In this document: positions 1 through 64,000 of the stretch, in pieces
Layout: each line of letters begins with the position of its first letter
How positions within the stretch are numbered: position 1 is the first letter of the stretch
Assembly: GCF_003574315.2 (NCBI RefSeq)
Contig: NZ_AP025739.1
Span: 3,472,001-3,536,000, forward strand
Length of the DNA stretch: 64,000 nucleotides
Origin: Capsulimonas corticalis
GTDB taxonomy: Bacteria; Armatimonadota; Armatimonadia; Armatimonadales; Capsulimonadaceae
Reading direction: 5' to 3'
Made by a program: the position numbers and the translations under genes
The notes under the pieces: model-generated
Seen by the model: only the letters and a program-made list of their open reading frames with translations
What the model was told of the DNA's origin: nothing
Databases searched by the model: none

Positions 1-27
1 CGCCGGCTGTCCTGGGGATCTGAAGAT

Positions 28-52
28 GCGCCGTCTAAGAGAGACACGGCGC
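28..52 (-). terminator. hairpin after alpha/beta hydrolase gene
   Basis: GCGCCGT at 28-34 pairs with ACGGCGC at 46-52 just beyond the stop codon of the minus-strand hydrolase gene. There is no clear T tract, so this could be only a transcript-stabilising hairpin. Confidence 0.4.
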
Positions 53-54
53 TC

Positions 55-933
55 TCAGACGTAACGCTTGATGAAGTCCAGGGACGTTTGGGCGACTTCA
101 CGCCAGCCGCTGTCGACGGTCAGGGCGTGGCCCCGGCCGGGGATCTGAACGACCTCGGTGACGCCGGGGTTGTCTCGCTGGCGCTCGTACGACGCTTTTG
201 TGATCGCCCAGGGAACCGTATTGTCTTTCTCACCGGAGATGAGCAGCAGCGGTCCGCGATCCGAATTCTCGGTATCGACCTTCGCTTCCGTCCAGGGATC
301 GAGGTTGGCGGTGGCGGCCTGGAAGAGCGGCGCGCCCGCAGCCGGCACGGCGAAGGTCTTGTAGAGCTCCATGGCCTCCGTTTCGCTGACGGCGTTGGCG
401 AAGCCGAAACGGAACTGATCGTAGGTGAGCGGGATCGCGCGGTTACGATTGGCGGGATTGCCCAGGACCGGCCAGGCGGATTTCAGGGCCGAGAAGGGCA
501 GTGGGAGCACGCCGCGAAAGGGCGCCGCGTCGATGGCGACGGTCGCCGACGCCAGGCCGCGTCCGGCGAGGATCTGCGCGAGCAGGCCGCCAAATGAATG
601 GCCGACGATGGCGGGCTTTATGTCCAGCGCCCGAATAATCTCCGCAAAGTGATCGGCGACCTGGCCGACCGTCTTGTGCGCCATGACTTCCGGGTGCGCG
701 TTCGCCTCGGCGACGGTCTCGGGATCGTCCGGCCAGCCGGGCGTAAGCGCGGTGTATCCGGCCTCCTCGAACATCGCCGCCCAGCGGTCCCAGCTGCTCG
801 GCAGCAGCCAGAGGCCGTGGACGAATACGACCGGCGGGAGCGCCGTCGCATTCGCGCGTGCGACCTGCTGCATTTCATGCTCGGTGATTGTGACCGCCTC
901 AGTGTGAGGAGCCACAGATGTTTCCGTTGTCAT
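55..933 (-). CDS. alpha/beta hydrolase
   Basis: Predicted alpha/beta-hydrolase fold enzyme of 292 residues. The nucleophile elbow GHSFGG lies near residue 111, an oxyanion-side HG motif (VFVHGLW) near residue 39, a late Asp in the GEKDNTVPW region and the catalytic His in RGHALTVD near the C-terminus, so the triad looks complete. No signal peptide is seen, so it is probably cytoplasmic. The substrate cannot be told; close families include esterases and haloperoxidase-like hydrolases. The start is ATG, preceded by an AAGGAGAGG ribosome binding site about 9 bases upstream. A 20-bp palindrome lies about 125 bp upstream of the start and may be an operator. It appears to be a single-gene unit. Confidence 0.85.
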   Translation of the reverse strand: MTTETSVAPHTEAVTITEHEMQQVARANATALPPVVFVHGLWLLPSSWDRWAAMFEEAGYTALTPGWPDDPETVAEANAHPEVMAHKTVGQVADHFAEIIRALDIKPAIVGHSFGGLLAQILAGRGLASATVAIDAAPFRGVLPLPFSALKSAWPVLGNPANRNRAIPLTYDQFRFGFANAVSETEAMELYKTFAVPAAGAPLFQAATANLDPWTEAKVDTENSDRGPLLLISGEKDNTVPWAITKASYERQRDNPGVTEVVQIPGRGHALTVDSGWREVAQTSLDFIKRYV

Positions 934-1055
934 ATCGGATTTCCTCTCCTTGGGTCTTTTTGCCTAACTCTGGATGGAAGCGAAGCCCCGGTAAGGCGCA
1001 GCGCCGCTCCGGGATTCGTGGTCTTGTCTTCAAAGACAACACCATTATTGCAGGC

Positions 1056-1075
1056 GAACGTTGCTGATAACGTTC
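1056..1075. promoter_or_regulatory. 20-bp palindrome, possible operator of the hydrolase gene
   Basis: GAACGTT and AACGTTC form a perfect 7-bp inverted repeat around a 6-base spacer (1056-1062, 1063-1068, 1069-1075), upstream of the hydrolase start. Its size and symmetry resemble dimeric repressor sites such as TetR or LacI type. No cognate regulator is adjacent, so the role is inferred. Confidence 0.35.
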
Positions 1076-1140
1076 CCGAATGTCAGGGAAAAGCGTTCCG
1101 CGTTCATTTGTCGTGTGAAAGTTCGATGCGCCGAAGAAAT

Positions 1141-3294
1141 TTAGCGCCGCGCAGAGACCGGAGATATGGGAGAAACTGCGGTTTGCGGCGTCAGCACGAA
1201 GGCGTGGGTGACGCCGCCGACGAGACCTTTGCCGACGATTTGGCCGGCGTTGTTGACGCCGTCGGCGCACTGGAGCGTCCACTGCGGCGCGTTCGTCACG
1301 GCGCCGTTCAGGTCCACCACACGCCCGTCGGACCAGAGGACGGCGCGGGGCGGGGTGACGTCCGCGTTCACGCCGGACTGGCCGACGGCGACGCCCAGAT
1401 CGTTGACCGCGCGCGCTTCGCTGTTGTCGTGTCCGGGCAGCGTCCCCAGATCGATCGCCTGCCCGTTATCCCAGAAGCAGGCGTGGACCGTGCCGTCGTC
1501 GGTCGAAGAGTAGCCGACCGCCTGTCCGCGCTGATTGACCGCGCAGGCGAGGCTGTTGTCGCCGCCCAGCGTCCCCAAATCCTGCATCACGCCGTTCTGC
1601 CAGAGAAAAGCGTGCGTGGGGCGGGTAAATCCATGCGCCGTTCGCTCCAGGTAGGTGCGCGCGAGGTCCGCCTTGCCCACGACCTGGCCGCTGTCGTTCA
1701 CGCCGTACGCCATGCTGTGATCCCCGCCGAGCGTGCCGAGGATCTGCGTCTGACCGTTGGCGCAGAGAAACGCCTGCGTCATCAGGCCGCCCTGTGCGTC
1801 GTGCCCGCCCGCGCGGATACTGCCGACCACCCAGCCAAGATCGTTGACGCCGTGGGGCTCGTTATAGCGATATCGGGCGGGCAGCGCGGGCGACTTCTCC
1901 CCATCCTGCCAGAGCAGCGTGTGTGGGTAGTTGTCGTAATTGTAATAGGTGGCGGCGACGGCGCCCGCGTTGTTGATCGCGAGCGCCGCGCCGTAATGGT
2001 AGCGGCCAATCGCCCCGATCGGCGTCTCATGACCGTTGTCCCAGAGCAGCGCGCGCTCGTCGCGCGCTCCGGCGACCTGGCCTTTGTCATTGATCGCGAA
2101 ACGGATCGCCGCTGAGGTCCCCACCGGTCCCAGATCCTGCAGCACATAGCGCAATGGGAGCGCGGCGCTGTCGCGCTTGAATCGGGGGGCGGCTTGCGTG
2201 CGCGCCGTCACATGGATCGGCAGCGCGGCGCACATCCCCGCCCCGCAAAGCGCGGCCGCCGCCAGACGCACGGAGGCGCGGTTCGTGTCCCAGCCGGGGC
2301 GCGCGACGTGCAGCAGCCGGCGCTTCGCCGCATGGTAAGCCGGGCGGATCCCCAGCGCCGCGCTCGGCGCGGCGGCTCCGGCGGACATGACCTTGAGCAG
2401 CAGGCGTCCGTACTGCACGGCGTCCAGCTGAGTCGCCGCAATCGCGGCGGCGTCGCAGGCTTCCTCGCGGGCGGCGTCGTATTCGCGCGCCGCAAGCCAC
2501 AGAAGCGGGTGGAAGAAGAACAGCGCGCGCGCCAGCGTGGGGATGATCCCGAGCAGCAGGTCGCGGCGCTGTAAGTGCGCGATCTCATGCGCGAGCGCCA
2601 TCCGCCGCTCACTCTCGGACAGATTGCGCGTGAATCCCGCCGGCGCGATCAGCACGGGACGCCAGAGTCCGGCGACAAAGGGGGAGGGGCAGTCCGCCGA
2701 TTCGCGAACGGCAATCGCCGCGCGATATCCCATTTGCCGCGCCAGCGTCGACGCCTCGACCTGGGTTTGATCCGGCGCGATCGCAACGGCGCGCCGAAGC
2801 GCGCCGCGCACTCGCAGCCAGCCGCACATATTCCCAATGAGCATGGCCGTCGCGCCGAGCGCCCAGCCAGCGAACAGCGCTTGGGGAACCCAGGAAAATG
2901 GCGGGACATGCTTCGGCGCATGGCTGAGCGGGGCCGCCGGCGGGGCGGCGAAGGCGGTCACGGAATTGTTGGATTGGAGCGGCGGCGGCGAGTCGCCGCT
3001 TTGCGGGCGCAGCGGCTGAAAGAGCTTGGTGATCGGCGCGGCGGCCTTCGGCGCATGCGTCCCGCCGGGAAGCAGGGGCAAAGCGACGCCGCCGACGCAG
3101 CAAAGGCTGATGAGAAGCTTGGCGCTCGCCAGCCACCACAGCCAGCAGCGCGCCGAGGCGGGGATTCGCGGCGCAAACCGGCACAGCGCCCACACGACAA
3201 GGATCAGCGCGCCGCCCTGCACGGAGGCGCGCAGCATCGTGGCGGCCCAGACTTGCATCACCGGAGCGAAATGTGCGGTCCAGTCGCCTGCCAT
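1141..3294 (-). CDS. M56 (BlaR1-type) membrane metalloprotease with HAF-repeat ectodomain
   Basis: Predicted membrane-embedded sensor protease of 717 residues. The N-terminal third has several hydrophobic segments (about 18-40, 50-75, 138-160) and the zinc motif HEIAH at 236-240, followed by HPLLW and EYDAAREEACD near 262-281, the usual M56/BlaR1 arrangement. A further hydrophobic segment at about 343-360 leads to a C-terminal half of about 330 residues built from HAF-type repeats (units such as LGTLGGD...AxxVNxxGQxVG). BlaR1 proteins normally carry a penicillin-binding sensor there; here a repeat, probably propeller-like, domain replaces it. The gene lies 5 bases downstream of a BlaI-type repressor gene, so the pair is probably a signal-responsive protease/repressor module. 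The signal is unknown. Confidence 0.85.
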   Translation of the reverse strand: MAGDWTAHFAPVMQVWAATMLRASVQGGALILVVWALCRFAPRIPASARCWLWWLASAKLLISLCCVGGVALPLLPGGTHAPKAAAPITKLFQPLRPQSGDSPPPLQSNNSVTAFAAPPAAPLSHAPKHVPPFSWVPQALFAGWALGATAMLIGNMCGWLRVRGALRRAVAIAPDQTQVEASTLARQMGYRAAIAVRESADCPSPFVAGLWRPVLIAPAGFTRNLSESERRMALAHEIAHLQRRDLLLGIIPTLARALFFFHPLLWLAAREYDAAREEACDAAAIAATQLDAVQYGRLLLKVMSAGAAAPSAALGIRPAYHAAKRRLLHVARPGWDTNRASVRLAAAALCGAGMCAALPIHVTARTQAAPRFKRDSAALPLRYVLQDLGPVGTSAAIRFAINDKGQVAGARDERALLWDNGHETPIGAIGRYHYGAALAINNAGAVAATYYNYDNYPHTLLWQDGEKSPALPARYRYNEPHGVNDLGWVVGSIRAGGHDAQGGLMTQAFLCANGQTQILGTLGGDHSMAYGVNDSGQVVGKADLARTYLERTAHGFTRPTHAFLWQNGVMQDLGTLGGDNSLACAVNQRGQAVGYSSTDDGTVHACFWDNGQAIDLGTLPGHDNSEARAVNDLGVAVGQSGVNADVTPPRAVLWSDGRVVDLNGAVTNAPQWTLQCADGVNNAGQIVGKGLVGGVTHAFVLTPQTAVSPISPVSARR

Positions 3295-3299
3295 GGCGT

Positions 3300-3698
3300 T
3301 TATCCCTTTTTCGCCTGCATCGCGTCCAGCAGTTTTTGCAGATCGGCGACTTCTTCCTCGTTCAGATTTTGGTTCTCGGAGAGGTAAGCTACAAAGGGCG
3401 TCAGCGATCCGCCGAGCGTGCGGCTCACAAAGTCATGCACGAGGTTCTGCATCAAATCCTGTTTGCCTACGGCGGGAGCGTACTCAAACGATCCGCCGGA
3501 CTTGGTCCGGGTCAAAAAACCCTTTTTGCGCAGGCGCTCCATCACCGTCAGGATCGTCGTGCGCGCCAGCCCCAGCGGCTCCCCGAACTGCACCGCGACA
3601 TCGCGCACGGAGATCGGCGAGTGGTCCGTGATATAGCGGAGCACTTCCAGCTCCTGATCTCCCAGCATTGGCGGCTTCATCATAGCATCGTTATCCAT
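3300..3698 (-). CDS. BlaI/MecI/CopY-family transcriptional repressor
   Basis: Winged-helix repressor of 132 residues. The recognition segment SVRDVAVQFGEPLGLARTTILTVMERLRKKGFLTR is typical of BlaI/MecI, and the C-terminal half supplies the dimerisation and protease-sensitive region. I chose the ATG at 3698 because the protein then starts at the conserved domain, and because the promoter elements at 3717-3746 would lie inside the gene with any longer start. It precedes the M56 protease gene on the same strand, matching blaI-blaR1 or mecI-mecR1 style pairs. A perfect palindrome in its own promoter suggests autoregulation. Confidence 0.9.
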   Translation of the reverse strand: MDNDAMMKPPMLGDQELEVLRYITDHSPISVRDVAVQFGEPLGLARTTILTVMERLRKKGFLTRTKSGGSFEYAPAVGKQDLMQNLVHDFVSRTLGGSLTPFVAYLSENQNLNEEEVADLQKLLDAMQAKKG

Positions 3699-3716
3699 TT
3701 CTCGAACATCAACGCC

Positions 3717-3746
3717 ATTATATCGCAGGACTACGAGAGTAGTCAA
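3717..3746 (-). promoter_or_regulatory. promoter of the BlaI-type repressor/M56 operon
   Basis: On the minus strand TTGACT (3746-3741) and TATAAT (3722-3717) are separated by 18 bases, a near-consensus housekeeping promoter. The likely start is only about 10 bases upstream of the repressor ATG, so the leader is very short. Confidence 0.75.
3729..3744. promoter_or_regulatory. BlaI/MecI-type operator
   Basis: GACTAC-GAGA-GTAGTC is a perfect 6+4+6 palindrome. It contains the ACTAC/GTAGT half-sites characteristic of BlaI/MecI operators and overlaps the -35 box and spacer of the repressor gene promoter. Binding there would block RNA polymerase. Confidence 0.75.
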
Positions 3747-3819
3747 TGGGTTATTTTCTGCGATTTTCCGGGAAAGTACATTCCAGGATCGAACGCAATC
3801 GATGAAAGGAGAGAAGATT

Positions 3820-4080
3820 ATGTCCGAAAAGAGCACCGCAATCGATCGGCGTGAGGACGTCAACCCCGACGAGGGCGTACGCGAGTACGGCGACGTGGAG
3901 TTTGCCGACACCAAAAACCATAAGTATCCGATTGACACGGAAAAGCATATCCGGGCGGCCTGGAGTTATATCAACCACAAAGACAACGCATCGAAGTATG
4001 ATGCGGACGAGGTGGAGACGATCAAGCGGCGAATTAAGGCGGCGGCGAAGAAGAAGGATGTAGAGATCGAGTCAGAGTAG
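3820..4080 (+). CDS. small conserved protein, DUF6582-like
   Basis: Highly charged cytoplasmic protein of 86 residues. The central segment YPIDTEKHIRAAWSYINHKDNA followed by a basic helix matches the small DUF6582-type family also found as a domain in phage-related proteins; its function is not known to me. The ATG at 3820 is preferred because AAAGGAGAG ends 6 bases before it; another in-frame ATG at 3802 lies upstream of that ribosome binding site. The gene is transcribed divergently from the BlaI/M56 pair and shares the intergenic region that contains the BlaI operator, so it might be co-regulated, but that is not shown. Confidence 0.75.
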   Translation: MSEKSTAIDRREDVNPDEGVREYGDVEFADTKNHKYPIDTEKHIRAAWSYINHKDNASKYDADEVETIKRRIKAAAKKKDVEIESE

Positions 4081-4084
4081 GTCT

Positions 4085-4771
4085 CTACTCCAGCGTTTCC
4101 GAGAGCCGCGCGAACGAATATCCTTTTTTCTTCAGGCCGGCGATCACGGCGGGGAGGGCTTCGGCGGTGTGCCAGCCTCGGCCGTTGACGTGCATGATGA
4201 CGATGGAGCCGGGTTTGGTCCTGGCGAGGACCGTGCGGACGATATTGGGCGCGGTGACGTGCTTGTCGGGATCGCCGGTCACGACTTCCCAGGTGACGGA
4301 CTTCATGCCGAATCGGGCGGCTTCCTGGATCACGCTGGCGTCGTATTCGCCGTAAGGCGGACGGAACAGACGCGCCTGACGGCCGGTGAGATTTTGGTGG
4401 ACGGCCTGCGTTTTGCGCAGGTCGTCGTCCATCTGCGCCGTCGAGATCTTGGTCATATGCGGGTGCAGGTAAGAGTGGTCGCCGATTTCGAACAGGGGAT
4501 TGGCGGCGAGCATCCGAGCCTGCGCCGGGTGCGTCTCCATCCAGTGGCCGCCGAGGAACAGGGTCGCGGGCGTGTGGGTGCGCGTGAGAATATCGATGAT
4601 TTTGGCGTCGTAACCCGCCGGCTTGCGCGTTTCGCAGGCGTCGAACGAGAGCACGACCCACTTGTGCGTCCGCGCGCCGTGCGTGATGATTTGCGGCGAG
4701 ACCGAAGCCAATCGCGGCGCGGGCGGCGAAACCGTCATCAGCGTCGACGCCATGAGCAAACCAATAAACAA
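4085..4771 (-). CDS. polysaccharide deacetylase (NodB-like), exported
   Basis: Predicted NodB-homology carbohydrate esterase of 228 residues with an N-terminal hydrophobic signal segment (about 1-20). Metal and catalytic motifs are visible: LSFDACE (variant of TFDDG), GDHSYLHPHM (HxxxH) and RPPYGEYD. The family removes acetyl groups from N-acetylated glycans such as peptidoglycan or chitin. The DACE variant, where the usual DD pair is D-A, is also seen in some deacetylases, so activity is plausible but not certain. It is the last gene of a long minus-strand chain and is followed within 5 bases by the convergent DUF6582-like gene. Confidence 0.85.
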   Translation of the reverse strand: MFIGLLMASTLMTVSPPAPRLASVSPQIITHGARTHKWVVLSFDACETRKPAGYDAKIIDILTRTHTPATLFLGGHWMETHPAQARMLAANPLFEIGDHSYLHPHMTKISTAQMDDDLRKTQAVHQNLTGRQARLFRPPYGEYDASVIQEAARFGMKSVTWEVVTGDPDKHVTAPNIVRTVLARTKPGSIVIMHVNGRGWHTAEALPAVIAGLKKKGYSFARLSETLE

Positions 4772-4796
4772 ATTTTAATCCTTGTGAGTTCGTAGC

Positions 4797-5363
4797 CTAA
4801 GGCAATAAGCTCCAGTCGCGCCGGAGCAATGCGTAGAGCGCCAGATCGTGATAAGCGCCCTTCCAAAATCCGCGTTCGCGCAGCAGGCCCTCTTCCTGGA
4901 AGCCAAGCCGCGACAGCAGATTTCGCGACGCCGTGTTCTGAGGGACGACAAGCGCTTCGATACGATTGAGGTGGATTGTCTTAAATCCAAAGTCCAGCAT
5001 CGCCGTGAGCGCTTCGCGCATGAGGCCATGGCCCCAGTGCGCCGGATCGAGCTCATAGCCGATCTCGGCCTGGCGCGATTCGCTGTCCGCGTAACCATAT
5101 CCGCAGGAGCCGACGACGCGGTTTGTCTCGTTCAGAACGATCGCCCAGCGGATTCGAGTCCCTTCAGTATACGCCACGTTTCGGCGTTTCACCAGAGCCT
5201 GCGCTTCTTCGATTTTTGTCAGCGGCCCGATATTGTAAAAGCGCACGACTTCCGGCTGCGAGAGGATCTGCAAAATATCCTCCGCGTCCGACGGCTGCGT
5301 TTCGCGCAGCCGCAGGCGGGGCGTCTCGATCTCGGGAAACTCGGAAAATGTAAACATGGACAT
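4797..5363 (-). CDS. GNAT acetyltransferase, RimJ/RimL type
   Basis: GNAT-fold N-acetyltransferase of 188 residues. The N-terminal ETPRLRLRETQPSDAEDI is typical of the RimJ/RimL/SpeG group, and the acetyl-CoA region ELDPAHWGHGLMREALTAMLDFGF followed by NxASRNLLSRLGFQEEG is complete. The substrate may be a protein N-terminus or a small molecule. The ATG at 5363 is preferred over a GTG at 5378. The gene starts immediately downstream of the end of the cation antiporter gene (9-base separation in the same direction, or overlap if the GTG is used), so the two are probably cotranscribed. Confidence 0.85.
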   Translation of the reverse strand: MSMFTFSEFPEIETPRLRLRETQPSDAEDILQILSQPEVVRFYNIGPLTKIEEAQALVKRRNVAYTEGTRIRWAIVLNETNRVVGSCGYGYADSESRQAEIGYELDPAHWGHGLMREALTAMLDFGFKTIHLNRIEALVVPQNTASRNLLSRLGFQEEGLLRERGFWKGAYHDLALYALLRRDWSLLP

Positions 5364-5368
5364 AAGCG

Positions 5369-6442
5369 TTATCCCCACCAGAACGCGGCGGCGATGATCA
5401 CATAGAGGCCGATGAGCGCCGCGCCCTCCAGCCAGATCGATTCGCCGTCATAAACGACGACCGTGGTTACGATCGCCGCCAGCGCGAGGACGGCGATGAG
5501 CAGCGGCGTGAGAACCAGGGTGAGATGCGCGCCGCCTAAGAAGAAGCTGAGCAGCACCAGCACGGGAATGAGGCCCAGAGACACTTGCAGCGAGCTGTTG
5601 AGGATGACGCTGACGGCAAAGTCCATGCGGTTCTTGATCGCCAGTTGAATCCCGACCACGTTTTCCACGGCGTTGCCGGCGATCGCCACCAAGACAAGGC
5701 CGGTGAACGCTTCCGACAGATGCAGGATACGGATCGCCGGCTTGAGCGCCTCGACAAACCAATCGGAAACAAACGCCGCGCCGACGCCCGCCGCGAGCAG
5801 GGTGACGATGGAGAGCCACATCGGCCATGCGTCCGGCGTCTCTTCCGCGCAAGGTTCGCAATCCGCCGGCGTCAGCGGTCCGCCTTTGATGGAGACCGGA
5901 AGGCTGACCAGGAAGACGATCAGCAGGACGATGGCGGCGGCGATGCTCAGCGTGTCCGGATGGCGTCCGGCGGCGGTGTGCAGGGTGTGCGCCAGCGTTG
6001 GGATCATCAGCCCGGAGACCGCCAGCAGCATCAGCGATGCGATCATGCGCGGCTGCTGCTTCCCGAATTTCTGCGCGCCGTTTTTGAGACCGCCGGCGAG
6101 AAACGCCAGACCGAGCACAAGCAGCGAGTTCGCCAGGATCGATCCGATGAGCGCCGATTGCACCACCGTCACCAGTCCCTGGCGCAGGGCAAAGATACAG
6201 ATAAAGAGCTCCGGGAGGTTGCCGAGCGCGCTTTGCAGAACGCCCGTGGCCCCCGGGCCCAGCTTGCCGCCGAGCTGTTCCGTGGCCGAGCCGACCATGG
6301 ACGCCAGCATTGCCAGCGCCACGGCGGTGATCACGAAAAGCAGCACGGGGTTGGCGTGTACGGAGATCGCAATTCCCGAAGCAATGGTCGCCGCGACGGC
6401 GACGAGCGCAATCGTACGGTCGCGTGAGGAGATAGTGGTCAT
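5369..6442 (-). CDS. calcium/proton antiporter (CaCA family)
   Basis: Integral membrane antiporter of 357 residues with about 11 hydrophobic helices. The two alpha-repeat signatures of the CaCA superfamily are clear: GNLPELFICIFALRQG in the first half and GNAVENVVGIQLAIKNRMDFAVS in the second, each with the essential Glu. A short acidic loop rich in Cys/Glu (DCEPCAEETPD) lies between the halves. It probably exports Ca2+ in exchange for H+, as VCX1/ChaA/CaxA proteins do. The ATG at 6442 starts at the conserved region. It sits in a minus-strand chain 35 bases downstream of tsaD. Confidence 0.9.
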   Translation of the reverse strand: MTTISSRDRTIALVAVAATIASGIAISVHANPVLLFVITAVALAMLASMVGSATEQLGGKLGPGATGVLQSALGNLPELFICIFALRQGLVTVVQSALIGSILANSLLVLGLAFLAGGLKNGAQKFGKQQPRMIASLMLLAVSGLMIPTLAHTLHTAAGRHPDTLSIAAAIVLLIVFLVSLPVSIKGGPLTPADCEPCAEETPDAWPMWLSIVTLLAAGVGAAFVSDWFVEALKPAIRILHLSEAFTGLVLVAIAGNAVENVVGIQLAIKNRMDFAVSVILNSSLQVSLGLIPVLVLLSFFLGGAHLTLVLTPLLIAVLALAAIVTTVVVYDGESIWLEGAALIGLYVIIAAAFWWG

Positions 6443-6477
6443 CAAATAGAGCGCCCTTTGCCCCGACAGGGAGGATC

Positions 6478-7482
6478 TTAAGCCAGCCGCTCGGAGGAGA
6501 GTGTGTCGAGCTCCAGAGTGTCGCGGCGGCCGGCTAATAAGTGATAGTACCCAGCGCAGGTGATCATGGCGGCGTTGTCGGTGCAATAGACGGGCGGGGG
6601 CGCGGTCATGGGGAGGCCGGCGGCGTTGCAGGCGGCCTGCATCCGTTCGTTGAGACGGGAGTTAGCGGCGACGCCGCCGGCAAGCAGGACGCGGCGCGCG
6701 CCGTTCGCCGTCGCGGCCCGGATGGTCTTTTCGACGAGCACATCGACGATGGCTTCCTGGACGGACGCCGCCCAGTCCTGCGGCGCGACATCGGCATTGG
6801 CGGGATCGGCGACGGCGTTGGCGACGGCGGTTTTGAGGCCGCTGAAGGAGAAGTCGAAGGAATCCGCGCCGAGTCGCGCGCGCGGCAATTTGACGGCCTG
6901 GGTGTTTCCGTGCAGCTCGCGGGCCATCTTGTCGATCAGGACGCCGCCGGGATAGGGGACGCCGAGCAGGCGGGCGCTCTTATCGAACGCCTCGCCGGCG
7001 GCGTCGTCGCGCGTGCGTCCGATAATTTGATAGTCGCCGTGGCCGCGCACCAGAAAGATCTCGGTGTGGCCGCCGGACACGACGAGGCAGACGACCGGGA
7101 ATTCGATCCGGGGATCGACCAGCCAGTTGGCGTAGATATGGGCTTCGATATGATGCACCCCAACCAGCGGGATGCGCAGGGCGTAGGCGAGCGCCTTGGC
7201 CGCCGATACGCCCACGAGCAGCGCGCCGAGCAGTCCAGGGCGGTTCGCGACGGCGATGGCGTCGATGTCCTGGAACGCGGCGCCCGCGACGCTCAACCCT
7301 TCGGCGATGACGGCGTTCATCTGCTCCAGGTGCTGGCGTGAGGCGACTTCCGGCACGACGCCGCCGGTCTTGGCGTGCAGGTCCGCCTGCGAGGCGATGA
7401 TGCTGCTGCGCACGTCCGAGCCGTCGCGGACGACGGCGACCGACGTTTCGTCGCAGGAGGTTTCAATTCCGAGGATATTCAT
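6478..7482 (-). CDS. tsaD: tRNA N6-adenosine threonylcarbamoyltransferase TsaD
   Basis: TsaD (Kae1/Gcp) of 334 residues transfers the threonylcarbamoyl group from TC-AMP to A37 of ANN-decoding tRNAs. The N-terminal GIETSCDETSVAVV ATP-binding signature, the metal-binding HHIEAHIYANW motif, and the later CxVVSGGHTE and AGGVAANSRLNE segments are all present. The length is normal. The ATG at 7482 is the canonical start (MNILGIETS). It follows rimI on the same strand, a common bacterial pairing; tsaB and tsaE are not in this window. Confidence 0.97.
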   Translation of the reverse strand: MNILGIETSCDETSVAVVRDGSDVRSSIIASQADLHAKTGGVVPEVASRQHLEQMNAVIAEGLSVAGAAFQDIDAIAVANRPGLLGALLVGVSAAKALAYALRIPLVGVHHIEAHIYANWLVDPRIEFPVVCLVVSGGHTEIFLVRGHGDYQIIGRTRDDAAGEAFDKSARLLGVPYPGGVLIDKMARELHGNTQAVKLPRARLGADSFDFSFSGLKTAVANAVADPANADVAPQDWAASVQEAIVDVLVEKTIRAATANGARRVLLAGGVAANSRLNERMQAACNAAGLPMTAPPPVYCTDNAAMITCAGYYHLLAGRRDTLELDTLSSERLA

Positions 7483-7510
7483 GGTGTGTTCGCCGCCGCA
7501 TTCCCCCATC

Positions 7511-8053
7511 TCATCGATTGGCGATCTCCATGCAGCGTCGGATATGCTCGCGGTAAGCCGGGGTCGCCATGTCGTCGAGCCACATGATCACGGCGTTTTC
7601 TTGATTGTCGCTATAGTAGTTCTTACGCACGGAGACGTCTTTGAAGCCGTGCTTGACATAAAGGTTGTGCGCAATGACGTTGCGCTCGCGCACTTCCAGG
7701 GTGGCGCGCTCCGTGCCGCGATCGATCCCGTACTCCAGCAGGCTGAGCAGCAGGCGTTCGCCGATCCGTCGCCGCCGCGCCGATGGGTCCACGGCGATAT
7801 TCGTGAAGTGCGCCTCGTCCATGATGATCCACATGCCGCCGTATCCGACGAGGGTCCCATCGCGGTCCCTGGCGACCAGATAATGCGCGACGGTATTCCC
7901 AATTTCGGTGGCGTACGCGTTGTGGCTCCAAGGAAGCGCGTTGCTGCGGCGCTCCAGCCGGGCGACTTCGTCGATATCCGCCATGACCATGCGCGTGATG
8001 GCGATGGGTCCAAATCCCGTCGGCGCCTCATTCTCGTAAAGGATGTCGTTCAT
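7511..8053 (-). CDS. rimI: ribosomal protein S18-alanine N-acetyltransferase RimI
   Basis: GNAT acetyltransferase of 180 residues with the features of RimI: acceptor-region LPWSHNAY, IAVDPSARRRRIGERLLLSLLEYG as the CoA-binding loop, and EVRERNVIAHNLYVKHGFKDVSVRKNYYSDNQENAVIMW, the conserved RimI C-terminus. It acetylates the N-terminal Ala of bS18. The ATG at 8053 overlaps the last codons of moaE by 4 bases, and tsaD follows 28 bases later. The synteny rimI-tsaD supports the name. Confidence 0.9.
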   Translation of the reverse strand: MNDILYENEAPTGFGPIAITRMVMADIDEVARLERRSNALPWSHNAYATEIGNTVAHYLVARDRDGTLVGYGGMWIIMDEAHFTNIAVDPSARRRRIGERLLLSLLEYGIDRGTERATLEVRERNVIAHNLYVKHGFKDVSVRKNYYSDNQENAVIMWLDDMATPAYREHIRRCMEIANR

Positions 8054-8502
8054 GAATTGTGCGTGGAGGAAGAAGGCGAGGGGACGGTGTCCGATCCCTC
8101 GATCCACTGCGCGCCGCCGTCAAAATGTTCTTTTTTCCAGATCGGAACCGTCGTCTTTAAGCTGTCCATCAGCCAGCGGCACGCCTCAAACGCCTCCGCT
8201 CGATGAGCCGACGCGACCGCGATCGTGATGCTGCGCTCTCCGACCGCGACCTTGCCCAATCGATGCGCGATGGCGCACGTCACGCCCCAGCGCTCACCGG
8301 CTTCCTCGGCAATCGCGCGCAGCTGCTTCTCCGCCAGAGGCCGGTAAGCCTCATATTCCAAATGCGTCACCCTGCGGCCCCGCGTGCTTCCGCGCACCGT
8401 GCCGGAAAACGTCACCAGCGCGCCCCGCTCCGGATCCTGAAGCCGCGCGCCCAGTTCGCCCACATCCTGCAATGGATCGTCGGAAAGAAAAACAATCGCC
8501 AT
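8050..8502 (-). CDS. moaE: molybdopterin synthase catalytic subunit MoaE
   Basis: Large subunit of molybdopterin synthase, 150 residues, which inserts two sulfurs from MoaD thiocarboxylate into cPMP. Conserved elements include GALVTFSGTVRG, LEYEAYRPLAEKQL, AIAHRLGKVAVGE and VPIWKKEHFDGGAQWIEG with the active-site lysines. It lies 3 bases after moaD and overlaps rimI by 4 bases, so the three are translationally linked. No other molybdenum cofactor genes occur in the window. Confidence 0.95.
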   Translation of the reverse strand: MAIVFLSDDPLQDVGELGARLQDPERGALVTFSGTVRGSTRGRRVTHLEYEAYRPLAEKQLRAIAEEAGERWGVTCAIAHRLGKVAVGERSITIAVASAHRAEAFEACRWLMDSLKTTVPIWKKEHFDGGAQWIEGSDTVPSPSSSTHNS

Positions 8503-8505
8503 GCG

Positions 8506-8751
8506 CTACCCTCCGCTCATCGGGGGCAGAAACGCGACTTCATCGCCATCGCGCAAAATCGTCCGATCGTCGGCAAACTCCGCATTCACCGCCACGCGCC
8601 CCGCCGGCAGCCGCGCGGCCAGCGCCGGAAACGTCGCGGCTAAAGTTTCGGCGCAGCCGGCCGCCGTCACGCCCTCAGGCAGATCGAGGCGCAGGTTATC
8701 CGTCCCGGCGGCGTCCTGATAACTGGCGAATAGGAGAACGGTGACTTGCAT
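8506..8751 (-). CDS. moaD: molybdopterin synthase sulfur carrier subunit MoaD
   Basis: Ubiquitin-like sulfur carrier of 81 residues ending in the diagnostic Gly-Gly (PPMSGG), which becomes the thiocarboxylate that feeds MoaE. The sequence VTVLLFASYQDAAG and the AVNAEFADDRTILRDGDEVAFLPP segment match MoaD. It is the first gene of the moaD-moaE-rimI-tsaD chain; a long palindromic repeat lies directly upstream. Confidence 0.95.
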   Translation of the reverse strand: MQVTVLLFASYQDAAGTDNLRLDLPEGVTAAGCAETLAATFPALAARLPAGRVAVNAEFADDRTILRDGDEVAFLPPMSGG

Positions 8752-8815
8752 AGGAACGATTTCTGATACTTTCGTGGGCCTGAGTTCTACCTACCCCGGC
8801 GCTTTGCGCTCCCAT

Positions 8816-8967
8816 GGCAAACCCACCCCGGCCCTTCGGGCCACCCCTCCCTCGGGCGGGAAGGGTAAGTAAGATTGCCTCTTACGGTGGGCGCCTGCGA
8901 ACACACGCTCTGAAATAACCCTTCCCGTCGGCGGAGGGGTGGCGCGAAGCGCCGGGGTGGGTTTGCC
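8816..8967. repeat. long inverted-repeat element, family A, copy 1
   Basis: Arms of about 50 bp (8816-8866 and about 8917-8967) form an imperfect palindrome that begins GGCAAACCCACCCC and ends in the reverse complement. The central ~50 bp shows clear similarity, in inverted orientation, to the centre of the copy at 42149-42352 (both contain ATTTCAGAG and a CGTAA-AGGC-ATCTTAC stretch). It carries no protein gene and fills the moaD/FapA gap. Confidence 0.85.
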
Positions 8968-8983
8968 CCGAAACGCCCGCAGA

Positions 8984-10165
8984 TTACTGATAAGGCGTCA
9001 TCCGGATCTGACCGATTTCATAGTCCTTCGTGAGGGAGACAAACTGTGTCACGGCGCGCACTTCGAGCGGCGCGTCGTCCACCAGCACTTTCACTTTGGG
9101 GAAGATCTTATCGGTGACCGACACGCGCGCGGCGTGGTTTTTGTTTATCATACCCAGCGCGGCGGATTTTTCGGATGACAGACGCATGAGGTCGGCGTGG
9201 ATGCGGCCTTTGCGGATGGCGGCGACCCAAAGGCGCACGCGGTCTTCGATGGGAAGCTCATCGCCCCGTTCCTCGACCGGAAGGAGTTCATCGCGCAGGC
9301 GCTGGCATTCGCCCAGCAGGCGGACATCGCGCTCGGCGCGGGCGCGGATGGCGTCGACGCGGTCCATCAAGTGTTTGTTGTGGCCGGCGATCAGCACCGT
9401 GGGGATGCCGGAGAGGGAGCCGGCGCTTTTGGCTTCGACAATCTCGTGGCCGTAGCAGGAGCCGCCCATTACGGAGCCTCGAACGATGATGCTCCCGCCT
9501 GCTTCCAGAAATGAGTGCACGGAGCTTTCCTGAATGGCGATGCTGCCGCGCAGGGCTTCCACATGCGCGCCTTGCAGGAACTTACAGGAGATGCGGCCGT
9601 GCGACGAGCGCGCCGAGCCGAGAAAGCCGCCGGTGACGACGATATCGCCGCCGGCGTCCAGCACGGCGGCTTCCACGTCTCCGAAGATATGGATCGATCC
9701 CGACGCCTTGATGCGCATGCCCTTTGCGACATCGCCGTGGATGCGGACGTCGCCGCTGTGCGTCACATTCCCTGTGGCGGGGCCGACGCCGCCGGCGATC
9801 TCCCGTACGGGCTGATCGGAGACGGGGGGCGGGGCGCTGACGGTGTGGGTCGGCTGCTCCTCCAGCGCTTTGTTGAACGCTTCATCGAGGGCTTTGCAAA
9901 ACGCGTCGGGCATCAGGGGGGCAAGCGCGCCCGCCAGCCAGGGCATGGGCGCGCCAAACTCCAGGCCGTCGTCCTCTTCGTTTGTCAGGTCGGCGACCGA
10001 CGGGGCGACCTCGGTCACGCGCAGCTTGAACAGCACGCCGCGCGCCGGATTCCCCTCCTGCAAGACCTCATGGGCGACGCGCCTTGGTTCGCAATGGAGC
10101 AGCAGCGCCGCGCGCTCCAGCACTGCTTCAATCGACTTCCCCTGTACGACGAGTGACTTTTCCAT
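8984..10165 (-). CDS. FapA-like (DUF342) polymer-forming protein
   Basis: Protein of 393 residues with an N-terminal Jag-N-like segment (KSIEAVLERAALLLHCEPRRVAHEVLQEG, about 10-40), an acidic/Pro linker, then a FapA/DUF342 beta-helix region (about 165-270) of short repeats such as GDVRIHGDV, GSIHIFGDVEAAVLDAGGDIVV and GSIIVRGSVMGGS. A helical segment and a small C-terminal beta domain follow. FapA proteins are often linked to flagella or polar organelles, but the molecular role is not established. It is not adjacent to the flagellar operon at 41-50 kb. A GAGGA ribosome binding site precedes the ATG. It is 13 bases downstream of hslU on the same strand. Confidence 0.8.
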   Translation of the reverse strand: MEKSLVVQGKSIEAVLERAALLLHCEPRRVAHEVLQEGNPARGVLFKLRVTEVAPSVADLTNEEDDGLEFGAPMPWLAGALAPLMPDAFCKALDEAFNKALEEQPTHTVSAPPPVSDQPVREIAGGVGPATGNVTHSGDVRIHGDVAKGMRIKASGSIHIFGDVEAAVLDAGGDIVVTGGFLGSARSSHGRISCKFLQGAHVEALRGSIAIQESSVHSFLEAGGSIIVRGSVMGGSCYGHEIVEAKSAGSLSGIPTVLIAGHNKHLMDRVDAIRARAERDVRLLGECQRLRDELLPVEERGDELPIEDRVRLWVAAIRKGRIHADLMRLSSEKSAALGMINKNHAARVSVTDKIFPKVKVLVDDAPLEVRAVTQFVSLTKDYEIGQIRMTPYQ

Positions 10166-10178
10166 TTCCCGGTATCCT

Positions 10179-11663
<1,485 letters not shown>

Positions 11664-11691
11664 AAGTCTTTCCTGTCTGTTGCGGGTCTTT

Positions 11692-11737
11692 ACCTACCTG
11701 GCGCTTCGGGGCAAACCCACCCCCGCCCGAGGGCCTC
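11692..11737. repeat. fragment of family A repeat
   Basis: CTACCTGGCGCTTCGGGGC followed by AAACCCACCCCCGCCCGAGGG matches one outer arm of the family A palindromes (8.8 kb and 42.2 kb) with an internal deletion. It lies between hslU and the upstream secreted-protein gene, and appears to be a decayed copy. Confidence 0.6.
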
Positions 11738-11739
11738 TC

Positions 11740-12624
11740 TTACTTCCCGTTCCCCAATTTCTCATCCACATCGCTCGCTCCGTAAGCCGCCAGCAGCGCG
11801 CGTTCGGCGGCGTGGGCGGCGGCGGTGGGCGGGGCGGGGGCGTCGCTGGGCAGCAGGCCCGCGAGGTTGCCGCCGCCGCCATCTCCGGTGGCGGCGATGG
11901 ACGGCGGCGGGGGCGCGAGCGCGCGGACGCTTTCGAGAATGCCTGGGGAAAGCGTTTTGGGCGCGCGGGAGACCAGCGAGGTGATATCCCGGGTCTGCGC
12001 GGCGAGCGAGGCTTTGGTCAGCGACCCCGCGCGGCGCGCGGCGAGGGTGCGTCCCAACTCGATCGCCCAGAGCGCCTCATCGCCGCCCTGAAGCTTTAAT
12101 ATCGGGGTGAGGTTAAACTGAAGCGAGGTCATGTCGTCCTGCACGACGCGCACTTCGTCGATAGTCGCCAGGATCGCGGTGACGCGCTTGTCCTTGCTTT
12201 CCTTTTTTTTATTGGATGGGAGCGGCGCGGTGAGCATCTGGGAAAGCGGCGTGATCGATTGCAGCGCCTTTTCCGGGCCTTCGATCTTGACGAGATCGTC
12301 CAGGACGAGTGTGACGGCGTTTGCTTCGAACTTTCGCAGGATGTGCGACTGTGCCACCAGATCGTTCACATACTTGTCGGTCGCTTCGCCTTCGTCGATG
12401 GAAGACAGGCCCTGAACGTCCGCGAGGTAGCCGCGCTGATGATCGGCCAGGGACTGCAAGGTGTATCCCAGGCGCATCGCCGCCTTTTGTACGGTGCTGG
12501 GAGCATCCGGCGCGGCGACTGCGGCGGCGGGCGCGGCCGGCGCCGGGTCTGCCGCGCGCACGGGAATGGCGGCGCCGGCCAGCGCGGCGGCCGCCAGGGT
12601 GAAGGCAAATTTATTAAAGCTCAT
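11740..12624 (-). CDS. secreted protein of unknown function between hslV and hslU
   Basis: Protein of 294 residues that I do not recognise. It has a clear signal peptide (MSFNKFAFTLAAAALAGAAIPVRA, cleavage likely after about residue 24), an Ala/Pro-rich stretch, then a mainly helical region (about 45-240) and a Pro/Gly/Ala-rich C-terminal tail. The ATG at 12624 overlaps the last codons of hslV by 11 bases, so translation may be coupled. An exported protein between the two subunits of a cytoplasmic protease is odd. The coding reality is supported by the signal peptide and the overlap arrangement. Confidence 0.7.
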   Translation of the reverse strand: MSFNKFAFTLAAAALAGAAIPVRAADPAPAAPAAAVAAPDAPSTVQKAAMRLGYTLQSLADHQRGYLADVQGLSSIDEGEATDKYVNDLVAQSHILRKFEANAVTLVLDDLVKIEGPEKALQSITPLSQMLTAPLPSNKKKESKDKRVTAILATIDEVRVVQDDMTSLQFNLTPILKLQGGDEALWAIELGRTLAARRAGSLTKASLAAQTRDITSLVSRAPKTLSPGILESVRALAPPPPSIAATGDGGGGNLAGLLPSDAPAPPTAAAHAAERALLAAYGASDVDEKLGNGK

Positions 12625-13150
12625 CGACGGAGATATTCCCATTCGTATAGATGCAGATCTCGGAGGCGACGCGCAGGGCCTTTTCGGCGATCTCGCGCGC
12701 CGACAGATCCGTGTTCTCCAGCAGCGCCTTGGCGGCGGCCTGGGCGTACGGTCCGCCGCTGCCGATGGCCGCGATGCCGTCGTCGGTCTCCAGGACATTG
12801 CCGTCGCCGGAGATCACGAGGAGGTACTCGGGGTCGGCGACGATCATCAGCGCCTCAAACCGGCGCAGCACCCGGTCCGAGCGCCATTCCTTGGCGAAGT
12901 CGATCACGGCGCGGCGCAGATTGCCGTTGACCCCCTCCAGGATCGCCTCGAAGCGGTCCGCGAGCGCCTGGGCGTCGGCGGCGCTGCCGGCGAAGCCGGT
13001 CAGGATCTTTCCATTGTACAATCGGCGTATCTTTTTGGCGGTGTTTTTCATCACCGTCTTGTCCAAAGTCACCTGGCCGTCGCCCGCGATGGCGACCTTG
13101 CCGTTCCGTTTCACGCCCACGATCGTGGTGGCGTGCATCTTCACTTCCAT
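12614..13150 (-). CDS. hslV: ATP-dependent protease peptidase subunit HslV
   Basis: Threonine peptidase of 178 residues (ClpQ), which forms the double-hexamer core of HslUV. The MHATTIVGVKRNGKVAIAGDGQVTLDKTVMK region is diagnostic; the mature N-terminal Thr should be the first T of TTIVGVKR, so a short propeptide (MEVKMHA) must be removed. A start at the internal ATG (13138) would leave only MHA. The C-terminus YTNGNISVDEL is typical. A divergent promoter region separates it from menG/ubiE. Confidence 0.97.
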   Translation of the reverse strand: MEVKMHATTIVGVKRNGKVAIAGDGQVTLDKTVMKNTAKKIRRLYNGKILTGFAGSAADAQALADRFEAILEGVNGNLRRAVIDFAKEWRSDRVLRRFEALMIVADPEYLLVISGDGNVLETDDGIAAIGSGGPYAQAAAKALLENTDLSAREIAEKALRVASEICIYTNGNISVDEL

Positions 13151-13199
13151 GCAAATTTCTCCTGGGTTTTGCCCCTGCCGGGCGTCCCGTATTGGCGCA

Positions 13200-13228
13200 T
13201 TGACAGTTCACCGCCTAACTGGTATAAT
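13200..13228 (+). promoter_or_regulatory. consensus promoter of menG/ubiE
   Basis: TTGACA (13200-13205) and TATAAT (13223-13228) are separated by exactly 17 bases. The expected start is about 24 bases upstream of the ATG at 13259, and a GCGGAG ribosome binding site lies in between. Confidence 0.9.
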
Positions 13229-13258
13229 CCTGTTTCAGAGATTGCGGAGTTTTTCACA

Positions 13259-14020
13259 ATGTCCGGCGCCACTTCTCAAAAACTGTCTCATGTCCCTGTT
13301 TTGGACCAGCCCGTCACCCCGGCGGAGAAGGCGCGATACGTGCGCTCGATGTTCGACGACATCGCGCACCGATACGATCTTCTGAACACCGTTCTGTCCG
13401 CTGGAATTCACCATTCGTGGCGCACCTTCGCCACACGCTGCGCCGCTCTTCAGCCTGGCGATCAGGTGCTGGATCTTTGTACGGGAACCGGTGATTGGAC
13501 CGTCCTGCTGCGCCGCGCCGTCGGCCCGCGCGGCCAGGTCATCGGTCTCGACTTCTCCCTTCCCATGCTGCAAAGCGGAATTCGCAAGTTCAAGCAGGCG
13601 CGGGCGCAGTTCGCGCAGGGCGACGCCGTGCGTCTGCCGCTGGCGTCCGGCGTGTTCGACGCCGTGACCGTCGCGTTTGGAATCCGTAATGTGGCCGAGA
13701 TCGATCGGGCGTTCGTGGAGATCGCGCGAGTCCTGAAGCCGGGCGGCCGGGTGGTTTGTTTGGAGTTCGCGACGCCGCATCCCGGATTGTTTCAACAGTT
13801 CTACTCCCTGCACTCGCGTTATGTGATGCCCCGCCTGGGCGGAGCCCTCAGCGGTCGTCCTGACGCTTATACATACTTACCTGAATCGGTCATCCGTTTC
13901 AAAACTCGCGAAGAATTGGCGCAGATCATGCGCGACGCGGGTTTGAACCCCGTCCGATATGTCGATTTGACCTTTGGTCTGGTCTGCGTCCACGTCGGAC
14001 ACAAGCCGGACGCCGCGTGA
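13259..14020 (+). CDS. ubiE: demethylmenaquinone/2-polyprenyl-benzoquinol methyltransferase
   Basis: SAM-dependent C-methyltransferase of 253 residues for the last methylation in menaquinone (MenG) or ubiquinone synthesis. It shows FDDIAHRYDLLNTVLSAGIHHSWR, the SAM motif VLDLCTGTGDW, the GLDFSLPML acidic loop and FGIRNV, all UbiE/MenG hallmarks. A consensus promoter and GCGGAG ribosome binding site fix the ATG at 13259. The stop overlaps the GTG of the polyprenyl diphosphate synthase gene, placing ring methylation and side-chain synthesis in one operon; menaquinone is the likelier product. Confidence 0.93.
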   Translation: MSGATSQKLSHVPVLDQPVTPAEKARYVRSMFDDIAHRYDLLNTVLSAGIHHSWRTFATRCAALQPGDQVLDLCTGTGDWTVLLRRAVGPRGQVIGLDFSLPMLQSGIRKFKQARAQFAQGDAVRLPLASGVFDAVTVAFGIRNVAEIDRAFVEIARVLKPGGRVVCLEFATPHPGLFQQFYSLHSRYVMPRLGGALSGRPDAYTYLPESVIRFKTREELAQIMRDAGLNPVRYVDLTFGLVCVHVGHKPDAA

Positions 14021-15087
14021 GCGGACTCCCAGAAAGCACCGCGATGAGCGCACCCGCAACCAGCCCGCCTTCCATGGCGGAAGATCCTCTGGGCCAGAAG
14101 CCCGCCAGCGAGACGGGATTTTTGGATCCGATCCTGAGCGATCTGTCGGCGGTCGAGACCCTGCTCAATGAAGAGATCCGGTCCGACGTCCGCGCCGCCT
14201 ACGCCATTTCCGGCCACACGCTATCCGCCGGCGGCAAGCGCCTGCGTCCCGCGCTGCTCGTGCTCTCGGCGCGCGCCGCGCAGTGCGCCTATCCCGCCCG
14301 CACCATCACCGCCTCCGCTTCCGCCGCAGAACTGATCCATATGGCGTCGCTGATCCATGACGACGTGGTGGACAACGCGACTGAGCGGCGTGGGCGTCCG
14401 ACGGCGAACGCCGCCTATGGCAACCAGATCAGCGTTCTGGTCGGCGATTATCTCCTGGCGAAGAGCATTTACCTTGCGGCGCGCGAGGGCAACATCGACG
14501 TCATCCGTGTCTTCAGCAACGTCACCATCGGCCTGAGCGAAGGCGAAGTGCTTCAGATCACGGCCAAGGGCGATGTCGATACGACGGAAGAGACCTACCG
14601 CAAGATCATCGAGAAGAAGACCGCCGGGTTTATCGCCGGCTGCTGCGAGATCGGCGGCATGCTCGCCGAGGCGCCGCCGGAATCGATCGCCGCGCTGGCG
14701 TCCTACGGCATGAACTGCGGCCTCGCCTTCCAAGTCGCCGACGATCTGCTGGACTACGTCGGCGACCCCAAAGTGACCGGCAAGGCGCTCGACGGCGACC
14801 TGCGCGAAGGCAAGATGACCCTGCCGCTGATTCTCGCCGTGCGCGACGCCAGCGAAGCCGAGCGCGAGCAGCTCATGCAGACCCTGCAAACTCCCGAAGA
14901 CCTGTCCGACGCCGATATCGCGCGGGTCCACCAGGCGATCGAAAACTGCGACGGCTACCGGCGCACCATGGAAGCGGCGCAAGCCTACGCTCAGAGCGCG
15001 AAAGACGCTCTGTCGGTTCTGCCCGCCTCCCTGTACCGCGACTCCCTGGCCGCCCTCGCCGACTACGCCGTGACGCGGCAGCGCTAG
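14017..15087 (+). CDS. polyprenyl diphosphate synthase (long-chain trans-prenyltransferase)
   Basis: Polyprenyl synthetase of 356 residues. The first Asp-rich motif is LIHDDVVDNATERRGRPT and the second is VADDLLDYVGD, both intact; GGKRLRPALL binds diphosphate. It makes the long isoprenoid tail (hepta- to decaprenyl) for quinone synthesis. The GTG at 14017 overlaps the ubiE stop in a GTGA arrangement; an ATG at 14044 is an alternative, and the first ~30 residues are low complexity. Adjacent menG supports a heptaprenyl/octaprenyl role in menaquinone formation. Confidence 0.93.
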   Translation: MSGLPESTAMSAPATSPPSMAEDPLGQKPASETGFLDPILSDLSAVETLLNEEIRSDVRAAYAISGHTLSAGGKRLRPALLVLSARAAQCAYPARTITASASAAELIHMASLIHDDVVDNATERRGRPTANAAYGNQISVLVGDYLLAKSIYLAAREGNIDVIRVFSNVTIGLSEGEVLQITAKGDVDTTEETYRKIIEKKTAGFIAGCCEIGGMLAEAPPESIAALASYGMNCGLAFQVADDLLDYVGDPKVTGKALDGDLREGKMTLPLILAVRDASEAEREQLMQTLQTPEDLSDADIARVHQAIENCDGYRRTMEAAQAYAQSAKDALSVLPASLYRDSLAALADYAVTRQR

Positions 15088-15231
15088 GCGCGGCGCAAAT
15101 GCGTCTTTTCTGGACGCCAAGCGTTTAACAAAGATTAGTCACACCCTGGCGGCGCAAGCGCCAAGGATATTTGCCGTCCTCTGGCGAACCCTTTCCCCGA
15201 CCTCATCCGTTCAACGCTCAGGAGGCCGTCA

Positions 15232-16893
15232 ATGCCCGCTGGTAAATGGACGTTCGACAATCCCGTCATCGCCAAGGAGCTGCGTGGGCGCATGCGCGGG
15301 CCGCGCGCTTACTGGATGCTGTTTGGGTATCTGAGCCTGCTCTCCGTCTCCACGCTGCTTTCGTATTACGCCTGGTGGCGCTCGCACGCCTCAGAGCTCG
15401 CCAACGGCGCGATCGCCGGCAGCTTCACGGCGGGACGCGAGTTCTACATGATCCTGTTCGCCGTGCAGGCGTGCTTGGTCGCCCTGATCGCTCCGGCGCT
15501 TACCTCGGGGGCGATCTCCATTGAGCGCGAGCAGCGGACGCTGGAGATGCTCCAGTGTACGACGCTCCGCCCGCGCGCGCTGGTTGCCGGGAAGCTCGTC
15601 GCTTCCTTGTCCTATGTGATCCTGCTGCTCACTTCGTCGATCCCCCTGATCTCGCTGTGTTTTCTGCTCGGCGGCGTCTCTCCCGAGGAGGTCGGCGCGG
15701 CGTACTTGATGCTGATCTGCGACGCCTTCTTCTTTGGCTCCGTCGCGCTCTGCTGGTCGGTTTACGCGGCGAACACCGTTACGTCCGTGATCCTGTCGTA
15801 TCTGACGCTCGTGGTTTATTTTTGCGTGACGCTGCCGCTGGGACTGGCCGGGCTCTTTGGCGGCTTCGGCATGGGGCGGATCTCCCTGGTGGCGCTGAAC
15901 CCGGTCGGCGCGATGGCCGCGACGAGTTCCGAGTCCTGGTACGGAGCGCATGCGCCTGCGTGGGGGCTGGCCGTGCTGGTCAATGGGGGATTGGCGCTGC
16001 TTGCCTGCCGTCTGGGCGTGCATCGCTTGGAGGATGAAGCGATCCGGCGCACGTTCCGTCTGCGCTGTTATCTGTTCGCCGTGATCATGGGATTGATCGT
16101 GGTCGTGGACGGCGGAAATCTCGGAGTGTTGACGGGGGGCGCTGGCGCTGACCGAATGGCCGTTTTGGGAGCGGTTGGGCTGGGAGCGCTGCTGCTCTTC
16201 CTCCCGCCGCTGGTCACCGGAGAAGCGCGAGACCTCGATCCGCCTTATGGAGCGCAGGGATGGCGCTGGCTGACGTTCGACGTGCGGGACGTATTCCGGA
16301 CCGCTTCGCTGCGCGCGGTCTTCCCAACGGCTGTGGTGACGACCCTGGCGGCGTCGGCGGCCTCCGCAATCGCCTGGATGGCCTGGAGGAAAGTCGTGTC
16401 GGGCGCATTCCGCATTCCGCATTTGGCCGTGATCCTTGCCCCGTCGCTCGCGCTTCTGCTCTCGGCAAGTATCTTTATCGCGGGAATCGGCCTGTTTCTG
16501 TCCGTGCTGCTCCGAAACCGCTGGGGCGCATTATGCCTGTCCTATGTGGCGATCTTTCTGGCGATGGTCGCGCCGGCGATCGCCTATCTGAGCGTCGATA
16601 ATGAAGACGCCGCCCGAGTCGCTCATGACCCCGGGATTTACCTGATGTACCTCTCTCCGGTCACCGCCGTCGCCGAAGCTGTTCAAACGTTCGATCCCGC
16701 TCCCTACAACAAACTGGCGCTCGGTCCGTATTTGGCCGGCTATGGACACGGCATGGTCTGGGCGATCAGCTCGGTCCTCTACGTGCTCTTGGCCGCGGTC
16801 CTGGCCGCGCTCGCGCACCGGATCCACGCCCGCCGCGCCGCCGGCGAACGCGTCCGCGCCGCGAAAGCCGACAAAACAAACGCCGCCGCGTAA
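15232..16893 (+). CDS. ABC-2 type transporter permease (orphan)
   Basis: Multispanning membrane protein of 553 residues with roughly 12 hydrophobic helices. The N-terminal NPVIAKELRGRMRGPRAYWM and the region LTSGAISIEREQRTLEMLQCTTLRPRALVAGKLVAS, with its conserved cytoplasmic E-R-E-x-x-T-L motif, are typical of ABC-2 permease-like proteins. No ATPase gene is next to it. The substrate is unknown. The ATG follows a CAGGAGG ribosome binding site. The stop codon lies in the loop of a GC-rich hairpin. Confidence 0.85.
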   Translation: MPAGKWTFDNPVIAKELRGRMRGPRAYWMLFGYLSLLSVSTLLSYYAWWRSHASELANGAIAGSFTAGREFYMILFAVQACLVALIAPALTSGAISIEREQRTLEMLQCTTLRPRALVAGKLVASLSYVILLLTSSIPLISLCFLLGGVSPEEVGAAYLMLICDAFFFGSVALCWSVYAANTVTSVILSYLTLVVYFCVTLPLGLAGLFGGFGMGRISLVALNPVGAMAATSSESWYGAHAPAWGLAVLVNGGLALLACRLGVHRLEDEAIRRTFRLRCYLFAVIMGLIVVVDGGNLGVLTGGAGADRMAVLGAVGLGALLLFLPPLVTGEARDLDPPYGAQGWRWLTFDVRDVFRTASLRAVFPTAVVTTLAASAASAIAWMAWRKVVSGAFRIPHLAVILAPSLALLLSASIFIAGIGLFLSVLLRNRWGALCLSYVAIFLAMVAPAIAYLSVDNEDAARVAHDPGIYLMYLSPVTAVAEAVQTFDPAPYNKLALGPYLAGYGHGMVWAISSVLYVLLAAVLAALAHRIHARRAAGERVRAAKADKTNAAA

Positions 16894-16905
16894 AACGCGG
16901 CGGCG
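16881..16905 (+). terminator. hairpin at the end of the ABC-2 permease gene
   Basis: CGCCGCCGCG (16881-16890) and CGCGGCGGCG (16896-16905) form a perfect 10-bp stem with the TAA stop codon in its 5-base loop. Only ATT follows, so Rho-independent termination is not certain. It separates the permease gene from convergent lexA. Confidence 0.55.
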
Positions 16906-16936
16906 ATTCCCCGATCCTCAAACTTCTCTGAGTTCG

Positions 16937-17560
16937 CTAAAACTTCTTGATCGCCAGCAGCACGCGGCCGAGGATGGATACATCCTGGCTGATGATGGGC
17001 TCGAAGTCCGGGTTCTGCGGCTGTAAGCGCACGCCGCCTTTTTCTCCGTAAAATGTTTTGACGGTTGCGTCGTCGCCGATCAGGGCGACGACGATTTCGC
17101 CGTCGCGCGCCGTGGTTTGTTTGCGGGCGATGACGATGTCGCCGTTATCGATCCCCGCGCCGACCATGGAGCGCCCCGTGACTTCCAGGGCGAATAGATC
17201 GCGTCCGCTCTCGGACCCGCGCGGCAGCAGGGAGAGGGGCAGGGGAAGCATCTCGGGCGTCTCGGACTGTTCGGCGAGCATGGGGACGCCGCCGGCCACT
17301 TTTCCCAGCAGCGGCACGCAAATGGCGCGGCCGAGCTGCATGGGAGTCCCCTCGTCCATCAATTCGATTCCACGTTTGTAGCGATCTCGCCGAATATAAC
17401 CTTTGAGTTCGAGATTATCTAAATGTTTTTTGACCGTGCAGCTGGAGCTCAGATTGACGAGCGCGCCGATTTCGCGGACCGTGGGGGCGTGACCCCGGAT
17501 TTCTATCTGCTGTCGAATGACAGCGAGTATGTCTTGCTGTTTTTCGGTTAAAGTAGTCAT
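16937..17560 (-). CDS. lexA: LexA SOS repressor
   Basis: LexA of 207 residues. A winged-helix DNA-binding domain (about 1-65, APTVREIGALVNLSSSCTVKKHLDNLELKGYIRR) is followed by the S24 autoprotease domain with the Ala89-Gly90 cleavage bond in KVAGGVPML, Ser131 in GRSMVGAGI and Lys168 in ATVKTF. The Ser-Lys spacing of 37 equals that of E. coli LexA. It represses DNA-damage genes until RecA filaments trigger self-cleavage. A GAGG ribosome binding site precedes the ATG; a TATACT -10 lies at 17616-17611. It is divergent from a LysM gene that carries SOS-like boxes. Confidence 0.97.
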   Translation of the reverse strand: MTTLTEKQQDILAVIRQQIEIRGHAPTVREIGALVNLSSSCTVKKHLDNLELKGYIRRDRYKRGIELMDEGTPMQLGRAICVPLLGKVAGGVPMLAEQSETPEMLPLPLSLLPRGSESGRDLFALEVTGRSMVGAGIDNGDIVIARKQTTARDGEIVVALIGDDATVKTFYGEKGGVRLQPQNPDFEPIISQDVSILGRVLLAIKKF

Positions 17561-17679
17561 TAAGGAACCTCATAGAGTGCAAAAGAGGCGGAATAAGTGC
17601 ATATAGCGCTAGTATACCCGCATTTACGCAAGCGTTCACACAAAAGTTTCTTTTTTTACGCTCTTGGGGATAACTTTTC

Positions 17680-17708
17680 TTGACTCGGGAGCCGTTCTTT
17701 GGTATACT
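17680..17708 (+). promoter_or_regulatory. promoter of the LysM membrane-protein gene
   Basis: TTGACT (17680-17685) and TATACT (17703-17708) have 17-base spacing. The predicted start near 17715 is directly followed by two SOS-like boxes. Confidence 0.8.
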
Positions 17709-17718
17709 CTGGGTGTGG

Positions 17719-17749
17719 CGAACATTAGTTTGCCCGAAACATTAGTTTG
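17719..17749. promoter_or_regulatory. two tandem SOS-like (LexA) boxes
   Basis: CGAACATTAGTTTG at 17719-17732 has the CGAAC-N4-GTTYG form of the Gram-positive LexA box. A second copy, GAAACATTAGTTTG, lies at 17736-17749, 17 bp downstream. Both lie just after the -10 of the LysM gene, an ideal position for repression, and face the divergent lexA gene. Confidence 0.75.
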
Positions 17750-17780
17750 CTGTGTTGATCAACTGTTGAGGAGACTTCCG

Positions 17781-18284
17781 ATGGGTGCTTTGAGAATTGA
17801 TGTGTGTGAGAATGCGGCGTCAGACGAGCTCGTGGAGAGCGTTTCCGCTCCGCGTCTGGTGCTGACCAGCTTTGAAGAACTGCCGCCCGAAGTCAAGAAG
17901 ACTTCGCCGGTGAAAAATAACGCGCGTGTTCGCCGCGAGCGCCGCCGCCGGCGCGACGGCTACTGGCTTTCGGCTGTAATGATCTGCCTGACCATGGCCG
18001 CCGGAGGCGGCGTCTGGAGCACGCTGGCGCATATGCAGGCGGCGCATCCCGAGGAGACAATTACCGTTACGGTCAAGCCGGGCGATACGCTCTGGAAGTA
18101 CGCCAAACGCTTCGGATCCTCGGATCGCTACATTCTGGACCAGGTCGACGATCTGGCGCGCGCGAACTCACTGTCGAGCCGCGCGGCGCTGATCCCGGGA
18201 CAGCATTTGAAGATCGCGGTCACCAATCCCGTCGAGCTCGCGAAGCTGGAGACGAGCCGCGAACTAAAGCTCGCTCATCGGTAA
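17781..18284 (+). CDS. LysM-domain membrane protein, candidate SOS division inhibitor
   Basis: Protein of 167 residues with a basic, probably cytoplasmic N-terminal region (1-60, ending in RRERRRRRD), one transmembrane segment (about 61-83) and an extracytoplasmic LysM domain (about 94-146, VTVKPGDTLWKYAKRFGS...LIPGQHLKI). The architecture and its position divergent from lexA match Bacillus YneA, the SOS-induced cell-division suppressor, though YneA has a much shorter N-terminus. The promoter carries two SOS-like boxes. A TTGAGGAG ribosome binding site fixes the ATG at 17781. The division-inhibitor role is inferred from context and domain order, not from detailed similarity. Confidence 0.75.
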   Translation: MGALRIDVCENAASDELVESVSAPRLVLTSFEELPPEVKKTSPVKNNARVRRERRRRRDGYWLSAVMICLTMAAGGGVWSTLAHMQAAHPEETITVTVKPGDTLWKYAKRFGSSDRYILDQVDDLARANSLSSRAALIPGQHLKIAVTNPVELAKLETSRELKLAHR

Positions 18285-18320
18285 TATTGCCCGCTCATTT
18301 TGCTGGGACGGCTGAAATGC

Positions 18321-18358
18321 AAACGCCCCGCCTGTCGACTAAGACAGGCGGGGCGTTT
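18321..18358 (+). terminator. Rho-independent terminator after the LysM gene
   Basis: A perfect 16-bp stem (18321-18336 with 18343-18358) with a 6-base loop ends in TTTGTTTG. With AAA on its other flank it may work for both strands. Confidence 0.85.
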
Positions 18359-18370
18359 GTTTGCGCGTCG

Positions 18371-18413
18371 GTCTTAAGAAACTTAAGTCTTAAGACTACG
18401 TTTCTTAAGAAAC
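18371..18413. repeat. cluster of CTTAAG palindromes at the end of the Rad52/ERF-like gene
   Basis: Four CTTAAG hexamers occur in about 40 bp. GTCTTAAG (18371) pairs with CTTAAGAC (18388), and CTTAAGAAAC pairs with GTTTCTTAAG, giving alternative hairpins; GTTTCTTAAGAAAC is itself a perfect palindrome over the stop codon (18405-18407). It may act as the 3' end of the minus-strand transcript. Confidence 0.55.
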
Positions 18414-19253
18414 GCCGGCGGGTTCGGCGTCGTACGCCGTCGCGGCTTCACGGACTTCGCGGCCTTTGTTTTCCTTTTGACAGGTCGGGCAGAGATCGAC
18501 GCCGTAGTTGCGGATCGACAGTTCGTGCTGGGACTTGGTCAGCGTTTTATTGCAGTTCTGGCACGTGGGCGGTCCGGAGGGCGCCTCGGGCTTTGGCTTT
18601 GCCTCAGCCGGGTCTTGCGCGGCTTTCCCGCTGGGAGCCGGCTCCTCGCCGAAGGGATTGTCGTCGTCCTCCAGGGCGGGGCGGGATGGGCGCTGTTCCT
18701 GCGCCGCCGGCGCGCCGGCGCGCTGCGGGCGTCCGTTATCCTGCGGGCGTCCATTGTCCACGCGCCCAATGTCCTGTGGGCGTCCGTTATCCGAGCGGCC
18801 GTTGTCCGGCGCGCGGTCGAAGCGCGGAGGAGGGGAGGGCGCGCGGTCAAAGCGTCCGTTCGGCGGTCCATTGAACCGGTCGGGCCCGCCGCCGCCTTGC
18901 GGGCTGTCGGCGAAGCGCCCGACGGTGACTTCGTCGAGCTCCGGCGCGAACTGCGTGCCGTAGCCGCAGAGGGCGAGCGCGCGTCCGACCGCGCCGGTCT
19001 CGGCCTTTTCGATATAATCGCCGAAGCCCTTGATGTCTTCTTTCTTCGTCCCCATCGCCATCAGGCGCCCTTCCGCGTTATAGATCCTCGCGCGGAAGAT
19101 CGCGTAGTTCTTATCGGAGTCGATCGTGATCGGCTCCGTCTCAATTCCCCAGTCCGGATGCTCGCTCCGGAACCAAATCAGACGGGCGGATACCGGAAGA
19201 TAGGACCGTCCCCCTTGAACTTTGATCAAATGCCGATTCGGATCAAACGTCAT
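18405..19253 (-). CDS. Rad52/ERF-like ssDNA-annealing protein with C-terminal zinc ribbon
   Basis: Protein of 282 residues. The N-terminal ~110 residues (YLPVSARLIWFRSEHPDW...YAIFRARI...GFGDYIEKAETGAVGRALALCGYGTQ) resemble Rad52/DdrA/ERF-type single-strand annealing proteins, especially the KAETxAxGRAL-GYG motif. A low-complexity linker (about 115-225) contains repeated NGRPQD units, and a Cys4 zinc-ribbon (C-x2-C near 231-234 and C-x2-C near 255-258) ends the protein. AAGGAG lies 7 bases before the ATG at 19253, favouring it over GTG at 19256. Its promoter carries an SOS-like box, so it is probably damage-inducible. The exact family is not certain. Confidence 0.7.
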   Translation of the reverse strand: MTFDPNRHLIKVQGGRSYLPVSARLIWFRSEHPDWGIETEPITIDSDKNYAIFRARIYNAEGRLMAMGTKKEDIKGFGDYIEKAETGAVGRALALCGYGTQFAPELDEVTVGRFADSPQGGGGPDRFNGPPNGRFDRAPSPPPRFDRAPDNGRSDNGRPQDIGRVDNGRPQDNGRPQRAGAPAAQEQRPSRPALEDDDNPFGEEPAPSGKAAQDPAEAKPKPEAPSGPPTCQNCNKTLTKSQHELSIRNYGVDLCPTCQKENKGREVREAATAYDAEPAGVS

Positions 19254-19317
19254 CACTCTGCTCCTTAAACCTTGTCAACAATCATCTCTGAACACCGCAA
19301 AAGTGTAGATTTTCATT

Positions 19318-19331
19318 CAAACACCTGTTCG
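19318..19331 (-). promoter_or_regulatory. SOS-like (LexA) box of the Rad52/ERF-like gene
   Basis: On the minus strand the site reads CGAACAGGTGTTTG, the same CGAAC-N4-GTTTG pattern as in the LysM promoter. It starts 12 bases downstream of the -10 box, nearly the same geometry as at 17719. Confidence 0.75.
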
Positions 19332-19343
19332 ACTAACAGAGGT

Positions 19344-19372
19344 ATTTTACCATAATCTAGTATCGATGTCAA
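19344..19372 (-). promoter_or_regulatory. promoter of the Rad52/ERF-like gene
   Basis: Minus-strand TTGACA (19372-19367), 17-base spacer, TAAAAT (19349-19344). The ~75-base leader contains the SOS-like box and an AAGGAG ribosome binding site. Confidence 0.85.
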
Positions 19373-19455
19373 ACTTTTATTAAATTTTTTATTATCTATG
19401 AATAGCAACAACAGTCAATGCTGAGCTTAACAGAGATTTAACAGAAACAGTCGCG

Positions 19456-19485
19456 TTGACATTGCCACATATCATATGAGATAAT
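19456..19485 (+). promoter_or_regulatory. promoter and leader of the G5/3D protein gene
   Basis: TTGACA (19456-19461), 18-base spacer, GATAAT (19480-19485). The following ~105-base leader is GC-rich with two GCGTTCCGG repeats and possible small hairpins before a GAGGAGGAG ribosome binding site. I could not match it to a known riboswitch. The rest of the 19257-19595 gap holds the divergent Rad52/ERF promoter. Confidence 0.75.
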
Positions 19486-19595
19486 CCCCTTGCGTTGATG
19501 AACTAGCAAAGGTCGGCTCGCCATAAGGCGTTCCGGCATGGCGCGTTCCGGAGGTGTCCGGTTCGCGTGCAACCCAAACCTGAGGAGGAGACCAT

Positions 19596-20609
19596 TTGCG
19601 AAACACACAAACGACGCGCGTGACTCGGAGCGTATCCGGATTAGAAGTAACATCCGGCGCTGTTGATTCCCACACGTGCGCACCCATGAAGACGTCCCGA
19701 AGAAGTAAGACTTCCGTACGTTCTTTCTCTTACATCGCCGTCGCTGGAGTATTCGCGACCGCAACGATGCTTTGCCCCTTTACCGTCCTGGCGCAGAACG
19801 CACCCGTTCTCGCCGCGCCGGCCCAGGGATCTCCCACCCCCACCGCGGATGTGAACCGCGGCGCAGCGGAGACGTCCACCGTTCTCGTGACGGATGGCGC
19901 CCAGCATGCACAGATCTTCCAAACTGTCGGCCGCACTGTCGCGGGCGCATTGGAAGAGATGAAGATCACCCTCAGCCCTGGCGACAAAGTCGCCCCCCCG
20001 CTGACCGCTTCCGTGACTACCGGCACGCCGATCACGATCACTCGTGTCCGTACGGAGAAGCAAACGGAAACGGCGGCAATTCCTTACAAGACCGTCTTCC
20101 GGATGAGCCCCGGCGTTCCCGCCGGCCAGATCGTCAAAGGCGCGCATGGACGCGCCGGCGTTCTCACCAAGACGTTCCTCGCGACCTATACGAACGACCA
20201 TCTGACGAGCCGCAAGCTTGTCTCCAAGGTCGTCACGAAGCCCGCGCAGGATGAAGAGACCCTGGGCGGCGTTCGCCAAATGGCGCGCGCGCTGCCGTCG
20301 CGCGGCGGCTCCTATCAGCGCCTCCGCATGATCTCGATGGTCGCGACCGGTTACTCTCCGCGTGAGGGCAACGGACGCGGCATTTGCGCTACGGGAATGC
20401 GCGCCGGTTACGGCGTCGTGGCGGTCGATCCTCGCGTGATCCGGCTCCACTCCCGGCTTTACATCGAAGGCTACGGCTACGCCGTCGCTGGAGACACGGG
20501 CGGGGCCATCAAAGGCCGCCGTGTGGACCTCGGCCATAATACTTATCGTGAAGCCTGCAATGTGGGCCGCAAGCACGTCAAAGTCTGGGTGCTCGATAAC
20601 GCCCGCTAA
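19596..20609 (+). CDS. G5/3D-domain cell-wall protein (YabE/Rpf-like)
   Basis: Exported protein of 337 residues. After a long N-terminus and a hydrophobic signal (about 43-67, YIAVAGVFATATMLCPFTVLAQ) come a DUF348-like segment (VLVTDGAQHAQIFQTVG), a G5-like region (about 140-215) and a C-terminal 3D domain (about 245-337) with ATGYSP, GVVAVDP, LYIEGYGYAVAGDTGGAIKG and the Asp residues of the family. Such proteins (YabE, Rpf, YocH) remodel peptidoglycan, and 3D domains resemble lytic transglycosylase folds. I chose the TTG at 19596 because GAGGAGGAG lies 5 bases upstream; the ATG at 19686 has no ribosome binding site. Confidence 0.85.
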   Translation: MRNTQTTRVTRSVSGLEVTSGAVDSHTCAPMKTSRRSKTSVRSFSYIAVAGVFATATMLCPFTVLAQNAPVLAAPAQGSPTPTADVNRGAAETSTVLVTDGAQHAQIFQTVGRTVAGALEEMKITLSPGDKVAPPLTASVTTGTPITITRVRTEKQTETAAIPYKTVFRMSPGVPAGQIVKGAHGRAGVLTKTFLATYTNDHLTSRKLVSKVVTKPAQDEETLGGVRQMARALPSRGGSYQRLRMISMVATGYSPREGNGRGICATGMRAGYGVVAVDPRVIRLHSRLYIEGYGYAVAGDTGGAIKGRRVDLGHNTYREACNVGRKHVKVWVLDNAR

Positions 20610-20643
20610 TTGCTTTGACAAAACTAGTACGAACGCAAGAATC

Positions 20644-20672
20644 GCCCTGGCAAATCGCCGGGGCCTTTTTTT
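20644..20672 (+). terminator. Rho-independent terminator after the G5/3D gene
   Basis: GCCCTGGC (20644-20651) pairs with GCCGGGGC (20657-20664), followed by a C and seven T. Confidence 0.9.
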
Positions 20673-20717
20673 GTCCGCCGCCATAGGCCATTTTAGACAA
20701 TCAGGTACAATGCCGGA

Positions 20718-21584
20718 ATGAACTTATCCAGCCCCGCCGTCGTTTCCGCGATCCTCAAGCGCCACGACCTGCGCCCACGCCGTCGTTTCGGCCAGAACTT
20801 CCTGATTGACGCCAATATGCTCGGCAAGATCGTGACCGCCGGCGGGGTCGGCCCGGGCGATCAAGTTCTGGAGATCGGCGCCGGCCTCGGCGTGCTGACC
20901 CATGCTCTTGGGGAAACGGTGACGCCCGAGGGACGCGTGGTGACGGTGGAGATCGACCGGGACTTGCTGCCGGTGCTGGAGGAGACCATCGGCTCGCTGG
21001 CTCAGGTGAATGTCGTCTCCGCCGACGCCCTTTCGCTCGACTGGCCCGTCTTCCTGCGCGAGCAGTTCTCCGAAGACAAACCCGTCCACACCATCGCCAA
21101 CATTCCCTATAACATCACGACGCCTTTGCTGACGACGATGGTTGAGAACAAAGACCGCATTTGCGTGATCGTCCTCCTCGTCCAAAAAGAAGTCGCCCAG
21201 CGCCTCGCCGCCGCGCCCGCGACCTCCGACTATGGCTCTCTCAGCGTCTACGCCCAGTACCACGCCAAAGTCGAGATCATCGCGACCGTGTCCCGCCGCG
21301 TCTTCCTGCCCGCCCCCGACGTCGACAGCGCCATCGTCCGCCTCACCCCGTACACCGAGCCGCCGATCCGCGCCCAGGACGAACCCACCTTCTTCGCCGT
21401 CGTCCGCGCCGCCTTCGGCCAGCGCCGCAAAGCCCTCCCCAACGCCCTCACCGGCGACCCCGCCCTCGGCTGGGACCGCGACAAGGCGGCGAAGGCGCTC
21501 AGCGCGGCGGGGATCGATCCGCAGAGGCGAGGGGAGACATTGTCGGTAGCGGAGTTTGTGAAATTGGCCGATTCTGGTCTCTAA
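20718..21584 (+). CDS. rsmA: 16S rRNA dimethyladenosine transferase RsmA (KsgA)
   Basis: RsmA of 288 residues, which dimethylates A1518 and A1519 of 16S rRNA during 30S maturation. It has the N-terminal RRRFGQNFLID, SAM motif LEIGAGLGVLT, acidic EIDRDL loop and the catalytic motif IV NIPYNITTP; the C-terminal domain includes AFGQRRKAL. Length is usual. A TACAAT -10 ends only 6 bases before the ATG and no ribosome binding site is visible, so translation may be leaderless. Confidence 0.97.
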   Translation: MNLSSPAVVSAILKRHDLRPRRRFGQNFLIDANMLGKIVTAGGVGPGDQVLEIGAGLGVLTHALGETVTPEGRVVTVEIDRDLLPVLEETIGSLAQVNVVSADALSLDWPVFLREQFSEDKPVHTIANIPYNITTPLLTTMVENKDRICVIVLLVQKEVAQRLAAAPATSDYGSLSVYAQYHAKVEIIATVSRRVFLPAPDVDSAIVRLTPYTEPPIRAQDEPTFFAVVRAAFGQRRKALPNALTGDPALGWDRDKAAKALSAAGIDPQRRGETLSVAEFVKLADSGL

Positions 21585-21702
21585 AAGCTTTTTATCGCTG
21601 TTTGATGTACAATAACGCTATTCCGGCTCATGACAGCCGAATCTCATCGGGTAACGCCCGAATCCTCACACTGGCCCGCGTCAGCCATGAAGACGCAGTG
21701 GA

Positions 21703-21975
21703 ATGGGATCTTATGTCGTTGTCAGCAATTACGAGAATTTAGATCGAGCCCTGATCGATTTACGAAAACGAGTGCGGAATGAGTATGGACGCCCCTGGTA
21801 CAAACGGCGTTATGGTTTTTACGAAAAACCGAGCGAGCTGAAACGCAAGCGCAAGAAAATGGGCAGGAGACGCGGCGGCTCCTCTTGCTTCTTTCATCCG
21901 GGCTCCCTAAAGCTTCATATCGAGCAAAAAGAGATCTTTGCCCGAACCGGACCGACGACGTCGGTGCAGAAGTAG
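21703..21975 (+). CDS. rpsU: ribosomal protein bS21-like with C-terminal extension
   Basis: Protein of 90 residues whose first ~56 residues fit bS21: a beta strand and ENLDRALIDLRKRV helix, then a basic stretch KRRYGFYEKPSELKRKRKKMGRRR. bS21 sits near the anti-Shine-Dalgarno end of 16S rRNA in the 30S subunit. Ordinary bS21 is about 58-70 residues; here about 30 extra residues of unknown role follow (GGSSCFFHPGSLKLHIEQ...). No ribosome binding site precedes the ATG. A strong terminator follows, so it is monocistronic or the last gene of a unit. Confidence 0.8.
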   Translation: MGSYVVVSNYENLDRALIDLRKRVRNEYGRPWYKRRYGFYEKPSELKRKRKKMGRRRGGSSCFFHPGSLKLHIEQKEIFARTGPTTSVQK

Positions 21976-22003
21976 TCGAACCCCATATCTTCTCCGGAGT
22001 CCA

Positions 22004-22036
22004 AAAAAGCCCAGCGGCAATGCCGCTGGGCTTTTT
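22004..22036 (+). terminator. bidirectional terminator between bS21 and oxidoreductase genes
   Basis: A 15-bp perfect stem, AAAAAGCCCAGCGGC (22004-22018) with its complement (22022-22036), and a 3-base loop. T runs flank it on both strands, so it can serve convergent rpsU and the Gfo/Idh/MocA gene. Confidence 0.95.
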
Positions 22037-22048
22037 GAATTTTTCTGC

Positions 22049-23215
22049 TTAAACGCTGGGAACGTTTTCCCACTTCTTCGTCTCCGCCGCCTTCTCCACC
22101 GTTTCCAGAATCACGTTGTTCACGTAGCCGTCGTAGAAGTTCGGCGAGGGCATCTCGTCTTTTCCGAGGGCTGTGAAAACATCAAACAAGAAGTTAATGA
22201 AGGTATGCTCGTAGCCGATGTTGTGGGCGGTGGGCCAGTAGTGGCCGCTGTAGGGGTCCTGGCCGCTGGTGACGCTGACGGTTCGGTAGCCGAAGGTGCC
22301 GGCGTGGGTGTCTTCGGTATAGATATTCAGCTCGTTGGGGCGCTCCATGTTGAACTGGACGCTGCCCTTGCTGCCGTTGATCTCGAACTGGTTGTAGTTC
22401 TTGCGGCCCAGCGCGAACCGGGAGGCTTCGAATGTGCCGACGGCGCCACTCGCGAAGCGAGCTAAGAACAGAGAGGCGTCTTCCACAGTCACTTCGCCCA
22501 TGACGTCGGAGGCGACGCCGCCCATGCGGTCGTCGGTCGCGGCGAGTTCGGGACGCTGTTTGACAAAAGTTTCCATTACCGACGAAACTTCATCGATCTC
22601 GCCGACCAGCCAGCGGGCAGTGTCCACGAGGTGCGCGTTTAGATCGCCGTTGACGCCGCTGCCCGCCAGGTCTTTGCGCAGGCGCCAGACGAGGGGGAAG
22701 TTGGGATCGACGATCCAGTCTTGCAGATACGTCGCGCGCCAGTGGTAGATCTTGCCGATCGCGCCTTCGTCGATGAGCTGCTTCGCCAGCGTGATCGCGG
22801 GCATCTTGCGATAATTAAAATAGATGGCGTGCTTGACGCCGGCCTCGCGGACGGCGTCGTACATCGCCTTGGCTTCGGCGGCGGTGTTGCCGAGCGGCTT
22901 TTCGCACAGGATCGTCTTGCCGGCCTTGGCGGCGGCGATGGCGATCTCGGCGTGCAGATTCCCCGGCACGGCGATATCGATGATATCGATATCGTCGCGC
23001 GCGATGAGCTTGCGCCAATCCGTCTCATAGCCTTCCCAGCCCATGAGACCGGCGGCGCGCTGGACGCCGGCCTCATCGCGGCCGCAAATGGCCTTCAGGA
23101 CGGGTTTGACTTCGAGTTCGTCGAAGAACCGACCGACTTGTCGGTAAGCGTTCGAGTGGGCCTTGCCCATGAACTTGTAACCGATCAATCCCACATTCAA
23201 TGTCTTTTGCGGCAT
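22049..23215 (-). CDS. Gfo/Idh/MocA family oxidoreductase
   Basis: NAD(P)-dependent sugar-type oxidoreductase of 388 residues. The Rossmann segment VGLIGYKFMGKAHSNAY is a GxGxxG variant, EKPLGNT supplies the family EKP motif with catalytic Lys, and the second-domain signature GVNGDLNAHLVDTARWLVG includes the conserved Asp/His. The substrate is probably a sugar or inositol derivative. An AGAGGA ribosome binding site precedes the ATG. It is 27 bases downstream of the parvulin gene, with a hairpin between them. Confidence 0.9.
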   Translation of the reverse strand: MPQKTLNVGLIGYKFMGKAHSNAYRQVGRFFDELEVKPVLKAICGRDEAGVQRAAGLMGWEGYETDWRKLIARDDIDIIDIAVPGNLHAEIAIAAAKAGKTILCEKPLGNTAAEAKAMYDAVREAGVKHAIYFNYRKMPAITLAKQLIDEGAIGKIYHWRATYLQDWIVDPNFPLVWRLRKDLAGSGVNGDLNAHLVDTARWLVGEIDEVSSVMETFVKQRPELAATDDRMGGVASDVMGEVTVEDASLFLARFASGAVGTFEASRFALGRKNYNQFEINGSKGSVQFNMERPNELNIYTEDTHAGTFGYRTVSVTSGQDPYSGHYWPTAHNIGYEHTFINFLFDVFTALGKDEMPSPNFYDGYVNNVILETVEKAAETKKWENVPSV

Positions 23216-23232
23216 GGAAGTCCTCTGAGAAG

Positions 23233-23256
23233 ACCTCGCGCTTTATTGCGCGAGGT
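23233..23256 (-). terminator. hairpin overlapping the parvulin stop codon
   Basis: ACCTCGCGC (23233-23241) pairs with GCGCGAGGT (23248-23256); the TAA stop lies in the TTTATT loop. There is no T tract, so it may moderate transcript processing rather than fully terminate before the oxidoreductase gene. Confidence 0.45.
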
Positions 23257-24328
23257 AGTTGACGATCTTCGCCTTGGCGCGCAGGGTCTGCAAGTAGGCC
23301 GGAACCTGCTGTGCGAGCTGCTGCTGCTGAGCCTGCTTGGCCGCCGCGTCGTAGAGCGGCTTGTCCGCCGGCGTCGGGTCGGCGCTGGTGCTGTCCGCCT
23401 TGATCAAGTGGAGGCCGTACATCGACTTGACGGGCGTCGGGGTGACTTCACCCTTCTTCAGCTTGAGCGCGGCCGCGAGGAAGGTCGGATCAAACTGCGT
23501 CTGGGCGTTGATGATTCCCAGGTCGCCGCCCTTTTCCTTGTTGCTCGGGTCCTCGGAGTACTGCTTGGCGAGGTCTTCGAACTTCTGACCGGCCTTCAGC
23601 GCGTCCTGGATCTTCGCGATGATCGTCTGCGCTTCCGCCTCGGTGTGCGGCTTGGCGTCGGGAGCGCCCGTCGGATTCTGGGTCAGGATCAGGATGTGGC
23701 GCACGTGCAGCGACGGGATCGTCTGGACAGTGCCGCCGGCCAGTTTTTCCGCCAGCACGCGGTAACGAATGTTATCCTTGAACTCCGCGAGGCTGCGGTG
23801 GTTCTGCGCGAGCAGGTCCTCCAGCGAGCGTCCGGGGAACTGCTGGGCGATCTGCTGGCGCGCTTCGGCGATGCGCGACGCGATATCGGCGGGAGTCGCG
23901 GTGACGTTCTTCTTCTTCGCTTCCTGGTCCAGGAGCATGTTGTTGATGAACTGATCGACGAGGCTGGGGCCGGCGACTTTCAGCGCCAGCGCGGAGACCT
24001 GCGCCGTGGTGATCTTCTCGCCATTGACGGTCGCGGCGACGCCGGGAGGTCCAATGAGCGGCTTAGGCTTGGGGGCCGGCGCCATGGGCGGCGGCGGGGT
24101 GAACGGCCGCGACGGCGGAGGCGGGGGCGGTCCGGGATCGGTGGCCGGGGGCGCGGGCGGCGCCGGGTTGGCGGCCGGGGCGGGAGCCGCATTGACCGCG
24201 GGAGCCACCGGAGCGGCGTTCGCCGGCGGCGCCGGAGGCGTGGGATTATTGTTCTGGGCGAAGCCTGTGCCGGCGGCGCCGAGCATCATGGCGACGGCGG
24301 CGGGCCAGGGGGAAAATCGGCGTTTCAA
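23243..24328 (-). CDS. exported peptidyl-prolyl isomerase, parvulin (SurA/PrsA-like)
   Basis: Foldase of 361 residues with a signal peptide (MKRRFSPWPAAVAMMLGAAGTGFAQ), a Pro/Ala-rich linker (about 26-100), a SurA-N-like helical region (NGEKITTAQVSALALKVAGPSLVDQFINNMLLDQEAKKKN...) and a parvulin domain (about 205-320, VRHILIL...FEDLAKQYSEDPSNKEKGGDLG...VKSMYGLHLIKAD). It should assist folding of exported proteins in the periplasm. I chose a TTG start at 24328 because AAAGGAG lies 10 bases upstream and the signal peptide then begins correctly. Confidence 0.85.
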   Translation of the reverse strand: MKRRFSPWPAAVAMMLGAAGTGFAQNNNPTPPAPPANAAPVAPAVNAAPAPAANPAPPAPPATDPGPPPPPPSRPFTPPPPMAPAPKPKPLIGPPGVAATVNGEKITTAQVSALALKVAGPSLVDQFINNMLLDQEAKKKNVTATPADIASRIAEARQQIAQQFPGRSLEDLLAQNHRSLAEFKDNIRYRVLAEKLAGGTVQTIPSLHVRHILILTQNPTGAPDAKPHTEAEAQTIIAKIQDALKAGQKFEDLAKQYSEDPSNKEKGGDLGIINAQTQFDPTFLAAALKLKKGEVTPTPVKSMYGLHLIKADSTSADPTPADKPLYDAAAKQAQQQQLAQQVPAYLQTLRAKAKIVNYLAQ

Positions 24329-24407
24329 GTAAGATAGACTCCTTTCACATTCAAGGCGAATGCGCGCTCCTATGTTACACGAAATGAGAAGGAGCGTCAA
24401 GAGTTTA

Positions 24408-24460
24408 CCCGTAGAAATACGGGGATTTGTCCCTATCCGCCTTACAATTGACGGATAGGG
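24408..24460 (-). terminator. two hairpins downstream of mnmG
   Basis: CCCTATCCG/CGGATAGGG (24431-24439 with 24452-24460) and CCCGTA/TACGGG (24408-24423) follow the mnmG stop. Neither has a T tract; together they are a reasonable 3' end for mnmG. Confidence 0.5.
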
Positions 24461-24481
24461 GGCGGGACTGATGAGATTGGA

Positions 24482-26353
24482 TTAAACCAGCGCCGCTTCC
24501 GTGCGCCGGGACTGCTCCAGATAGACGCTCAGCACGGCGATGTCGGCGGGGGTGACGCCGGGGATGCGGGACGCCTGGCCGAGGGTCGCGGGCCGCACGC
24601 GCTTGAGCTTTTCCCGGCCTTCCGTGGAGATGGCGCGGATCGGGGCATAGTCGAACGCTTCGGGGATGGCGACATCCTCGCGGCGGCTCGCCGAAAGCAC
24701 TTGCTCCTGCTGCCGCTTGATGTATCCGTCGTACTTCACCTGAATCTCGACTTGCTCGGCGATGATCGGGGCGATTGCCGGACCTGAGGCGAGGGCCTCC
24801 AGGCCGCCGTAGCGCATTTCGGGGCGGCGCAGGATCTCTTCGAGTGATGTCCGCTGGCTGATCGGCGCCATGCCGAGCGAGGCGAGCTGCGCGTTGTGCG
24901 CGCCCGTCAAATATGTCGTGCGCAGGCGCGCCTTTTCCATCTCGACCGCCGCGCGCTTTTCCTGGAAACGCTCCCAGCGCTCGTCGGGGACAAGGCCGGC
25001 GTCGCGCCCGAACTCGGTCAGGCGCAAATCGGCGTTGTCCTGGCGCAGCAAGAGCCGATGCTCGGCGCGGGAGGTCAGCAGGCGATAGGGCTCGTCGGCG
25101 CCCTTGGTCACGAGGTCGTCGATCATGACGCCGATATAGGCTTCCGAGCGCTTCAGTACAAAGGGATTGCGTCCGAGCGCGCGCAGCGCGGCGTTGGCGC
25201 CCGCCATCAGTCCCTGCGCGCCGGCTTCTTCATACCCCGACGTGCCGTTGATCTGGCCGGCGAGAAACAGGCCGGGCAGGCGCTTGGTCATCAGGGCGTG
25301 GGTCAGCTCGGTCGGCGGCACGGCGTCGTACTCCACGGCGTAGCCGGCCTTCAGCATTACACACTCCTCCAGGCTGGGGATGGTGTGCAGAAACGCCAAT
25401 TGGACTTCCTCGGGCAGCGAGGTGCTGGTTCCCTGGACGTAGATAGAATCCGTGTCCCAGCCTTCCTGCTCCAGAAACACTTGATGGCTTTCGCGCTGGC
25501 TGAACTTGACGATCTTGTCTTCAATGCTCGGGCAGTAGCGGGGACCCAGCCCTTCAATATATCCGCCGTACATCGCCGACCGGTGCAGGTTCGCCTGGAT
25601 CACATCACGCGTCCGCGTGTTGGTGTAGGTCAGCCACGAAGGCAGCAGGCCGGGAATATCGACGGCGTCGTGCATAAAGCTGAACGGCGGCGAATCGGGT
25701 TCGGACTCGATGGGCTGCGTCTTCGAGAAATCAATGGACTTCTTATCGATGCGCGGCGTCGTTCCCGTTTTCAGACGCACCGTGGGGAAGCCGAGGCCGC
25801 GAATAGTGTCCGACAGCGCGACCGAGGGCGCTTCGCCTGTGCGTCCGGCGGGAATGCGCTTGTCGCCGATGTGGATCATGCCGCGCAGGAACGTGCCCGT
25901 GGTGATGACGACGCTGGGGGCGCGCAGCGTTTCGCCCGTGTGCGTGCGCACGCCGGCGACGGCGCCGTTTTCAATGATCAAATCATCGGCGGCGCCCGCG
26001 AGCAGATCGACATTCTCCGCGGCGTCCAGCGTCGCGCGCATCGTTTGCGAATAAAGCTTGGTGTCGCACTGCCCGCGCAGCGCCTGGACCGCCGGTCCCT
26101 TGCCGGTGTTCAGCATCCGGATATGCGTGAGCGTCCGGTCGGCGTTGATGCCCATCTGGCCGCCGAGCGCGTCGATCTCACGCACGAGATGGCCTTTGGC
26201 CGGACCGCCGATGGAGCAGTTGCAGGGCATCAGCGCCACCTTGTCCAGATCCAGCGTCAGCACCGCCGTCCGCGCGCCGACCCGCGCCGCCGCCAGCGCC
26301 GCCTCCGCGCCGGCATGCCCGGCGCCGATTACGATAACGTCATAGTCGTTCAT
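24482..26353 (-). CDS. mnmG: tRNA uridine 5-carboxymethylaminomethyl enzyme MnmG (GidA)
   Basis: FAD enzyme of 623 residues that with MnmE makes cmnm5U34 in tRNAs reading A/G-ending codons. The N-terminal [22 protein letters not shown] dinucleotide motif, [21 protein letters not shown], the [24 protein letters not shown] segment and the C-terminal helical domain ending [18 protein letters not shown] all match full-length MnmG. mnmE is not in the window. A long palindromic repeat occupies its upstream region. Confidence 0.98.
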
Positions 26354-26379
26354 GTGAGTTGCTCAGTATGCCCCTGAGA

Positions 26380-26522
26380 ACCCCGGTTATGAAACCCGGG
26401 GCTGGGAGCCTTCGGCTAAGCGTCCGTGCCGGACGCAAATGCTGGGTATCGATCACAAATCTCTTCCGTCCGGCACGGACGGTTAGCGTCTCGCTCCCAG
26501 CCCCGGGTTTCATAACCGGGGT
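26380..26522. repeat. long inverted-repeat element, family B
   Basis: ACCCCGGTTATGAAACCCGG starts a left arm whose reverse complement ends at 26522. The outer ~30 bp are identical and an inner block CGTCCGTGCCGGACG is also repeated inverted, with a loop of about 25 bases. It lies upstream of mnmG and contains no credible gene. Confidence 0.85.
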
Positions 26523-26592
26523 GTATGGCTTTCCAGTGAGCAACGCATGAGATGTATATAATACCATTTTCCTCTCCCTCGCCAATCCGCCT

Positions 26593-26621
26593 TTGACAAA
26601 CAGACCGTCAGCGGGTATACT
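26593..26621 (+). promoter_or_regulatory. promoter of the DEAD-box helicase gene
   Basis: TTGACA (26593-26598), 17-base spacer, TATACT (26616-26621). It produces an untranslated leader of about 230 bases. Confidence 0.85.
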
Positions 26622-26627
26622 GTGCCC

Positions 26628-26857
26628 GTTAGTTTCACTCCACACGCTTGCTTCTTTCCCAATTAAAGCCCGGGAGAGGTCAATTATCTCTCCATTATAG
26701 AGGCCAGCAGAATTATTTACGACCAGGGACATGCCGCCTCGCTTTTCTTGTGCCGGTCGATTTATGTGAGTGGAATGGGACTCGCTTGCCGCCATGCCGC
26801 CATCCGAGGCGGAGCGCGGCCTTCCTCCACACGACCGGAGGAGAAAAGGATCACTTT
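26628..26857 (+). other. long 5' leader of the DEAD-box helicase gene
   Basis: About 230 bases between the predicted start and the TTG at 26858. It includes a GGAGAG/CTCTCC hairpin (26673-26693) and ends with GGAGGAGAAAAGGA. Long leaders are usual for cold-induced RNA helicases and permit autoregulation; that function here is inferred. The frame is open through the leader back to 26648, so an N-terminal extension cannot be fully excluded. Confidence 0.5.
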
Positions 26858-28147
26858 TTGCAAACTTTCACTGACCTTCCTCTGACGGAAACTCTGCAGC
26901 GCAACCTCGCGGCCGCTCAGCATGAGACTCCGACCGAAATTCAGGCGCTTTCGCTTCCCGCGGCTCTGACCGGAGGCGACCTGATCGCCTGCGCCCAGAC
27001 CGGCGGCGGCAAGACCGCCGTTTACGCGCTCACCATCCTGAACAACCTGTCGCAAGCCGAAGGCGCCGGACACAGCCACCCGCGTGCGCTGATCCTGGTT
27101 CCGACACGCGAGCTCGCCGTTCAGGTCGAGAATAACTTCGCGCTCTACGGCAAGGGCACCGGCCTGCGCGGCGTCGCCATCTACGGCGGCGCGGGCATGG
27201 GCCAGCAGATCATGCGCCTTCGCCGCGGCGTCGATGTCATCATCGCCACGCCCGGACGACTCTTCGACCACATGGAGCAGGGGAATGTCGACCTTTCCAA
27301 GGTCTCCATTCTCGTACTCGATGAGGCCGACCGCCTGCTGGACATGGGCTTCATGCCGCAAGTCAAGCGGATCGTCGCCACCATCCCCGACGAAGGACGG
27401 CAGACCATGCTGTTCTCCGCGACGATGGACGGCGATGTCGAGAAGCTGGCCCGCGCCTATCTGACCGATCCGGAGATCGTCAACGCGCAGCCCCGCTCCA
27501 CGGCGGTCCCGCAGATCGAACAGGTCGTGCATCGCGTCACTCAGGGCGAAAAGGGCGACTTGCTCATGACGCTTCTGGGCGAAGCCCGCGAAGTCGACGG
27601 CGGCGCGCTGGTCTTCACCCGCACCCGCCACGGCGCCGACCGCCTCGACCAGATCCTGGCCGAAGCCGGTCTCCGCAGCGGCTGCATCCATGGCGACATC
27701 TCCCAGAACCAGCGTGAGCGCGTCCTGGCTCGCTTCCGCGCCAAGCGCATCGATGTTCTGGTCGCCACCGACGTCGCCGCTCGCGGCATCGACGTCCCGC
27801 ACATCACGCACGTCATCAACTACGACGTCCCGGTTTGCGCGGAAGACTACATCCACCGCATCGGCCGCACCGGCCGCGCGGGCCGCACCGGCAAGGCGTT
27901 CACCTTCGTGACGCACGGCGACACCGCCCAGCTGCGCGCGATCGAAAAGCTCGTCGGCCAGCGCCTCGACCCGAACCCGCCCTCGGCGGATGAGAACCGT
28001 CGTCCCGGCGGCGGCGGCCGTGGCCGATACAGCGGTGGTGGCGGCGGCGGTAACTTCCGCGGCGGCTACGGCGGCAATCGCAGCGGCGGCAGTGGCTACG
28101 GCGGCGGAGGCGGCTTCGACCGCGGCGGCTCGCGTCGTCCTCGCTAA
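26858..28147 (+). CDS. DEAD-box ATP-dependent RNA helicase
   Basis: RNA helicase of 429 residues. Q motif (FTDLPLTETLQRNLAAAQHETPTEIQ), motif I AQTGGGKT, PTRELA, TPGRL, DEAD, SAT, then the second RecA domain with VATDVAARGIDVPHI and HRIGRTGRAG are all intact. The C-terminus is a Gly/Arg-rich tail of about 55 residues (RGG-type) likely to bind RNA. It would remodel structured RNA in ribosome assembly or decay. I chose the TTG at 26858 because the strong GGAGGAGAAAAGGA site ends 7 bases before it and the Q motif then starts the protein. Confidence 0.93.
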   Translation: MQTFTDLPLTETLQRNLAAAQHETPTEIQALSLPAALTGGDLIACAQTGGGKTAVYALTILNNLSQAEGAGHSHPRALILVPTRELAVQVENNFALYGKGTGLRGVAIYGGAGMGQQIMRLRRGVDVIIATPGRLFDHMEQGNVDLSKVSILVLDEADRLLDMGFMPQVKRIVATIPDEGRQTMLFSATMDGDVEKLARAYLTDPEIVNAQPRSTAVPQIEQVVHRVTQGEKGDLLMTLLGEAREVDGGALVFTRTRHGADRLDQILAEAGLRSGCIHGDISQNQRERVLARFRAKRIDVLVATDVAARGIDVPHITHVINYDVPVCAEDYIHRIGRTGRAGRTGKAFTFVTHGDTAQLRAIEKLVGQRLDPNPPSADENRRPGGGGRGRYSGGGGGGNFRGGYGGNRSGGSGYGGGGGFDRGGSRRPR

Positions 28148-28156
28148 CCAATCGAC

Positions 28157-28190
28157 CAAAAACCGGCCTGGCGTACGCCAGGCCGGTTTT
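28157..28190 (+). terminator. Rho-independent terminator after the helicase gene
   Basis: A perfect palindrome of 32 bases, AAAACCGGCCTGGCGT and its reverse complement, flanked by A and T runs. Confidence 0.95.
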
Positions 28191-28192
28191 TG

Positions 28193-28223
28193 CTTGACAA
28201 TTTCCCCCTTCTGTCCCCATAAT
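28193..28223 (+). promoter_or_regulatory. promoter of the glycosyltransferase operon
   Basis: TTGACA at about 28193-28198 and CATAAT at about 28218-28223. The -10 ends about 8 bases before the ATG at 28232, and no ribosome binding site is seen, so the transcript may be leaderless. Confidence 0.55.
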
Positions 28224-28231
28224 GAACGATA

Positions 28232-28993
28232 ATGTCTGTCTCAGTTGTCATTCCTGCGTTCGATGAAGAGCTGCGGCTACCCGCTACTCTGGCCGCCACG
28301 GCGGCTTACTTTCAATCCCTCGGTGAGGAATACGAAATCCTGGTGGTCGATGACGGCAGCCGGGATCGGACGGCGCAGGTTGTGGCCGATTTCCAGAAGG
28401 CGCACCCAGAGTATCCCGTCCAGTGTCTCGAATACGGCGGCAACCGGGGTAAGGGATACGCCGTGCGCTTTGGGATGCTGCGCGGGATGTATGAGCGACG
28501 CTTGTTCTGTGACGCCGACCTCGCCACGCCCGTGGAAGAGTACGCGCGCGTGGTGGCGGCGATGGATCGGGACGGCGCGCAGGTGGGGATTGGCTCCCGT
28601 CCGCTGCAGCAGTCGAATCTGATAGTGCATCAGCCGTGGTACCGCGAGGTGCTGGGGCGCGGCTTTAACAAAGCGGTGCAATTGCTGGCGGTGCCGGGGA
28701 TCGCCGATACGCAGTGCGGATTTAAGATCTTCTCGGCCGCCGCGACTCAGGATGTCTTCTCCCGGTGCCAGCTCGACGGCTTCGCCTTCGACTGCGAGGC
28801 GCTGTATATCGCCCGTCGTCTCGGCTACACCATCACCGAAGTCCCCATCCGCTGGTCACACAAGGACGGCTCCAAAGTGAGCATGATCCGTGACGGCCTC
28901 AAAACTCTCTACGATCTCGCGACCATTCGAGTTCTCCATCGGCGTCTGAAGACGCCCGCCGCGTCCACGCTCCCTGCCGACACCAAAGTATGA
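28232..28993 (+). CDS. family 2 glycosyltransferase, dolichyl-phosphate glucosyltransferase-like
   Basis: GT-A glycosyltransferase of 253 residues. VSVVIPAFDEELRLPATL, EILVVDDGSRDRT and the metal-binding FCDADLATP are followed by DTQCGFKIFSAAA and a C-terminal EVPIRWSHKDGSKVS segment, as in polyprenyl-phosphate glucosyl/mannosyltransferases (ALG5/Dpm1-like). No membrane helices are obvious. It probably transfers a sugar to a polyprenyl phosphate carrier. Its stop overlaps the next start (ATGA), linking it to a methyltransferase. Confidence 0.9.
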   Translation: MSVSVVIPAFDEELRLPATLAATAAYFQSLGEEYEILVVDDGSRDRTAQVVADFQKAHPEYPVQCLEYGGNRGKGYAVRFGMLRGMYERRLFCDADLATPVEEYARVVAAMDRDGAQVGIGSRPLQQSNLIVHQPWYREVLGRGFNKAVQLLAVPGIADTQCGFKIFSAAATQDVFSRCQLDGFAFDCEALYIARRLGYTITEVPIRWSHKDGSKVSMIRDGLKTLYDLATIRVLHRRLKTPAASTLPADTKV

Positions 28994-29742
28994 AACACGA
29001 AGAATATGAGCGTATGTATCGGTTCGAGGATACATACTGGTGGTTCGTCAGCCGGCGCCACTTGATCGTCTCCCTGCTCGAAACGCACTACCCCCGCGCA
29101 TCTGGCCTGCGCATTCTCGATATCGGCTGCGGCACCGGCGCGATGCTGGAGGAGCTTTCCGACTTCGGCGAGGTGACCGGCGCGGACTTCGCGCTGGAAG
29201 CCCTGCATTTCTGCCGTGAGCGTAACCCGGCGCAGACGCTGGCGCGCGCCGACGCCCGCCGTCTCCCGTTCGCCACCGGCTCGTTCGATGTGGTGACCGC
29301 GATGGACGTGGTCGAGCATATCGACAACGACAAGGCGGCGATGTCGGAGATCCTGCGCGTCCTCAAACCCGGCGGACGGGTGTTCGTGACGGTTCCGGCT
29401 TACCAATCTCTCTGGAGCGAGCATGACGAGGCGCTGCACCATTACCGCCGCTACACCTCGGGATCGCTCAAGGATGTCTTTCAGCGCGTGGGCTTGAATG
29501 TCGAGCGTCTGTCGTACGCCGTCACCGCGCTGTTCCCGCTGGCGTGGATGTATCGCAAGGCGCAGAACATGCTGCCGAAGCGCCGCGAAGACGGGGAAAA
29601 GAAGGCGAACTTGATTGAGTTTTCCGCGCCGGTGAACCGGGCGCTGATCTCGCTGCTGCGCAAGGAAGCGGACTTTGTCCAGCGCGCTTCGCTGCCGTTC
29701 GGTCTCACCGTGGCCTGCGTCGCGCGCAAGGGGAGCGATTGA
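28990..29742 (+). CDS. class I SAM-dependent methyltransferase
   Basis: Methyltransferase of 250 residues. Motif I is ILDIGCGTGAMLEEL, followed by GADFALEAL, FDVVTAMDVVEHI and LKPGGRVFVTVPAYQSLWSEHD; the HYRRYT segment is common among methyltransferases acting on sugar or lipid substrates. The ATG overlaps the glycosyltransferase stop by 4 bases, which suggests both act on the same glycoconjugate. The substrate is unknown. Confidence 0.88.
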   Translation: MKHEEYERMYRFEDTYWWFVSRRHLIVSLLETHYPRASGLRILDIGCGTGAMLEELSDFGEVTGADFALEALHFCRERNPAQTLARADARRLPFATGSFDVVTAMDVVEHIDNDKAAMSEILRVLKPGGRVFVTVPAYQSLWSEHDEALHHYRRYTSGSLKDVFQRVGLNVERLSYAVTALFPLAWMYRKAQNMLPKRREDGEKKANLIEFSAPVNRALISLLRKEADFVQRASLPFGLTVACVARKGSD

Positions 29743-29746
29743 GCCC

Positions 29747-30667
29747 ATGCGCAAGGCAGTCCTGACGGCGGCGGGAGCGCTGGGCGCGGCGGGCGCCGCC
29801 GCGCTTGCTTACGCCACGGCCATTGAGCCCTACGATATCCGTATCGAGCATATCGAGCTGACATCGCCGCGCCTCCCGGCGGCGTTCGACGGCTACACTG
29901 TCTACCAGATCTCCGATATCCATATGCGCCAGATGGGGCGGCGCGAGCGCAAGATCCGCACGATTTTGAAGTCGCTGCCTCCCGCCGATCTGATTACGCT
30001 GACGGGCGACTTGATCCACACGCGCGCCGGAACGGATCCCTTTTTCGAACTGGCGAAATCCTTCCAATCCCGCGACGGCGCGTACTCCGTCTTCGGCAAC
30101 TCCGAGCATAAAAACGGTGTGCGACCGGGCCTGTTCGCCGCGCAGCTGGCGGGGCGCGGCCTGCACCCGCTGCTGAACGCGCATACCGTGATTGCGCGGG
30201 GCGGGGAATCGATCGTGCTCGCGGGCGTCGACGACCCCGTGAACGACCTGGACCGCCTGTCCGACGCCCTGGCGGGCGCTCCCCCGGACAAGTTCATCCT
30301 TCTGATGATGCACAGCCCCGACAGCGTCGCCGACGCCGTGGCGCAGGATGTGGACGTGGTGCTTTCCGGCCACACGCATGGCGGTCAGGTCTGTTTCCCC
30401 TTCATCGGCGCGCCGTACACGCACAGCCTCTTCGGCAAGGAGATGAGCAGCGGTTACTACGCCGGCATGAAGCTGCGCAAGGTGATCGGAATCGCGCCGG
30501 GGCGCACGCAAATGTACGTCACGCGGGGGCTGGGAGTGAGCGGTTTGGCGCTGCGATTCTTGTGTCCGCCGGAGCTGACGATCGTGACGCTGCGGCGCGG
30601 CGCGCCGAGTTTTCGAGCGCTTCCGGAAACGCCTGCGCGGACCCTGGAATCGGCGTCGATTCGTTGA
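29747..30667 (+). CDS. metallophosphoesterase (YkuE/YaeI-like)
   Basis: Calcineurin-like phosphoesterase of 306 residues with an N-terminal hydrophobic anchor (about 1-25). Metal motifs are QISDIHM (DxH), LTGDLIH (GDxx), FGNSEHK in the place of GNH[DE], MMHSP and SGHTHGGQ. The replaced His in the GNH motif is unusual, though EH follows directly. YaeI-type relatives act on lipid headgroups. The ATG follows a GGGAG site 11 bases upstream and lies 4 bases after the methyltransferase stop, so it is the third gene of the operon. Confidence 0.88.
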   Translation: MRKAVLTAAGALGAAGAAALAYATAIEPYDIRIEHIELTSPRLPAAFDGYTVYQISDIHMRQMGRRERKIRTILKSLPPADLITLTGDLIHTRAGTDPFFELAKSFQSRDGAYSVFGNSEHKNGVRPGLFAAQLAGRGLHPLLNAHTVIARGGESIVLAGVDDPVNDLDRLSDALAGAPPDKFILLMMHSPDSVADAVAQDVDVVLSGHTHGGQVCFPFIGAPYTHSLFGKEMSSGYYAGMKLRKVIGIAPGRTQMYVTRGLGVSGLALRFLCPPELTIVTLRRGAPSFRALPETPARTLESASIR

Positions 30668-30692
30668 CACTTGTCACAGAATATGCTATAAT
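30664..30692 (+). promoter_or_regulatory. consensus promoter of gyrB
   Basis: TTGACA (30664-30669), 17-base spacer, TATAAT (30687-30692). The -35 overlaps the stop codon of the phosphoesterase gene. The leader is about 75 bases. Confidence 0.92.
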
Positions 30693-30773
30693 ATATACAC
30701 AATTTCGACAACTCGTTGGTAGTTGTTGATAGATTCCAATGCGAGAGATTTGGTGTAGGAGCAACGACACGTT

Positions 30774-32876
30774 ATGGCGCAAGGCAACACGTTAAAGGAA
30801 GAAGTGATCGAACGCGCGTTGGCGCAGCAAAATGGCGGCGACGGAGCCGAAAACGGCGCGCACGCGCTGCTGGACACGACCGGCAAACAGGTCGTTCTGG
30901 AGGTCGAGGATACCGACGGCACGCGGATGAGCCACGTGACGACGGAGTACACGGCGGACAGTCTGCGTCTTCTCGAAGGCGTCGAGCACGTGCGCCATCG
31001 CCCCGCCATGTATATCGGCGACACGGGGTCCGCGGGGCTGCACCACTTGATGTACGAGATCGTCGACAACAGTATCGACGAAGTGCTGGCGGGCCGCGCG
31101 AGCGAGATCTGGGTAACGCTGAACGCGGACAAGTCGATCAGCGTGCGCGATGACGGCAACGGCATTCCGACCGGCATCAACACGGCGACCGGCCTTTCGG
31201 GCGTCGAGCTGGCGATGACCAAGCTGAACGCCGGCGGCAAGTTCGGCGACGGCGGCTATAAGGTCTCGGGCGGCCTGCACGGCGTCGGCCTCTCCTGCGT
31301 CAACTTCCTTTCCGAATGGTGCGAAGCGGTTGTCGAGCAGAAGGGCAAGAAGTTCCTGCTCCGCTGCGAGCGCGGCATTCCCAAGGGCGGCCTTCAAGTC
31401 GTCGGCAAGTCCGACGGTCACGGCACCACGCTGACCTGGCTCGCCGACACCGAGATCTTTGGGGAGTACACGTACAAGCCCGAGATTTTTGAAGCGCGTA
31501 TTCGCAACACCTGCTATCTCAACCGCGAAGTGACCATCCACTTCCACGACAAGATGAGCGGCGCGGAGCCGAAGACGTACCACTACGAGCGCGGGATCGC
31601 CGAACAGGTCGAGCACCTGAACGAAAACCATACCGTCCTTGCCGACGCGATTTACTTCATGAAAACGCGCGATGAAGTGCAGGTCGAGGTCGCGCTCCAG
31701 TACAACACGACGTATTCCGAGACCGTGCTTTCGTTCGCGAACAACGTGCATACGAAAGAAGGCGGCACGCACCTTTCGGGTTTCCGTACGGCGCTGACCC
31801 GCGTGGTCAACCAGTACGCCCGCAAGAGCGGCGCGCTGAAAGAGAAGGACACCAACCTGTCCGGCGACGATGTCCGCGAGGGTCTGACCGCCGTCATCTC
31901 CGTCCGATTGTTCAAGCCGCAGTTCGAGGGCCAGACCAAGGCGAAGCTGGGCAACTCCGAAGTCGAAGGCATCGTCAATTCGATCGTCGGCGAAGGGCTG
32001 AGCCAGTTCCTGGAAGAGAACCCGAATGTCGGCAAGCGGATTGTCGACAAGGCCCTGACCGCGCAGCGCGCCCGCGACGCCGCCCGCAAGGCCGCCGACC
32101 TGATCAAGCGTCAGAGCAGCCTGGAAAACTCCAACCTGCCCGGCAAGCTGTCCGACTGCACCGAGCGCGACCCCAAGAAGTGCGAGCTGTTCTTGGTTGA
32201 GGGAGACAGCGCCGGCGGCAGCGCCAAGCAGGGCCGCGACCGACGCTATCAGGCGATCCTGCCGCTGCGCGGCAAGATCATCAACGTCGGCAAGGCGGCG
32301 CTGGACAAGGCGCTGGAGAACAACGAGGTCCGGAGCCTGATCACGGCGCTGGGCATCGGCATCAAATTGGACAGCGACGAGAACGACGACGGCGAATCGA
32401 CGAGCAAGTTCGATATGACTCGTCTGCGCTACGACCGCATCATCATCATGACGGATGCGGACGTGGACGGCGACCATATCCGCACGCTGCTGCTGACGTT
32501 CTTCTTCATGTACATGCAGCCGCTGATCGCCGGCGGTCACGTCTATGTCGCCAAGCCGCCGCTGTACTCGATCAAGTCCGGCAAGGACACGCGCCATTAC
32601 GCTCGTTCGAACGAGGAGCGCGACCAGATCCTGAGCACGATCAAGCGCAAGGAAGTCCAGGTCGGTCGCTTCAAGGGACTGGGCGAGATGGACGCCAGCC
32701 AGCTCTACGACACGACGATGAACATTGAGACCCGCACCATCGGCCGCGTCACCATGGACGACGCCGAGGCGGCCGCCGAGATGTTCTCGATCCTGATGAG
32801 CGACAAAGTCGAGCCGCGCAAGCAGTTCATCATCCGCTACGCGAAAGAAGTCCAGAACGTGGACTGGCACTGCTAA
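30774..32876 (+). CDS. gyrB: DNA gyrase subunit B
   Basis: Type IIA topoisomerase ATPase subunit of 700 residues. The GHKL ATPase region includes LLEGVEHVRHRPAMYIGDT, EIVDNSIDE, DDGNGIP and GGLHGVGLSCVN; the TOPRIM domain shows LVEGDSAGGSAKQGRDR and DADVDGDHIRTLLL; the tail has GRFKGLGEM. About 55 residues precede the normal N-terminus, longer than in most GyrB. AGGAG lies 12 bases before the ATG. gyrA is not in the window, so this could formally be ParE, but the overall motifs favour GyrB. Confidence 0.95.
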   Translation: MAQGNTLKEEVIERALAQQNGGDGAENGAHALLDTTGKQVVLEVEDTDGTRMSHVTTEYTADSLRLLEGVEHVRHRPAMYIGDTGSAGLHHLMYEIVDNSIDEVLAGRASEIWVTLNADKSISVRDDGNGIPTGINTATGLSGVELAMTKLNAGGKFGDGGYKVSGGLHGVGLSCVNFLSEWCEAVVEQKGKKFLLRCERGIPKGGLQVVGKSDGHGTTLTWLADTEIFGEYTYKPEIFEARIRNTCYLNREVTIHFHDKMSGAEPKTYHYERGIAEQVEHLNENHTVLADAIYFMKTRDEVQVEVALQYNTTYSETVLSFANNVHTKEGGTHLSGFRTALTRVVNQYARKSGALKEKDTNLSGDDVREGLTAVISVRLFKPQFEGQTKAKLGNSEVEGIVNSIVGEGLSQFLEENPNVGKRIVDKALTAQRARDAARKAADLIKRQSSLENSNLPGKLSDCTERDPKKCELFLVEGDSAGGSAKQGRDRRYQAILPLRGKIINVGKAALDKALENNEVRSLITALGIGIKLDSDENDDGESTSKFDMTRLRYDRIIIMTDADVDGDHIRTLLLTFFFMYMQPLIAGGHVYVAKPPLYSIKSGKDTRHYARSNEERDQILSTIKRKEVQVGRFKGLGEMDASQLYDTTMNIETRTIGRVTMDDAEAAAEMFSILMSDKVEPRKQFIIRYAKEVQNVDWHC

Positions 32877-32886
32877 AGGCGTCCCG

Positions 32887-33894
32887 ATGGAACCTGTCCG
32901 TAATCAACCCTTTCGTCGTCCCTATGGGCGGCGAAGGGGTTTCGCCATATTATCCCTCATCATTGCGCCTGCCTGCTTCGCCGGCTGCACCTCTCCGGGG
33001 GCGTCCGCAGGGAAGACGGCGACTCCCGAGGCCGCCGCGCCGCAGTCCCGGGTCACGCTTGGGGCCGGCGTCACCTACGTCGCCCTTCCCATCGGCGCCA
33101 ATGAAGGCGTCAATCTCCTAGACATCGATCTTGGCGCGGGCGGGCGGGCGGTCATCACTACGAGCAACGTTCGACTGGCGGGCGGCGAGGTGGTCGGGGA
33201 CAGCCTGCTCCCGCGCGAATGGCTCGATAAGCGCAAGGCGCTTGGCGCGGTCAATGGCGGGTACTTTGGGCGAGACCATTCGGACGCCAAGGAGATCATC
33301 GGCCTGCTGGTGCAGGGCGGCCGCGTCCGCCACACCGCGCCTTTGCTGACGGGCCACGGCAGCGCCACTCTGTCCGCAGGCCAGTATGTCCGAAGCGCCT
33401 TTGGGCTGTCCGCCAATGGGACACCCTCAATTGTTTGGGCCGCGACCGATCCCGCCAACCCCCAGCGCGTGCTCCAGTACGACAGCCCCACGCCGTCCGG
33501 TCCGAGCGACGGCGTTCCGTGGCGCATCCACAACGCCGTTGGCTGCGGCCCCATGCTCATCCATAACGGCGCGATTGTCGTGACCGACCGCAAGGAGCGG
33601 CTCGCCAGCGACGGCGCCCTCCCGCGCACCTTCCTGGCGTACGACGGCGCGCCCGGCCGACCCCGGCATCTGCTGGTCGGCATTGCGTCCGCGATCACGT
33701 TCGCCGATCTCGCCCAGTTTCTCACAGCCTATTTTCCAAAGGCGCACGGCACGCGCGCCGAGGCGGCGATGTGCCTCGACGGAGGCGCGTCCACCCAGAT
33801 GAGCGTCCGGGACGCGTCCGGCGTGCAGTCGCCGCGAGACACCGGCGTGACGGTTCCGACAAGCATTGTGGTGACGCCGTCAAATCGTGGGTAG
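32887..33894 (+). CDS. exported phosphodiester glycosidase (NAGPA-domain) protein
   Basis: Protein of 335 residues with an N-terminal signal (about 19-34) ending in FAGC, which may be a weak lipobox. The remaining region is NAGPA/DUF2233-like: ALGAVNGGYF near residue 120, GCGPMLIHNG, and the C-terminal CLDGGASTQM. Family members cleave GlcNAc-1-phosphodiesters and are found near exopolysaccharide or spore-coat genes. It starts 10 bases after gyrB and could be read through from the gyrB promoter. Lipoprotein status is uncertain because the -3 residue is Phe. Confidence 0.85.
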   Translation: MEPVRNQPFRRPYGRRRGFAILSLIIAPACFAGCTSPGASAGKTATPEAAAPQSRVTLGAGVTYVALPIGANEGVNLLDIDLGAGGRAVITTSNVRLAGGEVVGDSLLPREWLDKRKALGAVNGGYFGRDHSDAKEIIGLLVQGGRVRHTAPLLTGHGSATLSAGQYVRSAFGLSANGTPSIVWAATDPANPQRVLQYDSPTPSGPSDGVPWRIHNAVGCGPMLIHNGAIVVTDRKERLASDGALPRTFLAYDGAPGRPRHLLVGIASAITFADLAQFLTAYFPKAHGTRAEAAMCLDGGASTQMSVRDASGVQSPRDTGVTVPTSIVVTPSNRG

Positions 33895-33908
33895 AACTCC
33901 ATAAGCGC

Positions 33909-33938
33909 TTGCCTTGAATCCGCGGCCTATGGTACAAT
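33909..33938 (+). promoter_or_regulatory. promoter of the DUF4177-like gene
   Basis: TTGCCT (33909-33914), 18-base spacer, TACAAT (33933-33938); the predicted start is about 24 bases before the ATG at 33969. Confidence 0.55.
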
Positions 33939-33968
33939 CTTGCATTGTGCGCGGGGGAGATCTGGTAT

Positions 33969-34280
33969 ATGGTGACTTACAAAACGATGCTGACCGACTA
34001 TGAGGGCATGCAGACCGCTCTCGATACGCACACCGAACAAGGCTGGAAACTCTTCTCTGTCGCCGCCGACACCTGGCGCAAATCACCTGCCGTCGAAAGC
34101 GGCGTCAACGAACTCAGCCCCTTCGACGAACTCGCCGCCCCCGGAACCGGCCGACAGGAATACTCCGCCGCCTACTACCTCATCATCTTCCAGCGCGACG
34201 ACCACCGCCACGCCGACGAACTCGCCGCCGCCGCCGAAGAATCGCTCCCCATCAATCCCATGCACTTTTTCCAGGGGTAG
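33969..34280 (+). CDS. small DUF4177-like protein
   Basis: Protein of 103 residues. The N-terminal [28 protein letters not shown] looks like the short DUF4177-type alpha/beta unit, in which a helix and an 'EGWKL' strand recur; a later strand is [12 protein letters not shown]. No function is known to me. GGGGGAG lies about 9 bases before the ATG at 33969. It is 11 bases upstream of the DUF4291 gene. Confidence 0.7.
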
Positions 34281-34291
34281 GGCGTCTTCTG

Positions 34292-34891
34292 ATGCCCCCA
34301 ACTTACGAAATCCGCGCGGACTACGATCGCGATACCATCGTCGTCTATCAAGCATACTCCAAAGCCATCGCCACGGCGGCATTAGCGTCGGGGACGTTTG
34401 CGCCGCCGTTTTCCTTCGGTCGAATGACATGGATCAAGCCGTCGTTTCTCTGGATGATGGAGCGGAGTAATTGGGGGCAGAAATCCGGCCAGGAATACGT
34501 TCTCGCAATTCGCATCAAGCGTTCCGGCTGGGAGGAAGCGCTGTCGCAGGCCGTGCTCACGCATCCCGAGCGCGGAGTTTATCGCGACGCCGACGATTGG
34601 CGCCGACAATTCGAGAGCGCGGTGGTTCACGTGCAATGGGACCCCGAACGAACACTGCGCGGCGAATCGCTGGATTATAAAAGCATCCAGGTTGGGATAA
34701 GCCGGCATGTCATCGAGCGGTACGTTCAAGAATGGATTGTCGAGATCACCGACTGCACGCCGGTCGTCCGTAAAATCCATCGTTTGCTGCAAGACGGACA
34801 TTCCTCGAAAGCGAAGCCGTTACTGCCCAAAGAACGGTCTTATCCCGTCTCCGAAACCATCAGTCAACGCTTGGGTATGAAACTTCGTTAA
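34292..34891 (+). CDS. DUF4291 family protein
   Basis: Cytoplasmic protein of 199 residues that matches DUF4291 well: [21 protein letters not shown] near the N-terminus, [19 protein letters not shown], then [18 protein letters not shown] and [23 protein letters not shown]. The family is widespread in bacteria and fungi and its activity is not established. It probably shares the promoter upstream of the DUF4177-like gene. Confidence 0.85.
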
Positions 34892-34921
34892 CTCATCTGA
34901 GGATTTGGACTGTAGGCGGCT

Positions 34922-35067
34922 GGCGACTAAAGTCGCGCCTCTGAGAGCGCAGAAACCCGCCTGCGCAGGTTGCAAATGCCAATATTTAAGCGACATGACG
35001 CACGATTAATGGCATTTAGTCCGCGCAGGCGGACTTTGGCGAACTTCTAGGCGCGACTTCAGTCGCC
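34922..35067. repeat. long inverted-repeat element, family C
   Basis: GGCGACTAAAGTCGCGCCT at 34922 is mirrored by the complement ending at 35067 (one mismatch in 19), with an inner CCGCCTGCGC block and AAATGCCA repeated inverted. The arms themselves hold small palindromes (GCGACT-AA-AGTCGC, CCTGCGCAGG). It occupies most of the 318-base gap 34892-35209. Confidence 0.85.
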
Positions 35068-35151
35068 GGCGAATCTGATTTGAACGGCATTTGACCTAAG
35101 TGTAAAGAGATAATTGGCCGTCGGCCGCTAATAAGCTTATTCTCCAAACAA

Positions 35152-35190
35152 CGACGGCGCGGCCGAGCGTATTGCTCGGCCGCGCCGTCG
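35152..35190 (-). terminator. strong hairpin after the 1216-residue protein gene
   Basis: A perfect 17-bp stem (35152-35168 with 35174-35190) and a 5-base loop. On the minus strand it is followed by TTGTTTGG, a weak T tract. Confidence 0.8.
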
Positions 35191-35209
35191 ATTTTGTGAT
35201 CGGTTTTGG

Positions 35210-38200
35210 CTACTTCTCTAAGCTAATCGCCACGATCTTGATCGACGGATCGTTCGGCAGGGTCAGCGTGGAGATCTTCACGTTCGCGTCCAGGGCGATT
35301 GCGTAGTCGCCGAGGTAGCAGGGGACGGCGGTGGGGACGCCCTGGGCGATGTGGTAGGGCGACCACCAGCCGGCGGTTCCTTCGGTCGGCGCCTGGAGCC
35401 AGTCCTGAAGGGGCAGGCTGGCGGACGGGGATGAGGGGCCGGGGCTGAAGGTGGCGGTGACGGGCGCGCCTCCGGTGGCGGCGGCGAGCAGGTGGATGGA
35501 CTTGTAATTGCCGCCGGGCAGGGAGATCTGCTGGCCTTTGCACACGACGACGTTGTTCTTGCCGGTGGGGAAGAGGAACGTTCGGGCGTGGTTGGACTTG
35601 TCGCCCGCGCCGCTCTGGCCGGCGTAGTAACCGGCGGGATAGAGCGGGGCGCTGGGCTTGGGCGCGAGCAGCGCGTTGATTTCGGGCTCGCCGGAGGCGT
35701 CGGGCGGGAGCATCTCGGCGGGCAGAGCCCCGCCCTTGCCGTCGAAGTCCACGCCGTCCACAGCGCCGTTTCCAAAGATGCCGGCGGCGTTCGCGGCGGA
35801 TGTCAGATCGACCGGAACCGTGGACGAGTTCTTGCCGGTGACGGTAATGATCATCGGGTAGAGATCGGCGCCGCGTGAGATCGGCGCGGTGGACTGCCAG
35901 GAACCGTCGGGAAGCTGAACATCCCAGGCCAGGACGTAGCGGCCGGGCTGGTCGGGCGCGTGGAACTTGGCGACAATATCGCCGTCCGCGCGGTTTGGCG
36001 GAACGCTCTTTGTCAGCGGGGAGAACACGCCGCCGGTCCAGGCGGCTTCCGTCCCGTCAAGGTAGTACCAATGGTAGCCGATCTTGCGGTCGGTCTTCGC
36101 CCAGATAGTCGAGCCGAGGTTTTGTAGGGCGAGATGCGCTTCCGTATCCTTGCCGGCGCTGGCGGTGCGCGGGACGTCGGAGAGGACGAAGGAGGCGGCG
36201 GAGTCGCTGTCCGTGACCTGGATCCACTCGTCGTGTGTTCCGGCGGTCACGATATCGGCGGACGAGGGCTTGAGGTACCAGTGGAGCCGGTATTCGCCCG
36301 GCGCCAGCCCCTTGCCGGCGGCCGACGCGGCGACCGGGACGGGAACGGTGACGACCTGGCCGGGCAGCACGGGAGCGGCGGAGACCGGAACGCCGTCGGA
36401 GATCGAGACGGCTTCGACGGCGTCGCCGTTCACGCGCTGGATCTTATAGACCAGCGAGGTCTTCCCGGCGGGCCAGGCGGCGCTTCCGTCGTTGCGCAGC
36501 GTGACCGCCGTGTCGTAAGTCGCGCCCGCGCCCAGCACGGTGGGCGTCGACGAACTCAGGAAGGTGACGTCCTGGCGGGATGTCTCGGCGTTGTCGCCCG
36601 CTTTGACGATCGTGACCGGGACTTGCAGCGGAATATCCGACGCGTACGAGAACCAGCGATCCGTTCCCTGCACCATATCGAAGACCAGTGTGTAATCGCC
36701 GGTTTCCAGGCTGTCGCCGTAGCCGTTGACCGCGACGACGCCGACGCTGAGCGTGATGGACTCGCCGGGCGCGACGTTACGGCCAAGCGGGACGCGCGGC
36801 GCGCTGTCGTCGTAGAGGCGGCCGTCTTTGTACCAGCGCGGGCAGAGGGCGTAATCTTCGCCGGCGCGCCAGGGCAGAGAGCCGGCGTTTTCGATCCGGA
36901 TCGGGATCTGATAGAGCCGCTTCTGCTGGATGGAGCGCGGGACGGCTTCAGCCAGGTATTTGGCGCGCCACTGACGTGAGCCATTAAAGGCGATGGTCTT
37001 CAGGCGCGTCTGGTCCACAAACTGCTGCGCGTACTGGCGTGAAGGCGCAATCTCCGTGCCGTGCGTGAAGTCGTTCCAGCTGTCGATGACGACCATCGCC
37101 GGGTGCGCGTCGATCGCCGACGCCCACGAGGCGGCGTAGGCGTCACCGCCGCTGCGGCTGGTGATGGCCGCGCCATGCGCGCCGCCGGGAGTGACCGTGG
37201 CGATGTTGTCCGTCGAGGAAAGGATCACGACGCTGCTTCCATCGAAGAGCTTTTCGCCGTTCGTGTCCGACTTGCCGTCGGCGTCGTAGACCAAGTAAGC
37301 CGCCGGGAGAGGATGGCCTTCGTCGGTCGGCATCTCCAGCGAGCTGCGGAACTCGGCGGGGATCCGGCTGTACACATCGTTATAATCGGCGGAGTCCGCG
37401 CCGGAGCGGCAGACGCCGATCAGCGGATAATCCTCGCCGTCGGCCGCCATCTGCTTGAGCGCCTGCACGAGCGCGCTGAGCTCTTTGGGCAGCAGCGTAT
37501 CGTCCTTACGGGCGCGGATCAGCGCGACATTGATTCCGGCGCGGCGCAGCTCGGTCAGCTGCTGGCGATGCCAGGAGGCGCGCAGGCCGGAGAACCACGG
37601 GCCGGCGCCGTCCATCGGCTGATCGATAAGCTGCGTGCGGCCCTGCGCGTTCCAGACATTCTGGGACGGCGCCTTGCGGCTGTCGGCGTTGTAATCCACG
37701 CGGTAGATCGCCATGACCAAGGCGGGCGCCTTGGCGGGCGTCAATTGCAGCGACCCCGTCAGGGAGACCTGCGGCGCGGCGGGCGTGTAACCCGCCGGGT
37801 ACTTTGGCGTCAGCGGATTGCGTCCGGGCCGGGTGTCCGTACCGCTGTCGTTCGTCGCCGTCTTCTCGCCCGGCACCGTATGGATGCCGCCGGGCACGAT
37901 CTTGATCGAGCCGCCGCCAGGCAGTTCGATAGAGGTCGGCGGGCCGGTGGGCGCCTTCACGACGGGCGCGGGGGCGGGAACAACAGGCGTCGGAGGCGGC
38001 GTCGGAGGCGGCGCCGGCGGCTTGATCGGCTCCGGCGGGGGCGCGGCGAAGGGAGATTCGCTGGTGTTCGGCTCTTCCTCGGCGGTCGGAGCCTTCGCCT
38101 CAATCGGCTTGGTCCCGAAGGACGTGCGCGAGATGGCGGGCCATTCGCCGCTGACGACGGAGCCGTTGATCAGCGGGAAGCGGGTGACGACGCGGGGGGA

Positions 38201-38860
38201 GACGACGGTCTTGTCGGACGCTTCCGGGGCGGAGCCGCCGGAGGTAAAGACGATGCTGGCCCACTTCGACGGATCCTGCACATCCTCGCCGCTCTGGACG
38301 GCGCTCGAAAGCGAATAGAATCGATCGGAGGGAGCGGCGGTGGAGGCGCGGTCGCGGGAGATCACATTGAATCCCCATGTCGTTCCGTCCTTGGGAGCCT
38401 TGTCGACGCCCAGCTCCGCCCACGGGATCGCCACTTCGACCGTATATCCCGTGTCGCTGTCCGAAGGATCGTTGAGCGAACCGTCGACTTTGGCGGCGTA
38501 CTTGTACGTGTAAACGACTTTGGCTTTGGGGATCTTCCCGTTGACGCCTACGCTGAAGTAGGAGCCGCCGGCGGCCGAGACGGCCATTTGGAACGTGCGC
38601 GGCGTACGCATCTTCGCGCGCGCGCGGTCCGTCTCGAAGAACAGCTCGATATCGTCATCTTGCTGCGGCTGAGAGATCGGGGTATTGTTCACTCCGACGA
38701 CGTTTCGGTCATTGACTTGAAACGCCGCGTAGAAGTAATAGTCGTCCCAGCTGGTGTAAAGGGCGGAAACGCGTTTGCCGGCTTGGGCCTGCGCGCTTGC
38801 GGAGTAGGGTATTAGCGAAAGGGACAGCATCGCCGCCCATCCGCACGCTTTTCTGAACAT
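35210..38860 (-). CDS. large secreted multidomain protein (CBM9-like, GH71/99-like, NBR1-like repeats)
   Basis: Exported protein of 1216 residues with a signal peptide (1-23). A CBM9/DOMON-like domain spans about 28-207 (YFYAAFQVNDRN...DDDIELFFETDRAR...YTVEVAIPWAELG). A Pro-rich linker (255-310) precedes a region (about 375-635) resembling DUF5010/GH71-99-like glycosidase folds (RRAGINVALIRAR, VIDSWNDFTHGTEIAPSRQY). Three NBR1-like 'four-Trp' beta domains follow at about 640-752, 762-875 and 905-1012 (for example IENAGSLPWRAG, LRNDGSAAWPAG, LQNLGSTIWAK), and a C-terminal beta domain ends the protein. It probably binds and acts on polysaccharide outside the cell. The consensus promoter ends 5 bases before the ATG, so the mRNA may be leaderless. 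Confidence 0.8.
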   Translation of the reverse strand: MFRKACGWAAMLSLSLIPYSASAQAQAGKRVSALYTSWDDYYFYAAFQVNDRNVVGVNNTPISQPQQDDDIELFFETDRARAKMRTPRTFQMAVSAAGGSYFSVGVNGKIPKAKVVYTYKYAAKVDGSLNDPSDSDTGYTVEVAIPWAELGVDKAPKDGTTWGFNVISRDRASTAAPSDRFYSLSSAVQSGEDVQDPSKWASIVFTSGGSAPEASDKTVVSPRVVTRFPLINGSVVSGEWPAISRTSFGTKPIEAKAPTAEEEPNTSESPFAAPPPEPIKPPAPPPTPPPTPVVPAPAPVVKAPTGPPTSIELPGGGSIKIVPGGIHTVPGEKTATNDSGTDTRPGRNPLTPKYPAGYTPAAPQVSLTGSLQLTPAKAPALVMAIYRVDYNADSRKAPSQNVWNAQGRTQLIDQPMDGAGPWFSGLRASWHRQQLTELRRAGINVALIRARKDDTLLPKELSALVQALKQMAADGEDYPLIGVCRSGADSADYNDVYSRIPAEFRSSLEMPTDEGHPLPAAYLVYDADGKSDTNGEKLFDGSSVVILSSTDNIATVTPGGAHGAAITSRSGGDAYAASWASAIDAHPAMVVIDSWNDFTHGTEIAPSRQYAQQFVDQTRLKTIAFNGSRQWRAKYLAEAVPRSIQQKRLYQIPIRIENAGSLPWRAGEDYALCPRWYKDGRLYDDSAPRVPLGRNVAPGESITLSVGVVAVNGYGDSLETGDYTLVFDMVQGTDRWFSYASDIPLQVPVTIVKAGDNAETSRQDVTFLSSSTPTVLGAGATYDTAVTLRNDGSAAWPAGKTSLVYKIQRVNGDAVEAVSISDGVPVSAAPVLPGQVVTVPVPVAASAAGKGLAPGEYRLHWYLKPSSADIVTAGTHDEWIQVTDSDSAASFVLSDVPRTASAGKDTEAHLALQNLGSTIWAKTDRKIGYHWYYLDGTEAAWTGGVFSPLTKSVPPNRADGDIVAKFHAPDQPGRYVLAWDVQLPDGSWQSTAPISRGADLYPMIITVTGKNSSTVPVDLTSAANAAGIFGNGAVDGVDFDGKGGALPAEMLPPDASGEPEINALLAPKPSAPLYPAGYYAGQSGAGDKSNHARTFLFPTGKNNVVVCKGQQISLPGGNYKSIHLLAAATGGAPVTATFSPGPSSPSASLPLQDWLQAPTEGTAGWWSPYHIAQGVPTAVPCYLGDYAIALDANVKISTLTLPNDPSIKIVAISLEK

Positions 38861-38865
38861 GAAGC

Positions 38866-38894
38866 ATTATAGCCCCCCAATGACGGTATGTCAA
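38866..38894 (-). promoter_or_regulatory. consensus promoter of the 1216-residue protein gene
   Basis: Minus-strand TTGACA (38894-38889), 17-base spacer, TATAAT (38871-38866), with ATG starting at 38860. Transcription should begin at or next to the start codon. Confidence 0.88.
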
Positions 38895-38908
38895 TCGTCA
38901 CGATGCTC

Positions 38909-38937
38909 TGGACACTCCCCGGTGATTACGCTATAAT
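38909..38937 (+). promoter_or_regulatory. promoter of the TPR/CPBP operon
   Basis: TGGACA (38909-38914), 17-base spacer, TATAAT (38932-38937), then a CAGGAG ribosome binding site 9 bases before the ATG at 38959. Confidence 0.8.
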
Positions 38938-38958
38938 AACAAGCAGGAGTATCCCTAA

Positions 38959-39621
38959 ATGATCAGAGCCCGATTTGCCGCCGCGCTCGTTCTCGTTCTC
39001 TGTGGAACGGGAAGCGCGCACGCCGCCTCCCACGCAAAACGCGCGACGGGCAAGGCCATTCCGCTGCAGTCCAGCCGCGCGCAGGTTGACGGGATCGTCA
39101 GCTCCGTCGTGGACGACCTCTGGGCTCAGAACGACGAGTACTGGCACCATGGCGATTACCCGCGCATCATCGCGCTGGACCGGGTGATCGTCGGCGCCGA
39201 TCCGCACTTTCTGGAGTGTTACGCCACCGGCGGCTGGCTGATGGAAAGCATGGGCGCGCTCGGCGACGCCGAAGCGTTCTATCAGATGGGAGTTCGCACC
39301 AACCCCGACCAGTCGTACGCCTATTTCAACCTCGGCGAGTTTTATTTCAACACGCTCAAGGATTACAAGGCGGCGGCGCTGGTCTTGCGCGCCGGCGTTC
39401 GGCATAAGGGATACGATATCAACGATTGGAAGACACTGGCGCACGCCTACGAGCGCGCCGGCGACATCGACAACAGCGTGAAGACCTGGAAGACGATCAA
39501 GGCGCACTGGCCGAACGGAGTCGCCGTCGATCATAATCTGACGCGGATCGTTCAAATTCAGAAGTCAGGCGCCGGAGCGGCCGGACGCGTGAGCCTGCCG
39601 GGGCCGCCGCCGCTTCCATGA
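38959..39621 (+). CDS. exported tetratricopeptide-repeat protein
   Basis: Protein of 220 residues with a signal peptide (about 1-22, ending GSAHA). Helical repeats at about 60-185 have TPR-like spacing (WHHGDYPRIIALDRVIVGADPHF, GDAEAFYQMGVRTNPDQSYAYFNLGEFYF, KAAALVLRAGVRHKGYDINDWKTLAHAYERAGDIDNSVKTWKTIKAHWP). It is probably a protein-interaction module in the envelope. The stop overlaps the next start (ATGA), so it may work with the CPBP membrane protease. Confidence 0.8.
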   Translation: MIRARFAAALVLVLCGTGSAHAASHAKRATGKAIPLQSSRAQVDGIVSSVVDDLWAQNDEYWHHGDYPRIIALDRVIVGADPHFLECYATGGWLMESMGALGDAEAFYQMGVRTNPDQSYAYFNLGEFYFNTLKDYKAAALVLRAGVRHKGYDINDWKTLAHAYERAGDIDNSVKTWKTIKAHWPNGVAVDHNLTRIVQIQKSGAGAAGRVSLPGPPPLP

Positions 39622-41234
39622 CCACTCCTCCCCCTTCTTCGCAGCCGGCGGCAGCGCCGCAAAAGCGCCTCCGCGACGTCTTTCCCCTTTGGGCGTGGAT
39701 CGTTCTGGTGTGGTGGGCTTTGTTCACCTACGCCAACTCGCTGACGCCTCTTCCACCCGGCGTCGCCAGCCGCATGGCGAAGGCCGCCGAGGGCCGTGTG
39801 GACAGCGACGCCCTTCAGGATCTGATACAGATCGATCTGGGGGCCAAGACCGCCTACGCGATCTCGCTCGCCCATGTGGGCGAGCCCGCCAATCCCGATC
39901 CCAAAACTCTTCAGGACGCGCTTTCGAAATCGGAAGATTTGGAGCGGGAAACGCATAACTCGATCAGCGCCGCTCGGCGCGTGATCGTGATGCGCGCTCT
40001 GCTCGGCAAGCCCCCGTTCGCCGTCAGCAAAGCCGGCGCGCCGCTCGACGCATTCGACAAGGATCTGTCGCCCCTGCTCAGCCCGGAGGATCGAGCGAGC
40101 GCCGTCCACGAGGGCAATGTCTGGACCGCCGCGCTGGGGTCCAATACCAAGCCGCGCGTCCGGGAGGCGCTGGCCGTTCAGGTGCGGGCTCTTCCTAATA
40201 TCCGCTGGTGGGGGGCCGCAGGCACGGCCGCCGTTTATAAAATGGCGCACAATCCCGTCGAAGCCGCGCGCTGGAACGCCGTCGCGCGCAGCCGCGCGCT
40301 GAGGCCGCTGGTCGGCGTGGGGTTGATTGGCATTGTCCGCGCCGGCTTGACGTTTCTCGGGCTGGCGCTCCTCATTGCGCTCATGGTCCAGTACTTCGAG
40401 CGGCGCAATAATCCCGACGCGGGCTCGTTTTGGAAAATCGAGCCGCCTGCGATCTCCACGGAAGCGCGCAGGATCGGCGCGGGGGAGCTTGCCGGCATTT
40501 TCCTGATCTATCTATTGACGCGGGAAGTCATTACGGTGAGTGTGGGAGGCTTCGCGGGAATCGGCCACACCCACTTGCTGCAATTTCCCGGCGCCGCCAG
40601 CCACTTTCAATCACAGCTCGCGAGGCTTTCGGATCAGCAGCGCACCAGCGTGCAGATCCTCGTGGAAGCCGTGGTGTATGTCGTGAGCGCCCTGCCGCCG
40701 CTCGTGATTTTGATGGCGATGGCGCGCGCGCGCGGCGCATCGCTGGCGAATGAAATCGGCTGGAACGCGCGCGCCAAGGGGGCCAATATCCTCTATGGCT
40801 TCGGCGGATACGCGATTGCGTCGCCGCTGCTGCTGCTGGTCAATTGGCTCGGCTCTATCGTCTTTAAGCACCTCGCGAGCCCCGCAAATCCGGTCATCCC
40901 TCAGATCGTCACGGCGTCCGGCTGGTTCGTGCCGGTCACGCTGCTGCTGCTCGCGTCCGTCGCGGCGCCGTTTGTCGAGGAGATCTTGTTCCGGGGCGTC
41001 TTGATGAACGCGATCTTCATTCGTTTTGGCGCATGGCCCGCGATTATTGGTTCGGGCTTGATCTTTGGATTCGCGCATCCGGTCGGGGTGGGGGAAAAGC
41101 TGACGATCTCCGTTCTGGGAATGGTGTTCGCCTGGATGGCGCAGACACGGCAGTCGCTGCTGCCGTCCATGACGGCGCACTTCGTCAACAACTTCACGAC
41201 GACGCTGCTGCTGCTGGCGATCATGGGCGGATGA
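39618..41234 (+). CDS. CPBP family intramembrane metalloprotease
   Basis: Membrane protein of 538 residues. One hydrophobic segment near the N-terminus is followed by a large extracytoplasmic or soluble region (about 50-225), then about eight helices. The CPBP/Abi domain motif is FVEEILFRGVLMNAIF near residue 452, with FGFAHP and the later HFVNNF supplying further active-site residues. CPBP proteases are related to Rce1 and process membrane proteins or peptides. The long N-terminal soluble region is larger than usual. ATGA overlaps join it to the TPR gene upstream and the DUF167 gene downstream. Confidence 0.87.
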   Translation: MTTPPPSSQPAAAPQKRLRDVFPLWAWIVLVWWALFTYANSLTPLPPGVASRMAKAAEGRVDSDALQDLIQIDLGAKTAYAISLAHVGEPANPDPKTLQDALSKSEDLERETHNSISAARRVIVMRALLGKPPFAVSKAGAPLDAFDKDLSPLLSPEDRASAVHEGNVWTAALGSNTKPRVREALAVQVRALPNIRWWGAAGTAAVYKMAHNPVEAARWNAVARSRALRPLVGVGLIGIVRAGLTFLGLALLIALMVQYFERRNNPDAGSFWKIEPPAISTEARRIGAGELAGIFLIYLLTREVITVSVGGFAGIGHTHLLQFPGAASHFQSQLARLSDQQRTSVQILVEAVVYVVSALPPLVILMAMARARGASLANEIGWNARAKGANILYGFGGYAIASPLLLLVNWLGSIVFKHLASPANPVIPQIVTASGWFVPVTLLLLASVAAPFVEEILFRGVLMNAIFIRFGAWPAIIGSGLIFGFAHPVGVGEKLTISVLGMVFAWMAQTRQSLLPSMTAHFVNNFTTTLLLLAIMGG

Positions 41235-41557
41235 AGAAGCCCGCCGAGCCGGTTCAGACCCGGATCTCCGTACGCCTGACTCCCAAAGCGTCGAGCAACG
41301 CCGTGACGGATTACGCGGACGGGGTGGTTACCATGCGGATCACCGCGCCGCCCATCGAAGGGGCGGCCAATGCGGCGTGCTGCGAGTTTCTGGCCGAGGC
41401 GCTGGGGGTGCGCAAGTCTCAGGTGAGCCTTGTCTCCGGCGCGAAGAGCCGGAGCAAGGTTTTGCTGGTTACAGAAATGCCTTCGGATGAGGCGGAGCGC
41501 CGTTTGACGCGGTTGTGGGAGACGCTCCGCTCGGCAAAGCGTTCATCAGCTGAGTGA
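41231..41557 (+). CDS. DUF167 (YggU-like) protein
   Basis: Small protein of 108 residues. ISVRLTPKASSNAV, VTMRITAPPIEGAANAACCEFLAEALGVRKSQVSLVSGAKSRSKVLLV is a clear DUF167 domain; the family's role is unknown. The start overlaps the CPBP stop in an ATGA. About 25 residues of unconserved C-terminus overlap the 3' end of the convergent MotE-like gene by 89 bases. Confidence 0.88.
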   Translation: MKKPAEPVQTRISVRLTPKASSNAVTDYADGVVTMRITAPPIEGAANAACCEFLAEALGVRKSQVSLVSGAKSRSKVLLVTEMPSDEAERRLTRLWETLRSAKRSSAE

Positions 41558-42065
41558 TCTTCGCCGCCCGGTCCGCCGGGAGCGCCGCCAGGATCTGGCC
41601 GGCCTTCTTTTCATCCAGCGCCATCAAGTCCGAGAGAACCACTTTGTCCGGCTGCTTGGCGAAGATATTGGCGATATCGTCCGGGCTCATGGTGGCGTAG
41701 ATATCCAGCCGCTTTTGTTTTGGATCGACCGGCGGGGCCGCCGGCGCTCCCCCCGCCGAGGCGTCCGCCGCCGCCGGAGCCGCCTTCGCCGCTTCAAACG
41801 CCTGCTTATCCTTCTCCAGCTGCGCCTGATCGGCGTCCAGCTTCGCCCGCTGATCGTCCAGCGCCTGCTTCGCCGGATCGACCGGCGCGGCCGCCTTCGC
41901 CATAAGTTTGGGCTTCGGCTTCGCCAGATGCAGCGGCTTCATAATATTCATCAGCGACGGCGACTTCTCCGCCATCTTTTGCACGGGAATGATCTGCAAA
42001 AACGCGAGCGCGTAGACCACGCCGAGCAAGACCAATAATCCCACAAATCCCAACACTGCCTTCAT
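41469..42065 (-). CDS. MotE-like protein (MgtE N-terminal domain), end of flagellar operon
   Basis: Protein of 198 residues with one N-terminal transmembrane helix (about 4-25), a Lys/Ala-rich linker and a coiled coil (DDQRAKLDADQAQLEKDKQAFEAAK, about 70-95), then an MgtE-N-like domain (about 118-175, ATMSPDDIANIFAKQPDKVVLSDLMALDEKKAGQILAALPADRAAKITQLM). This is the layout of flagellar MotE, a stator-associated chaperone. It follows the flagellar genes after a repeat element. Its C-terminal tail overlaps the DUF167 gene on the other strand. Confidence 0.75.
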   Translation of the reverse strand: MKAVLGFVGLLVLLGVVYALAFLQIIPVQKMAEKSPSLMNIMKPLHLAKPKPKLMAKAAAPVDPAKQALDDQRAKLDADQAQLEKDKQAFEAAKAAPAAADASAGGAPAAPPVDPKQKRLDIYATMSPDDIANIFAKQPDKVVLSDLMALDEKKAGQILAALPADRAAKITQLMNALPSGASPTTASNGAPPHPKAFL

Positions 42066-42148
42066 CGATTATCCTTTTGCTTTCGTGCGGGTGATTCGGG
42101 GCACGCTCATCACTGGCAAACCACCGGCCTTCGCGCGATCCGAGTGAC

Positions 42149-42352
42149 CTACCCCGGACTTCGCGTTCTCCTTGGCAAACCCACCCCCGGCCTACGGCCG
42201 ACCCCTCCCTCGGGCGGGAAGGGTTATTTCAGAGTGTGTTATCGCGGGACGCTTCCGTAAAAGGCTATCTTACCAACCCTTCCCGCCCGAGGGAGGGGTC
42301 GGCCGTAGGCCGGGGGTGGGTTTGCCAGGGAGAACGCGAAACGCGGGGGTAG
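42149..42352. repeat. long inverted-repeat element, family A, copy 2
   Basis: Arms of about 75 bp, including a perfect 52-bp inverted repeat beginning GGCAAACCCACCCCCGG (42174-42225 with 42275-42326). The ~50-bp loop is homologous to that of the copy at 8816-8967. No protein gene is present. It fills the 311-base gap between the MotE-like and lytic transglycosylase genes. Confidence 0.92.
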
Positions 42353-42376
42353 CTCACCCGGGTGAGGGTTCCCTCC

Positions 42377-43102
42377 TTACCGCTCCATCGCCGCCTTCAC
42401 CTTGCGAATGTAATTCTGCGTCTCCGAAAACGGCGGGACGCCGCCGTATTTTCGCACGTTGCCGGGGCCGGCGTTGTATCCGGCGAGGGTGAGATCCAAG
42501 TCGCCGCCGTATTGTTTCATGAGGCCGGCGAGCTGCTGGGTTCCAGCCGCGATATTCTGCTCGGGATCAAAGGCGTCGTCGATGCCGGCTTCGCGGACGT
42601 TTGCGGGCATCAACTGCATCAGGCCCATGGCGCCGGCGCGGGAGACGGCTTTGGGGTCGCCGCCGGATTCCGTGTGGATCACGGCGCGGACGAGCGAGGG
42701 ATCCAGGCCGTTTTTGGCGGCGTATTTCTGGATCAAGTCATCATAGTTGGAGGCGCTGTGCTGCGTCGCGGCCGGGATGATCTGGTCCGTGGTCGGCGTG
42801 AGCGGCGCGGAGGGCAGCGGGCCGAGAGACGCGGCGGGAACGCGAGCGCGCACGGCGAGGCCGGGAAGGGAGATCGGGATGTCGCCGCCCGTCGGGATCG
42901 AGGATGGAAGCGCGGCGGCTTCGGATGTTACCGGGAGGCCGCCCTGGACCGGCGTGGGCTGCTGCGCCTGCTGCAAGGTCGTGGCGAAGCTCTGCTGGCC
43001 GGGCGCGGGGGGCGTGGCCGCCGGGGCGCCGGGGCTGAGAGCTTCGATGCGCTGCTGAATTTCGGAAATACGGCTTTGGATGCTGCTGATGTCGTCCGGC
43101 AT
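42377..43102 (-). CDS. lytic transglycosylase (SLT domain), flagellar-associated
   Basis: Protein of 241 residues: a short helical N-terminus, a Pro/Ala-rich linker (about 25-115) and a C-terminal SLT domain (about 120-241) with YAAKNGLDPSLVRAVIHTESGGDPKAVSRAGAMGLMQLMPANVREAGI, catalytic Glu in HTESGG, and LAGYNAGPGNVRKYGGVP. It would open peptidoglycan for the flagellar rod, as FlgJ does. There is no signal peptide, so export may go through the flagellar type III system. It lies 6 bases after fliJ. Confidence 0.9.
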   Translation of the reverse strand: MPDDISSIQSRISEIQQRIEALSPGAPAATPPAPGQQSFATTLQQAQQPTPVQGGLPVTSEAAALPSSIPTGGDIPISLPGLAVRARVPAASLGPLPSAPLTPTTDQIIPAATQHSASNYDDLIQKYAAKNGLDPSLVRAVIHTESGGDPKAVSRAGAMGLMQLMPANVREAGIDDAFDPEQNIAAGTQQLAGLMKQYGGDLDLTLAGYNAGPGNVRKYGGVPPFSETQNYIRKVKAAMER

Positions 43103-43108
43103 GATATC

Positions 43109-43561
43109 TTACTCCTGCGTTCGTCGATGCGTGAAGCGCGAGCTCACCAGCTCGTCGAGCTCCAGCTGCATTTTGCGCTCGGCCTGCTGGGCGTGCGCCG
43201 TTTTGGCTTTGTCCTTGACCTTGTCCAGAGCCTGCCGGTTTTGAGCGGCGTCGATCATGTTGAGCTTGAACGCCTCGCGCGCCACGACCAGATCGCGGAC
43301 GTGGGCCTCTTGACCCCGGATATTGGTGGTGACCGTTTGAAGGTACTCTTGATACATTCGGGTTTCGGCGGGATCGAAGGCCGCGTCGCGCCGCGCGCAC
43401 AGCTCCTCCAGGATCGCCGCGCGGATCTCGCGCAGTTCATCCAGCAGGGCGTCGGCCCGTCGGTAAGCCATATCCGCTTCGGCGAAACTCTGCTGCGCCG
43501 CCTTTTCCTGACGCTCGCGCTGCTCTAAGACGGTTTGAAGACGGAACCTAAAGTTCTTCAT
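43109..43561 (-). CDS. fliJ: flagellar export chaperone FliJ
   Basis: Coiled-coil protein of 150 residues, MKNFRFRLQTVLEQRERQEKAAQQSF at the N-terminus being typical of FliJ. It links FliI hexamers to the FlhA export gate. The ATG at 43561 overlaps the end of fliI by 14 bases. Small, highly helical and charged, it fits its place in the fliHIJ order. Confidence 0.88.
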   Translation of the reverse strand: MKNFRFRLQTVLEQRERQEKAAQQSFAEADMAYRRADALLDELREIRAAILEELCARRDAAFDPAETRMYQEYLQTVTTNIRGQEAHVRDLVVAREAFKLNMIDAAQNRQALDKVKDKAKTAHAQQAERKMQLELDELVSSRFTHRRTQE

Positions 43562-44915
43562 TCTCGAACATTCCTTCAAGTGCCGCGACGGTTTCGTCGA
43601 ACGAGTTTTTCTCGTGGACGCCCTGTCGCAGGAATGCGCGGATCGGCTCGATCATTCGTCGGGACGCGTCGATCCGTGGGTTGCTGCCTTCGGCGTAGGC
43701 GCCGATATTGATCAAATCCTCCGCTTCTCGGTAGGTGGACATCATCTCGCGCAGCTGGCCGGCGGCTTTGCGCTGCTCGGGATCGGTCACCTGCGGCATG
43801 ACGCGGGAGACGCTGCGGGAGACCTCGATCGCCGGATAGTGGTTGCGCGCCGCCAAATCGCGCGAAAGCCAGATATGGCCGTCCAGAATTCCGCGCACGG
43901 TATCGGCGATCGGCTCGTTCTCGTCGTCGCCTTCCACCAGCACCGTATAAAGCGCGGTGATCGTGCCCTTGTCGCTGGCGCCGGCGCGCTCCAGGAGTTT
44001 GGGCAGGATCGCGAAGACGCTTGGCGTATAGCCGCGCGTGGCCGGCGGCTCGCCGACCGCGAGGCCGACCTCGCGCTGCGCCATCGCGAAGCGGGTGACC
44101 GAATCCATCATCAGCATGACGTCCTTGCCCCGGTCCCGGAAATACTCGGCGATCGTGGTCGCGATGAACGGCGCCTTCAGACGGACCAGCGGCGGCTGAT
44201 CGGAGGTCGCAATGACCAGCACGGATCGGCTAAGTCCTTCCGGGCCGAGGTCGCTTTCCACGAACTCGCGCACTTCACGGCCGCGCTCTCCAACCAGGCA
44301 GATCACATTAATATCGGCCGTGGTGTTGCGGGCGATCATGCCCAGCACCGTGCTCTTGCCGACGCCCGAGCCGGCGAAGATGCCCATACGCTGGCCCTTG
44401 CCCAGTGTCAAAAGGCCGTCGATCGCGCGGATGCCGAGCTGGATCGGCTCGGTGATGCGTTTTCGGGTGAGCGCGTTCGGCGGCGCGGCGTTGATCGGGT
44501 AGTGGCGCGAGCCATGCGTCGACAGGCTGCCCTTGCCGTCGGCCGGTTCGCCCAGACCGTCCAGAATGCGTCCCAGCAGATGGTCGCCGACGATCGTGTG
44601 CTGCGTATGCCCTGTCGCGACGACTTCCGAGCCAGGCTTGATCCCCGCCATCTCGCCGAGCGGCATCAGTAGGACGCGGTTGGATTTGAATCCGACCACT
44701 TCCGCCTTGATGACCGGAGCGTTGCGGCCGCCGTGGCGGATCTCGCAGATCTCGCCGACCTGAACGGTGGGACCGATGCTCTCGACGACCAGGCCGATGA
44801 CCTGGCTGACCAATCCGTTGGCGCGCACGGTGTCCAGACGGCTGACCATCGACTGATACTTGCCCAGATCGATCTCCGGCGGTGCGTCCGCAGGAACTGT
44901 CAGTTGGCTCGCCAT
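43548..44915 (-). CDS. fliI: flagellum-specific ATPase FliI
   Basis: Type III export ATPase of 455 residues. Walker A is GIFAGSGVGKSTVLGMIAR, Walker B is VMLMMDSVTRFAMAQREVGLAVGEPPATRGYTPSVF, and the family segment GRILDGLGEP and C-terminal NIGAYAEGSNPRID are present. It powers export of flagellar subunits and acts with FliH and FliJ, encoded on either side. Only 3 bases separate it from fliH. Confidence 0.97.
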   Translation of the reverse strand: MASQLTVPADAPPEIDLGKYQSMVSRLDTVRANGLVSQVIGLVVESIGPTVQVGEICEIRHGGRNAPVIKAEVVGFKSNRVLLMPLGEMAGIKPGSEVVATGHTQHTIVGDHLLGRILDGLGEPADGKGSLSTHGSRHYPINAAPPNALTRKRITEPIQLGIRAIDGLLTLGKGQRMGIFAGSGVGKSTVLGMIARNTTADINVICLVGERGREVREFVESDLGPEGLSRSVLVIATSDQPPLVRLKAPFIATTIAEYFRDRGKDVMLMMDSVTRFAMAQREVGLAVGEPPATRGYTPSVFAILPKLLERAGASDKGTITALYTVLVEGDDENEPIADTVRGILDGHIWLSRDLAARNHYPAIEVSRSVSRVMPQVTDPEQRKAAGQLREMMSTYREAEDLINIGAYAEGSNPRIDASRRMIEPIRAFLRQGVHEKNSFDETVAALEGMFENEEL

Positions 44916-44918
44916 GGG

Positions 44919-45662
44919 TTATTCGGTCTCCAGCTCTTCGCTTTGAATGATCGTGCGCTCGACTTCCGCAAGCTGGGTCTCGATCTTGGCGTCGATGGTG
45001 CCGGCGTTTGTCTCAATGACACAGCCGCCTTCGCCGACGCGCCGGTCGTCGATAATCTCCAGGTGGCGCAGACCGTCCACGATACTCATGATATCGTCCT
45101 TGGCGCCGCGCACTCGCGCGGAGTCCGACATCGCGACGCGGATCCGCACGTTTTCCTTGTCCACGACGCGCCGCAGGGCGTTTCGAATGATCGACATCAC
45201 GACATCGGGATTTTCCTTGACTTCCGTCTTGATCACCTGGCGGGCGATGGTCAGGACAAGCTCCAGCATCTCCGTTTCCTGGCGCTCCCAAAGCTGCCGG
45301 CGGCCCTCGACGATCTCGTCGGCAATCGCCTGGAAATCCTCGCGCAGCCCTTCTCGGTAGGAGATCCATTCTCCGCGCAGCTCCTCGCCGATCTCGGCGC
45401 GCGCGGCTTCCTCACCGGAGTGACGCCCTTCTTGCCACGCCGCTTCCCGCATCGCTTCCGCCTGGGCGCGGGCGTCCTCGCGGATCTCCTCGGCGGCCCG
45501 GCGGGCGTCGGCGACGATTTTGTTCGCTTCGGCGCGGGCGTTCTCCAGCATGGCGCTGATATCGGGCGCCGGCTCCACGGGGGCCTGCGCGCCGCGCGCG
45601 GGCTTGGGCTCGGCGGGCGTCAGCGGCTGAAGCAAGTCCATGAATGAAGTGACGGAGGCCAT
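44919..45662 (-). CDS. fliH: flagellar assembly protein FliH
   Basis: Protein of 247 residues that regulates FliI and tethers it to the C ring. A long charged coiled coil (about 35-100, EEIREDARAQAEAMREAAWQEG) and a C-terminal VATPase E-subunit-like domain (LVLTIARQVIKTEVKENPDVV...VDKENVRIRVAMSDSARV, EIIDDRRVGEGGCVIETNAGTIDAKIETQL) are clear. I chose the ATG at 45662, overlapping fliG by a few bases; a TTG at 45671 is closer to the GAGGAG site and is also possible. Confidence 0.9.
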   Translation of the reverse strand: MASVTSFMDLLQPLTPAEPKPARGAQAPVEPAPDISAMLENARAEANKIVADARRAAEEIREDARAQAEAMREAAWQEGRHSGEEAARAEIGEELRGEWISYREGLREDFQAIADEIVEGRRQLWERQETEMLELVLTIARQVIKTEVKENPDVVMSIIRNALRRVVDKENVRIRVAMSDSARVRGAKDDIMSIVDGLRHLEIIDDRRVGEGGCVIETNAGTIDAKIETQLAEVERTIIQSEELETE

Positions 45663-45663
45663 A

Positions 45664-46677
45664 TTAAGCAATCATCTCCTCGCCGCCGCCGCGGGCGACG
45701 ATAATCTCTCCGGCTTCCTCCAGTTTGCGGATAATGTTGACGATCCGCTGCTGCGATTCTTCCACCGCGCGCAGACGCACCGGTCCCATGAACTCCATCT
45801 CTTCCTTCATCATCGCGGCGGCGCGCTCGGACATGTTCTTGTAGATGCGCGCCTGCGTGTTTTCGCCGACCCCCTTGAGCGCCACGGCCAGCTCCTTGGT
45901 GTCCACTTCCTTGAGCACCTGCTGGATCGCTCGGTCGTCGAGCAGAATGATGTCCTCGAACACGAACATCAGCTTCTTGACTTCCTCGGCGATCTCCGGG
46001 TTGCTTTCGGCAAGCGATTCGAGGATCGTCTTCTCTGTGGAGCGATCGACCCAGTTGAGCACGTCCACCAGCGATTTGACGCCGCCGGCGTGTGAGAAGT
46101 CCGTGGAGACGACGGAGGAGAGTTTGCGCTGGAGCACGCTTTCCACCTCGCGAATGACTTCCGGCGGAGTTTTGTCGAGCGTGGCGATGCGGCGGGCGAC
46201 TTCGGCGCGCAGGTCCTGCGGCAATCCGGACAGAATGGCGGCCGCCTGGCTGGGCTGAAGGTACGCCATGATCAGAGCGATCGTCTGCGGGTGCTCGTTC
46301 TGGATAAACGTCGCGATCTGTGAGGCGTCGGCCTTCTTCAGGAAGTCGAACGGCATGACTTGCAGGGCTTGCAGCACGCGGTCGACGATCGCTCCGGCGC
46401 GCTCGGCGCCGAACGCCGTGATCAGCATTTCGCGGGCGGCGTCGATGCCGCCTTCGGCGATAAACTCCTGCGCGACGCACAGCTCATGGAACTCCTCAAT
46501 AATGGTTTCACGAATATCGGCGGTGACTTTGCCCATGCGGGCGATCTCAACCGTCAAGTTTTCGATCTCGTCCGGGGTCAGGTATTGATAGATCTGGCTG
46601 GCGGATTCCGGTCCCAGGGCAACCAGCAGGATCGCGGCTTTTTGTCGGTTATTGAGTGGTTGCGGTCGTATGGCCAT
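45664..46677 (-). CDS. fliG: flagellar motor switch protein FliG
   Basis: FliG of 337 residues, the rotor protein that contacts the stator. N-terminal KAAILLVALGPESASQIYQYL, middle-domain EHPQTIALIMAYLQPSQAAAILSGLP and C-terminal charged torque helix region (LLDDRAIQQVLKEVDTKELAVALKG, NMSERAAAMMKEEMEFMGPVR) are all present, and length is standard. It follows fliF in the operon. Confidence 0.97.
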   Translation of the reverse strand: MAIRPQPLNNRQKAAILLVALGPESASQIYQYLTPDEIENLTVEIARMGKVTADIRETIIEEFHELCVAQEFIAEGGIDAAREMLITAFGAERAGAIVDRVLQALQVMPFDFLKKADASQIATFIQNEHPQTIALIMAYLQPSQAAAILSGLPQDLRAEVARRIATLDKTPPEVIREVESVLQRKLSSVVSTDFSHAGGVKSLVDVLNWVDRSTEKTILESLAESNPEIAEEVKKLMFVFEDIILLDDRAIQQVLKEVDTKELAVALKGVGENTQARIYKNMSERAAAMMKEEMEFMGPVRLRAVEESQQRIVNIIRKLEEAGEIIVARGGGEEMIA

Positions 46678-46740
46678 CGAATTGAGTTCCTCGGAAAATC
46701 GGCGGCGACGCCGCCGAACGATGAATTGCGAAGCGCGTGG

Positions 46741-48417
46741 TTATCGGGTCGCCGGGGTATCTTCGGACATCCATCCCTTGAGCAGCAGGGCGACGGATTC
46801 GCTGTTGCTGTTGACCATGTCCTGGATGCTCTCCATCTTGAGGTCCTGATGCTCCTCGATGCTGGGCGCGTTCATGCGGCGCTTTTGCCGGCGCGGCGAG
46901 ACCTCGGGCATCTCGGCCAGCACGTCTTCGACGCGCAGCGGGCGCTCTTCGAGCAGCGCGTCTAAATCGGCTTCGGGGGTGTCTTCGAGCATGCCAATGT
47001 GCCCGCCGCCGCCGACCATCGCCAGGCGCGGTTCGCCGGCGCCGCTGCGCTGGCTGGACTTCGCCAGGATATAGAGCAGGACGCATCCGAAGACACAGGC
47101 GCCCAGGGCCTTGGCGATATTGGTCCACATCTGCTCGGCCATGATGGCCTTCACCTGAGCGTCCTGCGCCTGCTGGGCGCTGGTGTCGAACGGGATCTGG
47201 CTGACGGTGACGACCCGGTTGGCGACTCCGGGAGCCGCTCCGATCGCCCCGGCCATCCATGTCTTGAGGTTGGCGACATCGGCGGGAGAAATCTTGCTGT
47301 CGATCAGCGCGGCCACCGACAGGGCGCGGACGCTTCCCGGCGCCTTTTGGGTGACGGTGTCGGAAGTGCCGGGATCGTAATTCGTCAACGTCTTGGAGTT
47401 CTTGTAGTTGCCGGATTGGGTTCCGCCGGCGCCGTAGCTCGGGGTGCTCAGATTGCTTCCGGATCCGGCGACGCCGCCGGATTGCGGCGCGCCGGCGCCG
47501 CTGTAGCTTTCGTTGCTTTCCTGAACGCTCACGGGCATCGGGGTTTTCATTCCGACCGGCAGATTGTGCTCGATCGTATGGGTTTGTGTCTGATCGAAGT
47601 CCAGATCGGCGATGACGTTGACCTTGGATCGGTTGACGCCCAGCGTCTCATCCAGGCGCTGCTGGATCTGCTGGCGGACCATCTCGGCGTACTTCGCGCT
47701 CTGGTTGAGCGGCTGACCGTCTCCAAGCGCATCGGTCCCCAGACCGTCGGAGCCCCAGAGTTGATTTCCCGTTTGGTCGGAGATCTTGACTTGCTTGTCC
47801 GTCATGCCGCTGATGGAGGCGGCGACGAGACCGGCGACGCCTTTGATCTGCCCGGGCGACATCGTTTGTCCAGGCTTCAGCGTCAGCATGACGCTGGCGG
47901 TGGGGGGAGTGTCGTTTCCGAAGAGCGAAGCGTTGCTTCCGGCGGCGATATGAACGTCGGCCATCGCGACGCCGTCGATCCGCATGAGCGTCCGATCCAG
48001 CTCGCCTTCCTGCGCCGTCTGCAAGCGGAGGCGCTCCACGGCGCTGCTGGTGCCCATCGTGATCTTGTCGAGGGATTCCATGCCGACGATCTTAGCGTTC
48101 TTGTCCAGAATATCCGCCGATTCGATATACATCATGGCGTTGCTGGCGTCTTTCGACGGAACGCTGATGGTGTTATCCCCGGCGTTGTACTTCATCTGAA
48201 TGCCGTGTTCGGTCAGTGTCGATTGGATCGAAGAAGCGTCCTTGCCGGCGACGCCGCTATAAATGGTCTTATAGTCCGGCGACGTGGCGAGGCTGACGGC
48301 GAACACCATCCCGGCGAGAATGAGAAGCCCCATTCCCGTGGCGGAGGCGCGTGTGACGGGACTTGCCGTTTGCCACCAGTTACGCAGCGAATCCAGAATA
48401 TTATTAAACGATCCCAA
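46741..48417 (-). CDS. fliF: flagellar M-ring protein FliF
   Basis: MS-ring protein of 558 residues. Transmembrane helices lie at about 27-46 and near 445-465, flanking the periplasmic YscJ/FliF-type region (YSGVAGKDASSIQSTLTEHGI, FQ-like ERLRLQTAQEGELDRTLMRIDGVAMADVHIA) and the Gly/Ser-rich loop (about 325-370). The C-terminus (EDVLAEMPEVSPRRQKRR...) would bind FliG. It lies 60 bases after fliE. Confidence 0.95.
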   Translation of the reverse strand: MGSFNNILDSLRNWWQTASPVTRASATGMGLLILAGMVFAVSLATSPDYKTIYSGVAGKDASSIQSTLTEHGIQMKYNAGDNTISVPSKDASNAMMYIESADILDKNAKIVGMESLDKITMGTSSAVERLRLQTAQEGELDRTLMRIDGVAMADVHIAAGSNASLFGNDTPPTASVMLTLKPGQTMSPGQIKGVAGLVAASISGMTDKQVKISDQTGNQLWGSDGLGTDALGDGQPLNQSAKYAEMVRQQIQQRLDETLGVNRSKVNVIADLDFDQTQTHTIEHNLPVGMKTPMPVSVQESNESYSGAGAPQSGGVAGSGSNLSTPSYGAGGTQSGNYKNSKTLTNYDPGTSDTVTQKAPGSVRALSVAALIDSKISPADVANLKTWMAGAIGAAPGVANRVVTVSQIPFDTSAQQAQDAQVKAIMAEQMWTNIAKALGACVFGCVLLYILAKSSQRSGAGEPRLAMVGGGGHIGMLEDTPEADLDALLEERPLRVEDVLAEMPEVSPRRQKRRMNAPSIEEHQDLKMESIQDMVNSNSESVALLLKGWMSEDTPATR

Positions 48418-48477
48418 AGAAACTCACCTCTCCCGGTAAATCGAAACGATACGAAACGTCTGTGCGAACGAGGTCGA

Positions 48478-48807
48478 TTACATCGACATCCGCATGACTT
48501 CCTGGTACGCTTCGACGACTTTGTTGCGGATCTGAGTCGTCATCTGGAGGGCGACGGTGGCTTGTTCGGAGGCGATCATCACGCCGTGAATATCGCTGGT
48601 CTTTCCCACCGCGAAGTCCTGAGCCAACGCGCCAGCGTGGTTCTGGGCTGTGTTGACGCTGTTCATCGCCGAAACCAGGGTCTGGCTGAACGAGGGAGTC
48701 AGAGCGTTGGGATCGCCGGCGCCGCCCATCAGCGAGGCGGCGGCTTGTCCGAGGCCGGCGGGCGATATCGTACCGGAAGCCGCAATGGGCGAAAACAAGT
48801 TCATCAT
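48478..48807 (-). CDS. fliE: flagellar hook-basal body complex protein FliE
   Basis: FliE of 109 residues joins the MS ring to the rod. The C-terminal HGVMIASEQATVALQMTTQIRNKVVEAYQEVMRMSM is diagnostic, as is its place between flgC and fliF. A 12-bp hairpin separates it from flgC. Confidence 0.95.
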   Translation of the reverse strand: MMNLFSPIAASGTISPAGLGQAAASLMGGAGDPNALTPSFSQTLVSAMNSVNTAQNHAGALAQDFAVGKTSDIHGVMIASEQATVALQMTTQIRNKVVEAYQEVMRMSM

Positions 48808-48953
48808 TTCTTAGGTCTCCTGAAATCTCAAAAAAGTGTAAAGCGGTCGGGCAAAATCTTTAGGCGGTAAACTTACCTGTTTTCCGCGACATGGGGATTC
48901 TTCCATGAACAGCACGCGGTTTCACACGGTAATTTTTGTGGATAAAGTGAAAC

Positions 48954-48980
48954 AAGACGGCCGTGTGACACGGCCGTCTT
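48954..48980 (-). terminator. hairpin between flgC and fliE
   Basis: AAGACGGCCGTG and CACGGCCGTCTT form a perfect 12-bp stem with a TGA loop. On the minus strand it is followed by GTTTCACTTT rather than a full T tract, so it could terminate or attenuate part of the flgBC transcript. It lies in the 221-base gap 48808-49028, which otherwise shows nothing coding. Confidence 0.6.
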
Positions 48981-49028
48981 GATGGGGAAGACGTGCGAAA
49001 GCGCACGCGTCACGGGGTTAAATTGGGC

Positions 49029-49481
49029 TTACGCGCGGCCGATATCGATGGCCTTTTCCGCCATTCCCTTGATCGACTGCACGGCGGTGACATTGGCTTC
49101 ATAAGCGCGTGAAGCGCTCATCATATCGACCATTTCGGTGACGGTGTCGACGTTCGGCATGTTGACATAGCCCTGCGCGTCGGCGTCCGGATGGCCGGGC
49201 TGGTAGACTCGTTTGAACGGGCTCTGGTCGGGAATGATCGCCTGCACCTGCACGCCCTTCGTCGTCGCGGGCGTCCCGTCTCCGCCGCCGCTGAAGCCCG
49301 CGAGCGTATCCTGAAACGAGTTCGTTCCCGAAGAAAACAGCACTTGCTGGCGGCGATACGGCGAGCCGTTGGGAGTGCGTGTCGTGTTGACGTTGGCGAG
49401 GTTGTCGGCGATGACATCCATCCGCAGCCGCTCCGCCGTCATGCCCGAGCCGCTAATCGAAAGTGAATCCATGAAACCCAT
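49029..49481 (-). CDS. flgC: flagellar basal-body rod protein FlgC
   Basis: Proximal rod protein of 150 residues. It has the N-terminal rod motif SISGSGMTAERLRMDVIADNLANVNTTRT and the C-terminal VDMMSASRAYEANVTAVQSIKGMAEKAIDIGR. It is 3 bases downstream of flgB. FlgC forms part of the drive-shaft rod in the periplasm and is exported by the type III system. Confidence 0.97.
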   Translation of the reverse strand: MGFMDSLSISGSGMTAERLRMDVIADNLANVNTTRTPNGSPYRRQQVLFSSGTNSFQDTLAGFSGGGDGTPATTKGVQVQAIIPDQSPFKRVYQPGHPDADAQGYVNMPNVDTVTEMVDMMSASRAYEANVTAVQSIKGMAEKAIDIGRA

Positions 49482-49484
49482 TGA

Positions 49485-49892
49485 TTATTTTCCTCCGCCA
49501 ATCACATATTTCAAAGCTGAAAACTGTCCGGAGACCAGCTGCGCGGCCCCCTGGTAATAGATCTGCGCCGCCGCCATCCGCGTGGATTCGGAATCGATGT
49601 CCACATTGTTTCCGTCGGGGCGCATCGCGCCGCCGCCGGTGGTGATGATCGCCGGATTCGCCTTGGGAGCGCCGTCATCCGGCAGCGCGATATCCCGGTT
49701 ATCCGTCACTCGCATCGTCAGCGTGTCGTCCTGGTTCTCGCCGCGCGCCGCCGCCAGCACCGAATCGAACGACGCGTCCTTACGCTTGTAGCCTGGCGTA
49801 TTGACATTGCTGAGGTTGTTGGAGAGAGCCTGCATGCGCGCCGATCCGAAGTCCAGCGCGTTCGACAAGAGATTGATGGTAGTGTTGTCCAT
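49485..49892 (-). CDS. flgB: flagellar basal-body rod protein FlgB
   Basis: Proximal rod protein of 135 residues with INLLSNALDFGSARMQALSNNLSNVNTPGYKRKD at the N-terminus and a C-terminal region containing ESTRMAAAQIYYQGAAQLVSGQFSALKYVIGGG. It is the first gene of the flagellar operon. I did not find a convincing sigma-54 or sigma-28 promoter directly upstream. Confidence 0.96.
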   Translation of the reverse strand: MDNTTINLLSNALDFGSARMQALSNNLSNVNTPGYKRKDASFDSVLAAARGENQDDTLTMRVTDNRDIALPDDGAPKANPAIITTGGGAMRPDGNNVDIDSESTRMAAAQIYYQGAAQLVSGQFSALKYVIGGGK

Positions 49893-50013
49893 GCTTTCAT
49901 TGTCGGTAGTTCTACGGGGATCTTTAGGGGTATTGGAAAATCTTTACTGAAAAAGATACCGGGTTTTTTACCAAGCGGAATCCTGTGCTATAGTGGAGAA
50001 AGGAGGCGCTCTG

Positions 50014-50625
50014 ATGACTATCCTGACAACAGCATCGGTGACGGCGTGGGACCATCCGCCGGAAGGCGGAGTCCGTGCGCATCGCTGGTCGGTGGATGAG
50101 TATTACGGCGTGGCGCGGGCAGGAGTGCTTGACGCGGACACGCATCTGGAATTAATCGACGGTGAGGTTATCGAGCATATGAGTCCGATCGGAGCGCCGC
50201 ATGTGACGGCCGTGACATTGGCGTCCGAAGCCTTACGAACTGCTTTCGGCGAAGGATTTGTTTTGCGCGTGCAATCGCCTCTAAGGCTCTCTTCGTTTTC
50301 CGAGCCAGAGCCCGATCTTTTGATCGTCACCGGCAGAGTGCGCGATTATGCTCAACGTCATCCCAATCCCCCCGATGTTCGGCTTTTGATCGAAGTTTCG
50401 GAGACTACGCTGGCGTTTGATCGGGGGAGAAAAGCCGCTTTGTATGCGTCGGCCGGGATCAGTGATTACTGGATCATCAATCTGATTGACAACCAACTGG
50501 AGATCTATCGAAGCCCAGCAGGCGAGATGGGATATCAGCAGGTTGCGATTTTGGTGGGCGAGGAAGAAGTTGCTCCGCTGGCGTCGCCAGCAGCAACAAT
50601 ATTGGTTACTGACCTTCTGCCGTAG
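50014..50625 (+). CDS. Uma2 family endonuclease (DUF820)
   Basis: Restriction-endonuclease-like protein of 203 residues. RWSVDEYYGVARAGVLDADTHLELIDGEVIEHM, EPDLLIV and VRLLIEVSETTLAFDRGRKAALYASAGISDYWIINL match the Uma2/DUF820 family, with the PD-(D/E)xK-type Asp, Glu and Lys. These genes are often multicopy in soil and cyanobacterial genomes and their biological role is unclear. AAAGGAGGC lies 6 bases before the ATG. Confidence 0.9.
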   Translation: MTILTTASVTAWDHPPEGGVRAHRWSVDEYYGVARAGVLDADTHLELIDGEVIEHMSPIGAPHVTAVTLASEALRTAFGEGFVLRVQSPLRLSSFSEPEPDLLIVTGRVRDYAQRHPNPPDVRLLIEVSETTLAFDRGRKAALYASAGISDYWIINLIDNQLEIYRSPAGEMGYQQVAILVGEEEVAPLASPAATILVTDLLP

Positions 50626-50641
50626 AGAAGCTTTTAGTCTG

Positions 50642-51007
50642 ATGTTCTTGAGATTTGTTGTCCATCAAAAGATCGATAAAGCAAAATTCCATGTAGGGCT
50701 TTTTGCAGCCTCCTCTCATTTACAAGAATATGGAGAACTCAGTATTTATGAGTGGGAGCGACTGGAAGAATTGCTTAAGTGGTTTAACACACATTTGCCC
50801 CTCCCAAATTTGCACCAGGAGAACGTGCAAGCAGTCTACTGGTATCGAGCTTCCGCGACAATGCATATTGCCAAGATGTGGGAAATCGCTGGCATTTTGC
50901 AAACACACGGCTATGATGTCGAAATGGTGAAGACGGAATTTGCGGGGCTCATTATTTATCGAGACGATTTTCAAATTGGAGCGATTCCGAAAATCGACCG
51001 TCATTAG
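50642..51007 (+). CDS. hypothetical protein, AT-rich gene
   Basis: Protein of 121 residues with no known function. MFLRFVVHQKIDKAKFHVGLFAAS, a helical middle (EWERLEELLKWFNTHLPLP) and a C-terminal WEIAGILQTHGYDVEMVKTEFAGLIIYRDDFQIGAIP resemble a recurrent but unnamed bacterial family. It begins 16 bases after the Uma2 stop with no good ribosome binding site. Its base composition is clearly more AT-rich than neighbouring genes, which could mean recent acquisition. Confidence 0.7.
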   Translation: MFLRFVVHQKIDKAKFHVGLFAASSHLQEYGELSIYEWERLEELLKWFNTHLPLPNLHQENVQAVYWYRASATMHIAKMWEIAGILQTHGYDVEMVKTEFAGLIIYRDDFQIGAIPKIDRH

Positions 51008-51016
51008 GTGGAATGG

Positions 51017-51742
51017 CTAAACCTTCGGAAGCAGCGAGCGCGGGCGTGTGTTGACCATGGCGTCGGCGGCTTCGGCGCCGGCGATGCGGGCGGCGATGGC
51101 GTGGGCTTCGCGCATGAGGTTGGGGGGACGGTGGTCGAGGTTGTGGCTGTCGGAGGCGATGATGAGCGGCAGTTCATGGGCGCGGGCGAGGATGGCTTCG
51201 GCCGCTTTACGGGCGCTGGAGCCGAAGCGGCCAAGAATGCTGCCGGTGTTGAGCTGGAAGTAGGTCCCGAGGTCGGCGCAGGCGTCGACGAACGCGAGGT
51301 GGCGCTGGATATCGGCGTTGCGTTCGGGGTGGGCGATGACGATCTTCACGCCAATGTCGAGCACGGATTTGAGATGGTCCAGGGCGTCGTGCGGCAGCCG
51401 GTCGAAGGGCAGCTCGATCAGCGCCCACTCGCCGCCGCCGATGGTCAGCACGGTTCCTTCGGTGAGGTCGCGCGCGAGCGCCGGGCCGACTTGAAGCTCC
51501 GTGGCGGCCACGATCCTCAGCGGGATCTGCGCGTAATCCAGCGCGAACTGCAACTCTTCGACATTCTCGCGCACCCACTCCGGCGGAGCGTTCTTACGGC
51601 TGCTCCAGGCGCGGTGCGGGGTGGCGACCATGGTGTCGGTTCCATCGGCCACGGCGACTCGCGCCATATCGAGCGCGTAGGGGAGGGTAGGAGCGCCGTC
51701 GTCGATACCGGGCAGGATGTGGTTGTGGATGTCGACAAACAT
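51017..51742 (-). CDS. PHP-family tyrosine-protein phosphatase (CpsB/YwqE-like)
   Basis: Metal-dependent phosphatase of 241 residues. MFVDIHNHILPGIDDGA is the defining N-terminal HxH motif of the CpsB/CapC/YwqE group; ATPHR, VIAHPERN and IASDSHN supply further metal ligands. These enzymes dephosphorylate bacterial tyrosine kinases that govern capsule or exopolysaccharide export. No kinase gene is adjacent. A palindromic repeat separates it from rsmE upstream. Confidence 0.92.
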   Translation of the reverse strand: MFVDIHNHILPGIDDGAPTLPYALDMARVAVADGTDTMVATPHRAWSSRKNAPPEWVRENVEELQFALDYAQIPLRIVAATELQVGPALARDLTEGTVLTIGGGEWALIELPFDRLPHDALDHLKSVLDIGVKIVIAHPERNADIQRHLAFVDACADLGTYFQLNTGSILGRFGSSARKAAEAILARAHELPLIIASDSHNLDHRPPNLMREAHAIAARIAGAEAADAMVNTRPRSLLPKV

Positions 51743-51757
51743 AAATGTTGGCGGAGG

Positions 51758-51910
51758 CCCTCACCCCCCAGTCCCTCTCCCAATTCTGGGAGAGGGGGAG
51801 TCAGATAAAGACAAAGACTTTAAGATTAAGATTTTGATCCGAAATCTTAAACACCAAAAACTCTGACTCCCCTTCTCCCAGAATTGGGAGAAGGGGCAGG
51901 GGATGAGGGC
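51758..51910. repeat. long inverted-repeat element, family D
   Basis: GCCCTCACCCC at the left and GGGGATGAGGGC at the right bound two arms that each contain CTCCCAATTCTGGGAGA and then GGGGAGTCAGA in inverted orientation, around an AT-rich centre of about 60 bases. It fills the gap between rsmE and the PHP phosphatase gene. Confidence 0.85.
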
Positions 51911-51915
51911 CTCTC

Positions 51916-52653
51916 CTACTCCAGCGCATACAGCAGCTGCGCGATCATGATCAGCGCGGCCGTCTCCGTACGCAGTATTCGCTTTCCCAAAGAAACGCTT
52001 TGCAGTTTGGCCTTGGCCGCTTCGCGCGCTTCGGCGTCGGTGAAGCCGCCTTCGGGGCCGATTACGATGAGAATGTTTTGCGGCGGCTGCGGCTGAGATT
52101 CCAGCGCCCACTTTAATGTTGTCTTGAGCTCGCCTTCGTAGGCGAGCAGCGCGAGGTCGAACTGGTCGGCCGTCGCGAGGATCTGGCTGAATGTCTGATC
52201 GGCGCGGACTTTGGGAAGCAGGGCGCGGTGAGACTGCTCGGCGGCGGTCTTGACGATCTCGTTCCAGCGGGTGAGGCGTTTGGTGTGGCGCTCGCCGGTC
52301 AGATGGGTGAGGCTGCGCGCGCTTTCGTAGGCCCAAAAGGCGTGCGCGCCGGCTTCCGTGCCGCGCTGGAGGACTTGCTCCATCTTGTCGGCGACTTTGG
52401 GGAGCGCCTGCGCGACCGTGACGCGGGTGTGCGCCTCTGTGTCGAGCTTTATGATTGTGGTGATTCGAGCGGTCGCGCGCGACTTGCCGACTTCGTCGAG
52501 TTTGGCGACGAACTCAGAGCCAAAGCCGTCCAGTACGGCGATCAGATCGCCGGGGTTCGCGTGCAGGACGACTTTCAGATGGTGGGCGTCGTCAGCGCCG
52601 AGCGTCACCATGCCGCCGGCGATCTGGTCGGGCGAGATAAAGAAGCGTGTCAC
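51916..52653 (-). CDS. rsmE: 16S rRNA (uracil-1498-N3)-methyltransferase RsmE
   Basis: SPOUT methyltransferase of 245 residues. TRFFISPDQ and DDAHHLKVVLHANPGDLI form the N-terminal PUA-like part; AAEQSHRALLPKV, IVIGPEGGFTDAE and LGKRILRTETAALIMIAQL form the trefoil knot with the SAM site. A GTG start at 52653 lies 4 bases after the prmA stop. The prmA-rsmE order is widespread. Confidence 0.95.
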   Translation of the reverse strand: MTRFFISPDQIAGGMVTLGADDAHHLKVVLHANPGDLIAVLDGFGSEFVAKLDEVGKSRATARITTIIKLDTEAHTRVTVAQALPKVADKMEQVLQRGTEAGAHAFWAYESARSLTHLTGERHTKRLTRWNEIVKTAAEQSHRALLPKVRADQTFSQILATADQFDLALLAYEGELKTTLKWALESQPQPPQNILIVIGPEGGFTDAEAREAAKAKLQSVSLGKRILRTETAALIMIAQLLYALE

Positions 52654-52657
52654 TGGA

Positions 52658-53521
52658 TTAAACCGTGCTGCGGCGGAAGATGAGTGCGACCCAGTCGCCT
52701 TGCCGGCGCGTTTCGAGCGGGGAGAAGCCTTCGGTTTCGACCGCCATACGCACATCCGTCTCGCGAGTGTCGATGATCCCCGACGCGATAAACACGCCTT
52801 CGGGCTTCACGCGCTCGGCGATCTCTTCGCTCAGACCGATAATGACGTCCGCGAGGATATTCGCCACCACGAGATCGTACTGCCCACTCGGCAGCTCAAC
52901 GCCGAATTCGATGGCGGCGCCGTTCACGGCGGCGTTCTCGGCGGCGATCTTCACCGCCAGCGAATCGATGTCGTTCGCCGCCACGGAGCCCGCGCCCAGC
53001 TTGGAGGCGGCGATGGCGAGGATGCCGGAGCCCGTGCCGATATCCGCGACCGTGGCGCCGGGCTGAACGTAATCTTCCAGGGCGGCGAGACAAAGCTGCG
53101 TGGTCGGGTGGCTTCCGGTGCCGAAGGCCATGCCGGGGTCAACCACGATCGGGATGCGTCCATCGGAGAGATCGGGGTCTTCCCAGGGAGGCGTCACGAT
53201 GAGGCGGCGGCCGATCGGGATCGGCTTGAAGTACGCCTTCCAGGCGTTCGCCCAGTCATCTTCCTGGACGTACTTGATCGTGATCTCCGTGCCGGCGTTC
53301 TCGACGCCGAAGGAGGCCAGCGCCTCCAGCGACGCGGTCAGCGTGGACAAACGGTCTTCGATCCGGTCATCCACGGGCAGGTAGCCCACGACTTGCGGGG
53401 GGATGTGCGTATCCTGAACGACGAAGCCGCCGCACCCCACCTCATTGAAACAATTGCCGACGGCGTCTGTTGCGTCCGCTCCGGCCTCCACACTGATCTC
53501 GGCCCACCGCATCGTACTCAT
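52658..53521 (-). CDS. prmA: ribosomal protein L11 methyltransferase PrmA
   Basis: PrmA of 287 residues, which trimethylates ribosomal protein uL11. The N-terminal substrate domain is followed by the SAM domain: DPGMAFGTGSHPTTQLCLAALE, VADIGTGSGILAIAA, ANDIDSLAV and DLVVANILADVI. The start overlaps the dnaJ stop by 4 bases (ATGA). Length and motifs are normal. Confidence 0.96.
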   Translation of the reverse strand: MSTMRWAEISVEAGADATDAVGNCFNEVGCGGFVVQDTHIPPQVVGYLPVDDRIEDRLSTLTASLEALASFGVENAGTEITIKYVQEDDWANAWKAYFKPIPIGRRLIVTPPWEDPDLSDGRIPIVVDPGMAFGTGSHPTTQLCLAALEDYVQPGATVADIGTGSGILAIAASKLGAGSVAANDIDSLAVKIAAENAAVNGAAIEFGVELPSGQYDLVVANILADVIIGLSEEIAERVKPEGVFIASGIIDTRETDVRMAVETEGFSPLETRRQGDWVALIFRRSTV

Positions 53522-54666
53522 TTGTGCGTGAATGCTTTCTTAACGCTGTCAAAGAAACCTGGATCGTCCGGCGGCGCCTTTTCGCCCGACGCCGTCGCGA
53601 ACTCGCGCAGCAGTCGCTTCTGCTCGTCGTTGAGCTTTGTCGGAACGGCGACCTTGACCTGGACGATCTCATCGCCCCGGTCGTGGCTGCGGGTGTTGAG
53701 GTCTGGGAATCCCTTGCCCCGGAAGCGGAATGTCGCGCCCGGCTGCGTGCCGGCGGGAATCGTCAGCTTCTCCGTACCGCCCAGGATCGGGACTTCGATC
53801 TGCGCGCCGAGCGCCGCCTGCGCGTAGGAGATGCTGGTGTCGTGCAGGACATCGTTGCCGCTGCGCTTGAAGTCGGCGTGCGGCCGCAGGTAAACGACCA
53901 CGTAAAGGTCGCCCGGCTGTCCGCCGCGCAGGCCGGCGTCGCCGGCGCCCTGATCCACCAGGCGCGTGCCCGTGTCCACGCCGCCCGGGACTTGGATCGT
54001 ATGCTCCTTGGTCTGGCGCGTGCGGCCCTGGCCCCGGCACGTGCCGCAGGGATCGCTGATGATGCGGCCTTCGCCCCGGCAGTTGGCGCAAGGCGCCACC
54101 GTGGCGAACGAGCCGAGAATGGTGTTCTGGACGTGCCGGACCTGGCCGGATCCCTGGCAGGCCGAGCAGACCTTGGGAGTCGTGCCGGGCTTCGCGCCGC
54201 TGCCGCTGCACGTTTCGCAGCTTTCCAGGCGCGTCAGCTTGAGGGTCTTCTGGACGCCGAAGGCGGCTTCCTCCAGAGTGATCTCCAGGTCGTAGCGCAG
54301 GTCCGAGCCCTGAGTCGCCTGCTGGCGCGCGCGTTCGCCGCCGCCGGCGGCGCCGCGTCCGCCGAAGCCTCCGCCCGCGCCGAAGAACATGTCGAAGATA
54401 TCGCCGACGCCGAAGCCGTCGGCTCCGCCCATGCCGCCCTGCGGGCCGGCGTGGCCGAACTGATCGTACATCTGGCGCTTTTCGGGCGTCGAGAGAATCT
54501 CATGAGCTTCGTTCAGCTCCTTGAACTTCTCCTCCGCGTCCTTGTCGCCAGGGTTGACGTCGGGATGGAATTTTGCCGCCAGCTTGCGAAAAGCGGAGCG
54601 GATCTCAGCCGGCTGCGCGTCGCGTCCAACGCCCAGCACTTCATAATAGTCACGCTTGTTTGACAT
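53518..54666 (-). CDS. dnaJ: molecular chaperone DnaJ
   Basis: Type I J protein of 382 residues. The J domain (about 5-70) has the essential HPD in KFHPDVNPGDKDA; a Gly/Phe-rich region (about 78-125) is followed by four CxxCxGxG zinc repeats (CETCSGSG, CSACQGSG, CANCRGEG, CGTCRGQG) and the C-terminal substrate-binding domains. It stimulates DnaK ATPase. It lies 152 bases downstream of dnaK, with a hairpin between them. Confidence 0.97.
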   Translation of the reverse strand: MSNKRDYYEVLGVGRDAQPAEIRSAFRKLAAKFHPDVNPGDKDAEEKFKELNEAHEILSTPEKRQMYDQFGHAGPQGGMGGADGFGVGDIFDMFFGAGGGFGGRGAAGGGERARQQATQGSDLRYDLEITLEEAAFGVQKTLKLTRLESCETCSGSGAKPGTTPKVCSACQGSGQVRHVQNTILGSFATVAPCANCRGEGRIISDPCGTCRGQGRTRQTKEHTIQVPGGVDTGTRLVDQGAGDAGLRGGQPGDLYVVVYLRPHADFKRSGNDVLHDTSISYAQAALGAQIEVPILGGTEKLTIPAGTQPGATFRFRGKGFPDLNTRSHDRGDEIVQVKVAVPTKLNDEQKRLLREFATASGEKAPPDDPGFFDSVKKAFTHK

Positions 54667-54718
54667 AGTTCAATTGCGATAAATGCGTCCGAAAATTAGG
54701 TCTTTATGAATGGGACAA

Positions 54719-54758
54719 GGACTCAGCGAAAGACGGGGGGCCGTCTGCCGCTGAGTCC
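54719..54758 (-). terminator. hairpin between dnaK and dnaJ
   Basis: GGACTCAGCG (54719-54728) pairs with CGCTGAGTCC (54749-54758), and an inner GACGG/CCGTC extends the stem. It may reduce read-through so that dnaJ is expressed less than dnaK, or stabilise the dnaK mRNA. Confidence 0.65.
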
Positions 54759-54818
54759 TATCCGTGGTCGTCTATTATTCGAGTCCGTAGTCGTCTCTGA
54801 TCGAGAATGGCGTCGTCG

Positions 54819-56708
54819 TCAAACGTCGCGGAATTCGCCTTCGATGGTCACATCGCTTTCGACCGCTTCGGGCGCGCCGCCACCGCCGAGCGCTTCCATG
54901 TTGTCGAAGTCCGGCGGCGGGAAGTCCGGCGCCGAGGCGGCTCCGAAGCCGTTCCCATTGCCGTTGCCCCGGCTGCGCGCTTCGTAAAACGCTTTGCTCA
55001 GCGTGAGCAGCGAAGAGTTCAGTTCTTCCAGACCCTGCCGCGCCGAAGGGCCGTCGAAGTTGTTGAGCGCCGCTGTCAGCTTGCCGGCGGCGTTGTTCAC
55101 GTCGTCGATCAGCTTCTGATCGACCAGCCCGCGCGCGTCCTTGCCGATGCGAACCGCCTGATAGATCTGCTGATCGGCCTTGTTGCGGATCTCCTGCTCC
55201 TCGCGCCGCTTTTCGTCCTTCTTGCGATACTGCTCCGCTTCTTTGACCATGCGCTCGACTTCGTCGTGTCCCAGGCCGCTGGAGGCGGTGATGGTGACGT
55301 TCTGCATGTTGCCGGAGGCGATGTCCTTCGCTGAGACGTGGACGATGCCGTTCTGGTCGATGTCAAAGGTGACTTCGATCTTGGTGACGCCGCGCGGGGC
55401 GGGCTGAAGGCCCGAGAGCTGGAACTTGCCGAGAGTCTTGTTGTCGATCGCGAAGTCGCGCTCGCCCTGAAGCACGTGGATGTCGACCGCCGTCTGGTTG
55501 TCGAACGCCGTGGTGAAGAGCTGCGAGTGTGAGGTCGGGATGGTGGTGTTGCGCTCGATCAGCCGAGTGAACACGCCGCCCTGCGTCTCGATTCCCAGCG
55601 AAAGGGGCGTGACGTCGAGCAGAACGATGTCCGTCACATGTCCGCCAAGGATGCCCGCCTGGATCGCGGCGCCCTGCGCGACGATCTCATCGGGGTTGAT
55701 GCCCTTGTGCGGCTCTTTGCCGAACATATTGCGGACCGTTTCCTGCACCAGCGGCATGCGCGTCATGCCTCCGACCAGCAGGACCTTTTCGATCTCGGCC
55801 GTGGTCAGTTTGGCGTCGGCCAGGGCCTGCTCGGTGGGTGCGATCATGCGCTCGATCAGGTCCTTGGTCAGCTCTTCCAGCTGGCTGCGCGTCAGCGACA
55901 TTTCCAGGTGAGCGGGGCCTTCGTCGGTGGAGGAGATGAACGGCAGATTGATGTTCGTGGTGAAAACGGTGGAAAGCTCGACTTTCGCCTTTTCCGCCGC
56001 TTCCTTGAGGCGCTGCATCGCCATGCGGTCCTTGGTCAGGTCCACGCCGGTCTGCTTCTTGAACTCCGTGGCGAGCCAGTCCATGATCCGCACGTCCCAG
56101 TCGTCGCCGCCCAGGTGCGTGTCGCCGGAAGTGGCGCGCACTTCGAAGACGCCGCCGGCGAGCTCCAGGATCGAGACGTCGAAGGTGCCGCCGCCCAGGT
56201 CCCAGACGAGGACGATCTGCTCTTCGGACTTATCCTGTCCGTAAGCGAGCGCCGCCGCCGTGGGCTCATTGATGATGCGGACGATATTGATTCCGGCGAT
56301 CTGCCCCGCCGCCTTGGTCGCCTCGCGCTGGGCGTTGGAGAAGTAGGCGGGAACCGTGATGACGCATTCGGAAATCACGTCGCCGAGGAAGACCTCGGTG
56401 TCGGCGCGCAGCTTCTGAAGGATCATCGCCGAGATCTCTTCGGGCGAGTACTCGCGGTCGTCGATGGTGACACGGTACTTCGTGCCCATCTGCCGCTTGA
56501 TGGAAGAGATCGTTCGGTCAGGATTGGTGATCGCCTGGCGTTTCGCTAGCTGTCCCACGAGACGCTCGCCGGCCTTGGAGAGGCCGACGACGGAGGGGCA
56601 AAGGCGGCTGCCCTCGGCGAGGGTGATAACGATGGGGGAGCCGGACTCGTCGATCGCGGCCACGACCGAGTTGGTAGTACCCAAGTCGATGCCAACAGAT
56701 TTCGCCAT
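54819..56708 (-). CDS. dnaK: molecular chaperone DnaK (Hsp70)
   Basis: Hsp70 of 629 residues. [11 protein letters not shown], the phosphate-binding [13 protein letters not shown], and [12 protein letters not shown] lie in the ATPase domain; the interdomain [16 protein letters not shown] linker leads to the substrate domain and helical lid, ending in a Gly-rich, acidic tail. It lies 9 bases downstream of rpoZ within an hspR-led operon. No grpE gene is present between dnaK and dnaJ or elsewhere in the window. Confidence 0.98.
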
Positions 56709-56717
56709 GATCGTTCC

Positions 56718-57050
56718 TTAAGCTGTGGTGATGTCTTCGTCGTTTGCGCCGGCTTCCTCACCGGTCGCGGCGACTGCATTCGCGCTGGCGCCAGAGTCCG
56801 CAACGCCTTGCGGGATCAACTGGCCTTCGGGATCGCCGGCTTTGGGCGTCGGCGTGAGCTCGGCGGCGCTTGCGGTGACCTTACCCGCGGCGATTTCCTC
56901 CAATGCAATCGTCAAAGGATTGGTGGAAGCCGTTTCGATCAAAATGGGGGCGCCTTCTTTGATCTGTTTCGCACGTTTGGCGGCGATGACAACCAATGAA
57001 TAGCGGCTGCCCACCATATCTTCAATGGTGTCTGCCGAGGGGTAAATCAA
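56718..57050 (-). CDS. rpoZ: DNA-directed RNA polymerase omega subunit, with C-terminal extension
   Basis: Protein of 110 residues. The first ~55 residues (SADTIEDMVGSRYSLVVIAAKRAKQIKEGAPILIETASTNPLTIALEEIAAGKV) are the omega fold, which helps assemble beta-prime into RNA polymerase. An Ala/Gly/acidic tail of about 55 residues follows and is not typical. The ATG overlaps the hspR stop by 4 bases. Finding rpoZ between hspR and dnaK is unusual; it is normally beside gmk. Confidence 0.88.
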   Translation of the reverse strand: MIYPSADTIEDMVGSRYSLVVIAAKRAKQIKEGAPILIETASTNPLTIALEEIAAGKVTASAAELTPTPKAGDPEGQLIPQGVADSGASANAVAATGEEAGANDEDITTA

Positions 57051-57367
57051 CTTTGTTCTCCTTCGCCGAACCTGCCGAGTTCCGACCGTCCAGTACTATT
57101 GTTCTCCATCTCCAGGATCAGCTTCACTCCGTTGATATTCACTCCACGCTCTTCCGTGAGATATCGTACGCGGGCGAGCTTTGCGATGTCGCGGTCGGAG
57201 TACAGACGGCGATCTTTCTCCGTACGCTGAGGACAGACGACGCCTTCTTTATCGAGGACGCGCAGAGTCCAGCTCGGAAGACCGGCCAGCTTCGCGGCGA
57301 CGCTGATCACATAAACCGGCTCGTCCGCCATGTCGTGATCGACCGGGTCGCTCTGCGTGACAGACAT
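57047..57367 (-). CDS. hspR: MerR-family heat-shock repressor HspR
   Basis: HspR-type MerR regulator of 106 residues. VYVISVAAKLAGLPSWTLRVLDKEGVVCPQRTEKDRRLYSDRDIAKLARVRYLTEERGVNINGVKLIL matches HspR (the usual motif has HPQTLRxYE and GVNIxGVKxIL). HspR represses dnaK operons using DnaK as co-repressor. It leads the operon hspR-rpoZ-dnaK-dnaJ, so it is likely autoregulatory. Two candidate operators are upstream. Confidence 0.9.
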   Translation of the reverse strand: MSVTQSDPVDHDMADEPVYVISVAAKLAGLPSWTLRVLDKEGVVCPQRTEKDRRLYSDRDIAKLARVRYLTEERGVNINGVKLILEMENNSTGRSELGRFGEGEQS

Positions 57368-57384
57368 CGCTTACTTTCCTGGGG

Positions 57385-57403
57385 GAGTAACCACACTTTA
57401 CTC
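57385..57403. promoter_or_regulatory. inverted repeat GAGTAA-N7-TTACTC upstream of hspR
   Basis: A perfect 6+7+6 palindrome 18 bases before the hspR ATG, inside the transcribed leader. Its spacing recalls HspR's HAIR element, but the arm sequence differs (HAIR is CTTGAGT-N7-ACTCAAG), so assignment to HspR is uncertain. Confidence 0.4.
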
Positions 57404-57442
57404 TGATTTGGGTCAGACGACGTTGCGCCTATCCCGCGCCTT

Positions 57443-57472
57443 ATTATAGACTTAAGTCCCCCTGTTCGTCAA
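57443..57472 (-). promoter_or_regulatory. hspR-dnaK operon promoter with HAIR-like inverted repeat
   Basis: Minus-strand TTGACG (57472-57467), 18-base spacer, TATAAT (57448-57443). CTTGACG and ACTTAAG flank the spacer as a HAIR-like repeat (57451-57473) with a 9-base rather than 7-base separation; it covers the -35 and would suit repression by HspR. Confidence 0.65.
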
Positions 57473-57559
57473 GCACGAAGCGAAAACAACGTCCATTATC
57501 GCGTATAATGTTCGGATTACAGGGCGCTGGAGCCTCGCTTCGCGTCAGAAAGCTCGCCC

Positions 57560-58357
57560 GTGTCCGATATCCTTACCCGTAATCGCATGCGCATCGTCGC
57601 CGGAGCCGCCGTACTCGCGCTAGTTGGCGCCGGCCTGGTCCAATGGAATCGCCACCGCGCCGTGCCGATCGAACGCGCTCTCAATCCCGCTTACTGGGTG
57701 CGCCACGCCCGCGGGCTGGACCGCTACGATCCTCAAACGGGACTGCTGGAGCATGGCGACCCGAACCTGCCCGAAGTGGCGCTGACGATCGATGACGGCC
57801 CGGATCCGCGCTACGGCCCTCAGATCGCCCAGATGCTGCACGATAAAGGCGTCGCCGCCACATTCTTCGTCGTCGGCGTCCGCGTGAAGCAATATCCCGA
57901 GGTCGTCAAGCAGATCGATGGACTCGGCTTCGAAATCGAGAACCATACTTACGACCACCAGCGTCTCGACAAATTGAAGCCGCATGAGATCGCGAACGAG
58001 ATCCGATTCTGCGCCGCAAATATCGAGAAGGCGACCGGCAAGAAGACGACGCTGCTGCGTCCGCCGGGCGTGCAATATAACGATCAGGTCCTCGCCACCG
58101 CGAAATCGCTCGGCTACGCCACGATTTCTTGGACCTGCGGCGCGCGCGATTACGATCAACAGCCGGCGTCCTATATCGCGCAGCGAATACTCGACCGCAG
58201 CGAGGCGGGCTCCATCATTATTCTGCATCAAGATACTCCCAGCACCCTCACCGCGCTGCCCGCCATTATCGACGGATTGCGGTCGCGCGGATACCGTTTT
58301 GTGACCGTTTCGCAGATGCTCGACCATCTTCACGCCCGCAGGCCCAAAAGCGAATAA
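57560..58357 (+). CDS. polysaccharide deacetylase (NodB domain), membrane-anchored
   Basis: Protein of 265 residues with an N-terminal membrane anchor (about 9-29). The NodB domain has VALTIDDGPDPRYG (DD metal motif), ENHTYDHQRLDKL (HxxxH), LRPPGVQYND and a late IIILHQDT His. It should deacetylate a cell-wall or extracellular N-acetyl glycan. The GTG at 57560 is the start that gives the anchor. A TATAAT lies at 57504-57509. It differs in sequence from the deacetylase at 4.1-4.8 kb, which lacks the second Asp. Confidence 0.9.
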   Translation: MSDILTRNRMRIVAGAAVLALVGAGLVQWNRHRAVPIERALNPAYWVRHARGLDRYDPQTGLLEHGDPNLPEVALTIDDGPDPRYGPQIAQMLHDKGVAATFFVVGVRVKQYPEVVKQIDGLGFEIENHTYDHQRLDKLKPHEIANEIRFCAANIEKATGKKTTLLRPPGVQYNDQVLATAKSLGYATISWTCGARDYDQQPASYIAQRILDRSEAGSIIILHQDTPSTLTALPAIIDGLRSRGYRFVTVSQMLDHLHARRPKSE

Positions 58358-58367
58358 TTTCTCTGTG

Positions 58368-58416
58368 TTGACAAATTTCTCCAGAATCGGGTAGCATCTT
58401 CATATAAAATTTATAT
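58368..58416 (+). promoter_or_regulatory. promoter and palindrome of the LacI-family gene
   Basis: TTGACA (58368-58373), 18-base spacer, TAGCAT (58392-58397). Just downstream, ATATAAAATTTATAT (58402-58416) is a perfect 15-base palindrome around a central A, suitable for autoregulation. Confidence 0.6.
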
Positions 58417-58451
58417 AAAGATCGTAAAAGTTTTATGGGGATAAAAATGGT

Positions 58452-59588
58452 ATGGCAGCACACAAAGCAGTAACGCTCAAAGACGTAGCCGAACTGGCGC
58501 ACGTGTCACAGTCCGTCGTCTCCACCATTCTCAACGGGCGGCAGAATGGGATATTTGTTTCTGAAAGCACGCGTCGCAATGTCATCGCCGCCGCCGAGGA
58601 CCTCGGTTATGTGGCCAAGCATCGCAACGCGCCGTCGATCCGCAAGCCCTCCATTACCGCCCATCGTTCCGGCGGCCTTCGGGAATCGCATCTCGTGGGA
58701 CTGCTGCTTGGCCGCCGCTTCGGCGGCAGCCTCTTTACGGATATCTTTTACGGGGTGAACTCCGTTCTTTCTCAGGAAGGTTATCATCCGCTCGTTCTGG
58801 ACACCTACGCGGATTCCTACACCAAGGCCGCCGAGAAGGAAGCGGAAGGACTACAGTACGCCCGGGACAACCGTTTCGCCGGCGTCGTCGTCTGGCATGA
58901 AGGCGGCGCCTCGAACGTTCCGCTGATTCAAGAGGTTCGCAACGAAATGCCCGTCGTCGCCATCGACCGCCGCGTGGTGGGCGTCGAACTGGACTTCGTC
59001 GGCACGGACAACTTCCAGGGCGCGTATGAAGCGACCAAGCATCTGATCGATCAGGGGCATACCCGGATCGCGCACTTGACGCGCCTGGAGACGACCGACG
59101 CCGCGATCGGTCGCCTGCGCGGCTACCAGCAGGCGATCACCGACGCCGGACTGGAAGTCGATCCTCGCCACATTCTTCTCGCGCTGGACAGCGGCCGACG
59201 GCTCAACAGCGATCTGATCCGTCAGGTCTTCACTTCGCCGAACGCGCCCACCGCGATCTTCCTGCTCGCCGACTTCTGGGCGCCGCCGATCTACGCCGAG
59301 CTCCGCCAGCTGGGCTTGCGCGTGCCTGAAGACGTCGCGCTCGTCGGCTTCGACGACGTGGTGCAGCCGGGACTGGACGGTTTGGAGCTGACATCGATGG
59401 CGCAGGACTTCGAGGCGATCGGCGCGACCGCCGGCCATATGATCCTGCGGCGGCTGGCCGATCCGGAAGCGACGATCGCGACGACCGTTTACCCCGCCAC
59501 GCTTTCGGTCCGGAAATCCTCGCAGGCGGTGCAAAAGGCGTCTCCAATCCGCCGTATTCGGCCTTCGTCCGATCTCGTCGTCGCCTGA
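58452..59588 (+). CDS. LacI-family transcriptional regulator
   Basis: Regulator of 378 residues. The N-terminal HTH (VTLKDVAELAHVSQSVVSTILNGRQNGIFVSESTRRNVIAAAEDLGYV) has the hinge region next, and a periplasmic-binding-protein-like sensor domain spans about 80-360 (VGLLLGRRFGGSLFTDIFYGV, FAGVVVWHEG, VVAIDRRV, ALVGFDDV). It probably senses a sugar and controls catabolic genes, but no target operon is adjacent. The last ~25 residues are a basic tail beyond the usual domain. Confidence 0.93.
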   Translation: MAAHKAVTLKDVAELAHVSQSVVSTILNGRQNGIFVSESTRRNVIAAAEDLGYVAKHRNAPSIRKPSITAHRSGGLRESHLVGLLLGRRFGGSLFTDIFYGVNSVLSQEGYHPLVLDTYADSYTKAAEKEAEGLQYARDNRFAGVVVWHEGGASNVPLIQEVRNEMPVVAIDRRVVGVELDFVGTDNFQGAYEATKHLIDQGHTRIAHLTRLETTDAAIGRLRGYQQAITDAGLEVDPRHILLALDSGRRLNSDLIRQVFTSPNAPTAIFLLADFWAPPIYAELRQLGLRVPEDVALVGFDDVVQPGLDGLELTSMAQDFEAIGATAGHMILRRLADPEATIATTVYPATLSVRKSSQAVQKASPIRRIRPSSDLVVA

Positions 59589-59682
59589 TTCGGCGCCGCC
59601 GGTCATAACCCGGCATCTCTACCAATAAGCCATTCTCCTCCATCCGCCGAAGAAGATAGCAAGGGGACGGAGGAGACGATTA

Positions 59683-60138
59683 ATGCAGCCTCGGCGCTTT
59701 TACGGTTACTACCTCATTCTGTCCGCCGGCTGTATCGGCGCGTTTTGTGTGTGGGCGCATTTGCCCCAGCGTATCGCCGTGCGGCAGGTCCGCGCGCGCA
59801 AGCCCTGCGCGGCGCTGCTGATTGACGCCCGCCGTTTGGCGGAAGCGCCGGACCACGCATCGCTCTTTCTCTCGAACTGCGCCGGGACCGTCCTTTACGC
59901 CCACACCGAAGCTGCTTTCGGAGTTTCTTCTTCCCGCCTGCATCGTTTCCGCAATATTCAGGACGCAAAACGCGCCGTCCACGCTCCCGCCGGCTCGGCG
60001 GTGGTGACCGTCCATCCACTCTTTTGGAGACGGATGGGCGGCTATGTGCTGAACGCCCGCGAAGCCGCCGGTGTCGTGGATTTGGAGCAAAACAGCACGC
60101 TCGGCGGCGACGAGCAGATCCTTCTCCTGACCCACTGA
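59683..60138 (+). CDS. small membrane-anchored protein of unknown function
   Basis: Protein of 151 residues that I do not recognise. A transmembrane segment (about 8-25, YYLILSAGCIGAFCVWAHL) is followed by a mixed alpha/beta region with several Cys and His residues and no obvious catalytic motif. GGAGGAG lies 7 bases before the ATG, so it is very probably translated. It stands alone between the LacI-family gene and accD. Confidence 0.65.
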   Translation: MQPRRFYGYYLILSAGCIGAFCVWAHLPQRIAVRQVRARKPCAALLIDARRLAEAPDHASLFLSNCAGTVLYAHTEAAFGVSSSRLHRFRNIQDAKRAVHAPAGSAVVTVHPLFWRRMGGYVLNAREAAGVVDLEQNSTLGGDEQILLLTH

Positions 60139-60207
60139 TTCCCCGCATCCTCCATCCTGGCGCGTTCCTCTCCTCGAACATTCTTCACGTTTGGGCGGTC
60201 TAGGGGG

Positions 60208-60213
60208 TATAAT
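60208..60213 (+). promoter_or_regulatory. -10 element of the accD-accA unit
   Basis: GGTATAATG contains a consensus TATAAT. The -35 region is weak (TTCACG at 18 bases). Its presence argues against an accD start at the ATG inside this motif and for the ATG at 60263. Confidence 0.5.
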
Positions 60214-60262
60214 GCACGAGTTTCCCCTGGACAATCATGACGGGCGACATGAGGACGAAGTT

Positions 60263-61186
60263 ATGCCATCAAACGGCTGGTTTGGGAGAAGGTCTCAGTT
60301 TACGCAGGCGCGCGCGTCGCATGGCGCGGCGGCGATTCCTGATGGAGTCGCCACGAAATGCGTGAAGTGCGGCGAGATCATCTTCACTTCTGATTTCGAG
60401 AAAAATCTGAAGGTCTGCACCCACTGCGGTTTCCACCACAAACTCTCCGCCGACGAGCGAATCCGATTTACCGTGGACGAAGGCAGCTTCGCGCCGCTCC
60501 ACGAAAACCTGCGCTCGGTTGACCCACTGCGCTTCCCGGAGTATCAGTCCAAACTGGATAAAGGGATCAAAGCGACGGGCATGCACGACGGCGTCCGTGT
60601 CGGCGTGGCCGCCGTGCAGGGCGTGCCGATCGTACTGGCCGTCGCGGACTTTAGTTTTATGGCCGCCTCCATGGGTTCGGTCGCGGGCGAGAAGATCGTG
60701 CGCGCCCTGGAAGAAGGCGCCGCGCGCCGCGCGCCGGTCGTGATCTTCACGGCGTCGGGCGGCGCCCGCATGCAGGAAGGTCTGCTGTCGCTGATGCAGA
60801 TGGCGAAGACCTCGGCGGCGGCCGCGCGCCTGGCCGCCGCGAATATTCCCTATGTCGTTGTCATGACCGACGCCACCATGGCCGGCGTCCTGGCGTCCTA
60901 TGCGTCGCTTGGCGACATCACTTTGGCGGAGCCCGGCGCCTTGATCGGTTTCGCCGGCGCCCGCGTCTCGGCCCAGGCGTCCACGGCGAAGCCGCCCGCC
61001 GATTACCAGACGGCCGAATGGCAGATGGCCCACGGGCAGATCGATCAGATCGTCGCGCGCAAAGACCTGCCCGACACCCTGGCGTCGCTACTGCAAATGC
61101 TCGGCTTCGCGCCGGAGACGACGCTGGACGATCTGGCGTCCGCCGCTCTCGTGGACGCCGATGAGGAGATCGCCGCAATTGGCTAG
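60263..61186 (+). CDS. accD: acetyl-CoA carboxylase carboxyltransferase subunit beta
   Basis: AccD of 307 residues. The Cys4 zinc ribbon CVKCGEIIFTSDFEKNLKVCTHCGFH (about 33-58) and the crotonase-fold core (VAVADFSFMAASMGSVAGEKI, TASGGARMQEGLLSLMQMAKT, GFAGARV) are intact. It forms the malonyl-CoA-producing carboxyltransferase with AccA. GAGGA lies 7 bases before the ATG at 60263. It overlaps accA by 8 bases. Confidence 0.96.
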   Translation: MPSNGWFGRRSQFTQARASHGAAAIPDGVATKCVKCGEIIFTSDFEKNLKVCTHCGFHHKLSADERIRFTVDEGSFAPLHENLRSVDPLRFPEYQSKLDKGIKATGMHDGVRVGVAAVQGVPIVLAVADFSFMAASMGSVAGEKIVRALEEGAARRAPVVIFTASGGARMQEGLLSLMQMAKTSAAAARLAAANIPYVVVMTDATMAGVLASYASLGDITLAEPGALIGFAGARVSAQASTAKPPADYQTAEWQMAHGQIDQIVARKDLPDTLASLLQMLGFAPETTLDDLASAALVDADEEIAAIG

Positions 61187-62201
61187 TTTGAACGTTATCG
61201 AATTCGAAAAATCCATCGCGGAGCTGGACGAGAACCTGTCCAAGCTTCGGCGCATCGTGATGGATCAGAAGCATCCGCAGAACACGGTGGATCTGCCCGA
61301 TCAGCTCGCGAATCTGGAGCAGCATCGCACGGCCATTATCCGGGCCTGGTTTTCGAACCTGACGCCCTGGGACCAGGTCCTGCTGGCCCGCCACGAGAAG
61401 CGCCCTTACACGCTCGATTATATCGGCCATATGTTCTCGGGATTCCAGGAGCTGCACGGCGACCGTTTGTACGGCGATGACGGCGCCATCGTCGCCGGCT
61501 TCGCGAAGCTGGGCGACACGCCCGTCGCGATTGTCGGACATCAGAAGGGCCGCGACATCAAGCAGCGCCAGCATCGCAACTTTGGCTACGCGCGTCCTGA
61601 AGGCTACCGCAAGGCCGGACGTATTATGAAGCTGGCGGCGAAGTTCGGCGTCCCGATCGTCACCCTGATCGACACGCCCGGCGCCGCCGCCGACGTTTCG
61701 GCGGACGAACGCGGGATTTCCGAGGCCATCGCGCGCAATATGTTCGATATGGCGACCTTGCCGACGCCGATTGTCTCCGTGGTGATCGGCGAAGGCGGCA
61801 GCGGCGGCGCGCTCGGCATCGCGGTCGCCGACCGCGTTCTGATGCTGGAGCACAGCGTTTACTCCGTCATCGCCCCCGAAGGCTGCGCCGCCATTCTGTG
61901 GCGCGATCCTGAGAAGAAGGCCGACGCCGCGAAGGCGCTCAACCTGACCGCCCAGCGCGCCAAGGAACTGGGCGTGGTGGACGGCGTCATTCCGGAGCCC
62001 CTCGGCGGCGCGCACCGCGACTGGGAAGCCGCCGCCGAGAACTTAAAGGCCGCTCTGATCGAAAATCTGGCGCTCCTCAAGGATCTCTCCGGAGACGAAC
62101 TGGTCGAGCGCCGCTACCAGCGCTTCCGCGCCATCGGCCAGTTTGAAGAGATCAAACCGATCGACATGGACGGCGATGTGTCCGAAGACGACGCGGCTTA
62201 A
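61179..62201 (+). CDS. accA: acetyl-CoA carboxylase carboxyltransferase subunit alpha
   Basis: AccA of 340 residues. NVIEFEKSIAELDENLSKLRRI at the N-terminus, then RPYTLDYI, FQELHGDRLYGDDGAIV, GHQKGRD, NFGYARPEGYRKAGRIM, TLIDTPGA and IGEGGSGGALGIAVADRV mark the carboxyltransferase alpha subunit. I chose a TTG start at 61179 because GAGGAG ends 10 bases upstream; an ATG at 61161 would overlap the ribosome binding site. Immediate coupling to accD allows equimolar synthesis. Confidence 0.94.
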   Translation: MASLNVIEFEKSIAELDENLSKLRRIVMDQKHPQNTVDLPDQLANLEQHRTAIIRAWFSNLTPWDQVLLARHEKRPYTLDYIGHMFSGFQELHGDRLYGDDGAIVAGFAKLGDTPVAIVGHQKGRDIKQRQHRNFGYARPEGYRKAGRIMKLAAKFGVPIVTLIDTPGAAADVSADERGISEAIARNMFDMATLPTPIVSVVIGEGGSGGALGIAVADRVLMLEHSVYSVIAPEGCAAILWRDPEKKADAAKALNLTAQRAKELGVVDGVIPEPLGGAHRDWEAAAENLKAALIENLALLKDLSGDELVERRYQRFRAIGQFEEIKPIDMDGDVSEDDAA

Positions 62202-62233
62202 TCGATTACGAGCATTCACGAAGAAGAGAACGC

Positions 62234-63526
62234 ATGGGAAAATACGACCGCGCCCCTTATACGCATGACCTGTATCCCGGGGCCAATGACTGGCACGAAG
62301 ACAGTGTCCGCGCCAATGTCCTGGAAGAGATCTTTCGCAATCTGTGCCGCATTTACGGTTACGGCGAGGTGAGAACGCCCGTTTTCGAGGAAACGGAGCT
62401 GTTCACGCGCACGATCGGCGAAGGGACGGATATCGTCTCCAAGGAGATGTATACCTTTACGGATCGCGGCGGCCGCTCCATGACCCTGCGGCCCGAGGGA
62501 ACGGCGCCGACGATTCGCGCCTATCTGGACAGCACGCTCCCCAGCCGGGGCGGCGTCGCTAAGATGTTCTATATCGCTTCGATCTTTCGTTACGAGCGGG
62601 GACAAAAGGGACGGTATCGGCAGCATCAGCAGTTCGGTGTCGAAGCGCTCGGCGCGGACGACCCCGCGCTGGACGCCGAAGTCGTGCAGATCGCCCTGTC
62701 GTTCTTTCGCACGATCGGCATGCGAAATCTGACGCTCAAGCTTAACTCCGTCGGCTCCACGGAATCGCGGGCCGCGTATCTGGCCGCGCTGAAAGCGTAT
62801 GTCGAGCCGTTCTTAAGTGAGTTCAGCGACGAGGGCAAGGCGCGCTTCGAGCGCAACCCGCTGCGCATGCTGGACACCAAGAGCGAGCGCGAGCTGAAGA
62901 TCCTGGCGAATGCGCCGCATCTCTCCGAGTACCTGTCTCCGGAAGAGAAAGAGCACTTCGAAGCCGTCTGCGGTTATCTCAATGCGGCCAGCGTCGAGTA
63001 TGTGCTGGATCCATATCTGGTGCGCGGATTCGATTACTACACCAAGACGGCGTTTGAGATCCAGTCCCCCGATTTGGGCGCGCAGAACGCGGTTGGCGGC
63101 GGCGGACGCTATAACAAATTGGTCGAAGAGATCGGCGGCAAGCCGACGCCGGGGATCGGCTTTGGTCTCGGCACGGAGCGCGCCTTGCTCGCGCTTCAGG
63201 CGCTGGGCGTGGAAATGCCGCTGCCGCCGGGGCCGACGGCTTTCTTCGTGACGCTGGGCGACGCCGGGCGCACGGCGGCGGTCAAGCTGCTGAGCGATCT
63301 GCGCAATGCGGGCGTCGCGGCCGATATCGACTACACGGGGCGCACGATGAAGACGCAGATGCGCGCCGCGACGCTGGTCAACGCCCAATACGCCTTGATC
63401 TTGGGCGACGACGAAGTGGCGTCCCAGACCGTTCAGGTCAAGGACCTCGCCGCGCGCGAGCAGCGCGCCGTGGCGTTTTCCGATCTTGTCGCCGAACTCA
63501 GCAGCTCGGCGCCGGGGACCCCATGA
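62234..63526 (+). CDS. hisS: histidyl-tRNA synthetase
   Basis: Class II aminoacyl-tRNA synthetase of 430 residues. Motif 2 (SIFRYERGQKGRYRQHQQFGVEALGADDPALDAEV), the histidine-specific LVRGFDYYTKTAFEI and motif 3 (GIGFGLGTERALLAL) are intact, with a C-terminal anticodon-binding domain (TAFFVTLGDAGRTAAVKLLSDLRNAGVAADIDYTGRTMKTQMRAA). It charges tRNA-His. It starts 32 bases after accA; its stop overlaps the next gene (ATGA). Confidence 0.97.
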   Translation: MGKYDRAPYTHDLYPGANDWHEDSVRANVLEEIFRNLCRIYGYGEVRTPVFEETELFTRTIGEGTDIVSKEMYTFTDRGGRSMTLRPEGTAPTIRAYLDSTLPSRGGVAKMFYIASIFRYERGQKGRYRQHQQFGVEALGADDPALDAEVVQIALSFFRTIGMRNLTLKLNSVGSTESRAAYLAALKAYVEPFLSEFSDEGKARFERNPLRMLDTKSERELKILANAPHLSEYLSPEEKEHFEAVCGYLNAASVEYVLDPYLVRGFDYYTKTAFEIQSPDLGAQNAVGGGGRYNKLVEEIGGKPTPGIGFGLGTERALLALQALGVEMPLPPGPTAFFVTLGDAGRTAAVKLLSDLRNAGVAADIDYTGRTMKTQMRAATLVNAQYALILGDDEVASQTVQVKDLAAREQRAVAFSDLVAELSSSAPGTP

Positions 63527-64000
63527 ACTTCTGGCTCTCGGTCGCCGCGCGCTGGGTCCAGGGCGTCGCGCTCAGTCTCTGGCTGGGCGGGGTGATCGCG
63601 ATCGGCGCGCTGGCCGCGCCAGCGGCGTTTCATGTGACGCGCGCTCATGCGGCGCTCGCGGGCAATTTGGCGCTGCAAAACGATATCGCCGGGGCGATCA
63701 TCGGCCAAGCGTTCCGTAACTTCAATGTGCTCTGCATCGTCTGCGGCGTTCTTTTGCTGCTGTCCGGAATGGCCGTGGCGCGTCTGCGGCCCAGTCCGCG
63801 CGTTCGCCGGCTCACGGTAATTTCCTCAGTCGTCACGCTCATTTTGCTGGGGCTGACGGTATACTTACAGTATGCTCTCTTCCCGGTGATCGACGCAGCG
63901 AAATTACAGCAGCACTGGCCTCTTTTTGATCGTCTCCACCACCTCTACGTGGGAATCACAAACGCGCAGCTGCCTCTTCTCCTCGTGGTCGCCTGGGTTA
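63523..64000 (+). CDS. DUF4149-like membrane protein, cut by window end
   Basis: At least 159 residues are visible and the frame is open at the edge. There are hydrophobic helices at about 7-35, 70-92 and 100-122; the N-terminal WVQGVALSLWLGGVIAIGALAAPAAF and the later LQHHWPLFDRLHHLY-type segment (QQHWPLFDRLHHLYVG) resemble DUF4149/TMEM205-like four-helix proteins. The ATG overlaps the hisS stop by 4 bases. Function is unknown. Confidence 0.75.
   Translation, partial: MNFWLSVAARWVQGVALSLWLGGVIAIGALAAPAAFHVTRAHAALAGNLALQNDIAGAIIGQAFRNFNVLCIVCGVLLLLSGMAVARLRPSPRVRRLTVISSVVTLILLGLTVYLQYALFPVIDAAKLQQHWPLFDRLHHLYVGITNAQLPLLLVVAWV

Follow-up and report, generated by a model that had tools for sequence, protein, structure and literature searches.

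A lexA-linked LysM membrane protein gene with conserved LexA-type boxes: a candidate SOS-controlled division inhibitor in Armatimonadota

Division inhibitors that carry a LysM domain and belong to the SOS response are known from Firmicutes and Actinobacteria, and the consensus of the Gram-positive LexA box is CGAAC-N4-GTTCG. LysM membrane proteins also have wall roles unrelated to SOS. In YneA of Bacillus subtilis, the transmembrane (TM) helix docks on TM7 of FtsW, and glycan binding by the LysM domain is essential (PMC13396833). ChiZ (Rv2719c) of Mycobacterium tuberculosis has 165 residues, comprising a disordered cytoplasmic segment (1-64), a TM helix (65-86), and a LysM domain (113-165), and its N-terminus and TM helix suffice for filamentation (PMC7355643); the protein was originally described as a wall hydrolase (PMC6851548). 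Location next to lexA is common to YneA, ChiZ, SosA, and DivS (PMC6851548). For Armatimonadota, we found no open-access literature on LexA or on the SOS response.

The locus described here lies in a 64,000-nucleotide stretch of the Capsulimonas corticalis genome (the window), within which positions are given. Its lexA gene (16937-17560, minus strand), paralog C of three, encodes an HTH domain and an S24 peptidase matched by PF01726 and PF00717, and scores 182.1 bits against TIGR00498 (cut-off, 110.95). Divergent from it is a gene on the plus strand (17781-18284) for a LysM membrane protein of 167 amino acids, in which PF01476 matches residues 97-145; the divergent arrangement proposed in the original prediction is thus confirmed by model matches to both genes. 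The ATG start of the LysM gene was fixed by alignment to relatives (MGALRIDV versus MVPLRIDV), and GAGGAG lies just 5' of it. A sigma-70-type promoter had been claimed at 17680-17708 on the plus strand and is present there as TTGACT-17-TATACT, with TG preceding the -10 element; it is one of seven promoter-like sites within 17300-19700, a region in which 0.8 would be expected. At the end of the gene, a perfect 16-bp hairpin, AAACGCCCCGCCTGTC-GACTAA-GACAGGCGGGGCGTTT (18321-18358; read from the sequence and not in the scan listing), is likely the terminator. Farther along, the window holds a gene for a 3D and G5 domain protein (19596-20609; cell-wall-binding, EntA-D/SpsC-like), with an rsmA/ksgA-like gene (20718-21584) as its neighbor.

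The spacer between the two genes contains LexA-type boxes on both sides. Box 1, CGAACATTAGTTTG, is found at 17719-17732 (plus strand) as predicted, 10 bp past the -10 element, a position conserved in relatives. It fits CGAAC-N4-GTTYG, and the relatives have CAAAC-N4-GTTTG. What had been called a second copy, at 17736-17749 (plus strand), does follow box 1 at a 17-bp step but is not an exact copy, as GAAACATTAGTTTG is identical at 12 of 14 positions and its 5' half mismatches CGAAC. On the lexA side, a degenerate box, CACACAAAAGTTTC (17637-17650), shows two departures from CRAAC-N4-GTTYG and is placed like the perfect CAAAC-N4-GTTTG boxes of all five family relatives; the distance from the lexA-side box to box 1 is 82 bp, compared with 63-81 bp between the promoter boxes of the relatives. 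Dinucleotide shuffles of the 220-bp spacer of the window produced a box in 5 of 3000 cases. Nine lexA-lysM spacers, six from Capsulimonadaceae and three from a distant Armatimonadota family, together hold 18 perfect CRAAC-N4-GTTYG boxes against an expectation of 0.011 (3000 dinucleotide shuffles; maximum, 1).

The divergent pair is present in six genomes of the family, that of the window and five others (G013, G015, G016, G017, and G018). In the remaining family genome, G014, whose assembly is 69% complete, the LysM model was unmatched. Perfect CAAAC-N4-GTTTG palindromes stand at both divergent promoters in all five relatives, within spacers of about 206-224 bp. The lysM-side box lies past the -10 element of the LysM promoter and 36-60 bp before the ATG, and the lexA-side box lies 62-92 bp upstream of lexA. 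G018 has two perfect lysM-side boxes with the same 17-bp step as in the window, and the other four relatives have one. In the sister family of the same order, the LysM gene is divergent from lexA in 5 of 12 genomes (G003, G009, G010, G011, and G012), and the box-like repeats in these spacers are more diverged. A distant family also has the divergent pair (G040, G063, G111, and G116), with perfect CRAAC-N4-GTTYG boxes and with LysM proteins in which the N-terminal extension is nearly absent; in G116, the mechanically called lexA ORF extends too far and runs into the start of the LysM gene. The survey of the phylum covered about 120 LexA loci, taking between one and three LexA genes from each genome and flanks of 1.5 kb, and showed the pair at no other locus. 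A scan of all genomes with a four-sequence LysM alignment returned four loci, all in Armatimonadota MAGs already among the relatives, which agrees with the phylum named in the original prediction. In genus g8 (G004-G007), the LysM homologue lies apart from lexA and has a perfect CAAAC-N4-GTTTG box just upstream; the box therefore tracks the LysM gene and does not merely reflect lexA autoregulation. The original prediction had proposed a search of other Armatimonadota for LysM genes beside lexA with the same boxes and had made LexA control of the LysM gene depend on conservation of those boxes. The pair is found in three families and the boxes are conserved, which strongly supports such control.

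LexA-type boxes also occur elsewhere in the genome of the window, a single 7.65-Mb contig. By pattern search, on which all genome-wide counts rest, CRAAC-N4-GTTYG is found at 25 distinct places, and the boxes within coding sequence look like background. Others precede Y-family (ImuB/DinB-like) polymerase genes (L014, L019, L020, and L076), uvrC (L021), and a SRAP gene that diverges from a polymerase gene (L076). An orphan protein of 123-132 amino acids (MSETITT...IGNLFGPEWEDELDSMDG), encoded before two of the Y-family polymerase genes, has a box of its own. Eleven of the 12 promoter-located boxes are hybrids that combine a CGAAC with a CAAAC half-site, the CGAAC half being nearly always the one upstream relative to the gene, whereas sister genera have symmetric CAAAC-N4-GTTTG at lexA-lysM. 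The recA gene of this genome lies elsewhere and has just a degenerate site close to its -10 element; a perfect CGAACAGACGTTTG precedes recA in G016 and G017. We also observed a box directly before a gene for a cNMP-binding and CAP12/Pycsar TIR effector (L018:3055-3853; G000:C1:4179554), an anti-phage effector that is possibly under damage control.

The gene next to lysM (18405-19256, minus strand) encodes a Rad52/Sak-like, single-strand-annealing-type protein. It is unmatched in Pfam and NCBIfam, and its N-terminal domain, as modeled by AlphaFold2 (pLDDT, 87), gives the Sak SSAP 8qe9 (E, 9e-4) and human RAD52 8rjw as best Foldseek matches. A perfect LexA-type box, CGAACAGGTGTTTG (19318-19331, minus strand), precedes the gene, 12 bp past the -10 element of a strong promoter at 19372-19344 on the minus strand. 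The G014 orthologue has an identical box 61 bp upstream, and in G016 and G017 the orthologue is situated between recA and the lexA-lysM pair. This gene probably belongs to the same regulon as the LysM gene. Its N-terminal domain is encoded in 45 of 151 Armatimonadota genomes, and a second copy of the gene is present in the genome of the window (G000:C1:6433764).

Since the boxes are conserved in relatives, are kept at relocated LysM genes, and elsewhere accompany repair genes, control of the LysM gene by LexA and the SOS response is, on sequence grounds, very likely. We consider it probable that the lexA-lysM locus as a whole is an SOS module in which LexA represses lysM, damage relieves the repression, and the LysM protein blocks synthesis of the septal wall. 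LexA at 17719-17749, just past the -10 element, would silence the LysM gene, and LexA at 17637-17650 would autoregulate lexA. When DNA is damaged, LexA would be inactivated by RecA filaments formed on single-stranded DNA, and the LysM membrane protein would then be made. Its TM helix would bring it to the divisome, most likely to FtsW/FtsI, and its LysM domain would bind nascent septal glycan, holding up construction of the septal wall until the DNA has been repaired. Targeting may be helped by the Arg-rich cytoplasmic tail, as in ChiZ. That the protein arrests division after DNA damage is the best inference from its architecture and from synteny with YneA and ChiZ. Counting against the SOS module are the scores of the LysM proteins of the window and of four distant-family genomes, which fall below the YneA cut-off; the degenerate lexA-side box and imperfect second lysM box of the window; and a Gly-Gly cleavage site in LexA-C, a change called non-cleavable in Synechocystis, where the catalytic Ser is also lost.

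Three lexA genes of this genome exceed the TIGR00498 cut-off: A (G000:C1:4428247), B (962292), and C (in the window). The original prediction mentioned neither these paralogs nor the cleavage site of LexA-C nor the SOS-type gene beside lysM. In a 120-row LexA tree, LexA-C groups with the five other LysM-linked LexAs of the family (support, 100/97), whereas A and B are placed elsewhere. The recognition helices are SSCTVKKHL in LexA-C, SSC[ST]V in the C type, and SSSSTVHAHL in the A type. With three paralogs in one genome, the boxes might be read mainly by A or B, LexA-C having diverged into a repressor that serves another role, and some of the evidence leans this way: the promoters of paralog A in the family carry CGAACATNYGTTG-type sites just past the -10 element, the promoter-located boxes of the genome are nearly all CGAAC/CAAAC hybrids, and LexA-C has its Gly-Gly site. 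Yet perfect boxes occupy both divergent promoters beside LexA-C in every one of the five family relatives, and the same box type is found in genomes whose sole LexA match has the SSC-type helix. In G063, G111, and G116 of the distant family, a single LexA match with such a helix accompanies boxes of the CRAAC-N4-GTTYG kind, so it is most likely the SSC-type LexA that reads this box. We therefore regard a main role for A or B as unlikely, while giving it some weight; the two other LexAs could bind the lexA-lysM sites as well.

The scissile site of LexA-C reads V-A-G-G-V-P, with Gly at the position of Escherichia coli Ala84, and V-A-G-G-x-P is found in all six C-type LexAs of the family (that of the window and L052, L053, L054, L055, and L056). 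The family LexA-C thus lacks the Ala-Gly (or Cys-Gly) scissile bond of self-cleaving LexA. The other LexAs of the phylum that could be read, about 110 in number, have Ala-Gly; among them are A and B from these same genomes and the LysM-linked LexAs of other families. Six further rows were unreadable by the pattern. The family LysM-linked LexAs also have a one-residue insertion in the cleavage-site loop relative to the other LexAs aligned. The Ser131 and Lys168 dyad is invariant and is kept in LexA-C, which argues that its cleavage is still under selection; it may proceed more slowly, or take place at the Ala-Gly bond that lies one residue before. The closest described case is LexA of Synechocystis PCC 6803, in which Gly-Gly likewise replaces the scissile Ala-Gly and which has been called non-cleavable, the catalytic Ser being lost as well (PMC3091678, PMC13416735, PMC4759255). 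Whereas the Synechocystis protein is thought to run no SOS response, LexA-C retains both Ser and Lys and coexists with canonical paralogs.

These features suggest a further reading, which we put forward as doubtful: the family LexA-C would be a slow or non-cleaving repressor, and the arrest would be released through mixing or competition with the two cleavable paralogs at the hybrid CGAAC/CAAAC operators. If true, LexA paralogs would here form a DNA-damage checkpoint that is delayed and has a threshold.

Returning to the product of lysM in the SOS module, hydropathy places its TM helix at about residues 65-86, preceded by 64 residues. In the AlphaFold2 model (mean pLDDT, 68; about 90 in the LysM part), residues 1-58 are disordered, a helix at 54-86 contains the TM segment, the LysM domain spans 92-147, and a C-terminal helix covers 150-166. 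Foldseek searches with this model returned generic LysM domains only. The N-terminal segment had been described as basic and absent from YneA; its absence from YneA stands, while basic character is limited to the second half, as the net charge is +3 over residues 1-64 and +8 over the last 25 residues before the membrane, an Arg-rich end. The +8 charge fits a topology with the N-terminus inside and LysM outside.

For the window protein, NCBIfam YneA (NF010723) ranks first among the models, aligning over model positions 7-86 of 87. It is also the only model that all 10 proteins of the LysM alignment (family and order) match, and the sole match for four distant-family LysM proteins. The five proteins for which scores were displayed, that of the window and the four distant ones, all fall below its cut-off. 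The window protein has a single TM helix followed by one C-terminal LysM domain, as YneA does, but its TM helix follows a long cytoplasmic extension, the 64 residues noted above. Membership in the YneA family was rejected, the score of 35.2 bits comparing with a curated cut-off of 60.

The protein could instead be a factor that remodels the wall or activates amidases, or else a wall anchor, produced under SOS control during damage. Weak matches to models of the ActS amidase activator, aggregation-promoting factor, and SafA point in this direction, as does the first description of ChiZ as a wall hydrolase (PMC6851548). On the other hand, YneA is the only model common to all 14 LysM proteins tested, the protein has no catalytic domain, and its lexA-adjacent layout is that of YneA, ChiZ, SosA, and DivS (PMC6851548); we judge a wall factor to be improbable. 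That the LysM gene simply happens to lie beside lexA, with boxes that are background matches, is scarcely credible: strict matches do occur about once per 400 kb of genome, several of them inside coding sequence, and one-mismatch counts in the 64-kb window are near background, but a chance origin of the boxes is ruled out by the shuffles (18 boxes versus 0.011 expected) and by conservation in three families and at relocated loci.

The lexA-lysM data supply an operator, a regulon, and a checkpoint gene that can be put to the test in Armatimonadota, in which the layout and its boxes are spread over several families and the box persists when the LysM gene leaves lexA. As a Gly-Gly LexA with an intact dyad occurs beside two canonical paralogs, the need for the P1 alanine in natural LexA self-cleavage also becomes directly testable.

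Among known lexA-linked division inhibitors, which the locus resembles in its adjacency to lexA and, as judged from sequence, in a promoter LexA-type operator conserved in relatives, SosA of Staphylococcus aureus and DivS of Corynebacterium glutamicum are likewise small single-pass proteins encoded beside lexA that stop division under SOS. Unlike the window protein, they have no LysM domain (PMC6851548). YneA shares with it divergence from lexA, a LexA-type box, and one TM helix followed by LysM. The differences are that YneA lacks the 64-residue N-terminus and that the boxes here, in Armatimonadota, lean to CAAAC over CGAAC half-sites. ChiZ, likened here by its published description only, is encoded beside lexA, is itself SOS induced, and slows division. 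Its plan, an approximately 64-residue disordered N-terminus with an Arg-rich part, then TM and LysM, is also that of the window protein by AlphaFold2 and charge, and the two agree in length (165 versus 167 amino acids), in the TM position at 65-86, and in the C-terminal placement of LysM. They differ in that the N-terminus here is Arg-rich in its second half only and in that the model here has a further, C-terminal helix (150-166) after LysM. Because ChiZ has a 64-residue disordered cytoplasmic N-terminus before its TM helix and LysM domain, the N-terminal extension is no novelty. Since tail and LysM domain are both present in the window protein, either the ChiZ or the YneA mechanism could apply, and by analogy it may well work like YneA and ChiZ without being filed as YneA.
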